64,000 nt of DNA from Candidatus Sphingomonas phytovorans. Its GTDB lineage: Bacteria; Pseudomonadota; Alphaproteobacteria; Sphingomonadales; Sphingomonadaceae. The DNA lies in the NCBI GenBank assembly GCA_029202385.1, contig CP119314.1:3412501-3476500 (forward strand). Direction: 5' to 3'. Of this stretch, positions 1 through 64,000 are shown in pieces; the stretch's first letter is position 1; the number at the start of each line of letters is the position of its first letter. The notes beneath the pieces were generated by a model. It worked only from the letters and a program-made list of their open reading frames with translations. It was not told the DNA's origin and ran no database searches. A program made the position numbers and the translations under genes.

Positions 1-2
1 GG

Positions 3-2393
3 CATTTCCGTTTCGTTGTGCTCGCAGGCGCCGCGCCATTGGCGCTGCTCGCCCAGCCCGCGACCGCACAAACGGCGTTGGACGGCCAGCACCTTGCCAG
101 CAACGACGCGACAGCGCCTGAAGTCGCCGCCACTGACGAGGCGGCCGGCGACGTCGTCGTCACCGCACGGCGCCGGTCGGAACGCGCCCAGGACGTGCCG
201 ATCGCGCTCAGCGTGGTCAGCGAGGAGAGCCTTCGCGCCCGGGGCGACTATACGCTCGGCACGATCCAGCAGAGCGTGCCGAGTCTGCAGGTCTTCAGCT
301 TCAACCCGCGCAACACCAATGTGAACATCCGCGGCCTCGGCTCCAACGTCGCGCTCACCAATGACGGGCTGGAGAACGGCGTCGGCATCTATATCGACCA
401 GGTCTATTACGGCCGCCTCGGCCAGAGCCAGTTCGAGTTGGTCGATCTCGACCGGATCGAGGTGCTGCGCGGACCGCAGGGCACCTTGTTCGGCAAGAAC
501 ACCACTGCCGGCGCGATCAACATCACCAGCAAGGCACCGACCTTCGACCTGCAGGGCTTCGGCGAGGCAACCGGTGGCAATTACGGATTCCACCAGCTTC
601 GCGGATCGATCAGCGGCGGCCTGATCGACAATCTGGTCGCCGCGCGGATCAGCGTCAGCGACACGCATCGCGATGGCTTCATCAGCAACATCACCACGGG
701 CAGGAAGGTCCATGATTTCGACAATTTCACCGCGCGCGGGCAATTGCTGATCACCCCGACGCCCAACCTGACCGCGCGGATCATCGCCGACTACGGCAAG
801 CAGAAGCAGAATTGCTGCATCCCGCTGATCGCCGGGGTCATCACGAAATACGACAACGGCGCGCCGATCGCGAACAACTTCATCGATCGGGTCAATCGCG
901 CGGGCTACACGCCGCTGCCCTTCACGCCCTTCGCCCGCGTCACCGACGCGGAGGCGAATTTCCAGGCGAACATGGATACCTGGGGCGTGTCGGGCCAGCT
1001 CGACTGGGATGTCGGGCCAGTCACGCTCACCTCGGTCACGGCGAGCCGCCAGTGGAACTGGTTCCCGGCGAACGACGGCGATTACACCGCGCTGCCGGTC
1101 AATCTGAAGAGCCAGCAACAGAACAACCAGCGCCAGTTCAGCCAGGAACTGCGCCTCGCCTCGAACGGCACCAACAGGATCGACTATGTCGTCGGCGCCT
1201 ATTATTTCTACCAGATCATCCGCGGCTATGGCACGTCGGCTTATGGTTCGGCCGCACCCAAATGGCTGTTCCCCGCGCAATATGCGGCCGACCCGATCGC
1301 GACCGACGCAGCGGTCAACGGCTTCGAGGCGCAGTCGCAATCGACACCGGTGACGCGCAGCTATGCGCTGTTCGGCCAGACCGTCTGGCATATCAGCGAC
1401 GCGCTCAGTCTGACCACCGGCCTGCGCTACACCCATGAGAAGAAGGTCGGCGGATTTGCGCAGCAGCAGGTCGCGGGACTTTCGCTGGCCGGGCTGACCC
1501 AGGCGCAGCGGACAGCGGCGCAGGCGCTGCGCAACCAGCTCAACCCGATCACCGCCTATACCGCCGAGACCAGCGACGACAGCCTGTCCGGCCTGGCGAC
1601 GCTGAGCTGGAAGGCGACCGACGACGTGCTGCTCTATGCGAGCTATTCGCGCGGCAACAAGTCGGGCGGGCTCAACCTCTCCAACCTACCGGCCGGCGTC
1701 AGCGCGGTGGTCGCGCCGGAGAAGGTCGACAATTACGAGGTCGGCGTGAAGAGCCAGCTCTTCAACCGCGCGCTGACGCTGAACGCCGCCGCCTTCTGGA
1801 CCGATGTCGCCAACTATCAGACGGCGATCACCGAACAGATCCCCAGCACCACCAATTTCCGCAACTACATCACCAACATCCCGCTCGCGCGGTCGCGCGG
1901 CGTTGAGGCTGACGCGGTCTGGGCTGTCACCAGCAAGATCAGCCTCAACCTGTCGGGCGCCTATACCGACGCCTATTATGTGAGTTACCCAAAGGGCCCG
2001 ACGCCGGTCGAGACGAGCAACATCTCCCCCTCGACCGACCTGTCCGGCAAGCCGCTGGCGGGCGTGCCGAAATGGACCTTCACCGGTGGCGGCGATTTCC
2101 GCCAGCCGCTGGGCGGCGGCACCGAACTGTACGGCCATGCCGACTATGGCTGGCGATCGTCCTTCTACACCGCGGTCAGCGACAGCCGCTTCTCGCTCGT
2201 GCCCTCCTACGGGATCGGCAACGCGCGCATCGGCGTGCGCCTCGATGACGGGCGTTACGACCTGTCGGTCTGGGCGAAGAACATCTTCGACAAGGACTAT
2301 TTCCAGACCCTGTCGATCGTCGCCAGCGGTGTGATCACCGCCAATCTGGGCGACCCCCGCACCGTCGGCGCCACCTTCCGCGTGAGGATCTGA
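3..2393 (+). CDS. TonB-dependent receptor, 5' end outside window
   Basis: Outer-membrane beta-barrel receptor for energised uptake; the downstream genes suggest a sulfur ester or sulfonate as substrate (inference). The frame is open to the window edge. The GTG at 18 would give a signal peptide without a basic n-region, so the true start probably lies upstream. A signal-peptide end (PATAQ) is followed by a TonB-box-like VVVTARRR, then the plug motifs RIEVLRGPQGTLFGKN and GAINITS. The barrel continues to a C-terminal aromatic/hydrophobic strand ending FRVRI. The visible 791 residues match the usual length of the family. Only five bases separate its stop from the MFS gene, so it heads the operon that runs to 8436. 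The substrate cannot be read from sequence. Confidence 0.93.
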   Translation, partial: HFRFVVLAGAAPLALLAQPATAQTALDGQHLASNDATAPEVAATDEAAGDVVVTARRRSERAQDVPIALSVVSEESLRARGDYTLGTIQQSVPSLQVFSFNPRNTNVNIRGLGSNVALTNDGLENGVGIYIDQVYYGRLGQSQFELVDLDRIEVLRGPQGTLFGKNTTAGAINITSKAPTFDLQGFGEATGGNYGFHQLRGSISGGLIDNLVAARISVSDTHRDGFISNITTGRKVHDFDNFTARGQLLITPTPNLTARIIADYGKQKQNCCIPLIAGVITKYDNGAPIANNFIDRVNRAGYTPLPFTPFARVTDAEANFQANMDTWGVSGQLDWDVGPVTLTSVTASRQWNWFPANDGDYTALPVNLKSQQQNNQRQFSQELRLASNGTNRIDYVVGAYYFYQIIRGYGTSAYGSAAPKWLFPAQYAADPIATDAAVNGFEAQSQSTPVTRSYALFGQTVWHISDALSLTTGLRYTHEKKVGGFAQQQVAGLSLAGLTQAQRTAAQALRNQLNPITAYTAETSDDSLSGLATLSWKATDDVLLYASYSRGNKSGGLNLSNLPAGVSAVVAPEKVDNYEVGVKSQLFNRALTLNAAAFWTDVANYQTAITEQIPSTTNFRNYITNIPLARSRGVEADAVWAVTSKISLNLSGAYTDAYYVSYPKGPTPVETSNISPSTDLSGKPLAGVPKWTFTGGGDFRQPLGGGTELYGHADYGWRSSFYTAVSDSRFSLVPSYGIGNARIGVRLDDGRYDLSVWAKNIFDKDYFQTLSIVASGVITANLGDPRTVGATFRVRI

Positions 2394-2398
2394 GGGCA

Positions 2399-3802
2399 AT
2401 GGCGACGCTCGCCTTCAGCGATTTCCCGGCCCCCGCCAGGGCAGCGCCCGCATCGGATCGCCCTGCCGCGCTCAGGCTGATCGGCTTCGCCTCGATGGCG
2501 GTGCCGATCGCTGGGGCCGGGCTGCCGCTCGCGATCTTCGTGCCGCAGCTCTACGCGACGCATTTCGGCATATCGCTCGCGACGATCGGCTTCATCTTCC
2601 TGCTCGGCCGCCTCTGGGACGTCGTGTCGGACCCGATCGTCGGCGTGCTGAGCGACCGCACGCGCAGCCGCTTCGGGCGACGGCGCCCCTGGATCGCGGC
2701 GGGCGGCGTGCTGTTCGGGCTTGGCTCCGCGCTGCTGTTCTTCCCGCCGCCGGCTCTGGTCGGGCCGCTCTATCTCGGGCTTGTCCTGTTCGTCTTCTAT
2801 CTCGGCTGGACGATGATCGAGATTCCCTTCTCCGCCTGGGCGGGGGAGATCGACCGCGACTATCACGGCCGCACCCGGGTGGTGACCTATCAGCTCACCC
2901 TGCGCTCGATCGGGCTGCTGCTCGTGCTGGTGCTGCCGACGCTGCTCGACCAGGTCAGGCCGGGCGATGGCGGGCTGAAACTACAGGTGGTCGGCGGCTT
3001 CATCATCGTCACGCTGATCCCGGCGCTGTTCGCCAGCCTGCTCGCCTTTCGCGAGCCGCCCCTGCCCGATACGCCGCCGGTTCGGGCCGGCTTCTGGACG
3101 ACGGCGAAGGTCATCCTCTCCGACGGCCTGCTGCTCCGCGTGCTTGCCTCCGACGTCGCGGTGACCGCCGGGCAGAGCATCCGCGCCGGGCTGATCGTGT
3201 TCTTCGCGGTCAACTATATGGGCCTGCCCGCCTGGGCGAGCGGCCTATACCTGTTGCAATTCATCTTCGGCGTGCTGGCAGGTCCGATCTGGCTGCGTAT
3301 CGGCTACAGGCTGGGCAAGCGCCAGACCGCCATCGCCGGAGAGCTCGCCCAGGCGGCGATCAATATCGGGCTGGTCTTCGTCTTCCCCGACATGCTCGGC
3401 CTGATGATCGCGCTCACCGTGGCGCAAGGGCTAACTCAGGGTTCCGGCAACCTGATGCTGCGCGCGATGGTCGGCGACGTCGCCGACGCGCACCGGCTGA
3501 AGACCGGACACGAGCGGACCGGCCTGTTCTATTCGGTGTTCAGCCTCTCGGCGAAGCTCGGCCCCGCCCTCGGCATCGGCCTTGCCCTGCCGCTGGTCGC
3601 CTGGTTCGGTTTCGACCCGAAGGCGGCGAGCGCGACGGGATCGCTCGAAGCACTGAAATACACTTTCGCGCTCGGCCCCGCGCTCGCGCACATCATCGCC
3701 GCCGCCCTGATCTGGCGTTTCCCGCTCGACGAGGCCGCCTACCGCGAGGTCCGCCGCGCGCTCGACGCCGAACATTCCTCCCCCACCGCCACGACTGCCT
3801 GA
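2399..3802 (+). CDS. MFS transporter, GPH-like (MFS_2) type
   Basis: Inner-membrane secondary transporter of 467 residues with about 12 hydrophobic segments. The loop after the second segment carries DVVSDPIVGVLSDRTRSR followed by GRRRPW, typical of the glycoside-pentoside-hexuronide cation symporter branch (MFS_2). It lies 5 bp after a TonB receptor and 12 bp before a TauD-type dioxygenase, so it most likely moves the receptor's substrate from periplasm to cytoplasm. In related sulfur-scavenging clusters such transporters serve sulfate esters or sulfonates; that assignment here is inference from context. The ATG at 2399 is the first start after the receptor stop. A sugar substrate cannot be excluded from sequence alone. 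Confidence 0.88.
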   Translation: MATLAFSDFPAPARAAPASDRPAALRLIGFASMAVPIAGAGLPLAIFVPQLYATHFGISLATIGFIFLLGRLWDVVSDPIVGVLSDRTRSRFGRRRPWIAAGGVLFGLGSALLFFPPPALVGPLYLGLVLFVFYLGWTMIEIPFSAWAGEIDRDYHGRTRVVTYQLTLRSIGLLLVLVLPTLLDQVRPGDGGLKLQVVGGFIIVTLIPALFASLLAFREPPLPDTPPVRAGFWTTAKVILSDGLLLRVLASDVAVTAGQSIRAGLIVFFAVNYMGLPAWASGLYLLQFIFGVLAGPIWLRIGYRLGKRQTAIAGELAQAAINIGLVFVFPDMLGLMIALTVAQGLTQGSGNLMLRAMVGDVADAHRLKTGHERTGLFYSVFSLSAKLGPALGIGLALPLVAWFGFDPKAASATGSLEALKYTFALGPALAHIIAAALIWRFPLDEAAYREVRRALDAEHSSPTATTA

Positions 3803-3814
3803 AGGAGACATGCC

Positions 3815-4750
3815 ATGACTGCCCTGATCCATCATTTCGACAATGTCGCCGATGCCGACGGCCCGCTCGACATCGTGCCGGTGGGTGGCCGGATCGGCGC
3901 CGAGATCCGCGGTGTGCGCCTCGGCGGACACCTGGATGACGATATCGTCGCCGCGATCCGCGCCGCGCTGGTGCGGCACAAGGTGATCTTCTTCCGTGAC
4001 CAGACTCATCTGGACGACGAGACGCACGAAGCCTTTGCCGCTCGCCTCGGTGAACCGCTCGCCCACCCGACCGTGCCGGTGGCCGAAGGATCGCGCTTCC
4101 TGCTCGAACTTAATTCGAAGGAAGGCGAGGCCGCCTCCGCCTGGCACACCGACATCACCTTCCTGCCCGCCTTCCCCTCGGCCTCGATCCTGCGCGCGCT
4201 GACCATCCCCCCCGCCGGCGGCGACACTCTATGGGCCAACGGAGCGGCGGCCTATGCCAGCCTTCCCGCCCCGCTCAAGGCGCTGGTCGAGCGGCTGCGC
4301 GCGGTGCACACCAATGCCTATGATTATGCGGCGAGCCGGCCCGAGGCCTCGAACGACCAGATCAGGCGTCACCGCGAGGTCTTCGCCTCGACCGTCTACG
4401 AGACCGAGCATCCGGTCGTGCATATTCACCCCGAGACTCAGGAACGCGTCCTGCTCCTGGGCAATTTCGTGAAGTCGTTCGTCGGGCTGAACCGCGACGA
4501 TTTCGCCCGGATCTTCGGCCTGCTGCAGGATCATATCACGAAGCCGGAGAACACGGTGCGCTGGCGCTGGACGCCGGGCGACGTGGCGATCTGGGACAAT
4601 CGCGCGACCCAGCACCGGGCGATCGCCGATTTCGCGAAACAGGCCCGGCTGCTGCGCCGCGCGACGATCGCCGGTTCGGTGCCCGTGGGCGTCGACGGCA
4701 ACCACAGCCGCGTGCTGAAGCCCGAGCCGGAACTGCTGGCGGCGGAGTGA
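3815..4750 (+). CDS. TauD/TfdA-family Fe(II)/2-oxoglutarate dioxygenase (AtsK/TauD-like), copy 1
   Basis: 311 residues, the usual length for TauD, TfdA and alkylsulfatase AtsK. These enzymes hydroxylate the carbon next to sulfur or ester oxygen, releasing sulfite or sulfate plus an aldehyde, with 2-oxoglutarate and O2. The iron facial triad is visible: His111 and Asp113 in WHTDITF, and His267 in RATQHR. An arginine cluster about ten residues further on can hold the 2-oxoglutarate carboxylate. An AAGGAG ribosome site lies just upstream of the ATG. It sits between an MFS transporter and a sulfatase and has a paralogue at 7540-8436. Whether it prefers taurine, another sulfonate, an alkyl sulfate or a phenoxy acid cannot be decided here. 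Confidence 0.92.
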
Positions 4751-4759
4751 GCTCAAGTC

Positions 4760-4872
4760 TCCCTCTCCCCTCGCGGGAGAGGGTCGGGGAGAGGGGCAGT
4801 GAGACACACTGGTCCTCCCTCCCCGGACCGCCCCTCTCTCCTGCCCTCTCCCCGCAAGCGGGGAGAGGGAGA
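4760..4872. repeat. GGGAGAGG/CCTCTCCC palindromic intergenic repeat
   Basis: The gap between the dioxygenase and sulfatase genes is filled by short inverted arms of the type CCCTCTCCC and GGGAGAGGG, including TCTCCCTCTCCCCTCGCGGG near its left end and CCCTCTCCCC...GGGGAGAGGG near its right end. A second copy of this family lies at 12013-12114. The right arm abuts the sulfatase start region and supplies its purine-rich leader. It looks like a dispersed non-coding repeat; no coding potential is seen. Confidence 0.65.
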
Positions 4873-4883
4873 AAGCCGAGCCA

Positions 4884-6554
4884 ATGAAACGCTACACCAT
4901 CCTCTCCGCCGCGATCGTCGCAATGGCACCGCTTCTCCTCCTCAACGGCGGCACCGCCCCAGCGCCGCTGGAAGCGGCAGCGCCGGAGCCGGCCAGGCCC
5001 AACATCCTGATCATCGTCGCCGACGATCTCGGCTATTCGGATGTCGGCGCGTTCGGTGGCGAGATCCGCACGCCGAACCTCGACGCGCTCGCCGCGCGCG
5101 GGCTGAAGCTGACCGGCTGGCACAGCGCGCCCACCTGCTCCCCGACCCGGTCGATGCTGATGAGCGGCACCGACAATCATCTGGCCGGTCTCGGCAACAT
5201 GGCCGAACTGCTCGCGCCCAACCAGCGGGGGCAGCGCGGCTATGAAGGCTATCTGCCCGCAGACGTCGTCAGCCTGGCCGAGCGGCTGCGCGACCTGAAC
5301 TATGCAACGCTGATGTCGGGCAAATGGCATCTCGGCACCCGGCCCGAGGACAGCCCCGCGCGGCGCGGCTTCGAGCAGAGCTTCGACCTCGCCCAGGGCG
5401 GCGGCAACCATTACGGCCTCGACCTGTCCAAAGCGCCCGGCGACAAGGGCACGACCTATTGGGAGAATGGCCAGCAGTTGACCGCCCTGCCAGCCGATTT
5501 CTATTCGTCCGACACCTATGCCTCGAAGCTGATCGAGTTCCTCGGCAAGGCTGACAAGACCAAACCCTTCTTCGCCTATCTCACCTTCACCGCCCCGCAC
5601 TGGCCACTCCAGGCGCCGGAGGAGGATATCGCGCGCTATCGCGGCAAATATGATGCCGGGTTCGAGGTGCTGCGTGAGCAGCGGCTCGCGCGGATGAAGC
5701 AGCTCGGGCTGATCCCGGCCAATGTCGCGGCGCACCCGCTCCAGCTCAAGAAAGGCAGGGACTGGGCGAGCCTCACGCCTGAGCAGAAGCGCGAACAGTC
5801 GCGGGCGATGGAGGTCTATGCCGCGATGGTCGACCGGATGGACCAGAATGTCGGGCGGGTGATCGCCCATCTCAAGGCGACCGGACAATATGACAACACG
5901 ATCATCCTGTTCACCGCTGATAATGGCGCCGAGGGACTCGACGTCGCCACCGCGGAGATTCCCGGCCTCAGCGACCGGGTGAAGGCGGCCGACAACAGTC
6001 TCGCCAATTACGGCAGGCCGACCTCCTATATCGGCTATGGCCCCGGCTGGGCACAGGCGGCGACCGCCCCCTCCTGGCTCTACAAGGGTTACACCACCGA
6101 AGGCGGCACCCGCGTCGCCGCGTTCATCGACTGGCCCGGCGGGGTGCGCCGCGGGGTAAGCAACACCTACGGCACCGTCATGGATGTCGTCCCGACCCTG
6201 GTCGAGGCGGCGGGCGGCGACTGGCGCGGCGCGACCTATGCCGGGCGCACGGTGCAGCCGGTGCGCGGGGCGAGCTGGCAACCCTATCTGACCGGCAGGG
6301 CGGAACGGGTCCACGCGACCGACGAACATGTCGGCAGCGAGTTGTTCGGCAGGCGTGCGATCCGCCAGGGCGACTGGAAGGCGATCAATCTCGGCGACGG
6401 CTGGAAATTGTTCGATGTCGCGAAGGATCCGGGCGAGACGCGCGACCTGGCGAAGCAGGACCCGAAACGCATCGCCGCGCTCGCTTCAGCATGGGACGAT
6501 TATGGCAGGCAGGTCGGGGTGATCATGCCGTCGACGCCGGCGACCTTCCCGTGA
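4884..6554 (+). CDS. Secreted arylsulfatase (type I, formylglycine sulfatase)
   Basis: 556 residues starting with a signal peptide (MKRYTILSAAIVAMAPLLLL), so it acts in the periplasm or outside. The mature part opens with PNILIIVADDLGYSDVGAFG, the metal-binding start of the alkaline-phosphatase superfamily. The sulfatase signature C85-S-P-T-R89 supplies the cysteine converted to formylglycine. GKWHLG and TADNGAE are further family motifs. It would hydrolyse sulfate esters to free sulfate and an alcohol or phenol. It follows a dioxygenase across a palindromic repeat, and its stop overlaps the serine acetyltransferase start (TGATG), so sulfate release and cysteine precursor synthesis are translationally coupled. 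The formylglycine-generating enzyme is not in this window. Confidence 0.93.
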   Translation: MKRYTILSAAIVAMAPLLLLNGGTAPAPLEAAAPEPARPNILIIVADDLGYSDVGAFGGEIRTPNLDALAARGLKLTGWHSAPTCSPTRSMLMSGTDNHLAGLGNMAELLAPNQRGQRGYEGYLPADVVSLAERLRDLNYATLMSGKWHLGTRPEDSPARRGFEQSFDLAQGGGNHYGLDLSKAPGDKGTTYWENGQQLTALPADFYSSDTYASKLIEFLGKADKTKPFFAYLTFTAPHWPLQAPEEDIARYRGKYDAGFEVLREQRLARMKQLGLIPANVAAHPLQLKKGRDWASLTPEQKREQSRAMEVYAAMVDRMDQNVGRVIAHLKATGQYDNTIILFTADNGAEGLDVATAEIPGLSDRVKAADNSLANYGRPTSYIGYGPGWAQAATAPSWLYKGYTTEGGTRVAAFIDWPGGVRRGVSNTYGTVMDVVPTLVEAAGGDWRGATYAGRTVQPVRGASWQPYLTGRAERVHATDEHVGSELFGRRAIRQGDWKAINLGDGWKLFDVAKDPGETRDLAKQDPKRIAALASAWDDYGRQVGVIMPSTPATFP

Positions 6555-7480
6555 TGCTGATGGCGAATGATCCGCTGGACGCCGTCGTGCTCGGCCTGGC
6601 ATCGGCCAGGCGGGACTGGCGCGCCGCGCACCAGCGCCACGCCAATGCCGGTACCACGCGTTTCCCCTCGCGCGTCGCGCTCGAGTTCATGCTTGAACAT
6701 CTCGAGGCGGCACTGTTCCCGCAGCGGCTCGGCCATTTCGAGGGCACGACCGAGGATGTCTTCGTCCGGCTCCGCCTCGAACAGGCCTTTGGTCTGCTAG
6801 AGGCGGAGATCGGGCGCGAGCTGCGTTATTGGGAAGCCGAGACCGGCGACCGGTTCGACTGCGATCACGGCAGCACCATCGTCCGCCTGTTCGCCGCGGC
6901 GTTGCCCGAGATACGCCGGCTGATCGACAGCGACGTGGCCGCTGCCTTCCAGGGCGATCCGGCAGCACGCAGCGTCGACGAAATCCTGATCTGCTACCCC
7001 TGCGCGGCGGCGGTGATGTACCACCGGCTGGCGCACCAGCTCTTCGAGCTCGGAGCGCCGCTGGTCGCGCGGGTGATTTCCGAGATCGCCAATAGCCGGA
7101 CCGGCATCGACATCCATCCCGGCGCGACGATCGGGCCGAGCTTCTTCATCGACCACGGCACTGGCGTGGTGATCGGCGAGACGGCGATCATCGGCGCGCG
7201 CGTGCGGCTGTACCAGCATGTCACGCTTGGCGCGCGGCGCCTGCCGCCGGAGGACGGCCATAGCGTGCGCGAACGCTTTGCCCGCCACCCGATCGTCGAG
7301 GACGATGTGGTGGTCTATGCCGGCGCGACGATCCTCGGCCGGGTCAGGATCGGGCGTGGCGCGACGATCGGCGGCAATGTCTGGGTGACGGAGGATGTCG
7401 CGCCGGGCGCCCTGGTGATGCAGCCGCCGGCCCTGTCCTTCGCCGCCGCCCAGGCACCACCGCTGTTTCCGGAAGGGTAG
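6554..7480 (+). CDS. epsC: Serine O-acetyltransferase (EpsC/CysE type)
   Basis: Makes O-acetyl-L-serine from serine and acetyl-CoA, the carbon skeleton for cysteine. The ATG at 6554 overlaps the sulfatase stop and gives 308 residues, typical for the EpsC branch; an earlier in-frame ATG at 6491 lies inside the sulfatase gene and is not preferred. The N-terminal half is helical. The C-terminal half shows left-handed beta-helix hexapeptides (IDIHPGATIGPSFFIDHGTG, then VVIGETAIIGARVRL). The catalytic Asp-His context is HPGATIGPSFFIDH. Its place inside a sulfatase/dioxygenase operon implies that sulfur release and cysteine synthesis are expressed together under sulfur limitation (inference). No FadR- or CymR-type site was identified. 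Confidence 0.92.
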   Translation: MLMANDPLDAVVLGLASARRDWRAAHQRHANAGTTRFPSRVALEFMLEHLEAALFPQRLGHFEGTTEDVFVRLRLEQAFGLLEAEIGRELRYWEAETGDRFDCDHGSTIVRLFAAALPEIRRLIDSDVAAAFQGDPAARSVDEILICYPCAAAVMYHRLAHQLFELGAPLVARVISEIANSRTGIDIHPGATIGPSFFIDHGTGVVIGETAIIGARVRLYQHVTLGARRLPPEDGHSVRERFARHPIVEDDVVVYAGATILGRVRIGRGATIGGNVWVTEDVAPGALVMQPPALSFAAAQAPPLFPEG

Positions 7481-7539
7481 GCATGGCCATTGCGCAACCT
7501 TGCGCGAGGGCAGACATTGAGCATGTAGAGGAGACCGCG

Positions 7540-8436
7540 ATGGCGACCGCTTTGAACATCGGGACCGACCTGCAGGACCGCGCGGCGTCGCGCGGGATCG
7601 TCATCACGCCGTCGACCCCGACGATCGGCGCTGAGATATCGGGCATCGGCCTGAACCATCCGCTCGACGACAGCGTCGCGGAGATCGTCCGCGAGGCCTG
7701 GCTGACGCACAAGGTGATCTTCTTTCGCGACCAGGACATTGACTACGCGAGCCATCTCCGCCTCGGCCGGCTGTTCGGCGAGCTCGAGGGCCATCCGGTC
7801 ATCCCGCATGTCGAGGGCTATCCCGAGGTGCTGCTGATCAAGGGTGTCGAGGGCGTGCAGCTGACGGCGGAGAGTTTCGCACCGTTCAAGGCGTACAACA
7901 AATGGCACACCGACGTGACCTTTCGCGAACGCCCCTCGATCGCCTCGGTGCTGCGCGCCCGGCTGCTACCGCCCCTGGGCGGCGACACGATCTGGTCTGA
8001 CACGGCCGCCGCTTATGCCGGCCTGCCCCAGGCAGTGAAGGAGCGCATCGCCCATCTCGATGCCGAGCACGATATCGTCGCAAGCTTCGGCGGACGGGTC
8101 AGCGAGGAGAAGCGGGCGCAGCTAGCCCGCGATTTCCCGGCGGTGGCGCATCCGGTGGTGCGCACCCATCCCGAGACGGGCGAGAAGATCCTCTACGTCA
8201 ACTACACCTTCACGACCCGGATTCTCGGCATCCCGGAGGAGGAAAGCAAGGAACTGCTCCGCCTGCTCTACGAGCGGATCAAGGTGCCCGAATATCAGGT
8301 CCGCTTCCGCTGGACGCCGAACGCGATCGGCATCTGGGACAATCGCTCGACCCAGCATTATGCGGTCGGCGATTACTGGCCCGCCGAACGGGTGCTTGAG
8401 CGGGTGACGGTTTCCGGGGATGTGGTGACGCGCTAG
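7540..8436 (+). CDS. TauD/TfdA-family Fe(II)/2-oxoglutarate dioxygenase, copy 2
   Basis: Second dioxygenase of the operon, 298 residues from the ATG at 7540, which has an AGAGGAGA ribosome site six bases upstream. An in-frame ATG at 7483 lacks such a site and would add 19 residues of poor family fit. Iron ligands are His123 and Asp125 in WHTDVTF and His273 in RSTQHY. It shares HKVIFFRDQ and the GGDT(I/L)W segment with copy 1, so the two are paralogues, but the rest has diverged. Copy 2 may serve a different chain length or headgroup of sulfonate or alkyl sulfate (inference). It closes the operon; the next gene starts 35 bp later and is unrelated. Confidence 0.92.
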   Translation: MATALNIGTDLQDRAASRGIVITPSTPTIGAEISGIGLNHPLDDSVAEIVREAWLTHKVIFFRDQDIDYASHLRLGRLFGELEGHPVIPHVEGYPEVLLIKGVEGVQLTAESFAPFKAYNKWHTDVTFRERPSIASVLRARLLPPLGGDTIWSDTAAAYAGLPQAVKERIAHLDAEHDIVASFGGRVSEEKRAQLARDFPAVAHPVVRTHPETGEKILYVNYTFTTRILGIPEEESKELLRLLYERIKVPEYQVRFRWTPNAIGIWDNRSTQHYAVGDYWPAERVLERVTVSGDVVTR

Positions 8437-8471
8437 GGTCACCGGCCACAAAGGTCATCACAGGAGCAGCG

Positions 8472-8780
8472 ATGTTCGTTCCCATTCCAGTGCTGATCGC
8501 GATCGGTGTCGTCTTCCTGCTGTTAGTCGTCTGGGCCCTGCGATCCTCGCGCGGTCGAGATCCGCTGATGGGTGGCGGACAGCCCCCCGCCTATCGAGCC
8601 GCGCCAGCCCCACGCAAAGTTTCGATGGCGGCACCCTCCCTGCCCCTGCCGCCCGAGGTGGAGGAACAGGTCCGCGCGTTGATGGCGGCGGGGCGCAAGA
8701 TCGACGCGATCAAGCTCGCCCGGGATGTTACTCATCTGGGCCTGAAGGAAACCAAGGACCTGGTGGAATCGTTTGAGTGA
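8472..8780 (+). CDS. Small membrane-anchored protein with ribosomal L7/L12-like C-terminal domain
   Basis: 102 residues. Residues 1-23 form one strong membrane segment (VLIAIGVVFLLLVVWAL) followed by a basic stop-transfer and a Pro/Ala-rich linker. Residues 60-101 (GRKIDAIKLARD, LGLKETKDLVE) closely resemble the C-terminal domain of ribosomal protein L7/L12, the part that binds translation factors. It has a good ribosome site (CAGGAG). It is not L7/L12 itself, because the dimerisation domain is absent. Small anchored L7/L12-CTD proteins occur in other bacteria without a settled role. Function unknown. Confidence 0.75.
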   Translation: MFVPIPVLIAIGVVFLLLVVWALRSSRGRDPLMGGGQPPAYRAAPAPRKVSMAAPSLPLPPEVEEQVRALMAAGRKIDAIKLARDVTHLGLKETKDLVESFE

Positions 8781-8869
8781 CGCGGTTGTCCTGACCAACT
8801 TGCGCATCAGGCCACCAGAGCACAGACTCACATTCTAGCCGGGCATCGAATGCGGCGGCGGAAAGGGAT

Positions 8870-9385
8870 ATGGGTCCGGTGATTAGTGGTTTGATCGGGG
8901 CGGTCCTCGCAGCCGCCCTCTGCCTGATCGCCGAGCGCGGGCAGAAACGGGCACGGGCCAATGCCGAGGGATGGAAAACGCTTCGGCCGGGGTGGCTGAT
9001 CAACGCCACCGTTACGGGCATGGCGGCGATGGCGGCGTTCTGCGGCTATCTTCGCTTTTTCGTTGGCTCTTCGCGTCCGGATGCCGACACGCAGATGACC
9101 TACGCCCTGATTCTGGTCATCGCATTTGGGCTGGCCGCCCTTTTTGGCATGTGGACCAACTATGGACGCACCATCATGTGGAAGGGCGACCAGCTCCGCC
9201 TCCGCACGATCTTTGGCCACGATGCGGTGCGCCGGATTTCCGAGGTTCGCTCGGTCACCAAGAGCGAGATGCGCGGTGAGTATCGACTAATGTTCCACGA
9301 TGGCTCGACACTCTGGCTGTCAGCCTATCTGCACGGCGCCAATGAGCTTGTAGCGAAACTGCCGCGTCGCGCCGGCAACGACTGA
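8870..9385 (+). CDS. Hypothetical integral membrane protein (possible PH-like cytosolic domain)
   Basis: 171 residues. Three hydrophobic segments are visible, near residues 3-20, 43-62 and 80-102. A soluble C-terminal stretch of about 65 residues (KGDQLRLRTIFGHD to the end) is rich in short beta-strand patterns, similar to bacterial PH-like (bPH) domains, but no signature proves this. It lies 89 bp after the L7/L12-like gene on the same strand and may share its transcript. The ATG at 8870 follows a GGAAAGGGA purine run. Function unknown. Confidence 0.6.
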   Translation: MGPVISGLIGAVLAAALCLIAERGQKRARANAEGWKTLRPGWLINATVTGMAAMAAFCGYLRFFVGSSRPDADTQMTYALILVIAFGLAALFGMWTNYGRTIMWKGDQLRLRTIFGHDAVRRISEVRSVTKSEMRGEYRLMFHDGSTLWLSAYLHGANELVAKLPRRAGND

Positions 9386-9420
9386 GGAATTGACCCAGCC
9401 GCACCCAACAACAGCGATGC

Positions 9421-9660
9421 TCAACCAAGAAACGCATCGACCTCCTCGATCGCGCAGTCGCGCACCGGGTTCACCTCGTGCAGGATCTCGTGGGCAGTGC
9501 TGCGGCCGAAGCCATCGGGCAGCCTGTGGACCAGCGCGGCGGGCGCGCGAGAATCGGTCAGCCGATCATTGTCGGAATGCTCGTGGCGAATGCCATCGAT
9601 CACGGTAAGGGCGCGCGCCGCTGCATCGCTCGGACCACCGTCATGGATCATAGCGAGCAA
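9421..9660 (-). CDS. Short hypothetical protein or gene remnant
   Basis: A 79-residue frame starting MLAMIHDGGPSD and ending EEVDAFLG. The composition looks coding (many Asp/Glu/His, few Ser/Arg runs), unlike the shadow frames around it, but no family was recognised and no clear ribosome site is visible. It occupies most of the gap between the plus-strand genes at 8870 and 9765. It could be a complete small gene or the remains of a longer one. Confidence 0.35.
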   Translation of the reverse strand: MLAMIHDGGPSDAAARALTVIDGIRHEHSDNDRLTDSRAPAALVHRLPDGFGRSTAHEILHEVNPVRDCAIEEVDAFLG

Positions 9661-9764
9661 TTGCCGACAGAGCGTGAGCGAAGGGATCGGACCGACTTCA
9701 TAGCCACCTTTCCAGTTGGGTGATACGATCGAACAATAGCGCGCGCTGGGATAAGGAAATCAAG

Positions 9765-10058
9765 GTGACGTACAAGCCAACGGCTGGAGACATCGCATTT
9801 CGCGATGCAGCAAAACGCGCTGGTGGACTCAATCCTTTTGAGAAGACGGAAATGCTCCGTAACGTCAGCGACACCTATCTCGTCGTTTTGGCGTCCGACA
9901 ACGCGACCACTTCGAAAGTGCTGTTCGACGCAGAATTGGCACGCCGGGGCTCGCTAATCGCACGACGGGCCAATACGATTTCAATTATGGCATTAGGCGT
10001 ATCCGTCGCCTCGCTGGTTGCTGCCGTTGTTGCGATCGCGATGTCCACGTCCTCATAG
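9765..10058 (+). CDS. Hypothetical protein with C-terminal membrane anchor
   Basis: 97 residues from the GTG at 9765, which has AAGGA seven bases upstream; an in-frame GTG at 9720 lacks a ribosome site. The N-terminal two-thirds are soluble and charged. The last 30 residues (MALGVSVASLVAAVVAIAM) form a single membrane segment with a very short tail, giving a tail-anchored topology. The local sequence is less GC-rich than its neighbours, which may indicate a later acquisition. It ends one base before the convergent lgt stop, so the two share a terminus. No family recognised. Confidence 0.5.
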   Translation: MTYKPTAGDIAFRDAAKRAGGLNPFEKTEMLRNVSDTYLVVLASDNATTSKVLFDAELARRGSLIARRANTISIMALGVSVASLVAAVVAIAMSTSS

Positions 10059-10889
10059 CTACGTCGCGACGTCAGCGATCATCAACGGCCGTCGACGGAA
10101 CGAAACCAGGGTAGAATAAAGGCCCACCATGATGATCGGCACGCTCAGCGTCTGCCCCATGGTCAGGCCCCAGGACAGGTGTTCAAGCCCCCGGTCCGGC
10201 TGGCGCACCAGTTCGAGCAAAAAGCGCGCGCTCCCATAGATCAGGAGGCCAACGCCAAGCAGCCTGCCCGGCCGATAGCGGGCGTCAGTCCGCCAGAACA
10301 GGAAGCCGAGAACCGCCATCATCAGTAGGCCCTCGAGCCCGGCCTCGTAGAGTTGGCTCGGATGGCGCGGGAGATCATCCCCGGCACCAGGAAACACCAT
10401 GCCCCAGGACAAACTGGTCGGGCGCCCCCACAACTCCCCGTTCACGAAATTCGCGAGCCGGACGAGCACGAGGCCAAAGGGTGTCGCGCAGCCAATATAG
10501 TCGCACAGGCGCAGCAGGTTCACCTCATGGCGCCGGGCGAACAGCGACAGCGCGAGGACGAGGCCGATCAGGCCGCCGTGGAAGGACATGCCGCCTTCCC
10601 ACAGCTTCAGCACATCGACCGGATGAGTCCAGATGCCGGGCTGATAGAACAGGGTGTAGCCAAGCCGGCCTCCCGCCACGACACCCACGACGACATAGGA
10701 GACGAGGTCGTCGACCTGATCCTGTCGCATCGGCGCGCCGGGCTGCCGCGTGAGCAGGCGCAGATACCACCAGCCCAGCAGCAGCATGACGAGATAGCTG
10801 ATGCCGTACCAATGGACCGGCAACGGGCCGAGGTGGAACGCCACCGGCGACAGACCGAAATCAGTCCAGTGGAGGGTCGTCGTCGCCAT
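10059..10889 (-). CDS. lgt: Prolipoprotein diacylglyceryl transferase
   Basis: 276 residues, multi-pass inner-membrane enzyme that moves diacylglycerol from phosphatidylglycerol to the lipobox cysteine of prolipoproteins, the first step of lipoprotein maturation. The signature RLANFVNGELWG (R-x-x-N-F-x-N-x-E-x-x-G) is complete. HGGLIG and GGRLGYTLFY are further conserved elements. N-terminal HWYGISYLVMLLLGWWYL is the first membrane segment. Start ATG at 10889 follows GGGGA. This housekeeping gene converges with 9765-10058 and is followed upstream (to the right) by the DUF6607/heme receptor operon on the same strand, separated by a probable terminator. Confidence 0.96.
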   Translation of the reverse strand: MATTTLHWTDFGLSPVAFHLGPLPVHWYGISYLVMLLLGWWYLRLLTRQPGAPMRQDQVDDLVSYVVVGVVAGGRLGYTLFYQPGIWTHPVDVLKLWEGGMSFHGGLIGLVLALSLFARRHEVNLLRLCDYIGCATPFGLVLVRLANFVNGELWGRPTSLSWGMVFPGAGDDLPRHPSQLYEAGLEGLLMMAVLGFLFWRTDARYRPGRLLGVGLLIYGSARFLLELVRQPDRGLEHLSWGLTMGQTLSVPIIMVGLYSTLVSFRRRPLMIADVAT

Positions 10890-10974
10890 GGGGTCCCCGC
10901 TTAGCTCGCGAGGCCCCTATCCGATCGAACACCGCCTTGCGAGATACAAGGCGACAGGCGTGGGAGCACCAACC

Positions 10975-10995
10975 AAAAAAGCAGGCGCTCCCGCC
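10975..10995 (-). terminator. Possible factor-independent terminator of the heme operon
   Basis: Read on the minus strand, GGCG-GGAG-CGCC is followed by TGCTTTTTT, a short GC stem with a T-run, four bases past the DUF6607 stop. The stem is only four pairs long, so the call is tentative. It would separate the heme operon from lgt. Confidence 0.45.
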
Positions 10996-10999
10996 AGCC

Positions 11000-11980
11000 T
11001 CAGCGCTTCGTCACCTCGGCGATCACCGCCTTGCCCTTCTCGATTGCCGCCGCGGTCGTCAGCTTCTTCGCCTGCACGTCTTCGGCAAAGCCCATCAGCC
11101 GTTCGCCCGAAGCTGAGCCGGTCTCCGCCACCTCGGCGACGGACACGCCCTTGTCCCTGGCGATCGCCGAGTCCCAGGCAGTCCGGATGGCGGCCCAATA
11201 GTCCTTCGTCGCGGCCCAATAGTCGTCGCCCGCCTTCACGTCGTACGCATCGTCCTTCGCATAGGTGTTGAGCACCGATTCCTGGACGAAGGGCACGACC
11301 TTGCCGTCGACCGGGCCCATCTTGATATTGTCCTGCCAGTGGATCCAGCCGGCCGGCGACGGCGAATGGCGGTTGATCCCGAGATAGCGGTCGTAGCGCG
11401 GGTGGCGGATCGCGTCGCGGCGGGCGAGCGGGCGCCAGGTCCAGTTGCTGCGCCAGCGCCGCACACCGCCTTCCTCGGTCCATTCGCCCCAGCCGCCATA
11501 GCGCGGGGAATCGTCGGTCTGCCACACGGTCTGCGACCAGCGGCCCTTGCGCATCCGCTCAGGCACCGCCTCCTCGTTCCACCGGCCCTGGCCGGCATAG
11601 ACCAGGACCGAGGCGGGCTCGAAGCTCCAGTCCTGCCGCCAATGCTTGATCACCATGGTCTTGCCCTCGCTGGTCACGACCAGCAGGTGCTGCAGGACGA
11701 TATGGCGGCCGCTGTCCTCGATCACCCGGACGCTTTCATGCCCGCCGGAAATCTTGGCCGGGATCGGCGTGTAGTCGGCGCGCCACGGTGTGGTCTCGCG
11801 CATGTCGAAGGTGACCTTGTAGTTGCCGGCCATGGCCAGGATCGATGCGCGATCGGCATCGAAGGCGGCCTTTTCGTCGGCGGCGCTGCGCGTCGCGACT
11901 GGCCCGTCGGCAAGCGCCGGAGCAGCGAGCGGCAGGGTGATGAGGGCGGCGGCAAGCGCTAGGCGGAATGCGGTCTTCAT
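11000..11980 (-). CDS. DUF6607 family protein (heme-receptor partner)
   Basis: 326 residues from the ATG at 11980, which has AAGGAG upstream and begins a clear signal peptide (MKTAFRLALAAALITLPLAA, cut after ALA). Upstream in-frame starts run through the palindromic repeat and are rejected. The mature part is Trp-rich (WRQDWSFEP, WNEEAVPERM, NWTWRPLARRD) and matches what is known as DUF6607, a periplasmic or secreted family of unknown function often found beside heme/hemoglobin TonB receptors. It lies downstream of such a receptor, across a repeat of about 100 bp. The Trp- and His-containing motifs (HWRQDW, WIHWQD) would suit binding of a flat aromatic ligand such as heme; that is inference. 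Confidence 0.82.
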   Translation of the reverse strand: MKTAFRLALAAALITLPLAAPALADGPVATRSAADEKAAFDADRASILAMAGNYKVTFDMRETTPWRADYTPIPAKISGGHESVRVIEDSGRHIVLQHLLVVTSEGKTMVIKHWRQDWSFEPASVLVYAGQGRWNEEAVPERMRKGRWSQTVWQTDDSPRYGGWGEWTEEGGVRRWRSNWTWRPLARRDAIRHPRYDRYLGINRHSPSPAGWIHWQDNIKMGPVDGKVVPFVQESVLNTYAKDDAYDVKAGDDYWAATKDYWAAIRTAWDSAIARDKGVSVAEVAETGSASGERLMGFAEDVQAKKLTTAAAIEKGKAVIAEVTKR

Positions 11981-12012
11981 GAGCGTCGGCTCCTTTCGGA
12001 TATCGAAAAAAT

Positions 12013-12114
12013 CGGGGAGAGGGACAGTCCCGGAGGGGCAAGACCGGTGGGTGCGACTGCCCCTCTCCCCAGCCCCCTCCCGGAGACGGTGGGAGAGGGA
12101 AGCGGGGAGAGGAA
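12013..12114. repeat. GGGAGAGG/CCTCTCCC palindromic intergenic repeat, copy 2
   Basis: Inverted arms GGGGAGAGGGACAGTC and GACTGCCCCTCTCCCC enclose a second pair (CCCTCCCGGAGACGGTGGGA). Same family as 4760-4872. It lies between the heme receptor and its DUF6607 partner, within the presumed operon, so the transcript would carry a strong hairpin here. Confidence 0.65.
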
Positions 12115-12120
12115 AGCTGG

Positions 12121-14364
12121 TTAGAAGCGGGCCGTCAGCGATACGCTCGCATTGCGGCCGGGCTGGGTATAGGCGTCGCTCGTAGCGATATTGGCAGGTG
12201 TCTGCGTTAACCCGCGGACATCGCTCCACCAGGTATATTTCTGGTCGAAGATGTTGAAGATGCCAGCCCGCAGGGTGAGCATGTCGGCGATTCTGACATA
12301 AGCGGTGGCATCCAGAATGGTGAAGCCGCCCGGGCGATAGGCGTTGGACGCGGCCGCCGATTTCGGCTTCTGGGCCGAATGCGTCACGACAAGCTGGCCG
12401 CCGAAACGCCTGTCGGGCGCGTCATAACCGATGCCGCCGACCAGCTTGACCGGATCGATCGTCGACAAAGGCGACTTCACGCCGCCGGCGCCAGTCACCG
12501 TTCCCGTCGAATAGCTCACCGCGAACCGGCCGGTCACACCCTTCACGGGGGTCACGTCGATCTTGCCTTCCACGCCGCTGATGCGGACTCGGGCAAGGTT
12601 GATGAACTGGAAGATGATCGGATCGGCCGGCGTGCCGGCGTGATTGCCGATCGATTCCTGGCTGATGAAGTTGCGGTAGCTGCCGGTGAAGCCAGTCACG
12701 CCAGCGCTCACAACCGGCGTCACGATCCGCGCGCCGCCTTCGAAACTCTCGCTGGTTTCGGGACGGAGATCGGGATTGGGGATCGAGCGATAGGCGAATT
12801 GTGGCGAGGTCGGATTGTCGAAGAACTGATTCACCTGAGTCGGCGACGGCGCCTTGAAGCCCTGCGCATAATTGGCGAACAGGCGGATATCGCCGATTTT
12901 CACCAGCGCACCGAGCTTGGGCGAGACGCGCGATCCGCTCTGCTTCCCGGGGTGTGCGGCGGCGGCCGGGATGAGCCCATCACGCTTCGGCGTCAGCGCG
13001 TAATGATCGAAGCGCAGCGCCGGGAACAATGTCAGCACGCCGTCAGCGATGCCGATCTCGTCGGAGAGATAACCGCCGACCAGCGTATAGTCAGTGATCG
13101 GGAAAGCGCGGGTCGGGAAGACGTCCGGCGGGGTCGGCACCGTGCCATCACGCAGGCCCTGCTGCCGGGTGAAGCTTGCATCGCCGCCATAGACCAGCTT
13201 GTGGGTCAGCGCGCCGGTCGCGAAATCGCTCCGCAGTTCGGCACTCGCGCCGAAGACCCGGTTCGCGAAGGTGTTGAGACGGGTGCGGTCCGCCGCAGTG
13301 TTGCGGTCCTCGGCGGTGAACTGGCGGTTCTCCCCGTCCTGATACCAGCCGGTGAGCTGCGCCGACGTGATCGCACCCGTACCAGTGTAGCGCCAGTCGA
13401 GCGCAACCCGGTCGCGCCGGGTACGGTCGCGTGCCGTCAGGCCGATCACACTCGTCGCCGCGCTCGGGGTGACCGCGATGCCACTTAGCACATTGGTGCG
13501 GACATGGGCGTCGAGATGGTCATAGGTCAGACGGACGCGGTTATGGTCATCGGGCGACCAGACGATCTTGGCCAGCACCGCGTTGGAGAAAGCATCCTGC
13601 GGGTTCGGCGCGGTACGGTTCGCGTTGAGCGATTCGTTCGTGCCCTTGTTGTCCAGCTCATGCCCGTCGCGTCGGGTATAGGCGACCATGCCTGACCAGG
13701 CGCCCGAGGCGCCTGCGACGATGCCGGTTTCGGAGAACTGGTTGTCGGCCGAATCATAAGCGGCGCGCGCGATGCCGCCGATCGACTTGCCGCCGCTCAG
13801 GAAATCCTGCGGGTCGCTGGTCACGAAGCTGACCGCACCGGCGAGGCCGTCGCTGCCATAGAGCGCCGAGGCCGGGCCGCGCAGGATCTCGACCGACTTG
13901 ATCACGCCTAGATCGACATAATCGCCGCGCCCGGCTGACTGCGCCCCGAATTCGAAGCCGTCAGGTACGCGCACGCCATCGACCTGGATCAGCACGCGAT
14001 TGCCCTCGAGCCCGCGGATATTGAAGCCGGCATTGCCGTCGCGCCCGGTGACGCCCTGCGCCGCGCCGAAGCGACTCGGGGCACGGCGGACGCTGACGCC
14101 CGGCTCGAAGCGGACCAGATCCTTGATGTCGGAGGCCATCTGGTCGGCGATCGTCTCCGCGTCGATCACGGTGACGGTGGCCGGCACATTGGCGACCGGT
14201 TGCGGGATACGCGTCGCGGTGACGGTGACGAGATCCCTGTCCTCGTCGGCGGGGTGAGCTTCGTCCGCGGCAAAGGCCGCACCGGCGCTCAACGCCCAGG
14301 CGATCGCCAGCACGGCGGCCCCGGACCTGATGGCCGCGCGCGGCGTGATGAACTGCTCGATCAT
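12121..14364 (-). CDS. TonB-dependent heme/hemoglobin-type receptor
   Basis: 747 residues with a signal peptide ending AAFA. After the TonB-box region (DLVTVTATRIPQPVANVPAT) comes the plug with RGLEGNRVLIQVDGVRVPDG, a hallmark of the hemoglobin/transferrin/lactoferrin receptor family, then VEILRGPASALYGSDGLAGA. The barrel holds NPDLRPETSESFEGG, another motif of this branch, and ends SLTARF. It would bring heme or a hemoprotein-derived iron source across the outer membrane. A Fur-box-like palindrome lies 20-46 bp upstream of the ATG, so it is probably induced by iron limitation. No heme oxygenase or heme ABC transporter is nearby. The exact ligand is not readable. Confidence 0.92.
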   Translation of the reverse strand: MIEQFITPRAAIRSGAAVLAIAWALSAGAAFAADEAHPADEDRDLVTVTATRIPQPVANVPATVTVIDAETIADQMASDIKDLVRFEPGVSVRRAPSRFGAAQGVTGRDGNAGFNIRGLEGNRVLIQVDGVRVPDGFEFGAQSAGRGDYVDLGVIKSVEILRGPASALYGSDGLAGAVSFVTSDPQDFLSGGKSIGGIARAAYDSADNQFSETGIVAGASGAWSGMVAYTRRDGHELDNKGTNESLNANRTAPNPQDAFSNAVLAKIVWSPDDHNRVRLTYDHLDAHVRTNVLSGIAVTPSAATSVIGLTARDRTRRDRVALDWRYTGTGAITSAQLTGWYQDGENRQFTAEDRNTAADRTRLNTFANRVFGASAELRSDFATGALTHKLVYGGDASFTRQQGLRDGTVPTPPDVFPTRAFPITDYTLVGGYLSDEIGIADGVLTLFPALRFDHYALTPKRDGLIPAAAAHPGKQSGSRVSPKLGALVKIGDIRLFANYAQGFKAPSPTQVNQFFDNPTSPQFAYRSIPNPDLRPETSESFEGGARIVTPVVSAGVTGFTGSYRNFISQESIGNHAGTPADPIIFQFINLARVRISGVEGKIDVTPVKGVTGRFAVSYSTGTVTGAGGVKSPLSTIDPVKLVGGIGYDAPDRRFGGQLVVTHSAQKPKSAAASNAYRPGGFTILDATAYVRIADMLTLRAGIFNIFDQKYTWWSDVRGLTQTPANIATSDAYTQPGRNASVSLTARF

Positions 14365-14383
14365 CGGTAACCCCTAAGCTTGA

Positions 14384-14410
14384 TGCTAATGCGAGTGATT
14401 CGCGTTTGCA
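14384..14410 (-). promoter_or_regulatory. Fur-box-like palindrome upstream of heme receptor
   Basis: A 27-bp imperfect palindrome, TGCTAATGCGA-gtgat-TCGCGTTTGCA, with 9 of 11 arm positions paired. Its 19-bp core AATGCGAGTGATTCGCGTT agrees at about 14 positions with the common Fur core AATGAGAATGATTATCATT. Position just upstream of the receptor start is right for repression by Fur with iron. Confidence 0.6.
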
Positions 14411-14460
14411 CCTGCTAGGCAGGATAGGACTGGCTGTCAAATCGGTCGGTGCCGGATGCG

Positions 14461-14482
14461 GGCCGGATCCTGGCCGGATCCT
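14461..14482. repeat. 11-bp tandem duplication
   Basis: GGCCGGATCCT occurs twice back to back, preceded by a degenerate third copy (GCCGGATGCG). It lies between the Fur box and the tetR promoter. Probably replication slippage; no function is evident. Confidence 0.5.
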
Positions 14483-14493
14483 GGGGTGCCCAC

Positions 14494-14532
14494 TGGACGT
14501 TTACGGAAAGCACGCTATATACCGATCGGTAT
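14494..14532 (+). promoter_or_regulatory. tetR promoter with overlapping TetR operator
   Basis: A -35 like TGGACG (14494-14499) and -10 TATATA (14516-14521) are 16 bp apart. The perfect 14-bp palindrome ATACCGATCGGTAT (14519-14532) overlaps the -10 box and the first two bases of the tetR ATG. Transcription would start within a few bases of the ATG, so the mRNA is nearly leaderless, in keeping with the absence of a ribosome site. The same palindrome recurs before the efflux operon. Confidence 0.7.
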
Positions 14533-15145
14533 GGAACAGATTCTTGCCCCGGCACCCATCAAGGGACGGCCCCGGGAGTTCTGCGTTGAGGAAGCGCTGG
14601 CATCCGCTCTCCGGGTATTCTGGACGCGCGGCTATGAAGGTGCGTCAATGGCCGAACTGACCACTGAGATGGGCATCACCAAGCCGAGTCTCTATGCGGC
14701 GTTCGGCAACAAGGAAGCGCTGTTCCACAAGGCGCTCGATCTCTACGAACGCGAGAAGCTCGCTTATATGCGCAGCGCGCTCGACGCGTCGACCGCCCGG
14801 GGCGTGGCTGAGCGGCTGTTGCGCGGCGCGCTCGAGCTGCAGATGAATACCGGCGATCCGTGCGGTTGCCTGGGCGTGATCAGCGTGAGCGCCTGCGGCG
14901 TCGAGGCCGAATCGATCAAGGCCGAAGTGGTCAAGCGCCGCGCCTCGTCCGAGGCGGCGCTGATCGCGCGCTTCGAACGGGCCAAGGCCGAGGGCGATCT
15001 GCCCGATACGATCGAGCCGGTCGCGCTGGTACGCTATCTCTTCGCATTGTTGCAGGGACTCTCGGTCCAGGCCGGATCCGGCGCGACCTGCCAGGAGCTC
15101 GGCCAGCTGGTCGAAACCAGCCTGTCGATTTGGCCCACTCGCTGA
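14531..15145 (+). CDS. TetR/AcrR-family repressor of the RND efflux operon
   Basis: 204 residues. The N-terminal domain carries the helix-turn-helix MAELTTEMGITKPSLYAAFG (about residues 39-58) followed by NKEALFHKAL, typical of TetR/AcrR proteins. The C-terminal ligand domain includes GDPCGCLGVIS, a cysteine-bearing motif common in one TetR subgroup (TetR_C with Cys pair). The start at 14531 is chosen because the operator palindrome and -10 box sit directly against it; the 75 bp of open frame upstream have no ribosome site. The gene is followed by two copies of its presumed operator before the efflux operon, so it likely represses both itself and the pump until a toxic ligand binds. Confidence 0.9.
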   Translation: MEQILAPAPIKGRPREFCVEEALASALRVFWTRGYEGASMAELTTEMGITKPSLYAAFGNKEALFHKALDLYEREKLAYMRSALDASTARGVAERLLRGALELQMNTGDPCGCLGVISVSACGVEAESIKAEVVKRRASSEAALIARFERAKAEGDLPDTIEPVALVRYLFALLQGLSVQAGSGATCQELGQLVETSLSIWPTR

Positions 15146-15157
15146 TTGAAATTAAAT

Positions 15158-15171
15158 ATACCTCGCGGTAC
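15158..15171 (+). promoter_or_regulatory. Second, imperfect TetR-type operator
   Basis: ATACCTCGCGGTAC keeps the ATACC and GGTA half-sites of ATACCGATCGGTAT with a changed centre. It lies just upstream of the efflux promoter -35 box and is centred 48 bp from the main operator, suitable for cooperative or looped binding. Confidence 0.5.
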
Positions 15172-15180
15172 AGAAGCCGC

Positions 15181-15219
15181 TTGACGCGCCGCAGCATAGC
15201 GTTATATACCGATTGGTAT
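15181..15219 (+). promoter_or_regulatory. RND operon promoter with overlapping TetR operator
   Basis: TTGACG (15181-15186) and TATATA (15203-15208) are separated by 16 bp, the best promoter-like pair in this region. ATACCGATTGGTAT (15206-15219) overlaps the -10 box and the expected start of transcription; it differs from the tetR operator at one central base. The geometry is identical at both promoters. Confidence 0.72.
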
Positions 15220-15459
15220 TGAATGCGAGCCCTTCGCCGGTCTCGCCAGCGGCGGAGGGAAACGCCCATGATCAAGACGAACTGCTGAACCAGCCGCGAC
15301 CGGCCTGAGGTCGATCGCGCTCCACCATTTCCGGACGGCCAGGCGGGCAGCTTCAAGCTGCTCCGTGCCGACCAGTCACGCCCGGTGCGTATCTGCGCGC
15401 GAAGACATCCGTCTTCGCGATCGGCGCCCTGTGGCCAATCAACTTCAAGGGGAATAGCC
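15220..15459 (+). other. 240-nt structured leader of the efflux operon
   Basis: Between the promoter and the first gene lies a leader without a long frame. It holds a possible seven-codon mini-ORF (ATG at 15268, stop ending 15288, peptide MIKTNC) preceded by GGAGGG, and a perfect 9-bp hairpin CGCGAAGAC-ATCC-GTCTTCGCG at 15398-15419, about 30 nt before the ribosome site AAGGGGA of the next gene. Post-initiation control is possible but not shown. Confidence 0.4.
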
Positions 15460-15876
15460 ATGGCCTATCTCGATATCGACAACATGTTCGCCGCCCCCGT
15501 CCGCAACCGCGCCATGGCGTCAGCCGCCGCGACGGAGAGCGGGGAAACCGGCTTCTCGGCGCTCGAATGGAGCGTCATCGCGGTGTCGCGCCGCGACAGC
15601 CTGTCCAGCCTCGAGGAGCCCGGCCGGGTGTCGCGCGCGCTGGGAAGCCTGTTCGGCTTCGGCGCCAAATCGCGGCTTGCCGATAGCAGGCTTGAGGCGC
15701 TGCGCCGGCTCGCGGTCCATGCGTGGCGCCGCGGCTATGCCGTCGCCCAGGCCGAGATCGACCGATTCCTCGACGCCGGCTTCACCCTTTCCCAGGCCGA
15801 AACCCTGGTGGCGAGCGTCACCGGCGACCGTGTCGGCCTTGTCCAGATCTACGCCAATCCAAGGATCGCCGCATGA
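15460..15876 (+). CDS. Hypothetical small protein leading the RND operon
   Basis: 138 residues from the ATG at 15460, with AAGGGGA seven bases upstream. No signal peptide, no membrane segment; mixed charged and alanine-rich, with a central FGFGAKSRLADSRLEALRRL segment and a helical C-terminal half (AVAQAEIDRFLDAGFTLSQA). Its stop overlaps the ATG of the adaptor gene (ATGA), so it is translated together with the pump. No family was recognised. Cytoplasmic location and coupling suggest an accessory role in the efflux operon, for example sensing or assembly, but nothing in the sequence proves this. Confidence 0.7.
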   Translation: MAYLDIDNMFAAPVRNRAMASAAATESGETGFSALEWSVIAVSRRDSLSSLEEPGRVSRALGSLFGFGAKSRLADSRLEALRRLAVHAWRRGYAVAQAEIDRFLDAGFTLSQAETLVASVTGDRVGLVQIYANPRIAA

Positions 15877-17141
15877 ACATGATCACCCCCATCGAAAGCA
15901 CGACCGCGCGACCGCTCGTCGACGGTTTCAACCGCATGTCGCGAACGCGGCGCGCGGCGATCGTGCTTATCCCTCTGGCGCTCGTCGCCGCGGCCGGCAC
16001 CAAGCTGGCCGAACAGTCCCCGGCCGTTGCCGCCGCTCCTCCCCCGGCGTCGGTAACGGTCGCGGCACCGCTGGTGCGCGAGGTCAGCGAATGGGACGAC
16101 TATGTCGGCCGTTTCGCCCCGAGCCGCACGGTCGAGATCCGTCCGCGCGTGGCGGGCGAGGTGACCGGCATCCACTTCCGCGACGGTGAGATCGTCCAGA
16201 AGGGCCAGCTGCTCTTCACCATCGATCCGCGCCCGTTCGCCGCGGCACTGGCCGAGGCCCGCGCCAATGCGGCGAGCGCCCGCAGCGCGCTGGCGCTCGC
16301 CCAGGCCGATCTCGGCCGCGCGACCCGCCTCATCGCCGACGAGGCGGTTTCGGCCGGCGAGGTGGATTCGCTCCGCGCCAAATTGCAGGCGGCGCAGGCA
16401 GCGCTCGCCGCAGCCGATGCCCGGGTGCGCGTCCGCGCGCTCGACGTCGAGTTCACCCAGGTCCGCGCACCGATCGCCGGTCGCATCTCCGACCGCAAGG
16501 TCGATGCCGGCAACCAGGTGGCGGGCGGCGAAGGCACCAACGGCACGGTGCTGACCACGATCAACGCGCTCGACCCGATCTACTTCACCTTCGACGGATC
16601 GGAAGCACTCTACCTGAAGACTCAGCGCGCCCGCCAGCCGGGCGCGGCGCCGGCGGCGGTCGAGATCCAGCTTCAGGACGAGACCGAGCATCGCTGGAAG
16701 GGGCGCCTCGATTTCACCGACAACGGTCTCGATCAGCGGTCTGGCACGATCCGTGGCCGCGCCGTCCTGTCCAACGCCAATTATTTCCTGACGCCTGGAA
16801 TGTTCGGCAACATGCGGCTCGCCAGCGGCGGCAAGGCTCCCGCCGTGCTGGTGCCCGACACCGCGATCCAGACCGACCAGGCCCGCAAGATCGTGCTGAC
16901 GGTCGACGCCCAGAACCAGGTTTCCGCCAAGCCGGTGGAACTTGGGCCCGTCGTCGATGGCCTGCGTGTCGTGCGGTCGGGCCTGACGGTGAAGGACCGC
17001 GTGATCATCGCCGGCAACCAGATGGCGATGCCCGGCGCCAAGGTCGCGCCCAAGCCCGGCCACATCGGCGCTGGTGCGGCTGCGCCGGCCGGACCGGCGG
17101 TATCGCTGCCGATCGCGGGCGAGGCCACCATCGCGAACTGA
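15873..17141 (+). CDS. RND efflux periplasmic adaptor (membrane fusion protein)
   Basis: 422 residues from the ATG at 15873 that overlaps the preceding stop; longer frames reach back into the upstream gene. An N-terminal membrane segment (AAIVLIPLALVAAAG) anchors it. Then follow the first lipoyl half-motif (VEIRPRVAGEVTGIHFRDGE), an alanine-rich alpha-hairpin (about residues 115-185), the second lipoyl half (VRAPIAGRISDRKVDAGNQV) and beta-barrel and membrane-proximal domains. This is the AcrA/MexA plan. It bridges the inner-membrane pump at 17377 and the outer-membrane channel at 20563. Confidence 0.94.
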   Translation: MNMITPIESTTARPLVDGFNRMSRTRRAAIVLIPLALVAAAGTKLAEQSPAVAAAPPPASVTVAAPLVREVSEWDDYVGRFAPSRTVEIRPRVAGEVTGIHFRDGEIVQKGQLLFTIDPRPFAAALAEARANAASARSALALAQADLGRATRLIADEAVSAGEVDSLRAKLQAAQAALAAADARVRVRALDVEFTQVRAPIAGRISDRKVDAGNQVAGGEGTNGTVLTTINALDPIYFTFDGSEALYLKTQRARQPGAAPAAVEIQLQDETEHRWKGRLDFTDNGLDQRSGTIRGRAVLSNANYFLTPGMFGNMRLASGGKAPAVLVPDTAIQTDQARKIVLTVDAQNQVSAKPVELGPVVDGLRVVRSGLTVKDRVIIAGNQMAMPGAKVAPKPGHIGAGAAAPAGPAVSLPIAGEATIAN

Positions 17142-17200
17142 ACTCTCGCTCTTCTCACGCCAGGAGATTTTTGCAGAACGGAAGCGCCCAATATTCGCAC

Positions 17201-17298
17201 CGTCACCCCGGACTTGTTCCGGGGTCCACTGGTCCGGGACATCAGCGCTGATTGCTCTCGCGGGACAGTGGATGCCGGAACAAGTCCGGCATGACGGA
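17201..17298. repeat. Paired CCCCGGAACAAGTCCGGGG-type palindromes inside the efflux operon
   Basis: GTCACCCCGGACTTGTTCC starts the element, and CCGGAACAAGTCCGGCATGA ends it in opposite orientation, with CCACTG and CAGTGG as inner arms. Two small palindromes thus form one large stem. Copies or half-copies occur at 24371-24468, 27978-28002 and 59507-59532. It fills most of the 235-bp gap between adaptor and pump genes. Confidence 0.8.
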
Positions 17299-17376
17299 TC
17301 GGGAAAGCGTTCGTTCTTCAAAACTCTCCCGCCCGTGTGACGGGTCACGCAACCCTCTTTCTCGAGGACGAAATCC

Positions 17377-20300
17377 ATGCGCTTCTCGCGCTTCTTCATC
17401 ACGCGGCCGATCTTCGCCGCGGTGATCGCTGTCGTCATCACCCTTGTCGGTGCGATCGCCTATATGTCCCTGCCGGTGTCGCAATATCCCGACATCGTGC
17501 CGCCGACCGTGACCGTGACCGCCAATTACCCGGGCGCCTCGGCCGAGACGGTCGCCGAAACCGTCGCCGCGCCGATCGAGCAGGAAATCAACGGCGTCGA
17601 TAACATGCTGTACCAGTCGTCGCAATCGACCGGTGACGGCAAGGTCGTCATCACCGTCACCTTCAAGCAGGGCACCGATCTCGATGCCGCGCAGGTGCTG
17701 GTACAGAACCGTGTCGCCATCGCGGTGCCGCGCCTGCCCGAGGATGTGCAGCGGCTCGGCGTGGTGACGCGCAAGACCTCGCCCGACTTCCTGATGGTCG
17801 TGAACCTGGTCTCGCCCGACAACTCGCTCGATCGCGGCTATATCTCCAACTATGCGCTTACCCAGGTGCGCGACCGCCTGAGCCGTATCGACGGCGTCGG
17901 CGACGTGCAGCTCTTCGGATCACGCGACTATTCGATGCGTGTCTGGATCGATCCCGGCCGCGCCGCCGCGCTCGACCTGACCGCAGGCGAGATCGTCGCG
18001 GCACTTCGCGCGCAGAACGTCCAGGTCGCCGCCGGCACGCTCGGCCAGCCGCCCTATGCCAGCGGCAACGCCTTCCAGCTCAACGTCGAGACCCAGGGCC
18101 GCCTGACCGATCCCAAGCAGTTCGCCGATGTGGTGATCCGCACCGATGCCAATGGCCGCCAGGTCAAGGTGTCCGACGTCGCCCGTGTCGAGCTCGGCGC
18201 GCAGGATTATGGCAGCAACACCTATCTCAGCGGCAAGCCCACCGTGATCGTCGCGGTGTTCCAGCGCCCCGGTTCCAACGCGCTCGCCGCGGCCGAAGGC
18301 GTCTCCGCCGAGATGAAGTCGATGTCGGCGCGCTTCCCCAAGGGCCTCGAGTACAAGGTCATCTACAACCCGACCGAGTTCATCGCCCAGTCGATCGACG
18401 CGGTGAAGGATACGCTGTTCGAGGCGATCATCCTGGTCGTGCTCGTCATCCTGGTGTTCCTCCAGAAATGGCGCGCGGCGATCATCCCGGTGGTCGCGAT
18501 CCCGGTCTCGCTGATCGGCACCTTCGCGGTGCTCGCCGCCTTCGGCTATTCGCTCAACAACCTGTCGCTGTTCGGGCTGGTGCTGGCGATCGGCGTGGTC
18601 GTCGACGATGCCATCGTCGTGGTGGAGAATGTGGAGCGCAACCTCGAACGCGGGCTGACCCCGCTTGAGGCCGCGCGCACCTCGATGGACGAGGTGTCGG
18701 GCGCGCTGGTCGCGATCGTCCTCGTGCTCTGCGCGGTGTTCGTGCCGACGGTGTTCCTCACCGGCCTGTCGGGCGCTTTCTACCGCCAGTTCGCGGTGAC
18801 CATCTCGACCGCGACGATCATCTCGCTCGTCCTGTCGCTGACGCTGTCGCCGGCGCTCGCCGCGCTGCTGCTCCGCCATAAGGAGACGGGCACGGGCAAT
18901 CGTTTCCAGCAGATCGTCAACCGCGCGGGCGACGCGTTCAACCGGGGGTTCGAACGGATGAGCCTCGGCTATGCCGCGCTCACCCGCCGTCTGGTCAACG
19001 CGCCGAAGAAGATGATGTTCGCCTATGCCGGCCTGATCGCGCTGACCGGCGGGGTATTCTGGATCACGCCGACCGGCTTCGTGCCGGCGCAGGACCAGGG
19101 ATATTTCCTGACCGTGATCCAGCTTCCGCCCGGCTCCTCGATCGAGCGGACCGACGCGGTGATGCGCAAGGTCGCCGCGAAGATCCTGCCGCTGAAGGGC
19201 ATCAAGGGTTCAGTGATGCTGGCGGGTTTCGACGGCCCGTCGCAGACGCTCGCCCCGAATTCCGCCGCCGCCTATTTTCCGCTGAAGAGCTTCGAGGAGC
19301 GCAAGGCGCTTGGCGTCACCTTCCAGGGGATCATGGACGAGGCACGCAAGGCGACCGCCGATGTCGACGAGGCACGGCTGATGATCGTGCCGCCGCCACT
19401 GATCCAGGGCATCGGCTCGGCCGGCGGCTATCGCATGATGGTGCAGGATACCGAAGGACGCGGCTATGCCGATCTCGGCAAGGCATCCTATGACCTGATC
19501 GGCAAGGCCAACCAGACCAGCGGGCTCGCGCAGATCTACACCTTCTTCGACACCGCGACGCCGCGCATCTTCGCCGATGTCGACCGGCCCAAGGCGAACA
19601 TGCTCGGCGTGCCGCCGGAGCGGGTGTTCGAGGCGCTGCAGGTGTATCTCGGCTCGGCGTTCGTGAACGACTTCAACCTGCTGGGGCGCACCTATCGCGT
19701 CACGGCCCAGGCCGATGCGCCGTTCCGCAACACCACCGCCGATATCGCCAATTTGAAGACCCGGTCCAACTCGGGCCAGATGGTGCCGATCGGGTCGGTC
19801 GCGACCTTCCAGGACAAGACCGGTCCATACCGCGTCGTCCGCTACAACCTCTTCCCCGCGGTCGAGGTGGATGGCGATACGGCACCGGGTTTCTCCTCGG
19901 GCCAGTCGCTGGTGACGATGGAGAAGCTTGCCGATGCAAGCCTGCCAGCCGGCTATTCGCACGAGTGGACGGGGATCGCGTACCAGCAAAAGGCAGCGGG
20001 CAGCACGGCCGGCCTCGTCTTCCTAATGGCGGTGGTGTTCGTCTTCCTGGTGCTGGCGGCGCAGTATGAAAGCGTCACCCTGCCACTGGCCATCGTGCTG
20101 ATCGTGCCGATGTGTCTGCTGGCGGCGATGACCGGCGTGAACCTGCGGGGCATGGATAACAATGTCCTGACCCAGATCGGGCTGGTCGTGCTGATCGCAC
20201 TTGCCGCGAAGAACGCGATCCTCGTGGTCGAGTTCGCCAAGCAGGCCGAGGAACAGGATGGTCTCTCGCCGGTCGAGGCGGCGGTGCGCGCGGCGCAGAC

Positions 20301-20550
20301 TCGCCTCCGTCCGATCCTGATGACCAGCTTCGCCTTCATCCTCGGCACGGTGCCGCTGGTGCTGGCGAGCGGGGCAGGCGCCGAGCTTCGCCAGGCGCTG
20401 GGCACCGCGGTGTTCTTCGGGATGATCGGCGTCACCGCCTTCGGCCTGCTCTTCACGCCGACCTTCTACGTCGTCTGCCGGGCGCTCGCGGCGCGGTTCT
20501 CCCGCCGCCGCGAGCACGACCTGCCGGCGACCCTTCAGCCCGCCGAATAA
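17377..20550 (+). CDS. RND multidrug efflux pump, HAE1 family permease
   Basis: 1057 residues, inner-membrane proton-driven trimeric pump of AcrB/MexB type. It starts MRFSRFFITRPIFAAVIAVV, with the first membrane segment, and has PVSQYPDIVPPTVTVTANYP and GASAETVAETVAAPIEQEIN of the porter domain. The proton-relay segment LVLAIGVVVDDAIVVVENVE contains the paired aspartates (VDDAI) of TM4. TM10 contains the matching lysine (ALAAKNAILVVEFAKQAEE). Length and motifs are complete. Ribosome site GAGGACG precedes the ATG. Substrates cannot be read; the neighbouring TetR suggests inducible export of small hydrophobic toxicants. Confidence 0.96.
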   Translation: MRFSRFFITRPIFAAVIAVVITLVGAIAYMSLPVSQYPDIVPPTVTVTANYPGASAETVAETVAAPIEQEINGVDNMLYQSSQSTGDGKVVITVTFKQGTDLDAAQVLVQNRVAIAVPRLPEDVQRLGVVTRKTSPDFLMVVNLVSPDNSLDRGYISNYALTQVRDRLSRIDGVGDVQLFGSRDYSMRVWIDPGRAAALDLTAGEIVAALRAQNVQVAAGTLGQPPYASGNAFQLNVETQGRLTDPKQFADVVIRTDANGRQVKVSDVARVELGAQDYGSNTYLSGKPTVIVAVFQRPGSNALAAAEGVSAEMKSMSARFPKGLEYKVIYNPTEFIAQSIDAVKDTLFEAIILVVLVILVFLQKWRAAIIPVVAIPVSLIGTFAVLAAFGYSLNNLSLFGLVLAIGVVVDDAIVVVENVERNLERGLTPLEAARTSMDEVSGALVAIVLVLCAVFVPTVFLTGLSGAFYRQFAVTISTATIISLVLSLTLSPALAALLLRHKETGTGNRFQQIVNRAGDAFNRGFERMSLGYAALTRRLVNAPKKMMFAYAGLIALTGGVFWITPTGFVPAQDQGYFLTVIQLPPGSSIERTDAVMRKVAAKILPLKGIKGSVMLAGFDGPSQTLAPNSAAAYFPLKSFEERKALGVTFQGIMDEARKATADVDEARLMIVPPPLIQGIGSAGGYRMMVQDTEGRGYADLGKASYDLIGKANQTSGLAQIYTFFDTATPRIFADVDRPKANMLGVPPERVFEALQVYLGSAFVNDFNLLGRTYRVTAQADAPFRNTTADIANLKTRSNSGQMVPIGSVATFQDKTGPYRVVRYNLFPAVEVDGDTAPGFSSGQSLVTMEKLADASLPAGYSHEWTGIAYQQKAAGSTAGLVFLMAVVFVFLVLAAQYESVTLPLAIVLIVPMCLLAAMTGVNLRGMDNNVLTQIGLVVLIALAAKNAILVVEFAKQAEEQDGLSPVEAAVRAAQTRLRPILMTSFAFILGTVPLVLASGAGAELRQALGTAVFFGMIGVTAFGLLFTPTFYVVCRALAARFSRRREHDLPATLQPAE

Positions 20551-20562
20551 GGAGCGGCCGTC

Positions 20563-21981
20563 ATGAAACAGCTACTGCTCGCCTCCCTCTCCGCCCTGGC
20601 CCTGTCCGCCTGCGCCGCCGGCCCGAACTTCGTCGCGCCGGTGGCCCCGCCCAAGGCGGCGGGCCAGTTCGTCGGCAGCGCGAGCCCCACCGTGTCGACC
20701 GCGCAGGCGGACGATCACTGGTGGCAGCTCTACCGCGACCCGACGCTCGACCAGCTCGTCGCCGATGCGCTGGCCGCTAATACCGATATCCGCGTCGCCG
20801 TCGCGCGGCTCGACCGGGCACGCGCCTCGTTGCGCGGCGTGCGGTCCGATCGCCTGCCCCAGACGTCGATCGGCGCAACCGGCGGTTATGGCCGCACCCC
20901 CGACAGCCAGCGCCTGCCCGGCACGGCATCCGAGGGCGAATCCTACGATATCGGCCTCAGCGTCTCCTATGAGGTCGATCTCGCCGGGCGCGTCCGGCGC
21001 AATATCGAAGCGGCCCGCGGCGATGTCCGCGCGGCCGATGCCGACGCGGATGCGGTACGCGTCGCGGTGGTTGCCGCGACGACGGGCGCCTATGTCGACG
21101 CAGCCTCTTCCGCCGAGCGGCTTGGCGTGGCGAAACGGATCGTCGAGCTGCTCGACAAGTCGGCGACGCTGACCGGCAAGCGAGTCGATGCCGGCCGCGC
21201 GGCCAAGCTCGACCTGGTCCGGATCACCACCCTGCGCGACCAGCGCGCGGCGCTCGTCCCGGCGATCGAGGCGCAGCGCCAGGCGGCCCTGTTCCGCTTG
21301 GCGACGCTGACCGGCCGCACGCCGCAGGAGCTGCCCGAGATCGCCGCCGCGCGGACCGACACGCCGCGTCTCGACCAGCCGATCCCGGTCGGCGACGGCC
21401 AGGCCCTGCTCGCAAGGCGGCCCGATGTGCGCGCGGCCGAGCAACGGCTCGCCGCCGCGACTGCCCGGATCGGCGTCGCCACCGCCGAGCTATACCCGCG
21501 CATCTCGCTCGGCGGATCGGTCGGATCGAGCAGCATGAGCATCGGCGATCTGTTCACCGGCGGCGCATTGCGCTTCCTGGTGGGACCGCTGATCAGCTGG
21601 TCCTTCCCCAACCAGGAAGCGGCGCGCGCGCGCATCGCCGCGAGCGAGGCCGACACCCGCGGCGCGCTGGCGACGTTCGACGGGACGGTGCTCCAGGCGC
21701 TCGAGGAAACCGAAACCGCGCTCGCTGCCTATCAGGGCGAGCTCAAGCGCCGCGCGGCCTTGCAGGCAGCGCGCGACGGGGCGGAGGCGGCCGCCCGCAT
21801 CACCCGCGCCCGCCAGCGCGAAGGGCAGATCGACTTCCTCGAAGTGCTGGATGCCGAGCGGACCTTCGCCGATACCGATGCTGACCTCGCCGCATCGAAC
21901 GCTCGGATCGCCAGCGCCCAGGTCAACCTGTTCCGCTCGCTCGGCGGCGGGTGGCAGCGGCCGGTGATCGCCGCGCGGTAA
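20563..21981 (+). CDS. Outer-membrane efflux channel lipoprotein, NodT family
   Basis: 472 residues, TolC-like outer-membrane factor. A lipoprotein signal peptide ends in the lipobox LSAC (MKQLLLASLSALALSACAAG), so it is lipid-anchored in the outer membrane; the lgt gene at 10059 encodes the required enzyme. Two repeated coiled-coil/beta-barrel halves are visible, with SYEVDLAGRVRRNIEAARGD in the first and ARRPDVRAAEQRLAAATARI, the family hallmark, in the second. AAGGAG precedes the ATG, 12 bp after the pump stop. It completes the tripartite system and is followed by a strong hairpin. Confidence 0.95.
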   Translation: MKQLLLASLSALALSACAAGPNFVAPVAPPKAAGQFVGSASPTVSTAQADDHWWQLYRDPTLDQLVADALAANTDIRVAVARLDRARASLRGVRSDRLPQTSIGATGGYGRTPDSQRLPGTASEGESYDIGLSVSYEVDLAGRVRRNIEAARGDVRAADADADAVRVAVVAATTGAYVDAASSAERLGVAKRIVELLDKSATLTGKRVDAGRAAKLDLVRITTLRDQRAALVPAIEAQRQAALFRLATLTGRTPQELPEIAAARTDTPRLDQPIPVGDGQALLARRPDVRAAEQRLAAATARIGVATAELYPRISLGGSVGSSSMSIGDLFTGGALRFLVGPLISWSFPNQEAARARIAASEADTRGALATFDGTVLQALEETETALAAYQGELKRRAALQAARDGAEAAARITRARQREGQIDFLEVLDAERTFADTDADLAASNARIASAQVNLFRSLGGGWQRPVIAAR

Positions 21982-21989
21982 ACGCCTCG

Positions 21990-22019
21990 CGGGCGGCCTG
22001 CGACAGCGCAGGCCGCCCG
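21990..22019 (+). terminator. Strong hairpin ending the RND operon
   Basis: A perfect 13-bp stem, CGGGCGGCCTGCG and its complement, with loop ACAG, starts eight bases past the OMF stop. There is no T-run after it, so it may stop RNA decay or act with Rho rather than terminate alone. Confidence 0.65.
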
Positions 22020-22099
22020 TCCGGCACGACCTTTCGACCAAAGGCTCGTTTCCGCCGACCGTGCGTTTGGCCTGCTCAACGACTTCCCCAAGGAGGCGC

Positions 22100-23311
22100 A
22101 TGAAGCAGCTTTCGCCAAGCGACCGGTCAGCCGTGCTCGAATCCGCCCGCGCAATGAAGATGGCGCGGTCAGCCCATGCCTTCGTGCGTGGCAACACCGC
22201 GAAATTCTACGACTGGCTTGCCGCCTCCCCTTCGGCGAGGCGATTGCCGTCCGGCCCGGCGATCTGGATTTGCGGCGATTGCCATCTCGGCAATCTGGGA
22301 CCGCTGGCGGACGGGCGCGGCGGGATCGAGATCCAGATTCGCGACCTCGACCAGACAGTGATCGGCAACCCGGCGCACGACCTGATCCGCCTTGCCCTGT
22401 CGCTTGCCACGGCAGCGCGCGGATCGGACCTGCCCGGCGTCGTCACCGCACGCATGATCGAGCAGATGGTCGAAGGCTATGGCGACGCGCTGAGCGATCC
22501 GGACGCCAGGGGCGATGAGGCCGGGCCCGGCCCCGAGCCCGACGCGGTGCGGGTGATCAACCACCGCGCGTTGGGCCGGCGCTGGCACCATCTCGCCCGC
22601 GAACGGATCGACGATCCCGAGCCGCAGATCCCGCTCGGCAAGAAATTCTGGGCGGTCTCGCCGGAGGAGCGCGCGGCGCTGACCGGGCTGATCGAGGATG
22701 CCGGCACCCAAAGGCTGATCCTCTCGCTCGGCCGGGAGGACAAGCACCGCGAGGTCAGGCTGGTCGACGCCGCCTGGTGGGTGAAAGGGTGCAGCTCGCT
22801 TGGCCTGATGCGCTACGCGGTCGTCGTTGCCATCCGCGGCGCGAAAGGACGCGAGGAATATGGCCTGATCGACGTGAAGGAAGCCACCGCCCCTGCCGCC
22901 CCCGCGGCCAGGCACGCGGCAATGCCGAAAGACCAGGCTGAGCGCGTCGTCACCGGCGCCAGGGCGCTGTCCCCCTATCTGGGCGACCGCATGATCGCGG
23001 CGACGTTGCTTGATCGCCCCGTCTTCCTGCGCGAGCTTGCCCCGCAGGACCTGAAGCTCGAGGTCGAGCAGTTCACCCGCGGCGAGGCGGCGCGCGCCGC
23101 CCGCTATCTCGCTTATGTCGTCGGCAAGGCCCATGCGCGGCAGATGGATCCGGCGACACGTGCCGCGTGGCAGAAGACGCTTGCGGCCCGGCGGGACGAT
23201 GCGCTCGATGCTCCCTCATGGCTATGGGAGAGCGTCGTCGACCTGTCGGGCAGCCATGAAGTGGGCTATCTCGAACATTGCCGGCAATATGCGCTTGCCA
23301 AGGCAGCCTGA
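22100..23311 (+). CDS. DUF2252 family protein
   Basis: 403 residues from the ATG at 22100, with AAGGAGG four bases upstream; the 13 extra residues of the longer frame lack a ribosome site. Family motifs seen are MKMARSAHAFVRGNTAKFYD near the start, ICGDCHLGNLGP and DLDQTVIGNPAHDLIRLA. The last two resemble the GDxHxxN and DFD-like catalytic motifs of aminoglycoside-phosphotransferase/kinase folds, which is why DUF2252 is thought to be a kinase-like family; substrate and reaction are unknown. No signal peptide, so cytoplasmic. It stands alone after the efflux operon terminator. Confidence 0.88.
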   Translation: MKQLSPSDRSAVLESARAMKMARSAHAFVRGNTAKFYDWLAASPSARRLPSGPAIWICGDCHLGNLGPLADGRGGIEIQIRDLDQTVIGNPAHDLIRLALSLATAARGSDLPGVVTARMIEQMVEGYGDALSDPDARGDEAGPGPEPDAVRVINHRALGRRWHHLARERIDDPEPQIPLGKKFWAVSPEERAALTGLIEDAGTQRLILSLGREDKHREVRLVDAAWWVKGCSSLGLMRYAVVVAIRGAKGREEYGLIDVKEATAPAAPAARHAAMPKDQAERVVTGARALSPYLGDRMIAATLLDRPVFLRELAPQDLKLEVEQFTRGEAARAARYLAYVVGKAHARQMDPATRAAWQKTLAARRDDALDAPSWLWESVVDLSGSHEVGYLEHCRQYALAKAA

Positions 23312-23373
23312 GCGTCTTGCACACGCGGCTGGCACGCCTTAGCGGACCCGCAATCCTCCGGTACGAGCTGACG

Positions 23374-24030
23374 ATGCGCCCTATCCTTTTCGCTCTCGCC
23401 CTGGCGACGCTCGCTGCATCGTCGGCCGCCGCCCCGGGCCCGGCCAGCAAGCCCGCGCCGGGGATCGTGCGCGTACGGATCGTCACCTCGCTCGGCCCGA
23501 TCGTGATCGCGCTCGACGCGAAGCGCGCGCCCAGGACCACCGCCAACTTCCTCGCCTATGTCGACGACAAGCGGCTGGACAATACCAGCTTCTACCGCTC
23601 GGCACGCAGCAAGGCCGATCCCGCCTATGGCTTCGTCCAGGGCGGGATCGGCACCGACGCGCGGCGCATGCTGCCGTCACCAGTCCCGCTTGAGCCGACC
23701 AGCCGGACCGGCATCCGCCATCTCGATACGGTGATCTCCATGGCGCATGGCCGCGACGAGAACGGGGCGACGGGCAATTTCGCGATCATGCTCGGCGCGC
23801 ATCCCAGCATGGACGCGAAGCCCGGCTATACGGGCTATGCCGCGTTCGGCCATGTCGTCGAGGGCATGGATGTGGTGCGCAAGATCCTCGCCCGGCCGAT
23901 CGGCGGCGGATCAGGCCCGATGAAGGGGCAGATGATCCTGACGCCGGTGCCGCTGATCAGGGCCGAGCGGATCGACGGGACGCCAAAGCCGACCGGCGGG
24001 GTTCAGCCATGGCTGATCGGGGTGAAGTGA
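23374..24030 (+). CDS. Periplasmic cyclophilin-type peptidyl-prolyl isomerase
   Basis: 218 residues from the ATG at 23374, which begins a signal peptide (MRPILFALALATLAASSAAA). The mature domain has the cyclophilin elements TSLGPIVIALDAKRAPRTTA, NTSFYRSAR (catalytic Arg in the FYR motif), VISMAHG, TGNFAIMLG in place of the usual SQFFI, and GYAAFGHVVEGMDVV. It would isomerise Xaa-Pro bonds of envelope proteins. The start upstream at 23278 lies inside the DUF2252 gene. The altered SQFFI segment is common in this alphaproteobacterial subgroup. Confidence 0.9.
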   Translation: MRPILFALALATLAASSAAAPGPASKPAPGIVRVRIVTSLGPIVIALDAKRAPRTTANFLAYVDDKRLDNTSFYRSARSKADPAYGFVQGGIGTDARRMLPSPVPLEPTSRTGIRHLDTVISMAHGRDENGATGNFAIMLGAHPSMDAKPGYTGYAAFGHVVEGMDVVRKILARPIGGGSGPMKGQMILTPVPLIRAERIDGTPKPTGGVQPWLIGVK

Positions 24031-24270
24031 CGCCCGGCGGATAAGCGCCCCTGTTAGCGCGGATAAGAGGGCGCAGTTTTTTTCCGACGAATTAACAGGG
24101 GAAAAGTTGGATTTCCCTGGCAATTTTAAGACAGGCATTTCAACAGATTAGCCTGTCTTTTCCCTGTTATGGAACTAACAGCGGAAACTTCCCGCGTAAC
24201 AGCGGGCTAAAATCAGGAAACAGGGACGGTCAACGCGTGAGCAATCGGCCATCGTGAGAAACAGCGGGAG
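24031..24270. repeat. AT-rich intergenic tract with AACAGGG/CCCTGTT repeats
   Basis: The gap after the isomerase is much richer in A+T than its surroundings. Seven AACAG-based words occur in both orientations: CCCTGTTA at 24048 and 24162, TTAACAGGGG at 24092, CTAACAGCGG at 24175, GTAACAGCGGG at 24196, AAACAGGGA at 24218 and AAACAGCGGGA at 24259. A perfect 9-bp inverted repeat AAGACAGGC...GCCTGTCTT (24128-24159) followed by TTT could terminate the isomerase gene. No coding frame is seen. It may be the relic of a mobile or repetitive element. Confidence 0.55.
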
Positions 24271-24370
24271 CGGGTTTTCACGCGTCCGGGCGGCACATTG
24301 TATCAAGCCGGCGAGTGGTTGAATCGACCGTCATTGTCTTGGGGAAAACGGGGAGCGGCTGTTCCCTTCC

Positions 24371-24468
24371 GTCATGCCGGGGCTTGTTCCGGCGTCCACC
24401 GGCCCGCATCCTCACCGGCAGTTTGGTTTGCGCCGCGCTAGACCCCGGAACAAGTCCGGGGTGACGGG
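24371..24468. repeat. Paired palindromic intergenic repeat, copy 2
   Basis: GTCATGCCGGGGCTTGTTCC opens the element and CCCCGGAACAAGTCCGGGG closes it in opposite orientation, ending GTGACGG. Same architecture and almost the same length as 17201-17298. It lies between the AT-rich tract and the convergent DUF763 stop. Confidence 0.78.
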
Positions 24469-24491
24469 AAGCGTGTAGGGCGACGTCGCTG

Positions 24492-25751
24492 CTAAACGCT
24501 TCCGGCTGCTCGTTCGCCAGCAACCGGCGGTTCCCAGCCGAAGACGCTGCGGCCGCCATAATCGTGCGAATTGCGGAATTCCTCCGCCACGAAGTCGGGC
24601 AGGGTCGGGCCGGTCGCGCGGCGCTCCATCGCGCGGGACTGCGCATCGAGACGCCGGATCGCGGCGAGCTTCTCGTCATTGCCGAGCTTCGCCTTGCCGA
24701 CCGCGTCCTTCATCACCGCGATGGTCCGGTCGAAGACCTTGATCGGCACCGGATAGGGGTGGCGATCCTTGCCGCCATGCGCGAGCGAGAAGCGCGCCGG
24801 ATCGGCGAAGCGGCAGGGCGCGCCATGGATCACCTCGGCCACCATCGCCAGCGAGCGCACCGTGCGGGCGCCGACGCCGGGGACGAGCAGCAGTTCCGGG
24901 AAATCGGCCGGGCCATTCTCCGCCGCGGCGGCGAGCGTGCCGTGGAGGCGACGGATCATCACGTCGGCCGGGCGAACGTCGTGATGGCCCGGCAGCACCA
25001 GGTGCGGCAGCATCGGCTGGTCGTCCTGTGCCGCGGGCTTCGGCGACTCAAGCGCGGCGGCTTCGCGGGCGATCCGGTCAGGCCCGAGATCGCGGAGCAG
25101 ATCGAGCTGCGCATCGCGCGAGGCGGCGGCCCGGCGATCGGTGAGGTTGACAATCTCACCCCCGCCCCTGCCCTCGATTGCCGCATGCGGCGCGTCGACG
25201 AAGCTGCCCAGCCCTTCCGACGACCAGTGATAGCGCCGCGCCTGCCGCGCCGCGCCGTTCATCCCCTGCTGCACCACCACCCATTGCCCGTCGTCAGCGA
25301 CGATGAAGCCGTGGAGATAGAGGTCGAATCCATCCTGCACCGCCGCGCTGTCGACCTTGGCGACGAGCCGGCTGGTCAGTGCGAGGGCGGCCCCGTCGAG
25401 CCCGACCCGATCGCCGATCGCGACCAGCTCGTCCGGCGTGCGGCGCGATTGCTTGCCCCGGCCGCCGCAGACATGGAGGCCGAGCTCCCCGGACAGCGGC
25501 GCGAGGCCGCGCTTCAGTGCGCCGATCACGCTGGTGGTGATGCCGGAGGAATGCCAGTCCATTCCCATCACCGCCCCGAAGCTCTGGAACCAGAAGGGGT
25601 GAGCCAGCCGGCGCAACAGCTCGTCCCGCCCGTAATGATGGATGATCGCCTGCGACATGACCGCGCCGAGGCTCGCCATGCGCAAGCCCAGCCATGGCGG
25701 CACATGGCCGCCATGCAGGGGAAGATCGGCGCTGCCGGCGCGATTGGCCAC
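24492..25751 (-). CDS. DUF763 domain protein with helix-hairpin-helix motif
   Basis: 419 residues from the GTG at 25751 (GGAG six bases upstream). This start gives MANRAGSADLPLHGGHVPPW, which fits the conserved beginning of DUF763 proteins; the longer frame to 25808 adds unrelated residues. Conserved blocks follow: MDWHSSGITTSVIGALKRGL, GLHVCGGRGKQSRRTPDEL and YHWSSEGLGSFVDAPHAAI. LLLVPGVGARTVRSLAMVAE resembles a helix-hairpin-helix, as in non-specific DNA-binding proteins. DUF763 has no established function; the motif suggests DNA contact (inference). It stands alone, convergent with the isomerase. Confidence 0.88.
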   Translation of the reverse strand: MANRAGSADLPLHGGHVPPWLGLRMASLGAVMSQAIIHHYGRDELLRRLAHPFWFQSFGAVMGMDWHSSGITTSVIGALKRGLAPLSGELGLHVCGGRGKQSRRTPDELVAIGDRVGLDGAALALTSRLVAKVDSAAVQDGFDLYLHGFIVADDGQWVVVQQGMNGAARQARRYHWSSEGLGSFVDAPHAAIEGRGGGEIVNLTDRRAAASRDAQLDLLRDLGPDRIAREAAALESPKPAAQDDQPMLPHLVLPGHHDVRPADVMIRRLHGTLAAAAENGPADFPELLLVPGVGARTVRSLAMVAEVIHGAPCRFADPARFSLAHGGKDRHPYPVPIKVFDRTIAVMKDAVGKAKLGNDEKLAAIRRLDAQSRAMERRATGPTLPDFVAEEFRNSHDYGGRSVFGWEPPVAGERAAGSV

Positions 25752-25857
25752 AAAGGCTCCACTGGAACAAAAGTAGAACTTTCTAGCAGATCGCCGCCGC
25801 GATGCCACCTAGGAAATCACGCGAGTTTCGACGGCCTGTGCGCGTGACCCACTGACC

Positions 25858-25882
25858 GGAACCGTAAGGTTGCGTGTTCGTT
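25858..25882 (+). promoter_or_regulatory. EcfG-type general stress promoter
   Basis: GGAAC at 25858-25862 and CGTT at 25879-25882 are separated by 16 bp. This equals the consensus of promoters used by EcfG, the general stress sigma factor of Alphaproteobacteria. It lies 28 bp upstream of the Lmo0937-type gene, which suits expression under stress. Confidence 0.65.
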
Positions 25883-25910
25883 TCGTGGGTTCAATGAAAA
25901 GGACAATCCG

Positions 25911-26060
25911 ATGTTAGGAACTATCGCCGCAATCCTGGTGGTCCTCTGGCTGCTCGGTTTCTTTGCCTTTCATGTCGCCGGCGGCCTGATCCACCTGCTG
26001 CTGGTCATTGCGGTAGTGATGGTCATCCTTCACTTCGTGACTGGCCGCCGCACGGTATAG
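25911..26060 (+). CDS. Lmo0937-type small membrane protein
   Basis: 49 residues, starting MLGTIAAILVVLWLLGFFAF and ending FVTGRRTV. Two hydrophobic segments are joined by a short HVAGG turn, which matches the Lmo0937/DUF5670 family of tiny membrane proteins often induced by stress. AAAAGGA lies seven bases before the ATG. It is preceded by a convincing EcfG promoter. The role of the family is unknown; protection of the inner membrane is often supposed. Confidence 0.82.
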   Translation: MLGTIAAILVVLWLLGFFAFHVAGGLIHLLLVIAVVMVILHFVTGRRTV

Positions 26061-26110
26061 CCGCAGCTCTTTCCGGCGGGACGCGATATCTGACAGCGCT
26101 GTCGATCGGA

Positions 26111-26893
26111 TCAGGCGCCCGGCGCGACCAGGCCCTGCGCGATCGCGGCGGGGAGCCAGGCGGCCAAGCGCGGATCGTCCGAGGCCGAACGTGCAGCGAC
26201 CGCCTCGTCGGGCAGATGCGCGAGCCAGTCATGTTGCCAGCCCTCCAGCCGGTGGCAGGCGACCCGATAGTCGATCCGCGATACCGCCATCAGCGACGGG
26301 GCAGCGAGGGGCAGACACGGCGGCTCGCCGCGATCGACGGCGACAAGCGTTTCGGTGAAGTCGAAGGGCAATTCAAGCAGCCGGACGCTGTCCGGGCGCC
26401 ACCATGAATGGCCGAGACCAAGGCCGAGGATCGAGGCAATCACCGGATCGAAGCCGGTTGCCGTCGCGGCCGGCGTCCTGCCCTCGACGCCCCGCGCGCG
26501 ATGGACTTCAGCCTGGGCCCGTTCGATCCTCGCCAGGGCGCCGGGGATCGCCTCGACCGTTTGCGGGGTGCCATCACCGGCCGGCCGGGCAGCGTCGAGA
26601 TAGTCGGCGAAGTCCGCACCGAAATCGTACAGCGTGTAGGAGCACGACGGATGGGCAGCGATATAGCCCTGCGCGAACAGGCCGAAGGCCGTCGGGCCAG
26701 CGAGCGCGGACAGGACCGGATATTCAGTGCCGAGGCATTCGAGCAGGCGCAGGCGATAGCCCTGGGCGTAGATGCCGATCCGCATCTCGGCGGTCAGGCG
26801 GTTGTCGCCCAGGACATGATCGCGCGCGTCGGCCGCCTCGCCGTCGAGCATCGCCGCCTGCAGCCAGGCCTGGAGATCGGCGGTGCCCGCCAT
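26111..26893 (-). CDS. HvfC/BufC-type partner protein of the MNIO enzyme (DUF2063)
   Basis: 260 residues from the ATG at 26893, which overlaps the stop of the MNIO gene (ATGA), so the pair is translationally coupled. The N-terminal 90 residues hold the DUF2063 'putative DNA-binding' pattern (LQAWLQAAMLDG, RIGIYAQGYRLRLLECLGTE, YPVLSALAG). Known MNIO systems (bufferin, methanobactin-like and others) use such a protein to present the precursor peptide to the iron enzyme rather than to bind DNA. The C-terminal half is a less conserved alpha/beta domain. Last gene of the cluster. Confidence 0.88.
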   Translation of the reverse strand: MAGTADLQAWLQAAMLDGEAADARDHVLGDNRLTAEMRIGIYAQGYRLRLLECLGTEYPVLSALAGPTAFGLFAQGYIAAHPSCSYTLYDFGADFADYLDAARPAGDGTPQTVEAIPGALARIERAQAEVHRARGVEGRTPAATATGFDPVIASILGLGLGHSWWRPDSVRLLELPFDFTETLVAVDRGEPPCLPLAAPSLMAVSRIDYRVACHRLEGWQHDWLAHLPDEAVAARSASDDPRLAAWLPAAIAQGLVAPGA

Positions 26894-27771
26894 CAGGCGG
26901 CGACCCGGGCCATGCCAAGCCCCTCCCGCACCATCCTTGCATTGGCCAGTTCGGCGAGCAGCTCCTCGAAAGGCGGAATGTTCGCATCCCATTCAAGCAG
27001 GGTCGCGACCGGGCCGCAGCGTTCCCAGGCACGGGCATAAAGCGGCCAGACCGCATCGGGCACTGGGTGGTCATGCGTGTCGATCAGGTGCGTGCCATGG
27101 TCGCTCGGCCCGGCGAGGTGAATTTGCACGACATGATCCGCCGGCACCGCATCGATATAGGCGATCGGATCGAACGCCTGGTTGACCGCGCTGACATGCA
27201 CATTGTTGACGTCGAGCAGCAGGCCGCAGCCGGTATCCTCGGCAAGGCGGCCGATGAATTCCCATTCGGGCATCCGGCTGGCGTGGAAGGCCAGATAGGT
27301 GCTGGGATTCTCCAGCACGATCGGGCGGCCGAGCACATCCTGCACCGCGCGCACCCGGCCGGCAGTGTGGGCAAGGCTCTGTTCGGTCAGCGGCATCGGC
27401 AGCAGGTCGTGGCTGTTGAGCCCGCCCACGCCAGTCCAGCAGAGATGGTCCGAGATCCATAGCGGCGAAACGCGCGCGGCGAGCGCCCTGAGCTTCGCCA
27501 GATAGGTCCGGTCCAGCGGCGCGGTGCTGCCGATCGACAGCGACACGCCGTGCATCACCACCGGGCGATGCATCGCGACATGCTCAAGCACGCGCATGCC
27601 ATAGCCCTCGTTATCGAGATAGTTCTCCGAGATGATCTCGAACCAGCCGACACCCCAGTCCTCGGGCGGGGTGCGCATGAGGTGCGGATAATGCTCCTCA
27701 CGCAGCCCGACCCCGTCGCCGGGATCCGGCAGGCCGAGGCGCGGCTGGACAGGAATGGGGGCGCGGTTCAT
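26893..27771 (-). CDS. MNIO family (DUF692) multinuclear iron oxidative enzyme, BufB-like
   Basis: 292 residues from the ATG at 27771; the longer frame runs back into a palindromic repeat. It is a TIM-barrel enzyme of the DUF692 family. Known members use two or three iron ions to convert cysteines of ribosomally made peptides into oxazolone/thioamide or thiooxazole groups. Metal-ligand motifs are visible in order: [71 protein letters not shown] and [14 protein letters not shown]. The gene lies between its HvfC-like partner and a ferritin-like protein with a cysteine-rich tail. No small precursor gene is present nearby, so the tail is the best candidate substrate (inference). Confidence 0.93.
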
Positions 27772-27802
27772 CTCACGAATCGCTGACCGAGAGGTGGGAA
27801 GC

Positions 27803-28002
27803 CACATCCCGCACCCCCTTCCCGTCCCCGGCGGAGGCCGGGGACCAGTCGGGAAGGCGGCAATGGGCACGCGGTGCGCTCACCATCGGCGTCCCGGAGC
27901 CGGACCCCGGCCTCCGCCGGGGAAGATCGGAGAGAGGCTCCGCATCTCCAGCCATCGGCGCGCGCGCGGAACCGTGGCCCCCGGAACAAATCCGGGGTGA
28001 CG
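27803..28002. repeat. Palindromic intergenic repeats between the ferritin-like and MNIO genes
   Basis: TCCCCGGCGGAGGCCGGGGA (starting near 27830) and CCCCGGCCTCCGCCGGGGAA (near 27913) are inverted copies of a second repeat family also seen at 62472-62586. They are followed at 27978-28002 by one half (CCCCCGGAACAAATCCGGGG) of the family at 17201. The 268-bp gap between the two genes is filled almost entirely by these elements; no small cysteine-rich frame was found in it. Confidence 0.75.
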
Positions 28003-28039
28003 GCGGCGAGCGGCGCGGGCGTCCCTGCACCATCGATCC

Positions 28040-30112
28040 TCAGGTCGAGGGCGGGAAAGCGAGGCGGATGTCGTTCGGCGCCTGATAGACCGGCTTGTCC
28101 CGCCCCATCTTCTCGGCGACGGCGGTGAAGGCCTTGAACGCGATATCCTCCACCTTGTCGCCCTTGTTGAACGGCAGGGTGCCGAACTTGGTCGGCTTGG
28201 CCGCGGCGAGCAGGTACAGGTCCATCGTGCCGCTGACCGGATAGATCTGGCAGGCCGAGATCGGCACCGCGCAGCCGCCGAAGCCGCCGCACTGGTTGTC
28301 GCTGGGCGCGGTGTAATGAGTCGCGGTCGGCGTCGGCGTCGGGGTGCCGCACAGCCCGCCCCTGGCGCGCACCGCCACCGCCGAACAACCTCCGCCCTGG
28401 GGCTTGCCGGGAGTCGGCTCCGGCGGCGCGGCAGCGCGCAGGCTCGAGCTGCAACCGCCACCACCGCCGCCCGCCGGCTGGACGAAGCCGCAGCCCCCCA
28501 TGCCCTTGCACAGGTTCGACCCGCGACAGGTATGATAGACCTGGGTCAGCGCGCAGGCGTTGGTGCCGATGCCGCCCGGCGCGTTCAGATCCAGTCCCTG
28601 GCAGGTGTGGTTGACGATCCGCATGTTGGGCGCGGCCACGCCCTGGCTGAGATCGGGCGTTCGCCCCGTCGCTGCCCAGGCCGTCGCCATGCGGTCGCCC
28701 GACCCGGCCATCGAAGGATAGGGAAAGGAGACCGAGGCCCCCTTCGGGTTCCAATATTGGTCGAGCACCGTCGTCACGCCCTTGATCGCGCCGACCACCG
28801 CCTGGCTCAGAATCTGGTGGCTCTGCTCGCGGACATCCGGGGCATAGAGATTGTTGAGCGCTGTCGCGATCTGCTCAGGTGCCGGCAGGTCATAGGGGTT
28901 GTTGTCGGGATCGAAATCATGGGTGGTGAGGTCGGCCGCCGTCCAGTTGCCGGCCTTGCCTGCCTTGTCCCATGTCACGATGCCGCCGTCGCGCATCAGC
29001 CCGCGGACTTCCTTGAAGCGGGCGAAATGATCCTCCCCGTCATTGTCGAAACGCGCCGCCGCATCGCCCGAGGGGACCGGCTCGCCGGTATCCGAAAAGC
29101 TCGGATAGTCCGATTCCAGCGCATCCTTGTCGGAGCGGTAGCGGACCTCGACCGATTTGAGCAGCCCCGCCTCGTTGGCGATCTTCAGCCGCGCCTTGAG
29201 CGTCGCGCCCTCGCCCTGGTCGGTGATGGCGTTCATCATGTTGAGCGCCTGGCGGAAGGCGATGCCGCTGTCGGTGAGCGCGACCGTGGTTTCCACGCCC
29301 ATATATTCGCGCATCGGATGGCCGGGGAAGCTGAAGTTGTTGAACAGGTCGTTCTGCTGCCCGTCCTGGTCGAACACATGGTCCCACAGGCACGATCCGT
29401 CATCGTAGCGGATCTGCAGATAGTCGCGGTAGCATTGGTACATATAGCCGATCGAGCCGAACCAGATATCGGCCGCCGCCGGATCAAAGTCGGGATCGCC
29501 GCGATCGAACGGGACCTTGGGGAAATATCTGCCCTTGTTGTGGATGATGTCGCGCTCGGCATCGTCCTGGGGCTGCTCGATCGCGAGGAACAGCTCGATG
29601 CGATCCTCGTCGAGCGGGCCGACATCGACCTTCACCCCGGCATAGGTCGAGGTGTCGCGCAGGTCGACGATCGTCGGGATCGCGGTCAGATCCGGGCCAT
29701 AGCAGGTCCAGCCATTGTTCCTGTCCTGCAGCGCCGGATCAGTGAAGCTGGGGGTGTGGCCGATCGCGGTGGCGATGTTGGCCGCCATCTGAAGATGAAG
29801 CATCTCCTGGATGAAGATCGAGAAGATGACGTTGAAGGCCCGCTTGTTGCCCCAGCCGGGCTTGTCCTTGGGCGTATCGGTGAAGGCCGCTGCCTTGGCG
29901 CCGGGCCAGATCCGTCCCTTGTAGAAATCATTGCCCTTGCCGGTGATCGGGTGGAAGCCCTCGATCGAATAGAGCGTCGTCATGTAGAGCGGGATGGTGA
30001 ACAGTTCGACATTCACCGCGGCCTGCGCGATCCAGCGCACGACGCGCTTGTCGGTTTCGACCATGGTCACATCGCGCGCCGACAATTCGCCGCTGGCGTG
30101 GGTAAGATGCAT
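28040..30112 (-). CDS. Ferritin-like (VioB-type) protein with bufferin-like cysteine-rich tail
   Basis: 690 residues. Residues 20-300 look like the ferritin-like domain of the VioB (iminophenylpyruvate dimer synthase) family: NVELFTIPLYMTTLYSIEG with Glu36, and FIQEMLHLQMAANIATAIGH with Glu103 and His106, an E...ExxH metal pattern. No signal peptide is seen. From residue 504 to 621 there are 11 cysteines (504, 520, 529, 535, 541, 554, 576, 588, 608, 614, 621) in motifs such as HTCRGSNLCKGMGGCGF and NQCGGFGGCAVP, separated by Gly- and Pro-rich linkers; CxGxNxCKGxGGC is the style of bufferin-type precursors. AAGGGGGA precedes the ATG. The MNIO/partner pair follows on the same strand. It may be both an enzyme and a modified metal-binding protein (inference). 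No violacein-pathway genes are nearby. Confidence 0.85.
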   Translation of the reverse strand: MHLTHASGELSARDVTMVETDKRVVRWIAQAAVNVELFTIPLYMTTLYSIEGFHPITGKGNDFYKGRIWPGAKAAAFTDTPKDKPGWGNKRAFNVIFSIFIQEMLHLQMAANIATAIGHTPSFTDPALQDRNNGWTCYGPDLTAIPTIVDLRDTSTYAGVKVDVGPLDEDRIELFLAIEQPQDDAERDIIHNKGRYFPKVPFDRGDPDFDPAAADIWFGSIGYMYQCYRDYLQIRYDDGSCLWDHVFDQDGQQNDLFNNFSFPGHPMREYMGVETTVALTDSGIAFRQALNMMNAITDQGEGATLKARLKIANEAGLLKSVEVRYRSDKDALESDYPSFSDTGEPVPSGDAAARFDNDGEDHFARFKEVRGLMRDGGIVTWDKAGKAGNWTAADLTTHDFDPDNNPYDLPAPEQIATALNNLYAPDVREQSHQILSQAVVGAIKGVTTVLDQYWNPKGASVSFPYPSMAGSGDRMATAWAATGRTPDLSQGVAAPNMRIVNHTCQGLDLNAPGGIGTNACALTQVYHTCRGSNLCKGMGGCGFVQPAGGGGGGCSSSLRAAAPPEPTPGKPQGGGCSAVAVRARGGLCGTPTPTPTATHYTAPSDNQCGGFGGCAVPISACQIYPVSGTMDLYLLAAAKPTKFGTLPFNKGDKVEDIAFKAFTAVAEKMGRDKPVYQAPNDIRLAFPPST

Positions 30113-30224
30113 GCTGTCCCCCTTACGAAGAAAGTGCTTCGTTCTTGCAGAGACGAGGTTTTCATCGCGAGAGAAAGCGCGTCAATTGATTGAAATAGCA
30201 ACGAAAATGGTGGCATTTCGATAA

Positions 30225-30261
30225 GTGCCCCGATTTCCTCGGGAAAGGGGATTTGGGGCAC
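30225..30261 (-). terminator. Hairpin between lectin and ferritin-like genes
   Basis: GTGCCCC and GGGGCAC form a 7-bp outer stem that encloses a smaller TTTCC-TCG-GGAAA hairpin. It lies about 100 bp past the lectin stop and about 110 bp before the ferritin-like start (both minus strand). There is no T-run, so termination is uncertain. The remaining sequence of this 246-bp gap shows nothing else. Confidence 0.35.
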
Positions 30262-30358
30262 CGGGATTATGCCGGATTCGGTTCCATCTCCCGGATTTGT
30301 CGTTGCGCCGGAAGAGCCCAGGACACGATCAGCTATCGCGGGCTACGACGCGGCGACC

Positions 30359-30931
30359 CTAATGCCCTCCGGTATTGGTGGCCCAAACGATATTGCCCTG
30401 CATGTTCTTTATCACGACGTTGCCATCGTTCTGCACCGACAGCGTCGCGCAATGACTGCTCCAGGTCCCGGAACTCCAGATAGCCCCGCTGGGGCCGTAG
30501 AGAACGAGATTGCCGTCACTTTGAAAAGCGGCGACGTTCGCCCCGGTGCCAACCGTGTTCGTCGCCCACCCCAGCGGCACCCAGCCTGATCCGAGATCGC
30601 CATAGACAACCAGGTTGCCATCGGATTGCATGCGGAACATGACCTTCCCGTTGGGAGACAGGATGCTGGTTTCCACTGCAAGGCTTTGGTCGACACGCTG
30701 GTGGGAATAACGCTTCCGGTTGCTTGCCGCGTCATATTGATAGGTCGTCAGTTCACCAGCGTTCGGGGCCGCTTCGCACACTGACACCAGTCGGCCTATG
30801 GCATCGTATGAATAAGAGATTTTGGTGGCATCGGCCGATGCGGGCGAAACAGACCAGAGCGCGGTAAACGCGATCATCATCCGAATCCTCGTCCCGCTTA
30901 CCCGCACCAGTCGAACCGTTCGAAGCAGCAT
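30359..30931 (-). CDS. Secreted bulb-type (B-type) mannose-lectin with YD-repeat N-terminus
   Basis: 190 residues from the ATG at 30931 (GGGAGG six bases upstream; an ATG at 30934 is the alternative). A signal peptide ends SPASA. Residues 35-70 contain two Rhs/YD-type repeats (YSYDAIGRLVSV and YQYDAASNRKRY). The C-terminal 110 residues form a bulb-lectin domain with the mannose-site motif QxDxNxVxY: QSDGNLVVY, QSDGNLVLY and a degenerate third site QNDGNVVIK that lacks the tyrosine. It may bind mannose-type glycans outside the cell. A YD fragment fused to such a lectin, without the rest of an Rhs protein, is unusual. Base composition is lower in GC than its neighbours, suggesting transfer. Confidence 0.75.
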   Translation of the reverse strand: MLLRTVRLVRVSGTRIRMMIAFTALWSVSPASADATKISYSYDAIGRLVSVCEAAPNAGELTTYQYDAASNRKRYSHQRVDQSLAVETSILSPNGKVMFRMQSDGNLVVYGDLGSGWVPLGWATNTVGTGANVAAFQSDGNLVLYGPSGAIWSSGTWSSHCATLSVQNDGNVVIKNMQGNIVWATNTGGH

Positions 30932-31089
30932 CATCACCCTCCCGCGTATAGGGTAGAGCAGCACCGATGATGCGACATTGCAAGAACGGGAAGTACGAGA
31001 ACGGGAGTAAACGCGACCTGACAGACCGAGAATCATCCGGATATCCGTTGACCGCTCACGCACTCAAATGACGGCCCGGACATTCGGCC

Positions 31090-31524
31090 TCAGATGTTCA
31101 GCGCTGCCTCCAGATTGGCGACGTACATCTCGATATTGCCGCGCGACAGGACGCAGAGTTCCTCCGCCCGGTCGGGGTCGAGCGGGAAGAAATGGGTGCG
31201 CAGGACGAAGATGCACGCATCGGCCCCGGCCGGGGTGACCGTGATCCTGCCGCCATAATCGGCCCAGGGTAGCGGACCATAGTCGACCATGTCATAGGCG
31301 ATCGCCCGCTCCGTCTCGTCGAGCTCGATCAGCCGCTCCACCACCGAGCCGCCGCCGATCGCCGGATCGAGATGATAGGTGCGCCGCGCACCGATGCCGG
31401 TGCCGACCGTTTCGACGCGGTCGACATAACCACGCGTCAGGACGTCGCCGGAAAAATCCCCGACGAATGCCCAGACCGCGTCGGCCGGCGCCTGTATGCG
31501 CCGTGCGATTTCAACCGTTTCCAT
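31090..31524 (-). CDS. SRPBCC family protein (polyketide cyclase/Bet v1-like)
   Basis: 144 residues from the ATG at 31524; the longer frame overlaps the Rieske gene. METVEIARRIQAPADAVWAF is the usual opening of START/Bet v1-like hydrophobic-ligand proteins, and the C-terminal long helix (ELCVLSRGNIEMYVANLEAA) is present. It lies ten bases after the Rieske oxygenase stop on the same strand, so it likely acts on, or carries, a substrate or product of that enzyme. Reaction unknown. Confidence 0.85.
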   Translation of the reverse strand: METVEIARRIQAPADAVWAFVGDFSGDVLTRGYVDRVETVGTGIGARRTYHLDPAIGGGSVVERLIELDETERAIAYDMVDYGPLPWADYGGRITVTPAGADACIFVLRTHFFPLDPDRAEELCVLSRGNIEMYVANLEAALNI

Positions 31525-31534
31525 CGGCCGCCCC

Positions 31535-32590
31535 CTATCGGATGAAGTCGGCGCCGGGATGCGCGCGGGGGTAGGATTTGAGATAATCGACGAAGCGACC
31601 AAGCGCCTTGTCGCTGCGCGTGAACATGCCGCGGGTGAAGCGGATCGTGTTGAGGATGTCGACATCCTGATCGAGGACGTCCATCTCCAGCTTCTGCGCG
31701 AAATCGAGCGTCTCCTGCACCCGGCGATCATCCTCGGGCGTGCCGTTCGACTTGCGGGTTGCGATGACGACATAGCTGCGCAGCGTGCCGGGCCGGTGGA
31801 TGCCGCAGGGGTAGAGGAAGGCGAACCATTCGCCGTTCACGCTGCCCATCTGGTAGAAGATGTTCGTCCCGCGAATGCCGACCTCATAGGCGATCTTCGC
31901 GCCCGTCTCGCGGAAGGTGCCGCTGAGCTGATAGTCATAGCCGTGCGGGTGCCAGACGATGTCCCCGCTCGGGTCGGCCTTGTCCAGCGTGATGCCATGG
32001 ACGATGTTGATATGGTTGAAGTCCGACGTGTTGCACATGAACACCCAGGGATCGGCCAGCAGGTCGATGATCGGGATCTCGCTGTGGAAGCTCAGTTCCT
32101 CGTCGGGAAAACCAAGGGTCGGCAGGTCGAACAGCGGCTCGGTCCCGTTGAATGCCCAGATCAGGCCGAACCGTTCCTGCACCGGATAGCGGAACAGCTT
32201 CATCCCTTCCACGACGCGGTCGTTGCTGCCGGTCCGGCTGCACCGGCCGCTCAGGCTGAACTCCCAGTGATGGAAGGCGCAGACGAGCTGGTCGCCCGCC
32301 ACCTTGCCGATCGACAGGTCGGCGCCATTATGCGGGCAATAGGCGCTGACGACATTGGCGACGCCATCCTCGGTCCGATAGACCGCCACCCGGCCGTCGA
32401 GGAAGTTGCGCCCGAGCACCGCGCCCGGCGCCACGTCGCTCGACCGGCACAGCGGAAACCAGGTCTGCGTGAAAAGGTCGTTATCGCCTTCATAGGTCAT
32501 GCCCCGCCCATGGCGGCGGCGATCGACCAGCTGCGTGGCCGCAAGGTCGCCATTGAAGAAATCTTCGAGATCGTTCGTCTTGGTCGGCAT
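31535..32590 (-). CDS. Rieske non-heme iron oxygenase, alpha-subunit type
   Basis: 351 residues. The [2Fe-2S] ligands are Cys85-x-His87 and Cys104-x2-His107 (CPHNGADL, CAFHHW). The mononuclear iron site is DFNHINIVHG with His193 and His198; a later Asp in the helical C-terminus would be the third ligand. It would hydroxylate or demethylate an organic substrate with O2 and electrons from a separate reductase. No ferredoxin, reductase or beta subunit is in the window, so it resembles single-component-type oxygenases such as demethylases (inference). It is followed by an SRPBCC gene and preceded, 11 bp away, by a TonB receptor. Confidence 0.92.
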   Translation of the reverse strand: MPTKTNDLEDFFNGDLAATQLVDRRRHGRGMTYEGDNDLFTQTWFPLCRSSDVAPGAVLGRNFLDGRVAVYRTEDGVANVVSAYCPHNGADLSIGKVAGDQLVCAFHHWEFSLSGRCSRTGSNDRVVEGMKLFRYPVQERFGLIWAFNGTEPLFDLPTLGFPDEELSFHSEIPIIDLLADPWVFMCNTSDFNHINIVHGITLDKADPSGDIVWHPHGYDYQLSGTFRETGAKIAYEVGIRGTNIFYQMGSVNGEWFAFLYPCGIHRPGTLRSYVVIATRKSNGTPEDDRRVQETLDFAQKLEMDVLDQDVDILNTIRFTRGMFTRSDKALGRFVDYLKSYPRAHPGADFIR

Positions 32591-32601
32591 GGGACGTCCC
32601 G

Positions 32602-34665
32602 TCAGAAATTGAGGGTGGCGGAAACACCGTAGCGCCGGGACGCGCCGGGATAGCGGATGTCGGAAGCGCCGGCCGAGAACTCCTTGGCGAAGAATTCCTC
32701 GGTATAGCGTTCCTTGAGCAGGTTGGTGGCGTAGAGCGCGATCGAGTAGCGCTTCGTCTCCCAGGCCAGCCGGGCATTCACCAGATGGACGGCATCCTGC
32801 TTGTCGACATTGTCGATGTGCCAGTAATTGCCTGACTTCCCGGAATAATCGATTCGCGCGACGATGCCGTCGGCGCCGACCGGCACCCGATATTGGCTGA
32901 ACAGCGTATAGGACCAGCGATAGGTGAGCGGCACCCTGTTGCCACGGAACTGGGCCGTGCCGTTGAAATCCTTTATCTTCGTATCGATGAAGCCGAGCGA
33001 CGCGCCGAGCTGGACGTTGCGGGAAGGTCGCGCCTGCGCCTCAAGCTCGAAGCCGTAGATATCGGTCTTGGCGACGTTGACGATACCCTGGTCGGCGACG
33101 TTCAGGATGAAGACCTGCTGGTTGCGATACTTCATGTAGAAGGCAGCGGCGTTGAGCGTCAGGCGCCGGTCGAGCAGGCTGTTCTTGGTCCCGAACTCAA
33201 GCGTGTCGGCCACTTCGGGCCGGTAGATCGCCGGGAAGACCGCGTTGGGCGGGTTGAAGCCGCCGCTGCGGAAGCCGCGTGCCGCCGTCGCGTACACCAT
33301 GTTGTCGGGCGAGAAGGAATATTTGACCGACAGCTTGGGCTGCCATTCGTCGAATGTCGCCTCGCGCTTCGGCCCCGGCATAAGCCGGTTGGTCTGCTCG
33401 CGCGTGTCATGATCGTAGCGCAGCGCGCCGGTCAGTTCGAGGGCGTCGGTAACGCTGTAGTTGACCTGGCCATAGACTGCCTTGGTCAGGATATCCTCAG
33501 TCGCGCGGGCGGCCGGGAACGGGATATAGGCCGAGGCCGGCAGGCGCGACGCGGTCGGATCGGGCGAGACGAGCACGACCGTGTCGACCCGGCGCCTGGC
33601 GTCGAGCAGATAGGCGCCCGCCGTCCAGCGCAGCTTCTGCGTCGACGGCGACGCCAGGCGGAATTCCTGGCTGAAACTTTCGTAGCGGCGGAGCTGGGTC
33701 GCGCCGAGGATCGATTTGGGGGTCCAGTCGAGATCCTCGCTCAGGTCGATCCTGGTGTTGTTGAACGCGCTGATCGAGCTCAGGGTGAACGGGCCGAAGG
33801 CGTAGTCGACCTTGAGCGAGGCGTCGGTCACCTTGCGCGGGCTCCTGCCCAGGAAATCGTTCTGGATCGGGATGCTGGTGTTGTTCGGCTGGCCGTCTGG
33901 CAGCGGGATATACCAGGATGCGCCGCCCTTGAGGTCGCCATGGGCGCCGCGCAGATCGACCGTGAGCCGATCGGTCGGGGTGAGCAGCAGCCGGCCGCGC
34001 AGGTTGATGTCCTCGACGAAATCGACCTTGCGGTTCAGCGTCACGTTGTTGAAGACGCCGTCGAACTTGCGATAATCGCCCGCGACGCGGAACAGCAGCA
34101 GATCTGGCACCAGCGCGCCGCTCACCGTTCCCGAAACCCGGCGATCATTGCCATTGGCATAATCGAGCGAGACCCGGCCCTGCAGGTCGTTGGTCGGGCG
34201 CTTGGTGGTGATGTTGATCGCGCCGCCGATCGCGTTCCGCCCATAGAGCGCGCCCTGCGGTCCCTTCAGCACCTCGATCTGCTCCAAGTCGAACAGCGCC
34301 TGCTTGATCATGTCGGTCGAGGTCATCTGGACGCCGTCGATGACCAGCGCGACCGGCGCCTCGCCGTTGCGGACCTGGCCGATGCCGCGGATGTTGATGG
34401 CCACGGTGCCGGCGTCCTGCGCATCGACCATCGAGATGTTCGGCACCAGGCTGGTGACGTCGTCGATGCTGCGGATGCCGGCTTCCTCGATCGCCCTGGC
34501 CGAGAAGGCAGTGACTGAATCCGGCACCTGCTGCAGGCTTTCCGACCGCTGCCGCGCCGTGACGACGATATCGTTGCCGTCGGTTTCCTGCGCCTCGGCG
34601 GCGGTGCCGAACAGGCAGGCCGAACCGAGCAGACCTGCCAGCAAACGCGTCCCGACCTTCATCAA
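32602..34665 (-). CDS. TonB-dependent receptor of the Rieske oxygenase operon
   Basis: 687 residues with a signal peptide ending AAEAQ. The N-terminus shows NDIVVTARQRSESLQQVPDS, then plug motifs INIRGIGQVRN, IEVLKGPQGALYGRN and GGAINITTKRPT. The barrel ends YGVSATLNF. It likely imports the substrate of the Rieske enzyme encoded just downstream; large aromatic, terpenoid or steroid-like compounds are usual for such pairs (inference). The divergent region upstream (34666-34777) separates it from the convergent end of the MalT-like regulator, the probable activator of this operon. Confidence 0.92.
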   Translation of the reverse strand: MMKVGTRLLAGLLGSACLFGTAAEAQETDGNDIVVTARQRSESLQQVPDSVTAFSARAIEEAGIRSIDDVTSLVPNISMVDAQDAGTVAINIRGIGQVRNGEAPVALVIDGVQMTSTDMIKQALFDLEQIEVLKGPQGALYGRNAIGGAINITTKRPTNDLQGRVSLDYANGNDRRVSGTVSGALVPDLLLFRVAGDYRKFDGVFNNVTLNRKVDFVEDINLRGRLLLTPTDRLTVDLRGAHGDLKGGASWYIPLPDGQPNNTSIPIQNDFLGRSPRKVTDASLKVDYAFGPFTLSSISAFNNTRIDLSEDLDWTPKSILGATQLRRYESFSQEFRLASPSTQKLRWTAGAYLLDARRRVDTVVLVSPDPTASRLPASAYIPFPAARATEDILTKAVYGQVNYSVTDALELTGALRYDHDTREQTNRLMPGPKREATFDEWQPKLSVKYSFSPDNMVYATAARGFRSGGFNPPNAVFPAIYRPEVADTLEFGTKNSLLDRRLTLNAAAFYMKYRNQQVFILNVADQGIVNVAKTDIYGFELEAQARPSRNVQLGASLGFIDTKIKDFNGTAQFRGNRVPLTYRWSYTLFSQYRVPVGADGIVARIDYSGKSGNYWHIDNVDKQDAVHLVNARLAWETKRYSIALYATNLLKERYTEEFFAKEFSAGASDIRYPGASRRYGVSATLNF

Positions 34666-34777
34666 TACTCCCCTTTTTGATCACCCATGATCGTCGCGCC
34701 GGTCTTTGACCTGTGCGCTGTGACCAAGGCTATCGCCGGGATCGTCGCTGCGTATATCGGGAGAAAAGGTGGACCCG

Positions 34778-37438
34778 TCAGATCAGCCTGAGGCTCCTTG
34801 CCGCGGAGATCGCGCGCGACCGGGTCGCCACGTTGAGCTTGCGGTAGATGTTGATCCGGTGAGTCTTGATCGTGCTTTCGGCGACGCCAAGGCTGCGCGC
34901 CATCTCCTTGCTCGACATGCCGTCGGCAAGCGCGCGCAGCACATCCACCTCGCGCGGCGTGACGATGATATCGCTGGCCGCCGGGGGGATGGCCATGGCG
35001 CCCTTGCGCGCGGCCGGACTGTTCTGCCTCAGGCGCGCCACCACCGTGCGCTGTGCCGGTTCGAAAAGGTGGAGAGCCTCTTCGCAGGCATCGATGACGA
35101 TCGGCAGCAATGCCCCGAACTGGGAGACGAGGCCGATCAGCCCCTCATTCTCCGCCGCCTCCAGCGCGAGACGGAAGGCGTGCGCGCTGTCGACCCGCCG
35201 CCCCTCCCCGGCCAGCGCCGCCGCGCGGAGGATGTGCATCTCGATGTCGAGCCCGACCGAACCGGCTTCCGCGATATCGGCCTCGAGCCCGGCCATCATC
35301 GACGCGTCGCGCCCGCCGCGCTGGAGGATACAGGCAAGCAGCGCGACGCGGTGGTCGCAGGACAGCCGCTGGTCGCGCTGGCGAAAGGCGTCCGGCGGTG
35401 CGCCCAGTTCCTCGAGAAGCTGCCCCGCCTGGTCGGCGCGGCCCATGCTGAGCAGCATGCGCGCGCGAATGAGCTGGAGCTGGTAGCGCAGGCGCGGCAG
35501 ATTGCGCCGGTCGGCCGTCTCGCCGCCGCGCTGGAGGATCTGTTCGGCCTGCACCAGATCGCCGGTGCGCACCGCGAACCAGGCCTGGGTTGCATAGGCC
35601 GCCACGAATACCTCGTGCCAGCCCTCCGTCGCCTCGATGACGGGAAGCGCGGATTCGAGCAGTTCGGTCGCCGTCGACAGATTGCCCGAGAGATAAAGGG
35701 TATAGGCAAGCAGCGCGATCGCCACCGCGACCTGGGCGCTGCCTTCGCCGAACTGGCGCTTCGCGTGCTCGAAGCATCGGCGGAAGAACAGCTCCGCCTC
35801 GCGCCGCCGGCCGGTGCGCATATGGGAGAGGCCCAGATACTGATAGGCATAGACCTCGAGCAGCGGAAGCTGGTGGAGGCGGGCAAGCTTCAGCACCTTC
35901 TCGCCATGCACCCGGCACCAGAGATCGTCGCCCCGATCGAAGCTGGCAAGGCAGCAGAGATGATGGAGCAGCACCCGCAAAGCGGGGTCATGCGCCTCAT
36001 TGGCAAGCTGGCGTTCGAGGAAGGGCGCATAGTCGGCCGGGAAGGGCCGGTCTTCGTAGATGCGCGTGACGAGATCGTTGCAGATCATCTCGCAGGCAAG
36101 GCCCGGATCGGTGGCCTCCACCGCGCGCAACGGCCGCGCCTCGATCAGCGTGTCCAGCAGCGCCCGCGCCTCGACCAGCCGGCCATGCTGCGCGGCATAA
36201 TAGGCCTGGCCGAGCGTCACCCGCGGGAAATCGCCGGGCGTCGTCTGGTCGATGTCGTCGAGATGGCGCAGCAGCGCCAGCCCGCCGCGGATCGCCATGC
36301 GCCAGCCGCCCGCCGCCTCGATGATGCCGAGCGACGCCTCCCGATCGGAGATGCGCGCCGCATGGGCAAGCGCCTCCGGCATCAGGTTCTGCGCGGCAAA
36401 CCAGGACGCCGCGCGACGGTGCAGCTCGTCGAGCCGCGCCTGGCCGCTCCGCGCGAGCGTGTCGTAGAGGAATTCGCGCAGCAGCGGATGGAATCCGTAC
36501 CACACGCCCTCGTCGTCCAGCGGCGCGAGAAGCAGGTTCTGGCGGCGCATCTGGTCGAGCATCAGCGCGCTGTCGTCGCGGCCCGAGATCGCGTCCCCCA
36601 ACCCCTCGCAGATCCGCTGGGCGATCGAGGTTTCGAGCAGGAATTGCTGCGTGTCTGCCGACAGGCCGGAAAAGACCTGCTCGGCGAGATAGTCGGCCAG
36701 GTCGGTCGAGCGCCGGGTCAGGTGTTCGAGCGTATCGACCTGGCTGCGGCCCGCCAGCCACAGGCGCAGCAGCTGGAGTGCCGCCGGCCAGCCCTGGGTC
36801 CGTTCGATCAGCTCGCCCCAGTCGACCTTGCCCGATTGCTCGCTGAGGAAGGAAAGCGCCTCGCTGTCGGAAAAGCGGATGTCGCTCTGTTCAAGCAGCA
36901 GCAACTGGCCGCGCACCCTCAGGCTCGCCAGGGCGATGTCGGGCAGGCCGCGCTGCGCCATGATGATCGCCGCGTGATTGGGCATCCGCTCGATCACATA
37001 GTCGAGGAAGCGGTTGGTCGGCGGGGACGCGATCCGGTGATAATCGTCGATGATCAGCCTGACCGGCTCCTCGCTTGCCTCAAGCGCGAGGACGATCGCC
37101 CGCGCGGCCGCCTCCGCCGCGATGCCGGGCAGCCCGGCATCGATCGCTTCCTGCGAATAGGGCAGCGGAAGGCCCGCGCGGTGAAGCGCCGCCATGAGAT
37201 AGGCGAAGAACTGGTCGGCCTCGAATTTGGAATCATCGACGCTGTACCATGCCACCGCGACCTCCTCGCGCCGCCACCGGGCATGGCACTGGCTCAACAG
37301 GGTGGTCTTGCCGTACCCGGCCGGCGCCGACACCACGGTCAGATGCCGGGTCGCGCAGGTGATCTGCCCGACCAGCGCCTCGCGCCACAAGAGATCGATC
37401 GATCTGTTCGGCGGCGCCAGTTTCGTCCGGATGAGCAT
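34778..37438 (-). CDS. MalT-like LuxR-family transcriptional activator (ATP-binding)
   Basis: 886 residues from the ATG at 37438 (an in-frame GTG at 37477 is possible). MLIRTKLAPPNRSIDLLWRE opens the MalT/LAL family; the Walker A is APAGYGKTT near residue 40, and LIIDDYHRI is the Walker B. A long central part is made of TPR-like helical repeats that sense the inducer. The C-terminal LuxR domain has TPREVDVLRALADGMSSKEM and the recognition helix region SLGVAESTIKTHRINIYRKL. MalT-like activators need ATP and inducer. It is probably the regulator of the adjacent receptor/oxygenase operon and perhaps of the divergent DJ-1 gene. Confidence 0.93.
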   Translation of the reverse strand: MLIRTKLAPPNRSIDLLWREALVGQITCATRHLTVVSAPAGYGKTTLLSQCHARWRREEVAVAWYSVDDSKFEADQFFAYLMAALHRAGLPLPYSQEAIDAGLPGIAAEAAARAIVLALEASEEPVRLIIDDYHRIASPPTNRFLDYVIERMPNHAAIIMAQRGLPDIALASLRVRGQLLLLEQSDIRFSDSEALSFLSEQSGKVDWGELIERTQGWPAALQLLRLWLAGRSQVDTLEHLTRRSTDLADYLAEQVFSGLSADTQQFLLETSIAQRICEGLGDAISGRDDSALMLDQMRRQNLLLAPLDDEGVWYGFHPLLREFLYDTLARSGQARLDELHRRAASWFAAQNLMPEALAHAARISDREASLGIIEAAGGWRMAIRGGLALLRHLDDIDQTTPGDFPRVTLGQAYYAAQHGRLVEARALLDTLIEARPLRAVEATDPGLACEMICNDLVTRIYEDRPFPADYAPFLERQLANEAHDPALRVLLHHLCCLASFDRGDDLWCRVHGEKVLKLARLHQLPLLEVYAYQYLGLSHMRTGRRREAELFFRRCFEHAKRQFGEGSAQVAVAIALLAYTLYLSGNLSTATELLESALPVIEATEGWHEVFVAAYATQAWFAVRTGDLVQAEQILQRGGETADRRNLPRLRYQLQLIRARMLLSMGRADQAGQLLEELGAPPDAFRQRDQRLSCDHRVALLACILQRGGRDASMMAGLEADIAEAGSVGLDIEMHILRAAALAGEGRRVDSAHAFRLALEAAENEGLIGLVSQFGALLPIVIDACEEALHLFEPAQRTVVARLRQNSPAARKGAMAIPPAASDIIVTPREVDVLRALADGMSSKEMARSLGVAESTIKTHRINIYRKLNVATRSRAISAARSLRLI

Positions 37439-37473
37439 CGCCGGATAATGCCACAACAGGCGCGCGCTCCTAT

Positions 37474-37488
37474 CCACCTAATTGGTGG
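37474..37488. promoter_or_regulatory. 15-bp palindrome between MalT-like and DJ-1 genes
   Basis: CCACCTAATTGGTGG: 5-bp arms CCACC and GGTGG around an AT-rich centre. It lies between the divergent starts at 37438 and 37550 and could be an operator for either gene. No second copy was found near the receptor start at 34665. Confidence 0.4.
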
Positions 37489-37549
37489 ATTGTGCGCGAA
37501 CGCGGCGGCCGCCACCCGATTGGGCTCGATTTTCCAAAGGCAGGTGGCA

Positions 37550-38257
37550 ATGACCAAGACGATCCTTTTCGTGCTCACCGCACACAGCCAGCTTGGCGAT
37601 ACCGGGGCCGCGACCGGCGTCTGGCTGGAGGAGCTGGCGACCCCCTATCAGCTGCTCGACCGGGCCGGATTCGACATCCTGTTCGGCACGCCCGGCGGCC
37701 GACCCGCACCGCTCGACCCTGCCAGCCTTGAGGAGCCGTGGCTGCTGCCGGGCGGACACTGGTTCCTTGGCCAGGACGATCTGGTCGCAAGGCTCGCCGC
37801 GCCGCTCGACCTCGCCGATGTTGACGCGGCTCGGCTCGATGCCATTTTCCTTGTCGGTGGCACGGGAACCCTGTGGGACTTCCCCGCCTGCCATCCGCTC
37901 GGAGCACTCGCCACCAGCCTGATCGCGCAGGACAAGCCGGTGGCCGCGATCTGCCACGGCGTCGTCGGCCTGATGACGGCCATCGCCGCCGATGGTTCGC
38001 CGCTCGTCAACGGCAAGGCGCTGACCTGCTTCAGTAACGCCGAGGAGGCAGTGCTCGGATACGACACGCTCGTCCCGCTGCTCGCTGAAACGGCGCTGGT
38101 CGACCAGGGCGCGCTCTACCGCCGCGCCGCGCCGTTCGAACCGATGGTGATCCAGCATGGCAGGCTCATCACCGGCCAGAATCCGGCCAGCGCCGAACCG
38201 CTTGCCGAGGCACTCCTCAGGCAGTTGAGCGATGCACCGGAGGGATCGGCGGCATAG
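37550..38257 (+). CDS. DJ-1/PfpI family protein (type 1 glutamine amidotransferase-like)
   Basis: 235 residues from the ATG at 37550 (AGGTGG just upstream). MTKTILFVLTAHSQLGDTG opens the Hsp31/PfpI fold, and AAICHGVVG forms the nucleophile elbow with the active-site cysteine; the acidic residue needed nearby is in WLEELATPY. Family members act as glyoxalases (methylglyoxal to lactate), deglycases, chaperones or isocyanide hydratases. Divergent from the MalT-like regulator. A very long frame that includes this gene (from 34769) is only antisense to the regulator and is rejected. Confidence 0.9.
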   Translation: MTKTILFVLTAHSQLGDTGAATGVWLEELATPYQLLDRAGFDILFGTPGGRPAPLDPASLEEPWLLPGGHWFLGQDDLVARLAAPLDLADVDAARLDAIFLVGGTGTLWDFPACHPLGALATSLIAQDKPVAAICHGVVGLMTAIAADGSPLVNGKALTCFSNAEEAVLGYDTLVPLLAETALVDQGALYRRAAPFEPMVIQHGRLITGQNPASAEPLAEALLRQLSDAPEGSAA

Positions 38258-38351
38258 GCTCGCCACGTTCGGCGCCCCCCTGTTCGCAAACCGCCGGATT
38301 AAAGTAGCGGGAAGGCTTTGCCGGGCGGTCGAACCGCGCTAGCGGGCCGGT

Positions 38352-39125
38352 GTGCAGTTGACCGTCGATGCAATCCTCTTTCTTGTCGCCATCGCCTTTG
38401 TCGCCGGTGCCATCGATGCGCTGGCCGGCGGCGGCGGGCTGCTGACGATTCCAGCGCTGATGGCGGCCGGCGTACCGCCGGTTGCCGCGCTGGCGACCAA
38501 CAAGCTCCAGAGCACCATCGGCACATCGTCCGCATTCCTGACATTCCTGCGGGCGGGCAAGGTCGATCTGCGGCTTTTCCTGATCCCCGCCGCCGGGGCG
38601 TTCATCGGCTCCGTCGCCGGGGCGACGGCCGTGCAATATATCGACCCTTCGCTCCTGTCGGCGTTCGTGCCGGTCCTGCTGGTCGCGATGGGCCTCTACT
38701 TCCTCCTGGCCCCGCCAATGAGCGAGGTCGATCGCCATGCCCGCATGGGGCGGCTTGGGCTTACCGTCGTCACCACCGGCATCGGATTCTATGACGGTTT
38801 CTTCGGCCCCGGCACCGGCTCGTTCCTGACCACCGCGCTGGTCGCCCTCGGGGGCCTTGGTCTCGTGCGCGCGATCGCGAATACGAAGTTCATCAACCTG
38901 GCGACCAATGTCGCCGGCCTCTCCGCCATGATCGTGGGCGGCAAGGTGCTGTGGCTGCTCGGGTTCGGGATGGCGGCGGCGAATGTCGCCGGCAACCAGG
39001 TCGGCGCCCGGCTTGCCATTCGATTTGGCGGCCGGGGTGTTCGCCCGCTCCTCGTCGTCATGTCGTTCGCGCTGACCGTCAAGCTGTTGTCGGACCCGCG
39101 CAACCCGTTGTGGAGCCTGTTCTAG
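38352..39125 (+). CDS. TSUP family (TauE/SafE) membrane permease
   Basis: 257 residues with about eight hydrophobic segments. GAIDALAGGGGLLTIPALMA with ATNKLQSTIGTSSAF in the first half, and GFYDGFFGPGTGSFLTTALV with ANTKFINLATNVAGLSAMIV in the second, are the duplicated motifs of the family. TSUP proteins move sulfite, sulfonates or related organic anions across the inner membrane. The GTG start at 38352 gives the standard length. Stands alone; a hairpin shared with the convergent receptor follows. A functional link with the sulfur operon 30 kb away is possible but unproven. Confidence 0.92.
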   Translation: MQLTVDAILFLVAIAFVAGAIDALAGGGGLLTIPALMAAGVPPVAALATNKLQSTIGTSSAFLTFLRAGKVDLRLFLIPAAGAFIGSVAGATAVQYIDPSLLSAFVPVLLVAMGLYFLLAPPMSEVDRHARMGRLGLTVVTTGIGFYDGFFGPGTGSFLTTALVALGGLGLVRAIANTKFINLATNVAGLSAMIVGGKVLWLLGFGMAAANVAGNQVGARLAIRFGGRGVRPLLVVMSFALTVKLLSDPRNPLWSLF

Positions 39126-39165
39126 TCGCTACCCGGCCGAGCCGGCCGACACCTGGCAAGGCCAA

Positions 39166-39195
39166 GGGCCGCACCGTCGGCTGACGGCGCGGCCC
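39166..39195. terminator. Bidirectional hairpin between convergent genes
   Basis: GGGCCGCACCGTC and GACGGCGCGGCCC form a 13-bp stem with one mismatch around loop GGCT. It lies between the stops of the TSUP gene (39125) and the receptor (39204), a usual place for a shared terminator. Confidence 0.55.
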
Positions 39196-39203
39196 GGCTT
39201 CCA

Positions 39204-41627
39204 TCAGAACCCGACGCTCACCGTCCCGAACACCTGGCGCGGCGCCAGCGGGAAGGCATTGTAGGTGTTGGTCGGCTGAGCGATGCTCAGCGTCGACGCG
39301 CCCTTCTTGTCGGTGATGTTGGTCACGTTCAGGCTCACCCCGATTCGCTTCACGAACGCGCCGTTCGACAGCGGGATCGAGGCGCCGATGCGGCCGGCCA
39401 GGGTGAAATAGCCTGGGACCGACAGGTCGTTGGTGAAGGTCGCATAGCGCTTGCCGAGATAGTCGCCGACCAGTTGCACGTCGAAGATGCCGTAATTGGC
39501 GGAGACCACCGTCTTGTTGAGCATGTCGGGCGAGCCCGGCACGTTCTTGCCCGCCGTCGGCACCAGCGTCTGCGCGATGCCGACCCGGTAATTGTCCTGG
39601 AAGCGCGAATGGTTGAACGACAGCGCGTTGTAGATCGAGAAATGCTCGCCGAAGCGCAGCGTGCCCGCGATGTCGATGCCGTCGGTCTTCACGCCGCCGA
39701 CATTCTGCAGGATCGCAGCACCGCTGGCGATCGAGGTGATCACCGTGGTCGGGCTGATCGCGAGCAGGCGGTTGCTGAAATCGACGTGATAATAGCTGAT
39801 CTGCCCTTCGAAGCCGGTGATCGGCCCGAACTGGAACGACCGCCGGGTGCGCGCGCCGATTTCATAAGTCCAGCTCGTCTCCGGCTTCACCGTCGCCTTG
39901 AAATCGTCGAACACCTGCTGGCTGCCCAGCGCGAAGGGAGAAAGGCCGCTGGCCGCGCTCGTCTGGAACTGGCGGATGTTCTGCTGCGCGTTGACGAAGA
40001 TCTGCTCGCTGCCGCTCACTTCCCACAGGGCGCCGACCTGCGGCAGGAACGCCTTGTCGGTGTTGAGCTTGCCCACGGGCAACGCGGTCGACCCGGTGAA
40101 GGATCCGGGGATCGGCTGCACCGGCACCGCCTGTTTCGCGCGCTGGAACGTGCTCTTGAAGCCGGCGATGACCGTCAGATTGGGCAGGATCTTCCAGCTG
40201 TCCTGAAGATGCGTCTGGATCTCGTCGACGCGCACTTCGCTGCCATATTGGGTGATTTGCGGCGCGGCGAGATCGAGCGGCCGCGTATAGGGCGAGCTCG
40301 GGTTCTTGACGTCGAGCGCATACCAGCGGCGATAGGCGGACGAGCTCTGATGCTCGTACCAGCCGCCGAGTTCGATCTGATGATTGCCGAGGTTCAGCTG
40401 CAAGGTCGAGAGCAGGCCCTCGCGATCGATGCGATATTCGGTCGTGCGCGTGGCAAGGCCCGAACCGCCGAACTGGGTGCTGAGCTGCGCCGCGGTCAGC
40501 GTTGGGAAATATTTCGCGAACAGGCCCGGCAGGCCAGCCACGTCGATCGGCCCGGCGACCACGCCGACGCCGTCATTGTGATGATAATAGGCCTGGTTCG
40601 ACCAGACGATCTTGTCGCTGACGTTCCAGTCATATTTGATGTAGCCGAGATAGTCGGTGCGCTGCGCGTCGCTGTAATAATTGCGGTAATTATCGACCGC
40701 GGCCTTGTATGCGCCGGAGCTCAGATAGGTCTGCATACCCGCGAAATCGGGATAGAAGAATGGGCGTGTATAGGGGACCTTATCGGGGGTTTCGCCCTTT
40801 GAGATGTTGATCACCGTCGCGTCCTCGTTCGGCTCGGTCTTGTCCGAATAGGCGCCGTAGATGGTCAGCTTGCCGGTCGAGTCCTCGTGCACGAACTTGC
40901 CGTTCGCCTGGTATCCGCCCTGCTTGCCGTTGAAGTCCCAGGCCCGCGCGTCCTGGCGCACGCCGGAGAGATACAGCGAATTGCCGTTGCCGAACGTGCC
41001 GCTGTCGACGCGGACGAAAGTGCGGAAGGTTGAATAGCTGCCGATCGTCTGGTCGATCGTCGCGCCCATCTGCGCCTTGGGATCGCTCGAGAAGGTGTCG
41101 ATCGTGCCGCCCAGATTGCTGGTCGATGCAGTGCCGAGATCGCCCGAGCCCGAAGCGAGCGTCACGCGTCCGACATTCTCGGAGATGATCGCGCGCTGCG
41201 GCGACAGGCCGTTATAATTGCCATAGGTCTGGTCGCCGAGCGGAACGCCGTCGAGCGTATAGCCGAGCTGCGATGCGCTGAAGCCATGAACGAACAGCGA
41301 GATATTCTGTTCGTTGTTGCCCCAGGGATCGGCGGTCAGGAACGTGACGCCGGGCAGGGTCTGGATCGCCTTCAACGGGCTGACGCCGGGCAGGATCTTC
41401 TGGATCTCGACGCCCGTGACCTGGGTGACCGATCGCGTGGTGCGCCCGGTGACGACGATGTCGTCATTGGCCGTGCCGGGTTCAGCCGGCGTTTCCGCGT
41501 CGGCGGCCGGCGTCGCGGCGGCCACGGTGCTGGCGGGCGTCGCATCTTCGCTGGCCCAGGCCGGCATGGCGGCCAGGACCGCCGCGGAAGCCGCTCCGGT
41601 GAGCAGGCACGTAACCGATTTGCGCAT
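39204..41627 (-). CDS. TonB-dependent receptor, carbohydrate-uptake-like branch
   Basis: 807 residues with a signal peptide (VLAAMPAWA end) and an acidic/Ala-rich spacer before NDDIVVTGRTTRSVTQVTGV. Plug motifs: QTLPGVTFLTADPWGNNEQN, FVHGFSASQLGYTLDGVPLG and NLGGTIDTFSSDPK. The barrel ends RQVFGTVSVGF. The plug is unlike the catechol-siderophore type and resembles outer-membrane receptors for sugars or other non-iron substrates (weak inference). GGGGAAA precedes the ATG. It has no partner gene on its strand, so the substrate is unknown. Confidence 0.92.
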   Translation of the reverse strand: MRKSVTCLLTGAASAAVLAAMPAWASEDATPASTVAAATPAADAETPAEPGTANDDIVVTGRTTRSVTQVTGVEIQKILPGVSPLKAIQTLPGVTFLTADPWGNNEQNISLFVHGFSASQLGYTLDGVPLGDQTYGNYNGLSPQRAIISENVGRVTLASGSGDLGTASTSNLGGTIDTFSSDPKAQMGATIDQTIGSYSTFRTFVRVDSGTFGNGNSLYLSGVRQDARAWDFNGKQGGYQANGKFVHEDSTGKLTIYGAYSDKTEPNEDATVINISKGETPDKVPYTRPFFYPDFAGMQTYLSSGAYKAAVDNYRNYYSDAQRTDYLGYIKYDWNVSDKIVWSNQAYYHHNDGVGVVAGPIDVAGLPGLFAKYFPTLTAAQLSTQFGGSGLATRTTEYRIDREGLLSTLQLNLGNHQIELGGWYEHQSSSAYRRWYALDVKNPSSPYTRPLDLAAPQITQYGSEVRVDEIQTHLQDSWKILPNLTVIAGFKSTFQRAKQAVPVQPIPGSFTGSTALPVGKLNTDKAFLPQVGALWEVSGSEQIFVNAQQNIRQFQTSAASGLSPFALGSQQVFDDFKATVKPETSWTYEIGARTRRSFQFGPITGFEGQISYYHVDFSNRLLAISPTTVITSIASGAAILQNVGGVKTDGIDIAGTLRFGEHFSIYNALSFNHSRFQDNYRVGIAQTLVPTAGKNVPGSPDMLNKTVVSANYGIFDVQLVGDYLGKRYATFTNDLSVPGYFTLAGRIGASIPLSNGAFVKRIGVSLNVTNITDKKGASTLSIAQPTNTYNAFPLAPRQVFGTVSVGF

Positions 41628-41949
41628 CGTGTTTCCCCAATTTGGCGGCCCGCTCTTCAGGGCCGCTCGATGCGCGGCGCGTACGGGCTGTCCAAGACGT
41701 CCCGGGGACGGTTTTGCTACAGTTTTAATTTATATGCCGCGCTGCAGCAGAGAAGCGCCGGACGCCCCGCGCAGGCGTGCGTTCCGCGCCGGCTATCGCG
41801 CGAATTCCGTAGCCCGGCGCCCCTTCCGAATAAACGACATCGAGCGTGCCGATTTCTTCGAATCCTTACTCTCCATTAAGGACTTCCGTTTAGCTTGATG
41901 CTATGAAGGGCTCGTGCAGTAGAGGCGGTGTGCGGCGGGGAACCGCGCA
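41628..41949. other. 322-bp divergent intergenic region
   Basis: Separates the receptor (minus) from the diguanylate cyclase (plus). The only clear landmark is an AT-rich box around 41720-41736 (TTTTAATTTATATG), a likely promoter core for the receptor. The right part contains TTTAGCTTGATGCTATGAAG near 41890, which could hold a promoter for the cyclase. No RNA gene or repeat was seen. Confidence 0.4.
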
Positions 41950-42897
41950 GTGAGCCTCGAATGGATCCGCCAGGCGCAGCATGCCGGCATCGAGCAAGGG
42001 GCAGGATCGGGGGATCTGCTCGATTGCGCCATGGCGCTGGCGGGGGTCGGCGCCTGGTGTTGCGACCTGGCGGACGACACGCTGCACTGGACATCCGGTA
42101 CCTATGACCTGTTCGGGCTGCCGCGCGGCGCCAGGATCGACCGGCGCGATACCGTCTCCATGTACAGCGAGGAATCGCGGGCGAATATGGAGCGCCTGCG
42201 CGCCAATGCGATCGCGCGCCGCCAGCCCTTCACGCTCGACGCGCGGATCGTCCGCGCCGACGGCGCGGAACGCTGGATGCGGCTAACCGCCAACGTGGCC
42301 TGTAACGGGCACCGGCCTGTCCGGCTCTACGGCCTGAAACAGGATATCACCGAGGACAAGGCCCGGCTCGAGACGATGCGGCGGATCGCCGAGCAGGACC
42401 CGCTGACCGGCCTCGCCAATCGCCAGCTCTTCCAGAGCCGCTTCCTCGATTGCGCGGCGCCGATGACGCCGCTTGGCGCGCTGATCCTGTTCGACATCGA
42501 CGGGTTCAAGCAGATCAACGACCGGTACGGCCATGCGGGCGGCGACGCCTGCCTGGAATCGGTGGCTGACCGGTTGTGCGCCGGATTCAGCGATGCGCTG
42601 ATGGTGGCGCGGATCGGCGGCGACGAGTTCGCCGTGCTGACCAGGCCAGGAAATCCCCATACGCCCTTGCACCAACAGGTCGAACACAGGCTGACTCACC
42701 TGTCGATGCCGATCCCGTGGGGCGGCCAGCTGCTACACCTGAGCGCCTCGGCGGGCATCGCGGAAGCGCGCGATCCCTATGGATTCGACGCCGATGCATT
42801 GTTCGCCGCGGCCGATGCGGCGCTCTATGCCGCCAAGCATGCGGGGCGCAACCGGGTACGCCGGGCCCTACCCGAGATGGCCCGCGCCTTCATGTGA
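41950..42897 (+). CDS. PAS-GGDEF diguanylate cyclase
   Basis: 315 residues from the GTG at 41950. Residues 22-135 form a PAS/PAC sensor (LAGVGAWCCDLADDTLHW, then RLYGLKQDITEDKARLE). The GGDEF domain follows (DPLTGLANRQLFQSRF, FDIDGFKQINDRYGHAGGDA) with the active-site motif GGDEF intact at residues 223-227. It would make cyclic di-GMP from two GTP in response to a cytoplasmic signal. The inhibitory RxxD site five residues before GGDEF is absent, so product inhibition is not expected. No membrane segment. Not part of an operon. Confidence 0.92.
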   Translation: MSLEWIRQAQHAGIEQGAGSGDLLDCAMALAGVGAWCCDLADDTLHWTSGTYDLFGLPRGARIDRRDTVSMYSEESRANMERLRANAIARRQPFTLDARIVRADGAERWMRLTANVACNGHRPVRLYGLKQDITEDKARLETMRRIAEQDPLTGLANRQLFQSRFLDCAAPMTPLGALILFDIDGFKQINDRYGHAGGDACLESVADRLCAGFSDALMVARIGGDEFAVLTRPGNPHTPLHQQVEHRLTHLSMPIPWGGQLLHLSASAGIAEARDPYGFDADALFAAADAALYAAKHAGRNRVRRALPEMARAFM

Positions 42898-42923
42898 CAA
42901 GGCGCGCACGGGCCCGTCCCGCC

Positions 42924-43115
42924 TCAGCGGCTGCCCGTCGCGATCGGCAGGTCAATCTTTACTGCATGAGTCTTGATCGGCATGAACAGGATGAAGCCGG
43001 CGCAAACCGCGCCGAACAAGCCCATCGCACGCTCGCCCCGGCGAAAATCGCGTACCGCCTGGCAGATGCAATAGACCGCGATCACCAGCATCGCCAAAAA
43101 CCAGATCGGCCCCAT
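42924..43115 (-). CDS. Small hypothetical membrane protein
   Basis: 63 residues from the ATG at 43115, which has GGGGGA seven bases upstream; starts at 43121 and 43154 are alternatives. Two hydrophobic segments (WFLAMLVIAVYCICQAV and GLFGAVCAGFILFMPI) flank a basic loop DFRRGERA. Convergent with the diguanylate cyclase. No family recognised. Confidence 0.55.
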   Translation of the reverse strand: MGPIWFLAMLVIAVYCICQAVRDFRRGERAMGLFGAVCAGFILFMPIKTHAVKIDLPIATGSR

Positions 43116-43240
43116 CAGCATTCCCCCAAAATATGGCGTCTCGCTGCTTAGCATGGCACGATCCGGCGGCGGGCCCGCATAATTCGAAGGCGCCGGGCCG
43201 CCCGCCATCGGCCGCGAGCGCGCCCGTGGCGGAGGACCTG

Positions 43241-44161
43241 TTATTTGCAGATCGCTTCCAGCTCCGGGCCGTAGTCGTGGCGCTCCGGCACCGGCAAGCC
43301 TTTCGCCTGGAGCCGGGACTCCGGCCGCCCGGGGGCGTCCGGTTCACGGGGGTCCATATAGCCCTTGTACCACGGATCGCGCTGCGCCCGCTCAAGCGTC
43401 ACGAACGTGAAGCCGCGGTGTTTGTAGAGGTCGATGAGCCGCGGCAACATCACCGCGTCAAGCGCGCCGACATGCATCAGCAGCACATAGGGGATGTCGC
43501 GTCCAAGCAGCGATTTGAAGACAGTGCGTCCATAAGTGATGCTGTCGTCGGCGGCGGCGAGATAGCTCTTTTTCAGCCAGGCAATCGCCTTATCATCCTT
43601 CCTCGCGACGCAGCGGGCATAGGGCGCGTTCCACATATAATCGCCGAAGCTCATCGTGACGCCGGCGATGCGATAGCCGCGATCGGCGAGCAGCCTGCGC
43701 ACGGTCACCTTCTTCTCCGGCGTCTCGCCCTCCGACAGATTGGGATAGCGGAACCAGTGCCAGTCCCGTCCCTTCATCCGGTCGGCGACGACGCCCTCGC
43801 CCTTGATCACGTCCTGCTCGAACTCGGCCGCGCTGTGCGTCGCGAGGTTCATATGCGACCAGGCATGGTTGCCGAGCGGCAAACCGGCGGCGCGCCAACG
43901 GTCGAGCATCATGGTCGATTCAGGCTCCTCCACGGTGCGCGCGCCATTGACGAAGCCATAGACCGGGGGGAGCTTCGCCGCCTTCCATGCAGCGATGATC
44001 CTGTCCCCGATCTCGACACGGGTCATGCCCTCGGGCAGCGCGCTGTGGGAAGGAAGGTCGTCCCAGGTGAAGGCGATCTCCTGCGCCTGCGCCGTTCCTA
44101 CAGCGGAGAGACAGGCGGCCAGCGCAACGAGGGCCGCCCGCCTCTTTTCAGGTCGTGTCAT
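43241..44161 (-). CDS. Secreted polysaccharide deacetylase (NodB-like)
   Basis: 306 residues with a signal peptide ending GTAQAQ. The NodB fold motifs are IAFTWDDLPSHSALPEG (general-base Asp and metal Asp in the DD pair), LGNHAWSHMNL (metal His pair HxxxH) and a late LLMHVGALDAVM. It removes acetyl groups from N- or O-acetylated glycans in the periplasm, or acts on peptidoglycan. It lies 24 bp after an SGNH hydrolase on the same strand, so both probably trim acylated saccharides. Confidence 0.9.
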   Translation of the reverse strand: MTRPEKRRAALVALAACLSAVGTAQAQEIAFTWDDLPSHSALPEGMTRVEIGDRIIAAWKAAKLPPVYGFVNGARTVEEPESTMMLDRWRAAGLPLGNHAWSHMNLATHSAAEFEQDVIKGEGVVADRMKGRDWHWFRYPNLSEGETPEKKVTVRRLLADRGYRIAGVTMSFGDYMWNAPYARCVARKDDKAIAWLKKSYLAAADDSITYGRTVFKSLLGRDIPYVLLMHVGALDAVMLPRLIDLYKHRGFTFVTLERAQRDPWYKGYMDPREPDAPGRPESRLQAKGLPVPERHDYGPELEAICK

Positions 44162-44185
44162 GCGGAAGTCTCCAGAAAGGCGGGA

Positions 44186-45430
44186 TCAGCGGAACAGGTT
44201 CAGGTCGATCGCCTCGCCCATCGCGCGATAGCCCGCATCGCCGGGGTGGAGCGCGTCGCCGCTGTCATAGGCCTTGGCCATGCGTAGCGGATCGGCCTTG
44301 TCGGCGACGGCCCGGTCGAAATCGATCACCCCGTCGAAATTGCCTGGCGCGCGTATCCATGTGTTGACCGCGACGCGCACGGCGTCTCCTTCCGCCGCAT
44401 AATAACCGGCGCCCTTGTAAGGCAGCACGGTCGCACCGATCACCTTGATGCCGCGATCATGCGCGCGATCGATCATCTGGCGATAGGCGCCCGTGATATC
44501 GGCCACGGTCGGCGGCGCGCTGGCGGCGCCCTTCGCGCTGCCGATATCGTTGATGCCTTCGAGGATCACGACATAGCGAACGCCGGGCACCGACAATATG
44601 TCGCGGTCGAACCGCGCCAGCGCAGCCGGCCCGGCCCCGGTCTTGAGCAGCCGATTGCCCGAAATGCCCGCATTGGCCACCGCGAGGCCGTTCTTGCCCG
44701 CCTTGTCCAGCCGCTCCGCCAGCACGTCAGGCCAGCGGCGGTCGGTGTCCTTGCTGGAAGCGGCGCCATCAGTGATCGAATCGCCGATCGTCACGATCGT
44801 GCCGGTGGCCGGACCACCCGCCACATCGATCGCGGTGAGGAGATAGCGCATCGTGCTGGTCGCCCCGCCTGGTGCCAGCACGGGGGCCGATGCCTGGTTG
44901 CCCGGGACGATCCGCGTCGTCGCCACGCCGAGTTGATGGACCGAAAGATGGGCAGTGTCGCCCGGGACATGAATGCTGACCACGATCCGGGCCAGCGGCG
45001 CGACCTTCAACGCGACCGGATCGCTGATCAGCGGCGCACCGGCCGGAATGACGGGCGAGGCACTACCGCCAAAGGTCACGGCGCGATCGGTGCCGGCAAC
45101 GATCCCCCCGTCCGGGCCGGCCAGCGCAACATGAACCGCGCCGACCGGCAGGGGCGCCGTCCCCATTTCGTTGGAGAGCCGCAACCGCAGGATCGTGCCG
45201 CCGGCGGAGAGGCGTGCTGTCATGCGATAGGTGGCGTCGGCGGAAAGAGGTGGCGCCGGCTGTGGCGGTGAAACTGGCTGGCCCGGCCGCGCCACAGGCG
45301 CCGGCATCTCCATCGGCACCGCTTGCCAGCTTCGCGTCCAGACCCGGCGAGCCTGCGCCCCGGCAGCGATCGGTTGAAGCAGCAACGCCGTCGCTGCGAG
45401 CGACAAATAGAGCCGGTAGCCTCTCACCAT
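44186..45430 (-). CDS. Secreted SGNH/GDSL-family esterase
   Basis: 414 residues with a signal peptide ending AAGAQA. After an N-terminal beta-rich domain of about 180 residues, block I TIGDSITDGAAS carries the nucleophile Ser, NAGISGNRLL the oxyanion Gly, VILEGINDIGSAKG the Asn, and DALHPGDAGY the catalytic Asp-x2-His. Enzymes with this layout release acyl groups from carbohydrates or small esters. It heads a two-gene unit with the deacetylase. Upstream (45505-45518) lies a partial match to a LacI-type operator. Confidence 0.9.
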   Translation of the reverse strand: MVRGYRLYLSLAATALLLQPIAAGAQARRVWTRSWQAVPMEMPAPVARPGQPVSPPQPAPPLSADATYRMTARLSAGGTILRLRLSNEMGTAPLPVGAVHVALAGPDGGIVAGTDRAVTFGGSASPVIPAGAPLISDPVALKVAPLARIVVSIHVPGDTAHLSVHQLGVATTRIVPGNQASAPVLAPGGATSTMRYLLTAIDVAGGPATGTIVTIGDSITDGAASSKDTDRRWPDVLAERLDKAGKNGLAVANAGISGNRLLKTGAGPAALARFDRDILSVPGVRYVVILEGINDIGSAKGAASAPPTVADITGAYRQMIDRAHDRGIKVIGATVLPYKGAGYYAAEGDAVRVAVNTWIRAPGNFDGVIDFDRAVADKADPLRMAKAYDSGDALHPGDAGYRAMGEAIDLNLFR

Positions 45431-45593
45431 CTTCTCCTGGGCAATGTTGCCGTCGCCTTCGGGCGATCGGTTCCTGTCCCCGCCTCTTCAGTGGAAGCGG
45501 GTCAAGATACCGCTACCATAGCGAATGCGGCGCATAGCTCAATCGGCGCATTCGCCGCGACGTCGTCGACAGATCGACGCGTGCCGCGCGCTA

Positions 45594-47150
45594 TCATCGC
45601 CCCGCCACGTCGCCGGGCGCGAGCGCGAAGGCGGTTCCCGCCGCACGGGCCGGCACGGCCCGGACATTCTGTGTCCGCAACAGCGCCGCGATGGCCAGGG
45701 CGCGGCGCTGAATCAGGCTCGGCCTGGCAGGATCGGCATCTTCGGGCAGCCCCGGCACCGCGAGCGCGGCGATATTCCAGCGTGTCGCTTCCCAGGCCGA
45801 CAACAGGACCGCCTCACGCGCTGCATCGTCCAGGCTATCGGAATCGCCACTGAAACGGATCTGCGGGAAACCACCGAACGGCGGGACAAGGACAATCTGC
45901 CAGCCCTTGGCGGACTCGGCCAGCCGCTCCTCCAGCGCGCGATAGGTTGCCGACGTGGCGCCGGGCAACGCGTTCGCCCGTGCCGTCGCACGGTGATGGT
46001 CGCGATCGATCGTCACCTCGTCGAATGCGACGCCCGCACCGATCGCCACCAGGGTCGCGATCCTCCGCGCCTCCGCATTTTCCGCGTCACTTGCCGTCAG
46101 GACGCGCTGGATTTCAGCACGCTGCGCCTCGATCGTGCCGGCGCCGGGATCGAGCAGCACCTGATCGACCTGCAGGCTGACCGGCCGCCCGAGCCGGTCC
46201 GACAATGCCGTTTGCAACGGCGCGTTGGCGATGGCAGCCGCGCGCGGCGCGATGACGACCGAGCGCACCAGCAACGGATCGCTGTCGAAATCGATATCGA
46301 GCTGGGTCACCCGCGCTTTCTCGCCGAACCGGTCGGAGAGGAAGGCACGTACCTGCGTCGCCGTCACCGCCTCGCCCGCGATCCGGCTGAGCGAGAAGCC
46401 GAGCGGTATCGCCATGGCGACGAATACCAGCAGCAGGACGATGGTCTGCGCCCAGCTCTGCTGGCTGGAGAGGCGATGGCCGAAACCGTAGAAACGGGCC
46501 ATCACCGTCGCTGACAGGGCGATGGTGATGAAATTGGTGACGAACAGCGCGAAGGCACCGCCCAGCACCGGCATGTTCCAGGTCGCCAGACCATAGCCGA
46601 CCACGGCGAGCGGGGGCATCAGCGCGGTCGCGATGGCGACGCCGACGATCGTCTCGCCCTTGCCCCGGATGACCGCGAAGGAACCGGCCAGCGCCGCGAA
46701 CAGCGCGACCAGCAGGTCGAACAGGTTCGGCCTGGTCCGCGCCAGGATTTCCGCCGTCGGCGCCTTGAGCGGCGAGAGCAGGACGAGCAGCGCGGTGAAG
46801 GCAACCGCCAGGGCGGTGCCGATCGCCAGCGCGATCAACGCACGCCGCGCCTCCGCCAGGTCGAACAGGGCCAGCGCGAACCCCAGGCCGAGGATCGGGC
46901 TCATCAGCGGCGAGATCAGCATCGCGCCGATCACCACTGCGGGCGACGAGAGCAGCAGGCCAAGCACCGCGATCCCGGCCGACATGGTGATCATGAAGGC
47001 GTAGCGCGGCGACCAGCCACTCTCCTCTTCGATGCGCGTCTTTACTTCGGCGTGATCAACCGATCCGACGACGGCGCGGCGCCACCAGCGATAGAGCACG
47101 GTGCGTTGCCAGCGGTGTTCAGCCGCCGGATACGATTGGGCGATCGCCAT
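45594..47150 (-). CDS. DUF389 family membrane protein
   Basis: 518 residues from the ATG at 47150 (GGGAG upstream). Residues 40-300 contain the DUF389 core with about six membrane segments, including SAGIAVLGLLLSSPAVVIGA, MLISPLMSPILGLGFALALF and GVAIATALMPPLAVVGYGLA. The C-terminal 220 residues are soluble and hydrophilic, likely periplasmic or cytoplasmic. DUF389 (formerly TIGR00341-like) has no proven function; a transport role is supposed. Divergent from the ClC gene with 125 bp between, which could mean common control of ion flux. Confidence 0.9.
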   Translation of the reverse strand: MAIAQSYPAAEHRWQRTVLYRWWRRAVVGSVDHAEVKTRIEEESGWSPRYAFMITMSAGIAVLGLLLSSPAVVIGAMLISPLMSPILGLGFALALFDLAEARRALIALAIGTALAVAFTALLVLLSPLKAPTAEILARTRPNLFDLLVALFAALAGSFAVIRGKGETIVGVAIATALMPPLAVVGYGLATWNMPVLGGAFALFVTNFITIALSATVMARFYGFGHRLSSQQSWAQTIVLLLVFVAMAIPLGFSLSRIAGEAVTATQVRAFLSDRFGEKARVTQLDIDFDSDPLLVRSVVIAPRAAAIANAPLQTALSDRLGRPVSLQVDQVLLDPGAGTIEAQRAEIQRVLTASDAENAEARRIATLVAIGAGVAFDEVTIDRDHHRATARANALPGATSATYRALEERLAESAKGWQIVLVPPFGGFPQIRFSGDSDSLDDAAREAVLLSAWEATRWNIAALAVPGLPEDADPARPSLIQRRALAIAALLRTQNVRAVPARAAGTAFALAPGDVAGR

Positions 47151-47275
47151 CGCTACATCTCCCACTGCGCCCTCAGGCCGAAGTGGCGGCATTAGGAGCC
47201 TTTTGCGACCACGTGCAAATCCCGTGCTGCAATGACACGATGGCGCGAAACGGCCGGGAGGGATAGGACATCGCC

Positions 47276-48577
47276 ATGAGGCTTCCCCTGAACAGGCGCT
47301 GGCGCGTGCTGCTGCGGCGTCACGGCCCGGCGTCAGCGGTATGGCGGCGGCGGATCGCGATGGGCACCGGCGCGGTCTCGATCGGCCTCGCCGCGTTGCT
47401 GTTCGCCAGGCTTGCCGACGCAGCCAGCAGCCTGTTCGGCGGCATGGCCCGCGACCATTGGTGGCTGCCGCTGATCCTGACGCCTGCCGGTTTCGTGCTG
47501 ATCGTCTGGCTGACCCGGCGGATTGCCCCGGAAGCCGCTGGATCGGGCATTCCGCAGGTGATCGCGGCGGCACAGGATCCCGCGCGCGCCGGGCGCCTGC
47601 TGATCTCGCTGAAGGCGGCGTTGCTCAAGGGTGTCTTCACCGTCGCGGCGCTGCTGTGCGGCGCCTCTGTCGGCCGCGAAGGGCCGACGGTGCAGATCTC
47701 GGCGGCGATCCTCAACTGGCACAGCCGGCTGTTCCGCGCGCCGATCAGGGCGTCGATGATCATCGCGGGCGGCGCGGCTGGCGTGGCGGCCGCGTTCAAC
47801 ACGCCGCTGGCTGGCGTCACCTTCGCGATCGAGGAACTGGCCGACGCCTATGAACAGCGCGTCGCGCTGCTGGTGATGACCACGATCCTGATCGCGGGCA
47901 TCGTCAGCCTTGGGCTGGCGGGCGACTATGTCTATTTCGGCGCGGTCGGCGAGACGATGAAGGTCGGCGGCGCCCTGCAGGTCGCTCCCGTCGCCGGCGT
48001 GCTGGGTGGCCTGTCCGGTGGGCTGTTCGCCCGGGCGATGCTGGGCATCGGCCCGGCGCGCGACCGCTGGATTCCGTTCCTGAAGGGCCGGCCGGTGGCC
48101 TGGGCGCTGCTGTGCGGCACGATCGTGGCCGTCGTCGGCGTCGCGACCGGCCTGACCTGGGGCACCGGCTATGCCCCGGCGCGCGCGATCATCGACGGCA
48201 CCAACGCGCCCTATTGGTTCGGTCCCGCGAAGTTCGCCACGACCCTGGCGACCGCCGCATCCGGGCTGCCCGGCGGCATCTTCGCGCCGTCGCTCGCCAC
48301 CGGGGCGGGGCTCGGCGCGCTGCTCCGGCCGATGTTTCCCGGCGATCCGGGCGGCGCCGTCGTCCTGCTCGGCATGGTCGCCTATTTCACCGGCGTGGTC
48401 CGCGCGCCGCTGACCGCAGTGATCATCATCGTCGAGGCAACGGCGAGCCGCGGCCTGATCCTGCCGCTGTTCCTCGCCGCGCTGATCGCGCATGCGGTGT
48501 CGGCCCTGGTGTGCAAGGAACGGCTCTATCACGGGCTCGCCCGCCCCTGGCGCACCGCGCTTGGGGCAAGGACCTGA
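47276..48577 (+). CDS. ClC-type chloride channel or H+/Cl- antiporter
   Basis: 433 residues with 10-12 hydrophobic segments. The selectivity motifs are GSGIPQ (residues 89-94), GREGPTVQ with the gating glutamate Glu135, and GLPGGIFAPSLATGAGLGA. It carries chloride, and possibly protons, across the inner membrane, aiding acid tolerance or volume control. There is no C-terminal CBS pair, in keeping with short bacterial ClCs. The antiporter-specific inner glutamate could not be placed with confidence. Confidence 0.93.
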   Translation: MRLPLNRRWRVLLRRHGPASAVWRRRIAMGTGAVSIGLAALLFARLADAASSLFGGMARDHWWLPLILTPAGFVLIVWLTRRIAPEAAGSGIPQVIAAAQDPARAGRLLISLKAALLKGVFTVAALLCGASVGREGPTVQISAAILNWHSRLFRAPIRASMIIAGGAAGVAAAFNTPLAGVTFAIEELADAYEQRVALLVMTTILIAGIVSLGLAGDYVYFGAVGETMKVGGALQVAPVAGVLGGLSGGLFARAMLGIGPARDRWIPFLKGRPVAWALLCGTIVAVVGVATGLTWGTGYAPARAIIDGTNAPYWFGPAKFATTLATAASGLPGGIFAPSLATGAGLGALLRPMFPGDPGGAVVLLGMVAYFTGVVRAPLTAVIIIVEATASRGLILPLFLAALIAHAVSALVCKERLYHGLARPWRTALGART

Positions 48578-48621
48578 CCACCAGTCCAATTGCGGTCTTG
48601 CATCGCGTCGGTGATTGGGCT

Positions 48622-48635
48622 TGGTAACGCTACCG
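48622..48635 (+). promoter_or_regulatory. LacI-type operator-like palindrome before the DUF485-ActP operon
   Basis: TGGTAACGCTACCG matches 12 of 14 positions of TGGTAGCGCTACCA, a palindrome used by LacI-family sugar regulators in related Alphaproteobacteria. It lies 27 bp before the DUF485 start. A weaker copy (AGATACCGCTACCA, 10 of 14) lies at 45505-45518 upstream of the SGNH esterase. Confidence 0.35.
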
Positions 48636-48661
48636 CCAACGAGCGGCAGGGGGAGAGTGCG

Positions 48662-48973
48662 ATGGCTGATTCAGAACGTCTGGCGCGCGTGGCGGCCGAC
48701 CCGCGATATCTCGCGCTGACGCGCCGGCGCGGGCGTTTCACCTGGACGCTGACCTGCATCATGCTGGTCGCCTATTTCGGCTTCATCCTGCTGATCGCCT
48801 TCGACAAGAGCGCGCTCGCCGCGCCGATCGGATCGGGCGTGACGTCGATCGGCATTCCGATCGGGCTCGGCGTGATCCTGCTCGCGATCGGGCTGACCGG
48901 CCTTTATGTGCGCCGCGCCAATCGCGACTATGACGCGCTGGTGCAGAGCCTGGTCGAGAGTGAAGGCGAATGA
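48662..48973 (+). CDS. DUF485 small membrane protein, partner of ActP
   Basis: 103 residues from the ATG at 48662 (GGGGGAGAG upstream). Two membrane segments ([20 protein letters not shown] and [14 protein letters not shown]) lie between charged ends. This is the YjcH-type DUF485 protein that usually precedes the acetate permease ActP. Its stop overlaps the actP ATG (ATGA), showing translational coupling. It may help assembly or activity of the permease. Confidence 0.92.
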
Positions 48974-50679
48974 AGCTCGCCCGCGCCGTCGCGCTTCTCT
49001 CCGCCGCCCTGCTGATCGCCACTCCCGCCCTCGCCGACGGCGTCGCCGGGCAGACGGTGCGGCAGGCGACAAACTGGACCGCGATCGTCCTGTTCGCGGC
49101 CTTCGCGATCCTGACGCTCGGTATCACCCGCTGGGCAGCGCGGCGGACGCGGACCGCATCCGATTTCTACACGGCGGGCGGTGGCATCACCGGGTTCCAG
49201 AACGGCCTCGCCATCGCGGGCGACTATATGTCGGCCGCCTCGTTCCTCGGCATTTCGGCGCAGATTTTCGCCGATGGCTATGACGGGCTGATCTATTCGA
49301 TCGGCTTCCTGGTCGGCTGGCCGATCATCCTGTTCCTGATGGCGGAACGGCTGCGCAATCTCGGCCGCTACACTTTTGCCGATGTCGCCTCGTTCCGCTT
49401 CGCGCAGACGCCGGTGCGCACCTTCGCGGCAATCTCCACCCTGGTCGTCGTGCTGTTCTACCTGATCGCGCAGATGGTCGGCGCGGGGCAGCTCATCAAA
49501 TTGCTGTTCGGGCTGGACTATGCCTATGCCGTGATCATCGTCGGCGTGCTGATGATGCTCTATGTTCTGTTCGGCGGGATGACCGCGACCACCTGGGTAC
49601 AGATCATCAAGGCAGTGCTGCTGCTCGGCTGCGCCAGCTTCATGGCGTTCATGGTGATGGCACGGTTCGGCTTCTCGCCCGAGGCGCTGTTCGCCCGCGC
49701 GGTCCAGGTGAAGACCGATCTCGCCGCGATGACCGGCCAGGTCACGCCCGCCGAAGCGGCGGAGCGCGGGCGATCGATCATGGGGCCGGGCAATTTCATC
49801 AAGGACCCGGTCTCGGCCATCTCGTTCGGCATGGCGCTGATGTTCGGCACCGCCGGCCTGCCGCATATCCTGATGCGCTTCTTCACCGTGCCCGACGCCA
49901 GGGCGGCGCGCAGCTCGGTGCTGTGGGCGACGGGATGGATCGGCTATTTCTATCTGCTGACCTTCATCATCGGCTTCGGCGCGATCGTGCTGGTGTCGAC
50001 CGATCCGGGTTATCTCGACTCGACCGGCGCGCTGCGCGGCGGCGGCAACATGGCGGCGATCCATCTTGCACAGGCGATCGGGGGGAACATCTTCCTCGGC
50101 TTCGTCTCGGCGGTGGCGTTCGCGACGATCCTGGCGGTGGTGGCCGGGCTGACCCTGTCGGGCGCGTCGGCGGTGAGTCATGATCTTTACGCAACGGTGT
50201 TCCGCAAGGGCCAGGCCGATTCAGCCGCCGAGCTGCGCGTGTCGCGGCGCACCGTGCTGGTGCTCGCGGTGGTGGCGATCCTGCTCGGCATATTGTTCGA
50301 AAAGCAGAATGTCGCCTTCATGGTCAGCCTCGCCTTTGCCCTGGCGGCGTCGGGCAATTTCCCGGTGCTGCTGTTGTCGCTGCTGTGGAAAGGCTGCACG
50401 ACGCGGGGCGTGGTGATCGGCGGATCGATCGGGTTGCTGACCGCGCTGGTGCTGACGATCCTGTCGCCGGCGATCTGGGTGGCGATCCTGCATCACGACA
50501 AGGCGATCTTCCCCTATTCGTCACCCGCCATCTTCTCCGTGCCGCTTGCCTTCTTCACCATCTGGCTGGTGTCGAAACTCGACACGTCGCCACGCGCCAC
50601 GGTGGACCGGGACGCGTATCTGGAGCAGCGGGTGCGGTCGGAAACCGGGATCGGCGCGGCGGGTGCATCGGCGCACTGA
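48970..50679 (+). CDS. actP: Cation/acetate symporter ActP (SSS family)
   Basis: 569 residues with a cleavable-looking N-terminal segment ([11 protein letters not shown]) and about 13 hydrophobic segments. [20 protein letters not shown] with [20 protein letters not shown], and [20 protein letters not shown], are typical of sodium:solute symporters of the ActP type. It imports acetate or other short carboxylates with a cation. Together with the coupled DUF485 gene it forms the standard yjcH-actP unit; the acetyl-CoA synthetase is not in the window. Confidence 0.93.
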
Positions 50680-50773
50680 CGCCGACGCGGATCGCACGTC
50701 GAGCCCGGTGACGATCTCTCGCCATCGCGCCGATCGTCCGATACGACTTGCCTGAAACAACCACGGGGGCAGC

Positions 50774-52300
50774 ATGAAATTCTCGACAGCCGCGATCATG
50801 GCACTTCCCGCCGCATTGCTGATCGCGGGGCAGACCGCCGCCGCGCCGGAACCGGGACCCGATGCCGAAACCCGCGCCTGGTGGACGATCACCGAGGCGC
50901 TGTCGAACGACGGGATGGAGGGCCGCGACACCGGCTCCGCAGGCTATGATCACGCGGCGCAGCTGGTCGCCGACAAGTTCAAGGCAGCCGGATTGAAGCC
51001 GCTCGGCGACAAGGGAAGCTGGTTCCAGCCGGTTGCGCTAAACGAAATCGCGATCAAGCGCGCCGAGATCGGCGTCGGCGATCGTCCGCTCGCCTTTCTC
51101 CAGGACATCACCGTCGACCCGTCCAACGCCATGCCGGTGACGGTCGATGCGCCGCTCGCCTATCGCGGTTATTGCGGCGCGGCGGCGCTTGGCGACGTCC
51201 GCGGCAAGATCGTGATATGTCATGGCGTGAACCGGCCCGGCCTGCCGGGCGCCGCCGAGCGGATCGCGGCGGTCAAGGCAGCGGGAGGCATCGGCCTTGC
51301 GACGATCGCCGATCCGGGCTTCGCCATCGAACCGCCGCGCTGGCCCTTCGCCTACGCACGTTCAGTGACGCTCGCGAATGCCGCGCCCGATACCGATGGC
51401 TTCCTGCGCCTGCGACTGAAGGCCGATGCCCTGAAAAAGGCGATCGGCGACCATGGACCCGATGCTGGCGATCTCATTGCGAAAGGGAGCGCCGGCGAGC
51501 CCCTTCCCGGCTTCGACATCCCCGAATCCTTCCATGCGACGTTCACGGTGAGGCGGCGGCAGATCACCTCCTCCAACGTGATCGGCCTGCTGCCCGGAAG
51601 CGACCCTGCCAGTAGCGCCCAGGCGATCGTCCTTTCAGCGCATCTCGACGGCTATGGGTTCGGCACGCCGGTGAATGGCGACGGCCTCTACAACGGCACG
51701 CTGGATGACGCAGCCTATGTCGCGCTGCTGATCCGGGTGGCGGAGCAGCGCCAGGGCAAGGGATATCGCCGCCCGGTGATCTTCGCTGCCTTTACGGGGG
51801 AAGAGAAGGGCCTGCTCGGGTCGACCTGGTTCGTCGCCCACCCGACGCTGCCAAAGGCCTCGATCGCGGCCAACATCAACCTCGACCAGTTGCGCCCGAT
51901 CTTTCCGCTCGACCTGCTCACCGTCCATGCCCTTGACGATACGAGCCTGGGTGAAGACGTGCGGGCCGTCGCCAACGGCATGAACATCGCCGTCCAGCAC
52001 GATCCGGAGCCGGCGCGCAATCTGCTGCGCCGTTCCGATCAATGGCCGTTCCTCCAGGCGGGCATTCCAGCGACCGCCTTCGTCTTCGGGTACCGGCCAG
52101 GAACGGAAAGCGAGCGCATCTATCGCCAATGGTACAGGACCGGCTACCACACGCCGCTGGATGATCCGCACCAGCACATCGACTGGAAGGCAGCGGCGGA
52201 TTTCAACCGCTTCTTCAAGACGCTGGTCGAGCGCGTGGCCGACCAGGAAGCTGCCCCCGCCTGGAAAGCCGGGAGCAGCCTGCGTCCGGCGGGCCACTGA
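50774..52300 (+). CDS. Secreted M28 family metallopeptidase with PA domain
   Basis: 508 residues with a signal peptide (MKFSTAAIMALPAALLIAG). A protease-associated insertion (residues about 115-200, GKIVICHGVNRPG) precedes the M28 catalytic domain. The two-zinc site is visible as SAHLDGYG, NGTLDDAAY, FTGEEKGLLGS (catalytic Glu), NINLDQ and YHTPLDD. It is an aminopeptidase acting outside the cytoplasm on peptides. It converges with the sugar MFS gene, whose stop is 24 bp away. Confidence 0.92.
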   Translation: MKFSTAAIMALPAALLIAGQTAAAPEPGPDAETRAWWTITEALSNDGMEGRDTGSAGYDHAAQLVADKFKAAGLKPLGDKGSWFQPVALNEIAIKRAEIGVGDRPLAFLQDITVDPSNAMPVTVDAPLAYRGYCGAAALGDVRGKIVICHGVNRPGLPGAAERIAAVKAAGGIGLATIADPGFAIEPPRWPFAYARSVTLANAAPDTDGFLRLRLKADALKKAIGDHGPDAGDLIAKGSAGEPLPGFDIPESFHATFTVRRRQITSSNVIGLLPGSDPASSAQAIVLSAHLDGYGFGTPVNGDGLYNGTLDDAAYVALLIRVAEQRQGKGYRRPVIFAAFTGEEKGLLGSTWFVAHPTLPKASIAANINLDQLRPIFPLDLLTVHALDDTSLGEDVRAVANGMNIAVQHDPEPARNLLRRSDQWPFLQAGIPATAFVFGYRPGTESERIYRQWYRTGYHTPLDDPHQHIDWKAAADFNRFFKTLVERVADQEAAPAWKAGSSLRPAGH

Positions 52301-52324
52301 CCGCCGGCGCTGAACCACCGGTAT

Positions 52325-53629
52325 CTATGCGGTCTCGGCCGCCGTCGGTCGAGAGCCGTACACCGCATAGAACAGCACATAGAGCTCGCAGGCAGCGGTC
52401 AGCAGGAACGACATCTGCAGCCCATAGGCATCCGCCAGCCAGCCCTGGACGATCACCAGCGCGCCGCCGGCGATCGCCATGATCAGCAGGCCCGATCCTT
52501 CCTCGGTCAGCGGGCCAAGGCCCCGGATGCCTAGGGTGAAGATCGTCGGGAACATGATCGAGTGGAACAGGCCGACCGAGATCAGCGCCCACATCGCGAC
52601 GGGACCGGTGGTGAAGGTCGCGACCAGCATCACGACCAGCGCCCCGATGCTGAACGCCGCCAGCACATGCTCCGCCGCGACGCGCTGCATCAGGAAGCTG
52701 CCGAGGAAACGGCCGACCATCATCCCGCCCCACAGCAGGAAAAGATAATTGGAGGCCTGCGCATGAGTCAGGTTGCCGATCTCCGGCGCCGAGACGAAGT
52801 TGATGAACAAATTGCCCACCCCGATCTCCGCGATCAGGTAGATGAAGATCGCCGGCACGCCGAACACCAGGTTGCGGTGCCGCCACAGGCTATGGCCTCG
52901 CCGCTCCTGTTGCGCACGGCCGCGGGTCGAGGCGTTCATGTCGGGCAGGCGGAAGCGCGCGATGACCACCGCGAGCACGACCAGTACGGCCGCCACGATC
53001 AGATAGGGAAGCTGCACCGAGTGCGCGTCGGCAAGACGCTCGGCCGGGGTCAGCACCGCGCCCGCCGCGGCGTTGCCCGACGTGCTGCGGCCAAGGATGA
53101 GATAGCCGCCGAACAGCGGCGCGAAGGTCGTCCCCATCGAGTTGAAGGCCTGGACCAGATTCAGCCGCGAGGATGATGTCTCCGGCGAACCGATCACCGC
53201 GACATAGGGGTTGGCCGCGACCTGAAGCAGCGTGATGCCGGCGGCGATGACGAACAAGGCCGCCAGCACGACCCAATAGGAGGGGATCATCGACGCCGGC
53301 ACCATCATCACCGCGCCGAACGCCATGATGATCAGGCCGGCGACGATCGAGCGTTTGTAGCCGATCCGCTCGATCAGCATCGCCGAAGGGATCGACGCGA
53401 AGAAATAGGCGATGAACCACACCGACTCGATCAAGGTTGTCTGGGTATAATTGAGATCGAACACGCTGCGCAGGTGCGGCAGCAGCGTGCCGTTGATGAC
53501 GGTGATGAACCCCCACATGAAGAACAGGGTGGCGAGCAGGCTCAGCGTGGCACGGTAGCCCGACCCGGCGGAACCCGACGCCGTGCCGGCCGCAAGCGGT
53601 GTCGATGTATCGATTGCCGGTCCCGCCAT
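52325..53629 (-). CDS. Sugar MFS transporter, FucP/GluP-like
   Basis: 434 residues from the ATG at 53629 (GAGGA eight bases upstream; a GTG at 53635 is the alternative). About 12 hydrophobic segments. FFMWGFITVINGTLLPHLRS and LLQVAANPYVAVIGSPETSS are hallmarks of the FucP family of sugar:H+ symporters (fucose, glucose, galactose, mannose, N-acetylglucosamine). It is divergent from the aldose epimerase gene, so both may share one control region; substrate is probably galactose or arabinose from the neighbouring genes (inference). Confidence 0.92.
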   Translation of the reverse strand: MAGPAIDTSTPLAAGTASGSAGSGYRATLSLLATLFFMWGFITVINGTLLPHLRSVFDLNYTQTTLIESVWFIAYFFASIPSAMLIERIGYKRSIVAGLIIMAFGAVMMVPASMIPSYWVVLAALFVIAAGITLLQVAANPYVAVIGSPETSSSRLNLVQAFNSMGTTFAPLFGGYLILGRSTSGNAAAGAVLTPAERLADAHSVQLPYLIVAAVLVVLAVVIARFRLPDMNASTRGRAQQERRGHSLWRHRNLVFGVPAIFIYLIAEIGVGNLFINFVSAPEIGNLTHAQASNYLFLLWGGMMVGRFLGSFLMQRVAAEHVLAAFSIGALVVMLVATFTTGPVAMWALISVGLFHSIMFPTIFTLGIRGLGPLTEEGSGLLIMAIAGGALVIVQGWLADAYGLQMSFLLTAACELYVLFYAVYGSRPTAAETA

Positions 53630-53732
53630 TCTCACATCCTCTGCTGCATCGCTTGTTTTTTGTCTGAGTATATGTAAGCAAAATCGCGGTCAACGCCGCC
53701 GGTCAGAGCGGCCGCGGTGGAGGGCGATATTC

Positions 53733-54869
53733 ATGCACAAGAGTTTGATCATGCTGGCGGCGATGAGTGCCGTCGCGGCGGGGGCGAGCGCTCATGCGGC
53801 ATCGGCGGCGCGGGAGACGGTGGGCGACGTCGCCGGCGCGAAGGTCGAGGCGATCACGCTGGCCAACGCCAATGGCGTGAAGGCGCGCATCCTGAGCTAT
53901 GGCGCGACCCTTCAATCGCTCATCGCGCCCGACCGCAACGGCAAGCTGGCCGATGTGGTGTTGGGCTATGACGATCTGGCCGGTTATGTCGACAAGCCCA
54001 ATTTCTTCGGCGTGACGGTCGGCCGCTATGCCAACCGCATCGCGAAGGGCCGCTTCGCGATCGACGGCAAGACCTGGCAGTTGCCGATCAACAACGCCCC
54101 CAATTCGCTTCATGGCGGCACGAAGGGCTTCGACAAGGTCGTGTGGCGCGTCGTCTCGGTCGAGAACGGCCCTGTCGCGCGCGTGACCTTCGGCTATGTC
54201 AGCCCGGACGGCGACCAGGGCTATCCCGGCAAGCTCGACGTCACCGTCACCTATGGGCTCGACGAAAAGGGCGCGCTGTCGATCGAGTACAAGGCGGCGA
54301 CCGACGCGCCGACCATCGTCAACATGACCAATCATGCGATCTTCGATCTCGCCGGCGAAGGGTCGCCGACGGGCGCGATGGGCCACAGGCTGACCATGCC
54401 GGCGGGTGCTTATACCCCGGTCGACGCGACCCTGATCCCGACCGGCGAGTTGCGTCCGGTCGAGGGCAGCGTGTTCGATTTCCGGAACGGACGAATCCTC
54501 GGTGACGGCGTCCGCGACGGACGCGATGCGCAGATCGTCGCGGGACGCGGCTACGACCATAATTTCGCGATCGATGCCGGGCTCACCGCCCAGCCCAAGC
54601 TCGCGGCCCGCCTCGAGGACCCCGTGTCCGGCCGCGTGCTCGACGTGCTCAGCACCGAGCCCGGCTTGCAGCTCTACACCGGCAATTTCCTCAACGGGGG
54701 GCTGATCGGCAAGCACGGCCATGTCTATCGCATGGGCGATGGCGTCGCGATGGAACCGCAGAAATTCCCCGACACGCCCAACCAGCCAGCCTTCGGCTCG
54801 GCCCGGGTCGACCCCGGCAAGCCGTATCGCCACCTGATGATCTATCGAGTATCGGTGGCGCCACGCTGA
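53733..54869 (+). CDS. galM: Periplasmic aldose 1-epimerase (galactose mutarotase)
   Basis: 378 residues from the ATG at 53733 (GGAGGG upstream); the frame extended to 53583 overlaps the divergent gene. A signal peptide ([16 protein letters not shown]) is present, so the enzyme is exported. Motifs of GalM are [62 protein letters not shown] (catalytic His) and GLQLYTGNF (catalytic-site region). It interconverts alpha and beta anomers, feeding sugar uptake or oxidation. Its stop overlaps the next start (ATGA-type), coupling it to the sugar-acid dehydratase. Confidence 0.92.
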
Positions 54870-56666
54870 TGACCGTGCCACCACCCCCGGGGCTGCGGTC
54901 GCGCGCCTGGTTCGACAACCCCGCCAATATCGACATGACCGCGCTCTATATCGAGCGTTACATGAATTTCGGCCTCTCCCAGGAGGAGCTTCAATCGGGC
55001 AAGCCGATCATCGGCATCGCCCAGACCGGCTCCGACCTGTCGCCCTGCAACCGCCATCACCTCGTGCTGGCCGAGCGGCTGCGCGAGGGCATTCGCGAGG
55101 CGGGCGGCATCGCGATCGAATTCCCGGTCCATCCGATCCAGGAAACCGGCAAGCGCCCGACCGCCGGACTCGACCGCAACCTCGCCTATCTGGCGCTGGT
55201 CGAGGTGCTGTACGGCTATCCGCTCGACGGCGTGGTGCTGACGATCGGCTGCGACAAGACGACACCCGCCTGCCTGATGGCGGCGGCGACGGTGAACATC
55301 CCCGCCATCGCCCTGTCGGTCGGGCCGATGCTCAATGGCTGGCACAAGGGCGAACGCACCGGATCGGGCACGATCGTGTGGAAGGCGCGCGAACTGCTCG
55401 CGGCGGGCCAGATCGACCATGCCGGCTTCGTCAAGCTCGTCGCCTCGTCGGCGCCCTCGACCGGCTATTGCAACACCATGGGCACGGCGACGACGATGAA
55501 CTCGCTTGCCGAGGTGCTTGGCATGCAGCTTCCCGGATCGGCCGCGATCCCCGCGCCATACCGTGACCGCCAGGAAATCGCGTACCGCACCGGCAAGCGC
55601 ATCGTGGAGATGGTCGCCGAAGACCTGAAGCCAAGCGACATCCTTACGCGCGACGCCTTCACCAATGCGATCGTGGTCAATTCGGCGATCGGTGGATCGA
55701 CCAATGCGCCGATCCATCTCGCCGCGATCGCGCGCCATATCGGTGTCGACCTGCCGCTCGACGACTGGCAGACGCACGGCCATCACGTGCCGCTGATGGT
55801 CAACCTCCAGCCGGCGGGCGACTATCTCGGCGAGGATTTCTACCATGCCGGCGGCGTGCCCGCGGTGATGGCCGAGCTGATGCGCGCCGGGCTGATTCGC
55901 GAGGATTCGATCACCGCCAACGGCCGCACCATCGGCGACAATTGCCGCGACGCGACGATCGAGGATGCGGATGTGATCCGCCCCTTCGCCACGCCGCTGA
56001 TGGAGGATGCCGGCTTCGTCGTGCTGAAGGGCAATCTGTTCGACGCCGCGATCATGAAGACCAGCGTGATCTCGCGGGAATTCCGCGATCGCTATCTCTC
56101 CGACCCGGCCGATCCGGATGCCTTCGAGGGGCCGGCGGTCGTGTTCGACGGGCCCGAGGATTATCACGCGCGGATCGACGATCCGGCAACCGGCATCACG
56201 CCCGAGACCCTGCTATTCATGCGCGGCGCCGGGCCGATCGGCTATCCCGGCGCGGCCGAGGTCGTGAACATGCGCCCGCCCGCCTATCTGATCCGCGAAG
56301 GCGTGCATGCGCATGCCGTGCATCGGCGACGGGCGGCAGTCGGGCACCTCGGGATCGCCCTCGATCCTCAACGCCTCGCCCGAGGCGGCGGCGAATGGCG
56401 GCCTCGCGCTGATCCGCACTGGCGACCGGGTGCGGATCGATCTGCGCGCGGGCACGGCGAACCTGCTGATCGGCGACGCGGAACTGGCCGAGCGCCGCCG
56501 CGTGCTGATGGACGCGGGCGGCTATGCCTATCCCGCCTCGCAAACGCCGTGGCAGGAAATCCAGCGCGCGGTCGTCGGCCAGCTCGACAGCGGCGCGATC
56601 CTTGAAGGATCGGAGCGGTATCAGCGGATCGCCCAGACGCGCGGGTTGCCAAGGGACAACCACTGA
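54869..56666 (+). pseudogene. IlvD/Edd-family sugar-acid dehydratase (L-arabinonate type), frameshifted
   Basis: The first frame (from 54869) encodes a [Fe-S] dehydratase: [32 protein letters not shown] and [20 protein letters not shown] hold the cluster cysteines, and the set fits the L-arabinonate/D-xylonate branch. At about 56312 the frame is lost in GCATGCGCATGCC, after [17 protein letters not shown]. The next frame continues with [20 protein letters not shown] to a stop at 56666, so one extra base (for example A56313) breaks an otherwise complete 598-residue gene. If real, the product lacks its last 115 residues, including a conserved active-site loop. It could be a sequencing error. It would convert L-arabinonate to 2-keto-3-deoxy-arabonate, the substrate of the GguC-like enzyme at 63403. 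Confidence 0.85.
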
Positions 56667-56737
56667 TCCCAGCCGGCCCCGAGTTCAAGTCGGACCATTC
56701 TTCCGTTCGTGTAGAGCCGGCCGTAGGCAGCGCCAAC

Positions 56738-59032
56738 TTATGCGCGGCGAATAAAGCCTAAAGTGCGGTTGGCAAAATTTGCCAGTTCGGCATCATTAAT
56801 GTTCTCGGTCTGCCAGGTCGGGTTGGTGTCGTGATGGTAGCGGTTGGCATAGTCGAGCAATGCCCGAAGCTCCATCGTGTCAGTTTGGTTTAGAATTTGC
56901 TCAGCGGTGCCCAAATGTTGCTGGCAACGATTGATAAACGGGCCAAGCAGTGAGCCCGGCGGAAAAACGCCTGCATGGGCAACTCGGACAAATGCTTCCA
57001 GCATGGGCCGCAGATCGGCCGCAACAGTGCGTTCGAGGGCCGCATCACCGGCAAGAACATAGACCGCCACTCGTGCATAGCGCCGATCATGTTCGGTGAT
57101 GCCATCTTGCTTGACGTTCCAAAACTCCAATGTCGATCCAACCTGGGCGCGCGCGATCCGTATTCCCGCGCGATCATTCACCGGCGCTTCTTTCCACAAT
57201 CCGAGCAAGAATGGTTTGGAATGGGAAAGCACGATCACTTGGCGAACGCGGTCCAGTAGGCCTCGGATTTCCTGTACGGTGACAAGAGAACGATGCTCGT
57301 CCAGGCTGGTCATCGGATCATCGATGACGACGATCTTGGCGGCAAGGTCTGGGTCTTGCTCAAGGGATGCAAAGAAGAATGCGAGAGCGAGGGCATTGCG
57401 ATCACCCGCACTCAAGCTGGTACGGAACGACGGCCCAGCGTCGGCGGTCAGCGGTACGGGAACATTATTGATGAGCACGCTGTAGGTAGCTGACGAGCCG
57501 CCGCGATTGTTGACCGAGCTGACCCCACCCAACCGGAACCCGGCGTTGAAGCGACCGAGATAAATATTGATCGCAGCCTCATAGGTCGGAAAGACATTCT
57601 GGCGGTAGTTGTCCAGCGCCGTGCGCGCCGCAGTACGTGCCGTCTCGGTGACGGTCTTGGCGTCCTTCTCGGCCAGATAGTCCGTACACAATGGGGCAAC
57701 GGCTGCGCTGTGTCGTGTCTTTGCGGCCTTCAACCGATTGAGGTCATTGGTGAGCGCGGGCGCGTTGGCGGCTTGAGCTTGCTCCTTCACCACGGCGATC
57801 TGGCCGCTCAGCGCAACGAGCGTGCCGGAAATCGCCGTCACTTGCGCACGCATGGCATGATAAGCATCAATTGCCGCAACTGCCTCGGCACTCAACGCGA
57901 TGGGGTCCAGCGGAGCGGCTTGCTTGGCGGCAAGCGCCGCTTGCACCTGTTCACGGGCAGTTTTCCAACTGCGCGCAATAGCGGCGGTATCGAGAACGAT
58001 TTCGGGAATTTCGAGAAAACGAAGCCAGAAGGTACGCCGTTGCATCGCCACACCCACGGCGCGCTCGAATGCTGCTGGGGTATCTCCACTATGGGTGGTG
58101 GTGATCGTTCTGCCAGTCGTGGCAAGCTCGGTCTTCAGCGCCCCATATTCCGCCCCAAAATAGGCGCGATAGTGCTCGATAATATCTGACCCATGAAGCG
58201 ACTGAGCGCAGAATGGGCAATCCTTGTCGGCCCAAGGCTGATCGTCGCGCGCGAGAACGGCAATCCCATCGCCGACCCAACGCTCACCCGTTGGACCGAT
58301 GCGCGCCAAATGCGCTTGAACCTGCACCGCCGCCGCTGCGTCCAGTCGCGGCATGTCACGGCCCAATAACACATTGATCCCGGCAACATCGAATGTCGGC
58401 AACTCAACCGCAGTGAAATCTTGCTCGTCCTGTACAGCAACGGCCTCCTGCGCGGCAGCCAAGGCGCGTTCGGCCTCTTGGATGCGAGCATCGACATCGT
58501 TGACCGCTTGGAGGGCGCAGAAATCTTCAATCGTCAGCCCGTGGCGCGCGATCGCCGGTATCGCCTGATCTTTCGATCGGAGTTGCCGATTATGCTCCTC
58601 GATGTCAGCGACATGCCGCTGCAATGTCGCATTGAGCGCTACGCCTTGTGCGCCAAGGATAAGCTCATGAAGGTTCTGACGGTGGCCCGGCTCGATCTCG
58701 ATGCCGGAGCAGACGTTCTCGGATACGAAAGTATCATCAAAAATCGCCAAGGTGGGCAGCGGAGCCGACCATGCGTTATTTTGCAGCGTGTGCTGATTTC
58801 CGTCGGGACAGTGGACGATGATGTGAGGCGGGTGAACTGCGCCCACGCGATGCCTGTCAGCCACTAAACGAGCGTCGCCCGTACCGAGCGAGCGCAGGAT
58901 AGCCGCAAGGGTGGTCTTGCCTCGGCCATTTTCCGCGTAGATCGCGGTCATCCGGGCGAAGGGTAACTGTGCGCCCGGCGCGATGGAATCGAACTGGCCG
59001 ACATTACGAAGTAATTGAATCTGACTAACCAC
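56738..59032 (-). CDS. Solitary AAA ATPase with zinc-hook (AAA_13, RloC-like)
   Basis: 764 residues. An SMC/ABC-type ATPase with Walker A AENGRGKTT (residues 33-41), signature-like SLSAGDRNALALAF and Walker B IVVIDDPMTSLDEH. The middle is helical (coiled coil) and contains a zinc-hook Cys272-PF-Cys275 (CPFCAQSLHG), as in Rad50 and the anticodon nuclease RloC. The C-terminal region carries RPMLEAFVRVAH (Arg675, Glu679) and YANRYHHDTN (His733, His734), which could form the Arg-Glu-His triad of PrrC/RloC-type nucleases; this is a weak inference. Lower GC than neighbours and insertion within a sugar locus suggest transfer. No methylase or restriction gene is adjacent. A defence role is possible. 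Confidence 0.78.
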   Translation of the reverse strand: MVSQIQLLRNVGQFDSIAPGAQLPFARMTAIYAENGRGKTTLAAILRSLGTGDARLVADRHRVGAVHPPHIIVHCPDGNQHTLQNNAWSAPLPTLAIFDDTFVSENVCSGIEIEPGHRQNLHELILGAQGVALNATLQRHVADIEEHNRQLRSKDQAIPAIARHGLTIEDFCALQAVNDVDARIQEAERALAAAQEAVAVQDEQDFTAVELPTFDVAGINVLLGRDMPRLDAAAAVQVQAHLARIGPTGERWVGDGIAVLARDDQPWADKDCPFCAQSLHGSDIIEHYRAYFGAEYGALKTELATTGRTITTTHSGDTPAAFERAVGVAMQRRTFWLRFLEIPEIVLDTAAIARSWKTAREQVQAALAAKQAAPLDPIALSAEAVAAIDAYHAMRAQVTAISGTLVALSGQIAVVKEQAQAANAPALTNDLNRLKAAKTRHSAAVAPLCTDYLAEKDAKTVTETARTAARTALDNYRQNVFPTYEAAINIYLGRFNAGFRLGGVSSVNNRGGSSATYSVLINNVPVPLTADAGPSFRTSLSAGDRNALALAFFFASLEQDPDLAAKIVVIDDPMTSLDEHRSLVTVQEIRGLLDRVRQVIVLSHSKPFLLGLWKEAPVNDRAGIRIARAQVGSTLEFWNVKQDGITEHDRRYARVAVYVLAGDAALERTVAADLRPMLEAFVRVAHAGVFPPGSLLGPFINRCQQHLGTAEQILNQTDTMELRALLDYANRYHHDTNPTWQTENINDAELANFANRTLGFIRRA

Positions 59033-59646
59033 GACATCCCCCCCGGTTGGCGGGTATCATACCGGGGAAGTTAGTACAGGAAAGCGATACCTGCGAGATC
59101 CACAGTCGATCCATTTTTGATCAATTATGTTTGGAATACACTGACGCTGCAGTTCGGCTAGGTTACAAACCCGAGTTCCATAAGCGATGGGTGATCATGG
59201 GAGGTCTGTGGCTTCTCGGCGCCGCCATCGGCCGCATCCCCGAGATAAGTCACTTTGGCTTGCACATCTTCGTGGGCCTTATCGCGTCGGTCGCCATATG
59301 CGAGCTTGCCAGCCGTCCCAAATCTCCGCCCGTTGCGAGGCCGAGTAATATATCCGCCGACGCTGCTTCACCGCTGTCACTCCATCTCATCATAAGAATG
59401 AAGTGTTGCGGCCACCCGTTGAACCCACCACCAATTCCGGCCATCCCAATATCGAATAGTCACCGCGGATGGGGTCAACATCACGTCAACTTCCGGCCAC
59501 CACAATACCCCCGGAACAAGTCCGGGATGACGGCGGTGGGTGGGTTGCTGTTTCGCTCGAAACGAACCGCTTTGGGTAACCAGGCCTGACGCAAGGTCTG
59601 CGTGACAGCCGCCAACGCCTCCCAAAGCTCGACGCCCGGAGCGCCG
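59033..59646. other. 614-bp region with no convincing gene
   Basis: Between the AAA ATPase start and the beta-galactosidase stop. A plus-strand frame from the TTG at 59047 to 59589 contains two hydrophobic stretches (WVIMGGLWLLGAAIGRI and HFGLHIFVGLIASVAICEL) and could be a degraded small membrane protein, with an internal ATG at 59197, but its last third runs through a palindromic repeat and is non-coding in character. No ribosome site is visible. The region is AT-richer than the rest, like the adjacent ATPase gene. Confidence 0.4.
59507..59532. repeat. Half-copy of the CCCCGGAACAAGTCCGGGG repeat
   Basis: CCCCCGGAACAAGTCCGGGA followed by TGACGG, one palindrome of the paired element at 17201-17298. 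The partner half is missing here, as it is at 27978-28002. Confidence 0.7.
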
Positions 59647-62355
59647 CTATCTTGCGGCGACGCTCTCCAGGACGATCGTTGAGCCCGTGAGCGCCCCGGA
59701 CCGGGCGTGCAGCGTGATCGCGCCCGGCTTGCCCGGCAGCGCACGCACTACCACCAGGGCAAGGCCGTTGAACGCCTTGCGCGTCGGCGACTGGAAGGAT
59801 TCGAAGCTGGTCGGATCACCATTGTCGGTGGCGACGATCTCGCCCGGGCCGTCGATCGTGACGCTGACCGCATTGTCGGCACGCGGCACGGTGAGCCCGT
59901 CCTTGTCGGTGACGCGCACCGTGACGAAGGACAGGTCGCGGCCATCGGCGTTGATCCGCGCCCGGTCGGGCGTCGCCTCCAGCGCGGCGGGGGTGCCGGC
60001 GGTCTTCACCATCTCGGTCGCCCATGGCTTGCCGCCCTTCCAGGTCACGACCTTCACCTCGCCGGGCGCGTAGGTGACGTAATCCCAGCGGAAGCGATAT
60101 TCATAAGGCGCCCGCGTCTTCCTGCCCTGCGAGATGCCGTTGACGAACAGTTCCGCCTCGTCGGCCGAGGTGAAGACATGGACCGGAGTGACCTGCCCTT
60201 CACGGCCGGGCCAGGTCCAGTGCGGCAGGACATGCGCGAATTGCAGGTCAGAGCGCCAGCGCGCCTGGTAGAGCCAGAAGCGGTCCTTCCTGAATCCCGC
60301 CAGATCGATGATGCCCGAATAGGAACTGCGCGCCGCATAGTAAGGCGTCGGCTCGCCGAGATAGTCGAACCCGGTCCAGACGAATTCGCCCGCGACGAAC
60401 GGGTTCTGGTCGTTCGACGCGAAGACCCGGTCGGGCGAAGAGCCGAAATCGGCGGCATGGAGTTCATAGGCGCTGACCTGCTTTGTCTCGGGGTCGCCGC
60501 CCGAGCCTGGCCGGACCGGGCCGCTGATCGCGCCCATCACGGGGAAGAGATACTCGCCGCGACTGCTGAGCGCCGACGCGCTCTCGGTGCTCATGATCAC
60601 CTTGTCGGGATATTTTTCGTGAAAGGCGGCGAACTGGCCGGGATAGGCGCGCACGCCGGTGCCCTGATAGTTGAGGCCGATCACGTCGACCGTGCCGGGC
60701 ATCGCCATGTCGGGCTTGGCATAGTTCATCGCGGTGGTGGTCGGGCGGGTCGGATCCTCCTCGCGCACCATCCGCACCAGCCCCCTGGCGATTGCCGCCC
60801 CCTCTTCCCCGGTATATTGCTCGCCGACTTCGTTGCCGACGCTCCACAGGATGACCGACGGATTGTTGCGGTCGCGGCGCAGCATCGACCGCAGGTCAGC
60901 CTCGTGCCAGTCGGGGAAGATCAGGTGGAAATCGAGCGGGGTCTTCTTGCGCTCCCACACGTCGAACACTTCGTCGATCACCAGCAGGCCCATGCGATCG
61001 GTCAGCTCAAGCAGCTCAGGCGCGGGCGGATTATGGCTCATGCGGATCGCGTTGCTGCCCATCTCCTGTAGCATTTCGAGCTGACGCTCCGCCGCGCGGA
61101 CATTGAACGCCGCGCCGAGCGCGCCGAGATCATGATGGTTGTTGACGCCTTTCAGGTCGATCCGCTCGCCATTGACGAACACGCCCTTGTTCGCGTCGAA
61201 GGTGACGGCGCGGATGCCGAATGGCGTCTCATAACGGTCGACCGTCCTGCCGTTGAGCGAGACAATGGTGACCGCGACATAGCGGTTGGGCTGCTGAGTC
61301 GGCGGCGGACCCCAGAGACGGGGGTTGGCGAGCATGGTCGACCCGGCGATCGTCGCATTGCCACCCGCCGCGACACGCGCGCCGGCCGGCGCGATGCGCG
61401 CGACGATGGCGCCGGTCTTCCGGCCAGCAGCATCCAGCGCATAAATGTCGGTGCTGACGCTGGCGTTCGCCTCTGTGCGGGATTCATTGTCGACCGACAC
61501 GTCGAGCGCGATGGTCGCCGATCCCTTCGAAACCTCGGGCGTGGTCACTCGCGTGCCCCATTGGCCGATATGAACCGGGCTGGTCTTGGTCAGCCAGACA
61601 TTCCGATAGAGCCCGCCACCGGGATACCAGCGCGCCGATTCAGGTGGATTGTCGAGGCGGATGACAAGCTCGTTCCTGCCGCCGAACGCCAGATAGGGGG
61701 TCAGGTCGAGCCGCCAGCCATTATAGCCATAGGGCCAGCCGCCGACGAGCTTCCCGTTCAGCCACACCGCCGAATAGGACATCGCACCGTCCACATCGAG
61801 GAACACCGACCTGCCCTTGTCGCGCGCCGGAATGTCGAGCGCCTTGCGGTACCAGCCGATCCCCCAGCTATCCAGCCGGCCCATGCCGCCATAAGGACCG
61901 GTGGTCAGGAAGGGCCGCTCGATCGCCCAGTCATGCGGCAACGTCACCTTCCGCCACGCGCTGTCGTCGAAACCGGCCTGGACGAAGGAAACATCGCCGC
62001 CGGGGTTGCCCGCCGGCCGCACGTGCCGCTTCGCCGGGTCGCGGATGAAGGCGTTGGCGCTCGGCAGGATCCAGGGCTTGAGCACCGCCTGGCCGGCGGC
62101 GGTGACTGCCCTGGCCTCGTCCGGCCTGGCATCGGCCGCCTTGCCGTCCTCGCTCTTCCCGATCTCCGGCCGCACGTCATAGGACAGGCCGGTCGCGCCG
62201 GCGGGGTCGCCCATATGGAAACGCCAGCCGGCATTGATCGAGACCCGCTCGCGCGGCACGGTCTCGGCATTGGCACCGGACGCGTCGAGCATTGCCATGA
62301 GCATCAGCGCGAACAGCCGAGCGATGGTTTGAGCTAGCGCTGCCACTGACATCAT
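59647..62355 (-). CDS. Secreted glycoside hydrolase family 2 (beta-galactosidase-type)
   Basis: 902 residues with a signal peptide (MLMAMLDASGANA). Domains in order: a jelly-roll sugar-binding domain with an insertion (DDSAWRKVTLPHDWAIERPF), an Ig-like domain, and the TIM barrel. The general acid/base is Glu509 in VGNEVGEQY, and the nucleophile is Glu591 in MSTESAS. RMSHNPPAPELLELTDRMG and LKGVNNHHDLGALG are further family blocks. C-terminal DUF4982-like and Ig-like domains follow. It would cleave beta-galactosides or arabinosides outside the cytoplasm. Together with the epimerase and MFS it supplies the sugar catabolised by the locus. Confidence 0.93.
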   Translation of the reverse strand: MMSVAALAQTIARLFALMLMAMLDASGANAETVPRERVSINAGWRFHMGDPAGATGLSYDVRPEIGKSEDGKAADARPDEARAVTAAGQAVLKPWILPSANAFIRDPAKRHVRPAGNPGGDVSFVQAGFDDSAWRKVTLPHDWAIERPFLTTGPYGGMGRLDSWGIGWYRKALDIPARDKGRSVFLDVDGAMSYSAVWLNGKLVGGWPYGYNGWRLDLTPYLAFGGRNELVIRLDNPPESARWYPGGGLYRNVWLTKTSPVHIGQWGTRVTTPEVSKGSATIALDVSVDNESRTEANASVSTDIYALDAAGRKTGAIVARIAPAGARVAAGGNATIAGSTMLANPRLWGPPPTQQPNRYVAVTIVSLNGRTVDRYETPFGIRAVTFDANKGVFVNGERIDLKGVNNHHDLGALGAAFNVRAAERQLEMLQEMGSNAIRMSHNPPAPELLELTDRMGLLVIDEVFDVWERKKTPLDFHLIFPDWHEADLRSMLRRDRNNPSVILWSVGNEVGEQYTGEEGAAIARGLVRMVREEDPTRPTTTAMNYAKPDMAMPGTVDVIGLNYQGTGVRAYPGQFAAFHEKYPDKVIMSTESASALSSRGEYLFPVMGAISGPVRPGSGGDPETKQVSAYELHAADFGSSPDRVFASNDQNPFVAGEFVWTGFDYLGEPTPYYAARSSYSGIIDLAGFRKDRFWLYQARWRSDLQFAHVLPHWTWPGREGQVTPVHVFTSADEAELFVNGISQGRKTRAPYEYRFRWDYVTYAPGEVKVVTWKGGKPWATEMVKTAGTPAALEATPDRARINADGRDLSFVTVRVTDKDGLTVPRADNAVSVTIDGPGEIVATDNGDPTSFESFQSPTRKAFNGLALVVVRALPGKPGAITLHARSGALTGSTIVLESVAAR

Positions 62356-62471
62356 CTCCCCGCGCGGCGACCTTTCCGGTCGCGCCTTTTCCCGAAACGG
62401 GGTGAGGCTATGGTTGCGGGGCCGTCCTGGTCAAGAAATTTGTAGGAGTTATTATCTCTATCTGCCTCCCC

Positions 62472-62586
62472 TCACCTTCCTCGGCGAAGGCCGGGGTCCA
62501 GTTGGGGAACGTCGAGAAACAAATGCCGTGCGTCGTCACAAGGGCCTTCCCGACTGGACCCCGGCCTTTGCCGGGGAAGGTCAGAG
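62472..62586. repeat. CCCCGGC(C)TTCGCCGGGG-type palindromic repeat
   Basis: Opens with CCTCGGCGAAGGCCGGGGTC and closes with GACCCCGGCCTTTGCCGGGG in inverted orientation. Same family as 27803-27950. It fills the gap between the regulator stop and the beta-galactosidase start, so it separates two genes that might otherwise be one operon. Confidence 0.75.
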
Positions 62587-62611
62587 GAGAGCAAGGCGAG
62601 AGGGGGAAGTC

Positions 62612-63334
62612 TCAGCCCCCGCCCGGCTCCATGGCCAGTTCGGTATCCTCAAGCGCGCGGCGGATCAGGTCGGCCATCGCAACGCGCGCTGCTTCCGGGT
62701 TCGCATCAGCGATCGCGTCGTACAGTAGCTGATGCTCGGGCAACGGGTCGCGCGGCAGCTTGCGGTTGCGCTGCTTGAAGATGGTGGTCCAGCCGACCGC
62801 CGCGGCGATGGTGCTGGACAAGGTGGTCAGCGGCTCGTTGCGCGTCGCCTCCAGGATCAGGTGATGGAAATGCTGGTCGGCCACCCGCCCCTCGGGCGTG
62901 GCGAGGCCGTAGCGCCCCATCTCCTCAAGCGCATGCCCCATCTGCGCCAGTTCACGTCCCGTCCGGCGCTCAGCCGCGAGCGCGGCGGCAGCCGGCTCGA
63001 CGATCATGCGCAGCTCGAACAGGCTGCGGATGAACACCTCGCTCGGCTCGCCCTCGAACATCCAGGCAAGCACGTCGGGATCGAGCAGGTTCCAGCGGCT
63101 GCGCGGGCTGACGCTGGTGCCCGCCTTGGGCCGGCTTTCGACCAGGCCCTTGGCCATCAGCATGCGCACCGCCTCGCGATAGACGCTGCGCGACACGTGG
63201 AGTTGTTCGGCGAACTCGATCTCGCCGGGCAGGACATCGCCCGGCTTGTACACCCCCGTGACGATCTCGACGCCCAGATCATGCGCGATCGTGCCGTGGA
63301 TCCGGCGGCCCTTTGGTTGCTGTCCCGGCGTCAC
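62612..63334 (-). CDS. FadR-subfamily GntR regulator of the sugar locus
   Basis: 240 residues from the GTG at 63334. The N-terminal winged helix-turn-helix has GEIEFAEQLHVSRSVYREAV and GLVESRPKAGTSV, typical of GntR proteins. The C-terminal FCD domain shows FELRMIVEPAAAALAA and ADQHFHHLILEAT with metal-binding Asp and His residues. Such regulators usually repress sugar-acid genes and respond to the 2-keto-3-deoxy intermediate or aldonate. It lies between a GguC-like gene and a beta-galactosidase. A palindrome at 63396-63412 lies 60 bp upstream and may be its operator. Confidence 0.92.
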   Translation of the reverse strand: MTPGQQPKGRRIHGTIAHDLGVEIVTGVYKPGDVLPGEIEFAEQLHVSRSVYREAVRMLMAKGLVESRPKAGTSVSPRSRWNLLDPDVLAWMFEGEPSEVFIRSLFELRMIVEPAAAALAAERRTGRELAQMGHALEEMGRYGLATPEGRVADQHFHHLILEATRNEPLTTLSSTIAAAVGWTTIFKQRNRKLPRDPLPEHQLLYDAIADANPEAARVAMADLIRRALEDTELAMEPGGG

Positions 63335-63395
63335 GTGTTCCCCATCCGCCTTCCCTCCGTTCGGCCCGCCATCTTCGCGGAAAGGGCCGCATTCC

Positions 63396-63412
63396 GATAC
63401 CCCTAGAGTATC
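63396..63412. promoter_or_regulatory. GATAC-N7-GTATC inverted repeat before the FadR-type gene
   Basis: GATACCCCTAGAGTATC has 5-bp arms 7 bp apart. It overlaps the stop of the GguC-like gene and precedes the regulator gene. It could be the regulator's operator or simply chance; the divergent region at 53630-53732 shows only one partial match (AGTATATG). Confidence 0.35.
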
Positions 63413-64000
63413 CTTATCCGAACATCACGTGCCGGTTCGATCACGATCGGATTGCGCGCCGGCAGGCGGAAGGGCGGCGCCTCGATCTCGAACACGTCCC
63501 CCGGCTCGGTACGGATGCCTTCGGAGAAGGACAGGGTCGCCGTGCCGAAGAAATGGACATGCACATCGCCGGGATGGCGGAACAGGTCGTATTTGAAATG
63601 ATGATGTTCGAGATTGGCGATGCTGTGCGACATGTTCGCCTCTCCCGTCACGAACGGACGTTCCCACAGGGTCTCGCCGTTCCGCACGATCCGGCTGGTG
63701 CCACGGATATCCTCGGGCAGATCGCCAAGCAGCAGTTCCGGCCCCAATGCCGCGGCGCGCAGCTTCGAATGGGCGAGCCAGAGATAATTGCCGCGCTCCG
63801 TCACATGATCGGAAAATTCATTGCCGATCGCGAAGCCGAGCCTGACCGGATTGCCCTCGCCGTCGATCAGATAGATGCCGGCAATCTCCGGCTCCTCCCC
63901 CGCATCGAGCGCGAAGGCGGGTGAACGCAACGGCGCGCCCGGCGCGGCAAGCTGTTCGCCATTTCCCTTGTAGAACCATTCGGGCTGTGCGCCGGTCTCG
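63403..64000 (-). CDS. FAH-family sugar-acid enzyme, GguC/AraD1-like, 5' end outside window
   Basis: The C-terminal 199 residues of a fumarylacetoacetate-hydrolase-fold protein. AQPEWFYKGNG at the window edge and GNEFSDHVTERGNYLWLAHS are typical of the GguC/AraD1 branch; GDVHVHFFGTATLSFSEGIR and a final VRIRIL follow. This branch includes 2-keto-3-deoxy-L-arabonate dehydratase of the oxidative pentose route to 2-oxoglutarate. It would take the product of the dehydratase at 54869. The frame is open to base 64000, so the start lies outside. A GATAC/GTATC palindrome overlaps its stop. Confidence 0.85.
   Translation of the reverse strand, partial: ETGAQPEWFYKGNGEQLAAPGAPLRSPAFALDAGEEPEIAGIYLIDGEGNPVRLGFAIGNEFSDHVTERGNYLWLAHSKLRAAALGPELLLGDLPEDIRGTSRIVRNGETLWERPFVTGEANMSHSIANLEHHHFKYDLFRHPGDVHVHFFGTATLSFSEGIRTEPGDVFEIEAPPFRLPARNPIVIEPARDVRIRIL

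Follow-up and report, generated by a model that had tools for sequence, protein, structure and literature searches.

A candidate three-gene MNIO cassette whose putative cysteine-rich substrate segment is fused to a ferritin-like protein

What is known of MNIO enzymes comes from systems with small precursors. Published fusions and long precursors with bufferin domains include Buf1–Cytochrom_C–FGE-sulfatase, MerC–Buf1, MerC–Buf2, and Buf_EGKCG–EF-hand (PMC12452194), and the modification of full-size proteins by MNIOs has already been proposed (PMC12452194), with no demonstrated case found in the literature searched. Further described features include the adjamnio-I proteins of 122-293 aa and 8-21 Cys that precede an MNIO with a PME-type 2 partner (PMC12452194, Table 2), the correlation of PME-type 1 partners with precursors bearing Sec signals (PMC12452194), and the Asp at the selectivity site of Cys-Lys enzymes (PMC13097082). 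The words "ferritin" and "VioB" are absent from the main text of PMC12452194, and no report of an MNIO (DUF692) paired with a ferritin-like or VioB protein was found among the papers listed from the open PMC literature. The window analyzed here (the whole stretch of 64,000 nucleotides from Candidatus Sphingomonas phytovorans contig CP119314.1) contains what, judged from sequence comparisons, is quite probably a three-gene RiPP-type cassette in which the precursor is fused to a ferritin-like enzyme and its segment would serve as the MNIO substrate (Table 1).

Table 1. Features of the candidate cassette, with positions in the window.
Feature	Position	Strand	Evidence
Ferritin-like protein gene, 690 aa, fused to putative MNIO substrate	28040..30112	-	ORF and PF12902 match
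PF12902 match, residues 30-305	29198..30025	-	Profile match; residues 9-489 match the fold of 3hl1
Putative MNIO target: Cys-rich segment with 11 Cys and the motif CRGSNxCKGxGGC (residues 504-621)	28250..28603	-	Cys count, alignment; low pLDDT
Conserved C-terminus that may serve in recognition (residues 622-690)	28043..28249	-	Conservation
MNIO, BufB-type	26893..27771	-	PF05114; NF050167
DUF2063 partner, 260 aa, PME-type 1 like	26111..26893	-	PF09836

The MNIO (DUF692) gene named in the initial annotation was confirmed by PF05114 (E 2.3e-104, 348.7 bits against a cut-off of 25) and by the BufB model NF050167 (352.7 bits, above the cut-off of 310). The proposed HvfC/BufC-type partner held in part, with a match to the DUF2063 family PF09836 (E 1.8e-17, 63.8 bits; cut-off 27.2), while the HvfC model NF050145 gave 16.7 bits and failed its 142-bit cut-off. 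The two genes overlap as claimed, through TGATG instead of the ATGA reported (stop TGA at 26895-26893 and start ATG at 26893-26891, read from the sequence). In the tree, a branch (98/90) set apart 35 segment-linked MNIOs as a clade beside or among the BufA2-linked MNIOs. The selectivity site was Ala in 73 of the 81 MNIOs of the first PF12902 family (family 1), and this departure from the Asp of the Cys-Lys enzymes (PMC13097082) counts against the fused-cassette interpretation.

The 690-residue product had been called VioB/ferritin-like, of which the length and the ferritin-like part stood through a PF12902 match (E 2.4e-23, 83.6 bits against a gathering cut-off of 22.3) and the VioB part did not, the VioB model TIGR04492 giving no match up to E 0.1; TIGR04222 was also not matched. 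Candidate metal ligands were E36, E103, H106, E179, E301, and H362, the last lying just outside the PF12902 match, and the six were invariant in 52 of 52 cases. The predicted structure consisted of a confident core followed by the Cys-rich segment at low pLDDT, and the PDB comparison, which covered residues 5-489, gave the fold match to 3hl1 (CC_0557). The PF12902 core is ferritin-like, with a candidate ligand set of di-metal type, and is probably a di-metal enzyme. Inspection of the N-terminus by eye revealed no visible signal peptide, suggesting that the protein is probably cytosolic; the pairing of a PME-type 1 like partner with a protein in which no Sec signal was seen by eye counts against the fused-cassette interpretation. 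A plasmid search with the window's protein (P0001) returned two Pseudoalteromonas records at 33%.

The protein contains 14 Cys, including the 11 (at 504, 520, 529, 535, 541, 554, 576, 588, 608, 614, and 621) that had been assigned to motifs in residues 504-621, an assignment upheld by the count. Conservation across 78 aligned tails exceeded chance and was complete for Cys 504, 529, 535, 541, 608, and 614; Cys 520 was kept in 77, and both Cys 554 and Cys 588 were kept in 70. The alignment comprised 77 of 79 loci plus L089, with L045 and L046 dropped for having no anchor word. The description of the Cys-rich part as a tail was not borne out, the segment being internal and followed by 69 residues with a conserved end. 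No Pfam family matched the window segment up to E 10, and its score against the BufA2 model NF050166 (E 0.18, 12.0 bits) was below the 60-bit cut-off. This weak match, together with the short alignment of family-1 segments to BufA2 (15 columns, hhalign probability 38%), counts against a bufferin-2-like cassette, and the window segment's weak match favors a very improbable alternative in which the MNIO acts elsewhere and the segment Cys are unmodified ligands (e.g., of zinc or Fe-S) or form disulfides.

Against an MNIO acting elsewhere stands that no orphan BufA2 was found in the genome and no small precursor at the locus. The second MNIO in this genome comes with a BufA2 bufferin and a DUF2063 partner of its own, which favors the fused cassette; a separate small bufferin precursor for the MNIO of this locus, named as contrary evidence in the initial annotation, was not encountered. 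Inspection of 15 ORFs (20-150 aa, at least 3 Cys) within 25600-31100 identified a bufferin-like motif in none, and the gap between the ferritin-like and MNIO genes contains no complete small Cys-rich ORF among these 15, in agreement with the earlier claim that the gaps hold no short Cys-rich precursor. A hidden small precursor at the locus was also considered and rejected, nearly all of these ORFs overlapping the three genes or their neighbors in other frames or strands. An all-against-all comparison of 1803 neighbor ORFs from 29 representative loci, with clusters judged by eye, showed no fourth constant gene; the widespread clusters inspected proved, from where they lie, to be shadow frames of core genes, and a few smaller clusters (3-5 genus labels) sit kilobases from the cassette.

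Across related genomes the segment motif was present in 79 of 79 loci from several phyla, with the MNIO gene directly next on the same strand in 78 and the DUF2063 gene following in 77, and the loci lacking either neighbor were contig-edge cases. The initial annotation had proposed surveying the co-occurrence of the Cys-rich part with a DUF692 neighbor, and among 27 sampled PF12902 genomes an MNIO neighbor accompanied 5 of 5 proteins with the segment vs. 0 of 22 without it. PF12902 proteins without segment and MNIO, named as contrary evidence in the initial annotation, are common (22 of the 27), but they belong to other branches, and the joint absence was consistent with the linkage. MNIO linkage only where the segment is present also argues against a substrate elsewhere. 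Cys-rich PF12902 proteins of a different kind occur in two genomes (G003 and G685), with CRCG...KPFCD motifs at the C-terminus that we take to be CDGSH-like and with no MNIO nearby.

A divergent second PF12902 family (family 2) has a related segment, MNIO, and DUF2063 protein, with MNIO linkage seen at one locus; this single locus counts against the fused-cassette interpretation. Profile comparison related the segments of both families (E 1.1e-12), with an observed score of 81.3 and 149 of 150 shuffles at or below 22.3; the remaining shuffle scored 131.9 through a 6-column alignment at the end of the profile and was treated as an artefact. The family-2 segment matched BufA2 with E 6.5e-9, scoring higher than 60 of 60 shuffles. 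For the BufA2 set used in profile comparison, 30 loci yielded 15 sequences by pattern and 12 were used after removal of three wrong frames. With NF050166, P0159 (E 4.5e-5) and P0157 (8e-4) were matched, the best relative reaching 23.6 bits (cut-off 60), and by this model only these two and the split precursors described below appear to match BufA2 convincingly. In whole-protein scans, P0004 and P0104 had no NCBIfam match, which also counts against the fused cassette, and unrelated models (CdeC, MrtC) gave similar E-values on some family-2 members; the best score of the family against VioB TIGR04492 was 27.3 of 1250 bits. Among the 120 family-2 proteins listed, two (P0205 and P0212, both short) had fewer than 5 Cys in the second half. 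A survey of the class of G466 (42 genomes) matched G466 itself, that of the class of G652 (377 genomes) gave one short match, and a survey of 48 genomes gave four short matches, two of them split precursors and the other two PF12902 frames without a tail; the plasmid search returned no match for P0158 or P0293.

Three Saccharothrix genomes encode the segment as a small protein of its own, in the order precursor-MNIO-DUF2063-PF12902, and the split precursors matched BufA2 by NF050166 (E 1.1e-4 and 2.5e-4). A separate precursor again disagrees with an MNIO acting elsewhere. Stand-alone segment proteins (137-252 aa, 8-10 Cys) also occur in many Actinomycetota, with neighborhoods viewed in three genomes, so the segment alone is enough in these proteins. 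This, and the binding of copper by bufferins and their protection against it (PMC12452194), would suit an inert PF12902 carrier or sensor in which the modified segment alone matters as a cytosolic copper buffer, an improbable reading given the invariant candidate PF12902 ligands and the retention of the PF12902 gene beside the segment gene in Saccharothrix.

The favored interpretation is that the Cys-rich segment, as part of the large protein, is the MNIO substrate as initially supposed, which the linkage, the restriction of MNIO neighbors to segment-bearing proteins, the second family, the BufA2-like motif, and the Saccharothrix split all support. The clustering of the MNIOs and the position of the low-pLDDT segment behind a confident core favor the cassette as well. 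A bufferin-2-like segment would sit behind the folded PF12902 core of a candidate di-metal protein; the MNIO and DUF2063 partner would oxidize some of its Cys, with 5-thiooxazoles, the groups made in bufferins, as the most likely product, yielding a ferritin-like protein, probably cytosolic, with a modified and probably copper-binding arm. Two candidate roles remain live, the segment as metal-binding arm or as substrate of its own ferritin-like domain. Borosins have a modifying enzyme fused to its own substrate. As a special case, which we regard as doubtful, the PF12902 domain may be a second tailoring oxidase, the MNIO and then the fused di-metal oxidase acting on one segment to give a protein-borne metal cofactor or arm. 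Such a self-processing enzyme-fused RiPP, fused in two PF12902 families and in Actinomycetota also split, is likewise rather unlikely. The six invariant candidate ligands point toward it, as does Saccharothrix, where PF12902 is encoded by its own gene behind those for precursor, MNIO, and partner, the place expected of a tailoring enzyme; the literature searched gave no example of a PF12902 enzyme with a peptide substrate, and the predicted structure is uninformative on the segment reaching the core.

The putative cassette is widespread, well delimited, and has a natural control, being split in Saccharothrix and fused elsewhere, so that MNIO modification of an enzyme is testable with three co-expressed genes. 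If correct, metal ligands built after translation would be part of an enzyme, and numerous proteins annotated as hypothetical or ferritin-like would become candidates for the same modification.

The locus resembles the bufferin-2 systems (BufA2-BufB-BufC; Cys-Lys captophorins) in its precursor-MNIO-DUF2063 order, its CxGxNxCKG-type motif, an MNIO passing NF050167, and a clade among BufA2-linked MNIOs. It differs from them in a putative substrate that is a 690-aa ferritin-like protein with no signal peptide visible by eye, a segment below the BufA2 cut-off, and a mostly Ala selectivity site. Stand-alone segments are similar to adjamnio-I in size, Cys number, and position, compared by description only, and are possibly the same group (PMC12452194), although DUF2063 was matched at the three loci viewed here in contrast to the PME-type 2 partner of adjamnio-I. 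TIGR04222 proteins are likewise large, with a late Cys-rich segment and some MNIO-linked, but are described as integral membrane proteins mostly from Actinomycetota (PMC12452194), and that model was not matched here. The protein is also set apart from VioB by its missing TIGR04492 match, and from tail-less PF12902 proteins, none of whose 22 sampled loci has a nearby MNIO. As in the published fusions, a bufferin-like segment is joined to a larger protein, in line with the protein-size substrates proposed there (PMC12452194); unlike those few instances from two bufferin families (PMC12452194), the ferritin-like fusion was found in all 79 of the 79 loci examined.

The cassette, on the minus strand from 30112 to 26111, comprised the PF12902 ferritin-like protein P0001, an MNIO (DUF692/PF05114 enzyme), and a DUF2063 (PF09836) partner, the last two genes overlapping by one base within TGATG and not by the ATGA of the initial annotation. 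P0001 carried 11 of its 14 cysteines within residues 504-621 (the segment), and the suggested absence of a short cysteine-rich precursor frame was borne out for the 268-base gap between the PF12902 and MNIO genes, where the small-ORF listing gave no frame with at least three cysteines and the bufferin motif. This gap contained a repeat-like sequence (judged by eye) that may interrupt the operon in this strain, and the genes upstream of the cassette included a possible catabolic island.

Features of the cassette, its surroundings, and comparison loci
Feature	Location	Strand	Evidence or remark
PF12902 ferritin-like protein, 690 residues	window 28040-30112	-	domain search
MNIO, BufB type	window 26893-27771	-	NF050167 352.7 bits, cut-off 310
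DUF2063 protein	window 26111-26893	-	domain search
PF12902/MNIO gap	window 27772-28039		resembles GC-rich interspersed repeat
Short protein just upstream of cassette	window 30359-31063	-	RHS repeat, weak B-lectin match
Successive Rieske oxygenase, polyketide-cyclase-like, and TonB-dependent receptor genes	window 31090-34665	-	
Complete bufferin operon (BufA2, MNIO, DUF2063)	own genome C1:3510611-3511727 (L001 / L136)		~34 kb past window's end
PF12902 protein with fused C-terminal motifs	L112:3729-5729	-	CRCG...KPFCD
PF12902 protein with fused C-terminal motifs	L127:4536-6920	+	CRCG...KPFCD
Stand-alone Cys-rich proteins	L172:4881-5555; L173:4872-5495; P0244-P0363		

Of 8000 candidates scored in a protein search, 754 were homologues of P0001 (E 1e-10 or better), and C[RK]GSNxC...GC was conserved in 120 of 121 proteins (120 listed homologues plus P0001). 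A genome scan selecting loci via two patterns of the ferritin-like core, not via the segment, identified 162 stretches encoding such relatives (family 1), of which the best 80 represented 79 distinct loci with 40-99% identity. The predicted co-occurrence of tail and MNIO was recovered in these loci: 9-20 cysteines followed the core, CxxxNxCxxx[GAS]GC was present in all 79, and a same-strand MNIO came next in 78 and then DUF2063 in 77, although many loci were closely related and the counts are therefore not independent events. The exceptions, L022 and L072, stop 2 bases and ~1 kb past the gene, respectively. Judged by record title, the sources of these loci included Alpha-, Beta-, and Gammaproteobacteria, Actinomycetota (Saccharothrix, Actinophytocola), Bacteroidota (Mucilaginibacter, Chitinophaga), Sulfidibacter, and Ignavibacteria.

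PF12902 was also sought in two evenly drawn samples and was found in 10/387 Alphaproteobacteria and 19/397 Pseudomonadota genomes, for a total of 27 different genomes, since G000 and G366 appeared in both samples, and its surroundings were retrieved for the other 26 genomes. An MNIO adjoined PF12902 in all five segment carriers (G000, G028, G249, G466, and G567; G028 and G567 are probably the genomes of scan loci L013 and L026). Among the genomes lacking the segment, an MNIO neighbor occurred in 0/22, with four of these 22 stretches shorter than 8.2 kb and the PF12902 matches of G442, G485, and G424 being fragments. By our own arithmetic, this split has a chance of ~1 in 80,000 if genomes are independent. 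A motif search of all ORFs in the retrieved surroundings confined the segment to the four retrieved segment-carrying loci. As MNIOs occurred in 155/387 of the sampled Alphaproteobacteria genomes, the evidence lies in MNIO adjacency and not mere presence. Separately, the motifs fused to PF12902 in L112 and L127 look like CDGSH iron-sulphur domains, another type of metal module attached to this core, and no MNIO was found near these two PF12902 genes.

Searched as a whole, the Sphingomonas genome matched MNIO twice and PF12902 once. The second MNIO was preceded by a BufA2 bufferin (NF050166 E 8.5e-32) and followed by DUF2063 (E 3e-16), so that the genome contains a second MNIO system. A separate bufferin serving the window's MNIO had been considered a possible refutation; the sole BufA2 match (precursor search by the BufA2 model alone) adjoined the second MNIO instead.

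A divergent PF12902 core with the same kind of segment, MNIO, and DUF2063 was identified in L129 of G466 (family 2; 553 homologues at E 1e-5), and among 120 listed homologues HxC[MAQ]G[LM]N occurred in 112 and CxxxNxC[KRA]xxGGC in 115. The two families' segment profiles matched with a score of 81.3 (E 1.1e-12), while 149/150 column shuffles, which retain composition and lose cysteine spacing and thus test motif order, not common descent, reached at most 22.3; the remaining one (131.9, above the observed score) was taken as an artefactual alignment of 6 columns. Compared with 12 BufA2 sequences, the family-2 segment scored 54.7 (E 6.5e-9; 60/60 shuffles lower) and the family-1 segment weakly (27.1 over 15 columns, probability 38%), exceeding 200/200 shuffles.

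Three Saccharothrix genomes displayed a split order of small Cys-rich protein, MNIO, DUF2063, and separate PF12902 protein (PF12902 E 4.3e-41, 4.5e-42, and 1.3e-39), coexisting with the fused form in two (L038, L043; the third is G1219). NF050166 matched two of the small proteins (E 1.1e-4 and 2.5e-4), and the split precursor aligned with the family-2 segment (E 4.5e-29) beyond the cysteines into a common helix-like stretch. Parts fused in one place and neighbors in another are a classic sign of working together. The stand-alone protein had 327 homologues (137-252 aa and 8-10 Cys among 120 listed) from Streptomyces, Kitasatospora, Nocardiopsis, Amycolatopsis, and Saccharothrix, with no Pfam domains listed for any of P0244-P0363; this family is likely to comprise MNIO precursors, with neighbors seen in the three split-form genomes only.

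In a tree of 63 MNIO rows, the 35 segment-linked enzymes (32 family 1, one family 2, and two split) fell on one side of a branch (support 98/90; 99% of bootstrap trees), a single clade relative to the sampled MNIOs as bufferin-1 and oxazolin MNIOs were not purposely chosen. The 28 comparison rows came from the BufA2 class sample, most of them representing loci that scored under the BufA2 cut-off; two rows are the same gene. The nearest neighbors were two MNIOs from NF050166-like loci, inside the part with better BufA2-linked MNIOs.

The segment is probably an MNIO substrate within an enzyme-fused precursor. The DUF2063 partner and MNIO would bind the ferritin-like protein, perhaps via its conserved C-terminal part, and the MNIO would turn some of the flexible arm's cysteines into what are most likely 5-thiooxazoles; the modified arm would bind copper or another metal alongside the putative di-metal oxidase core. 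In the main competing role, the core would act on its own arm; such self-processing is one form of the fused-substrate reading and appears rather unlikely.

MNIO, DUF2063, PF12902, and the bufferin motif each belong to known kinds, and bufferin fusions and protein-size MNIO substrates have already been proposed (PMC12452194); no report of the MNIO/ferritin-like pairing, its spread, the second family, or the split form was found in the open-access literature searched. The residue beside the catalytic base was Ala in 73/81 family-1 MNIO frames, and in 4 to 5 BufA2-linked rows of the tree, compared to the Asp described for Cys-Lys enzymes (PMC13097082). Finally, fungal PF12902 genes are reported near lodA/lodB-like quinoprotein genes (PMC4417212), a setting that likewise places a ferritin-like protein beside a post-translationally modified protein.
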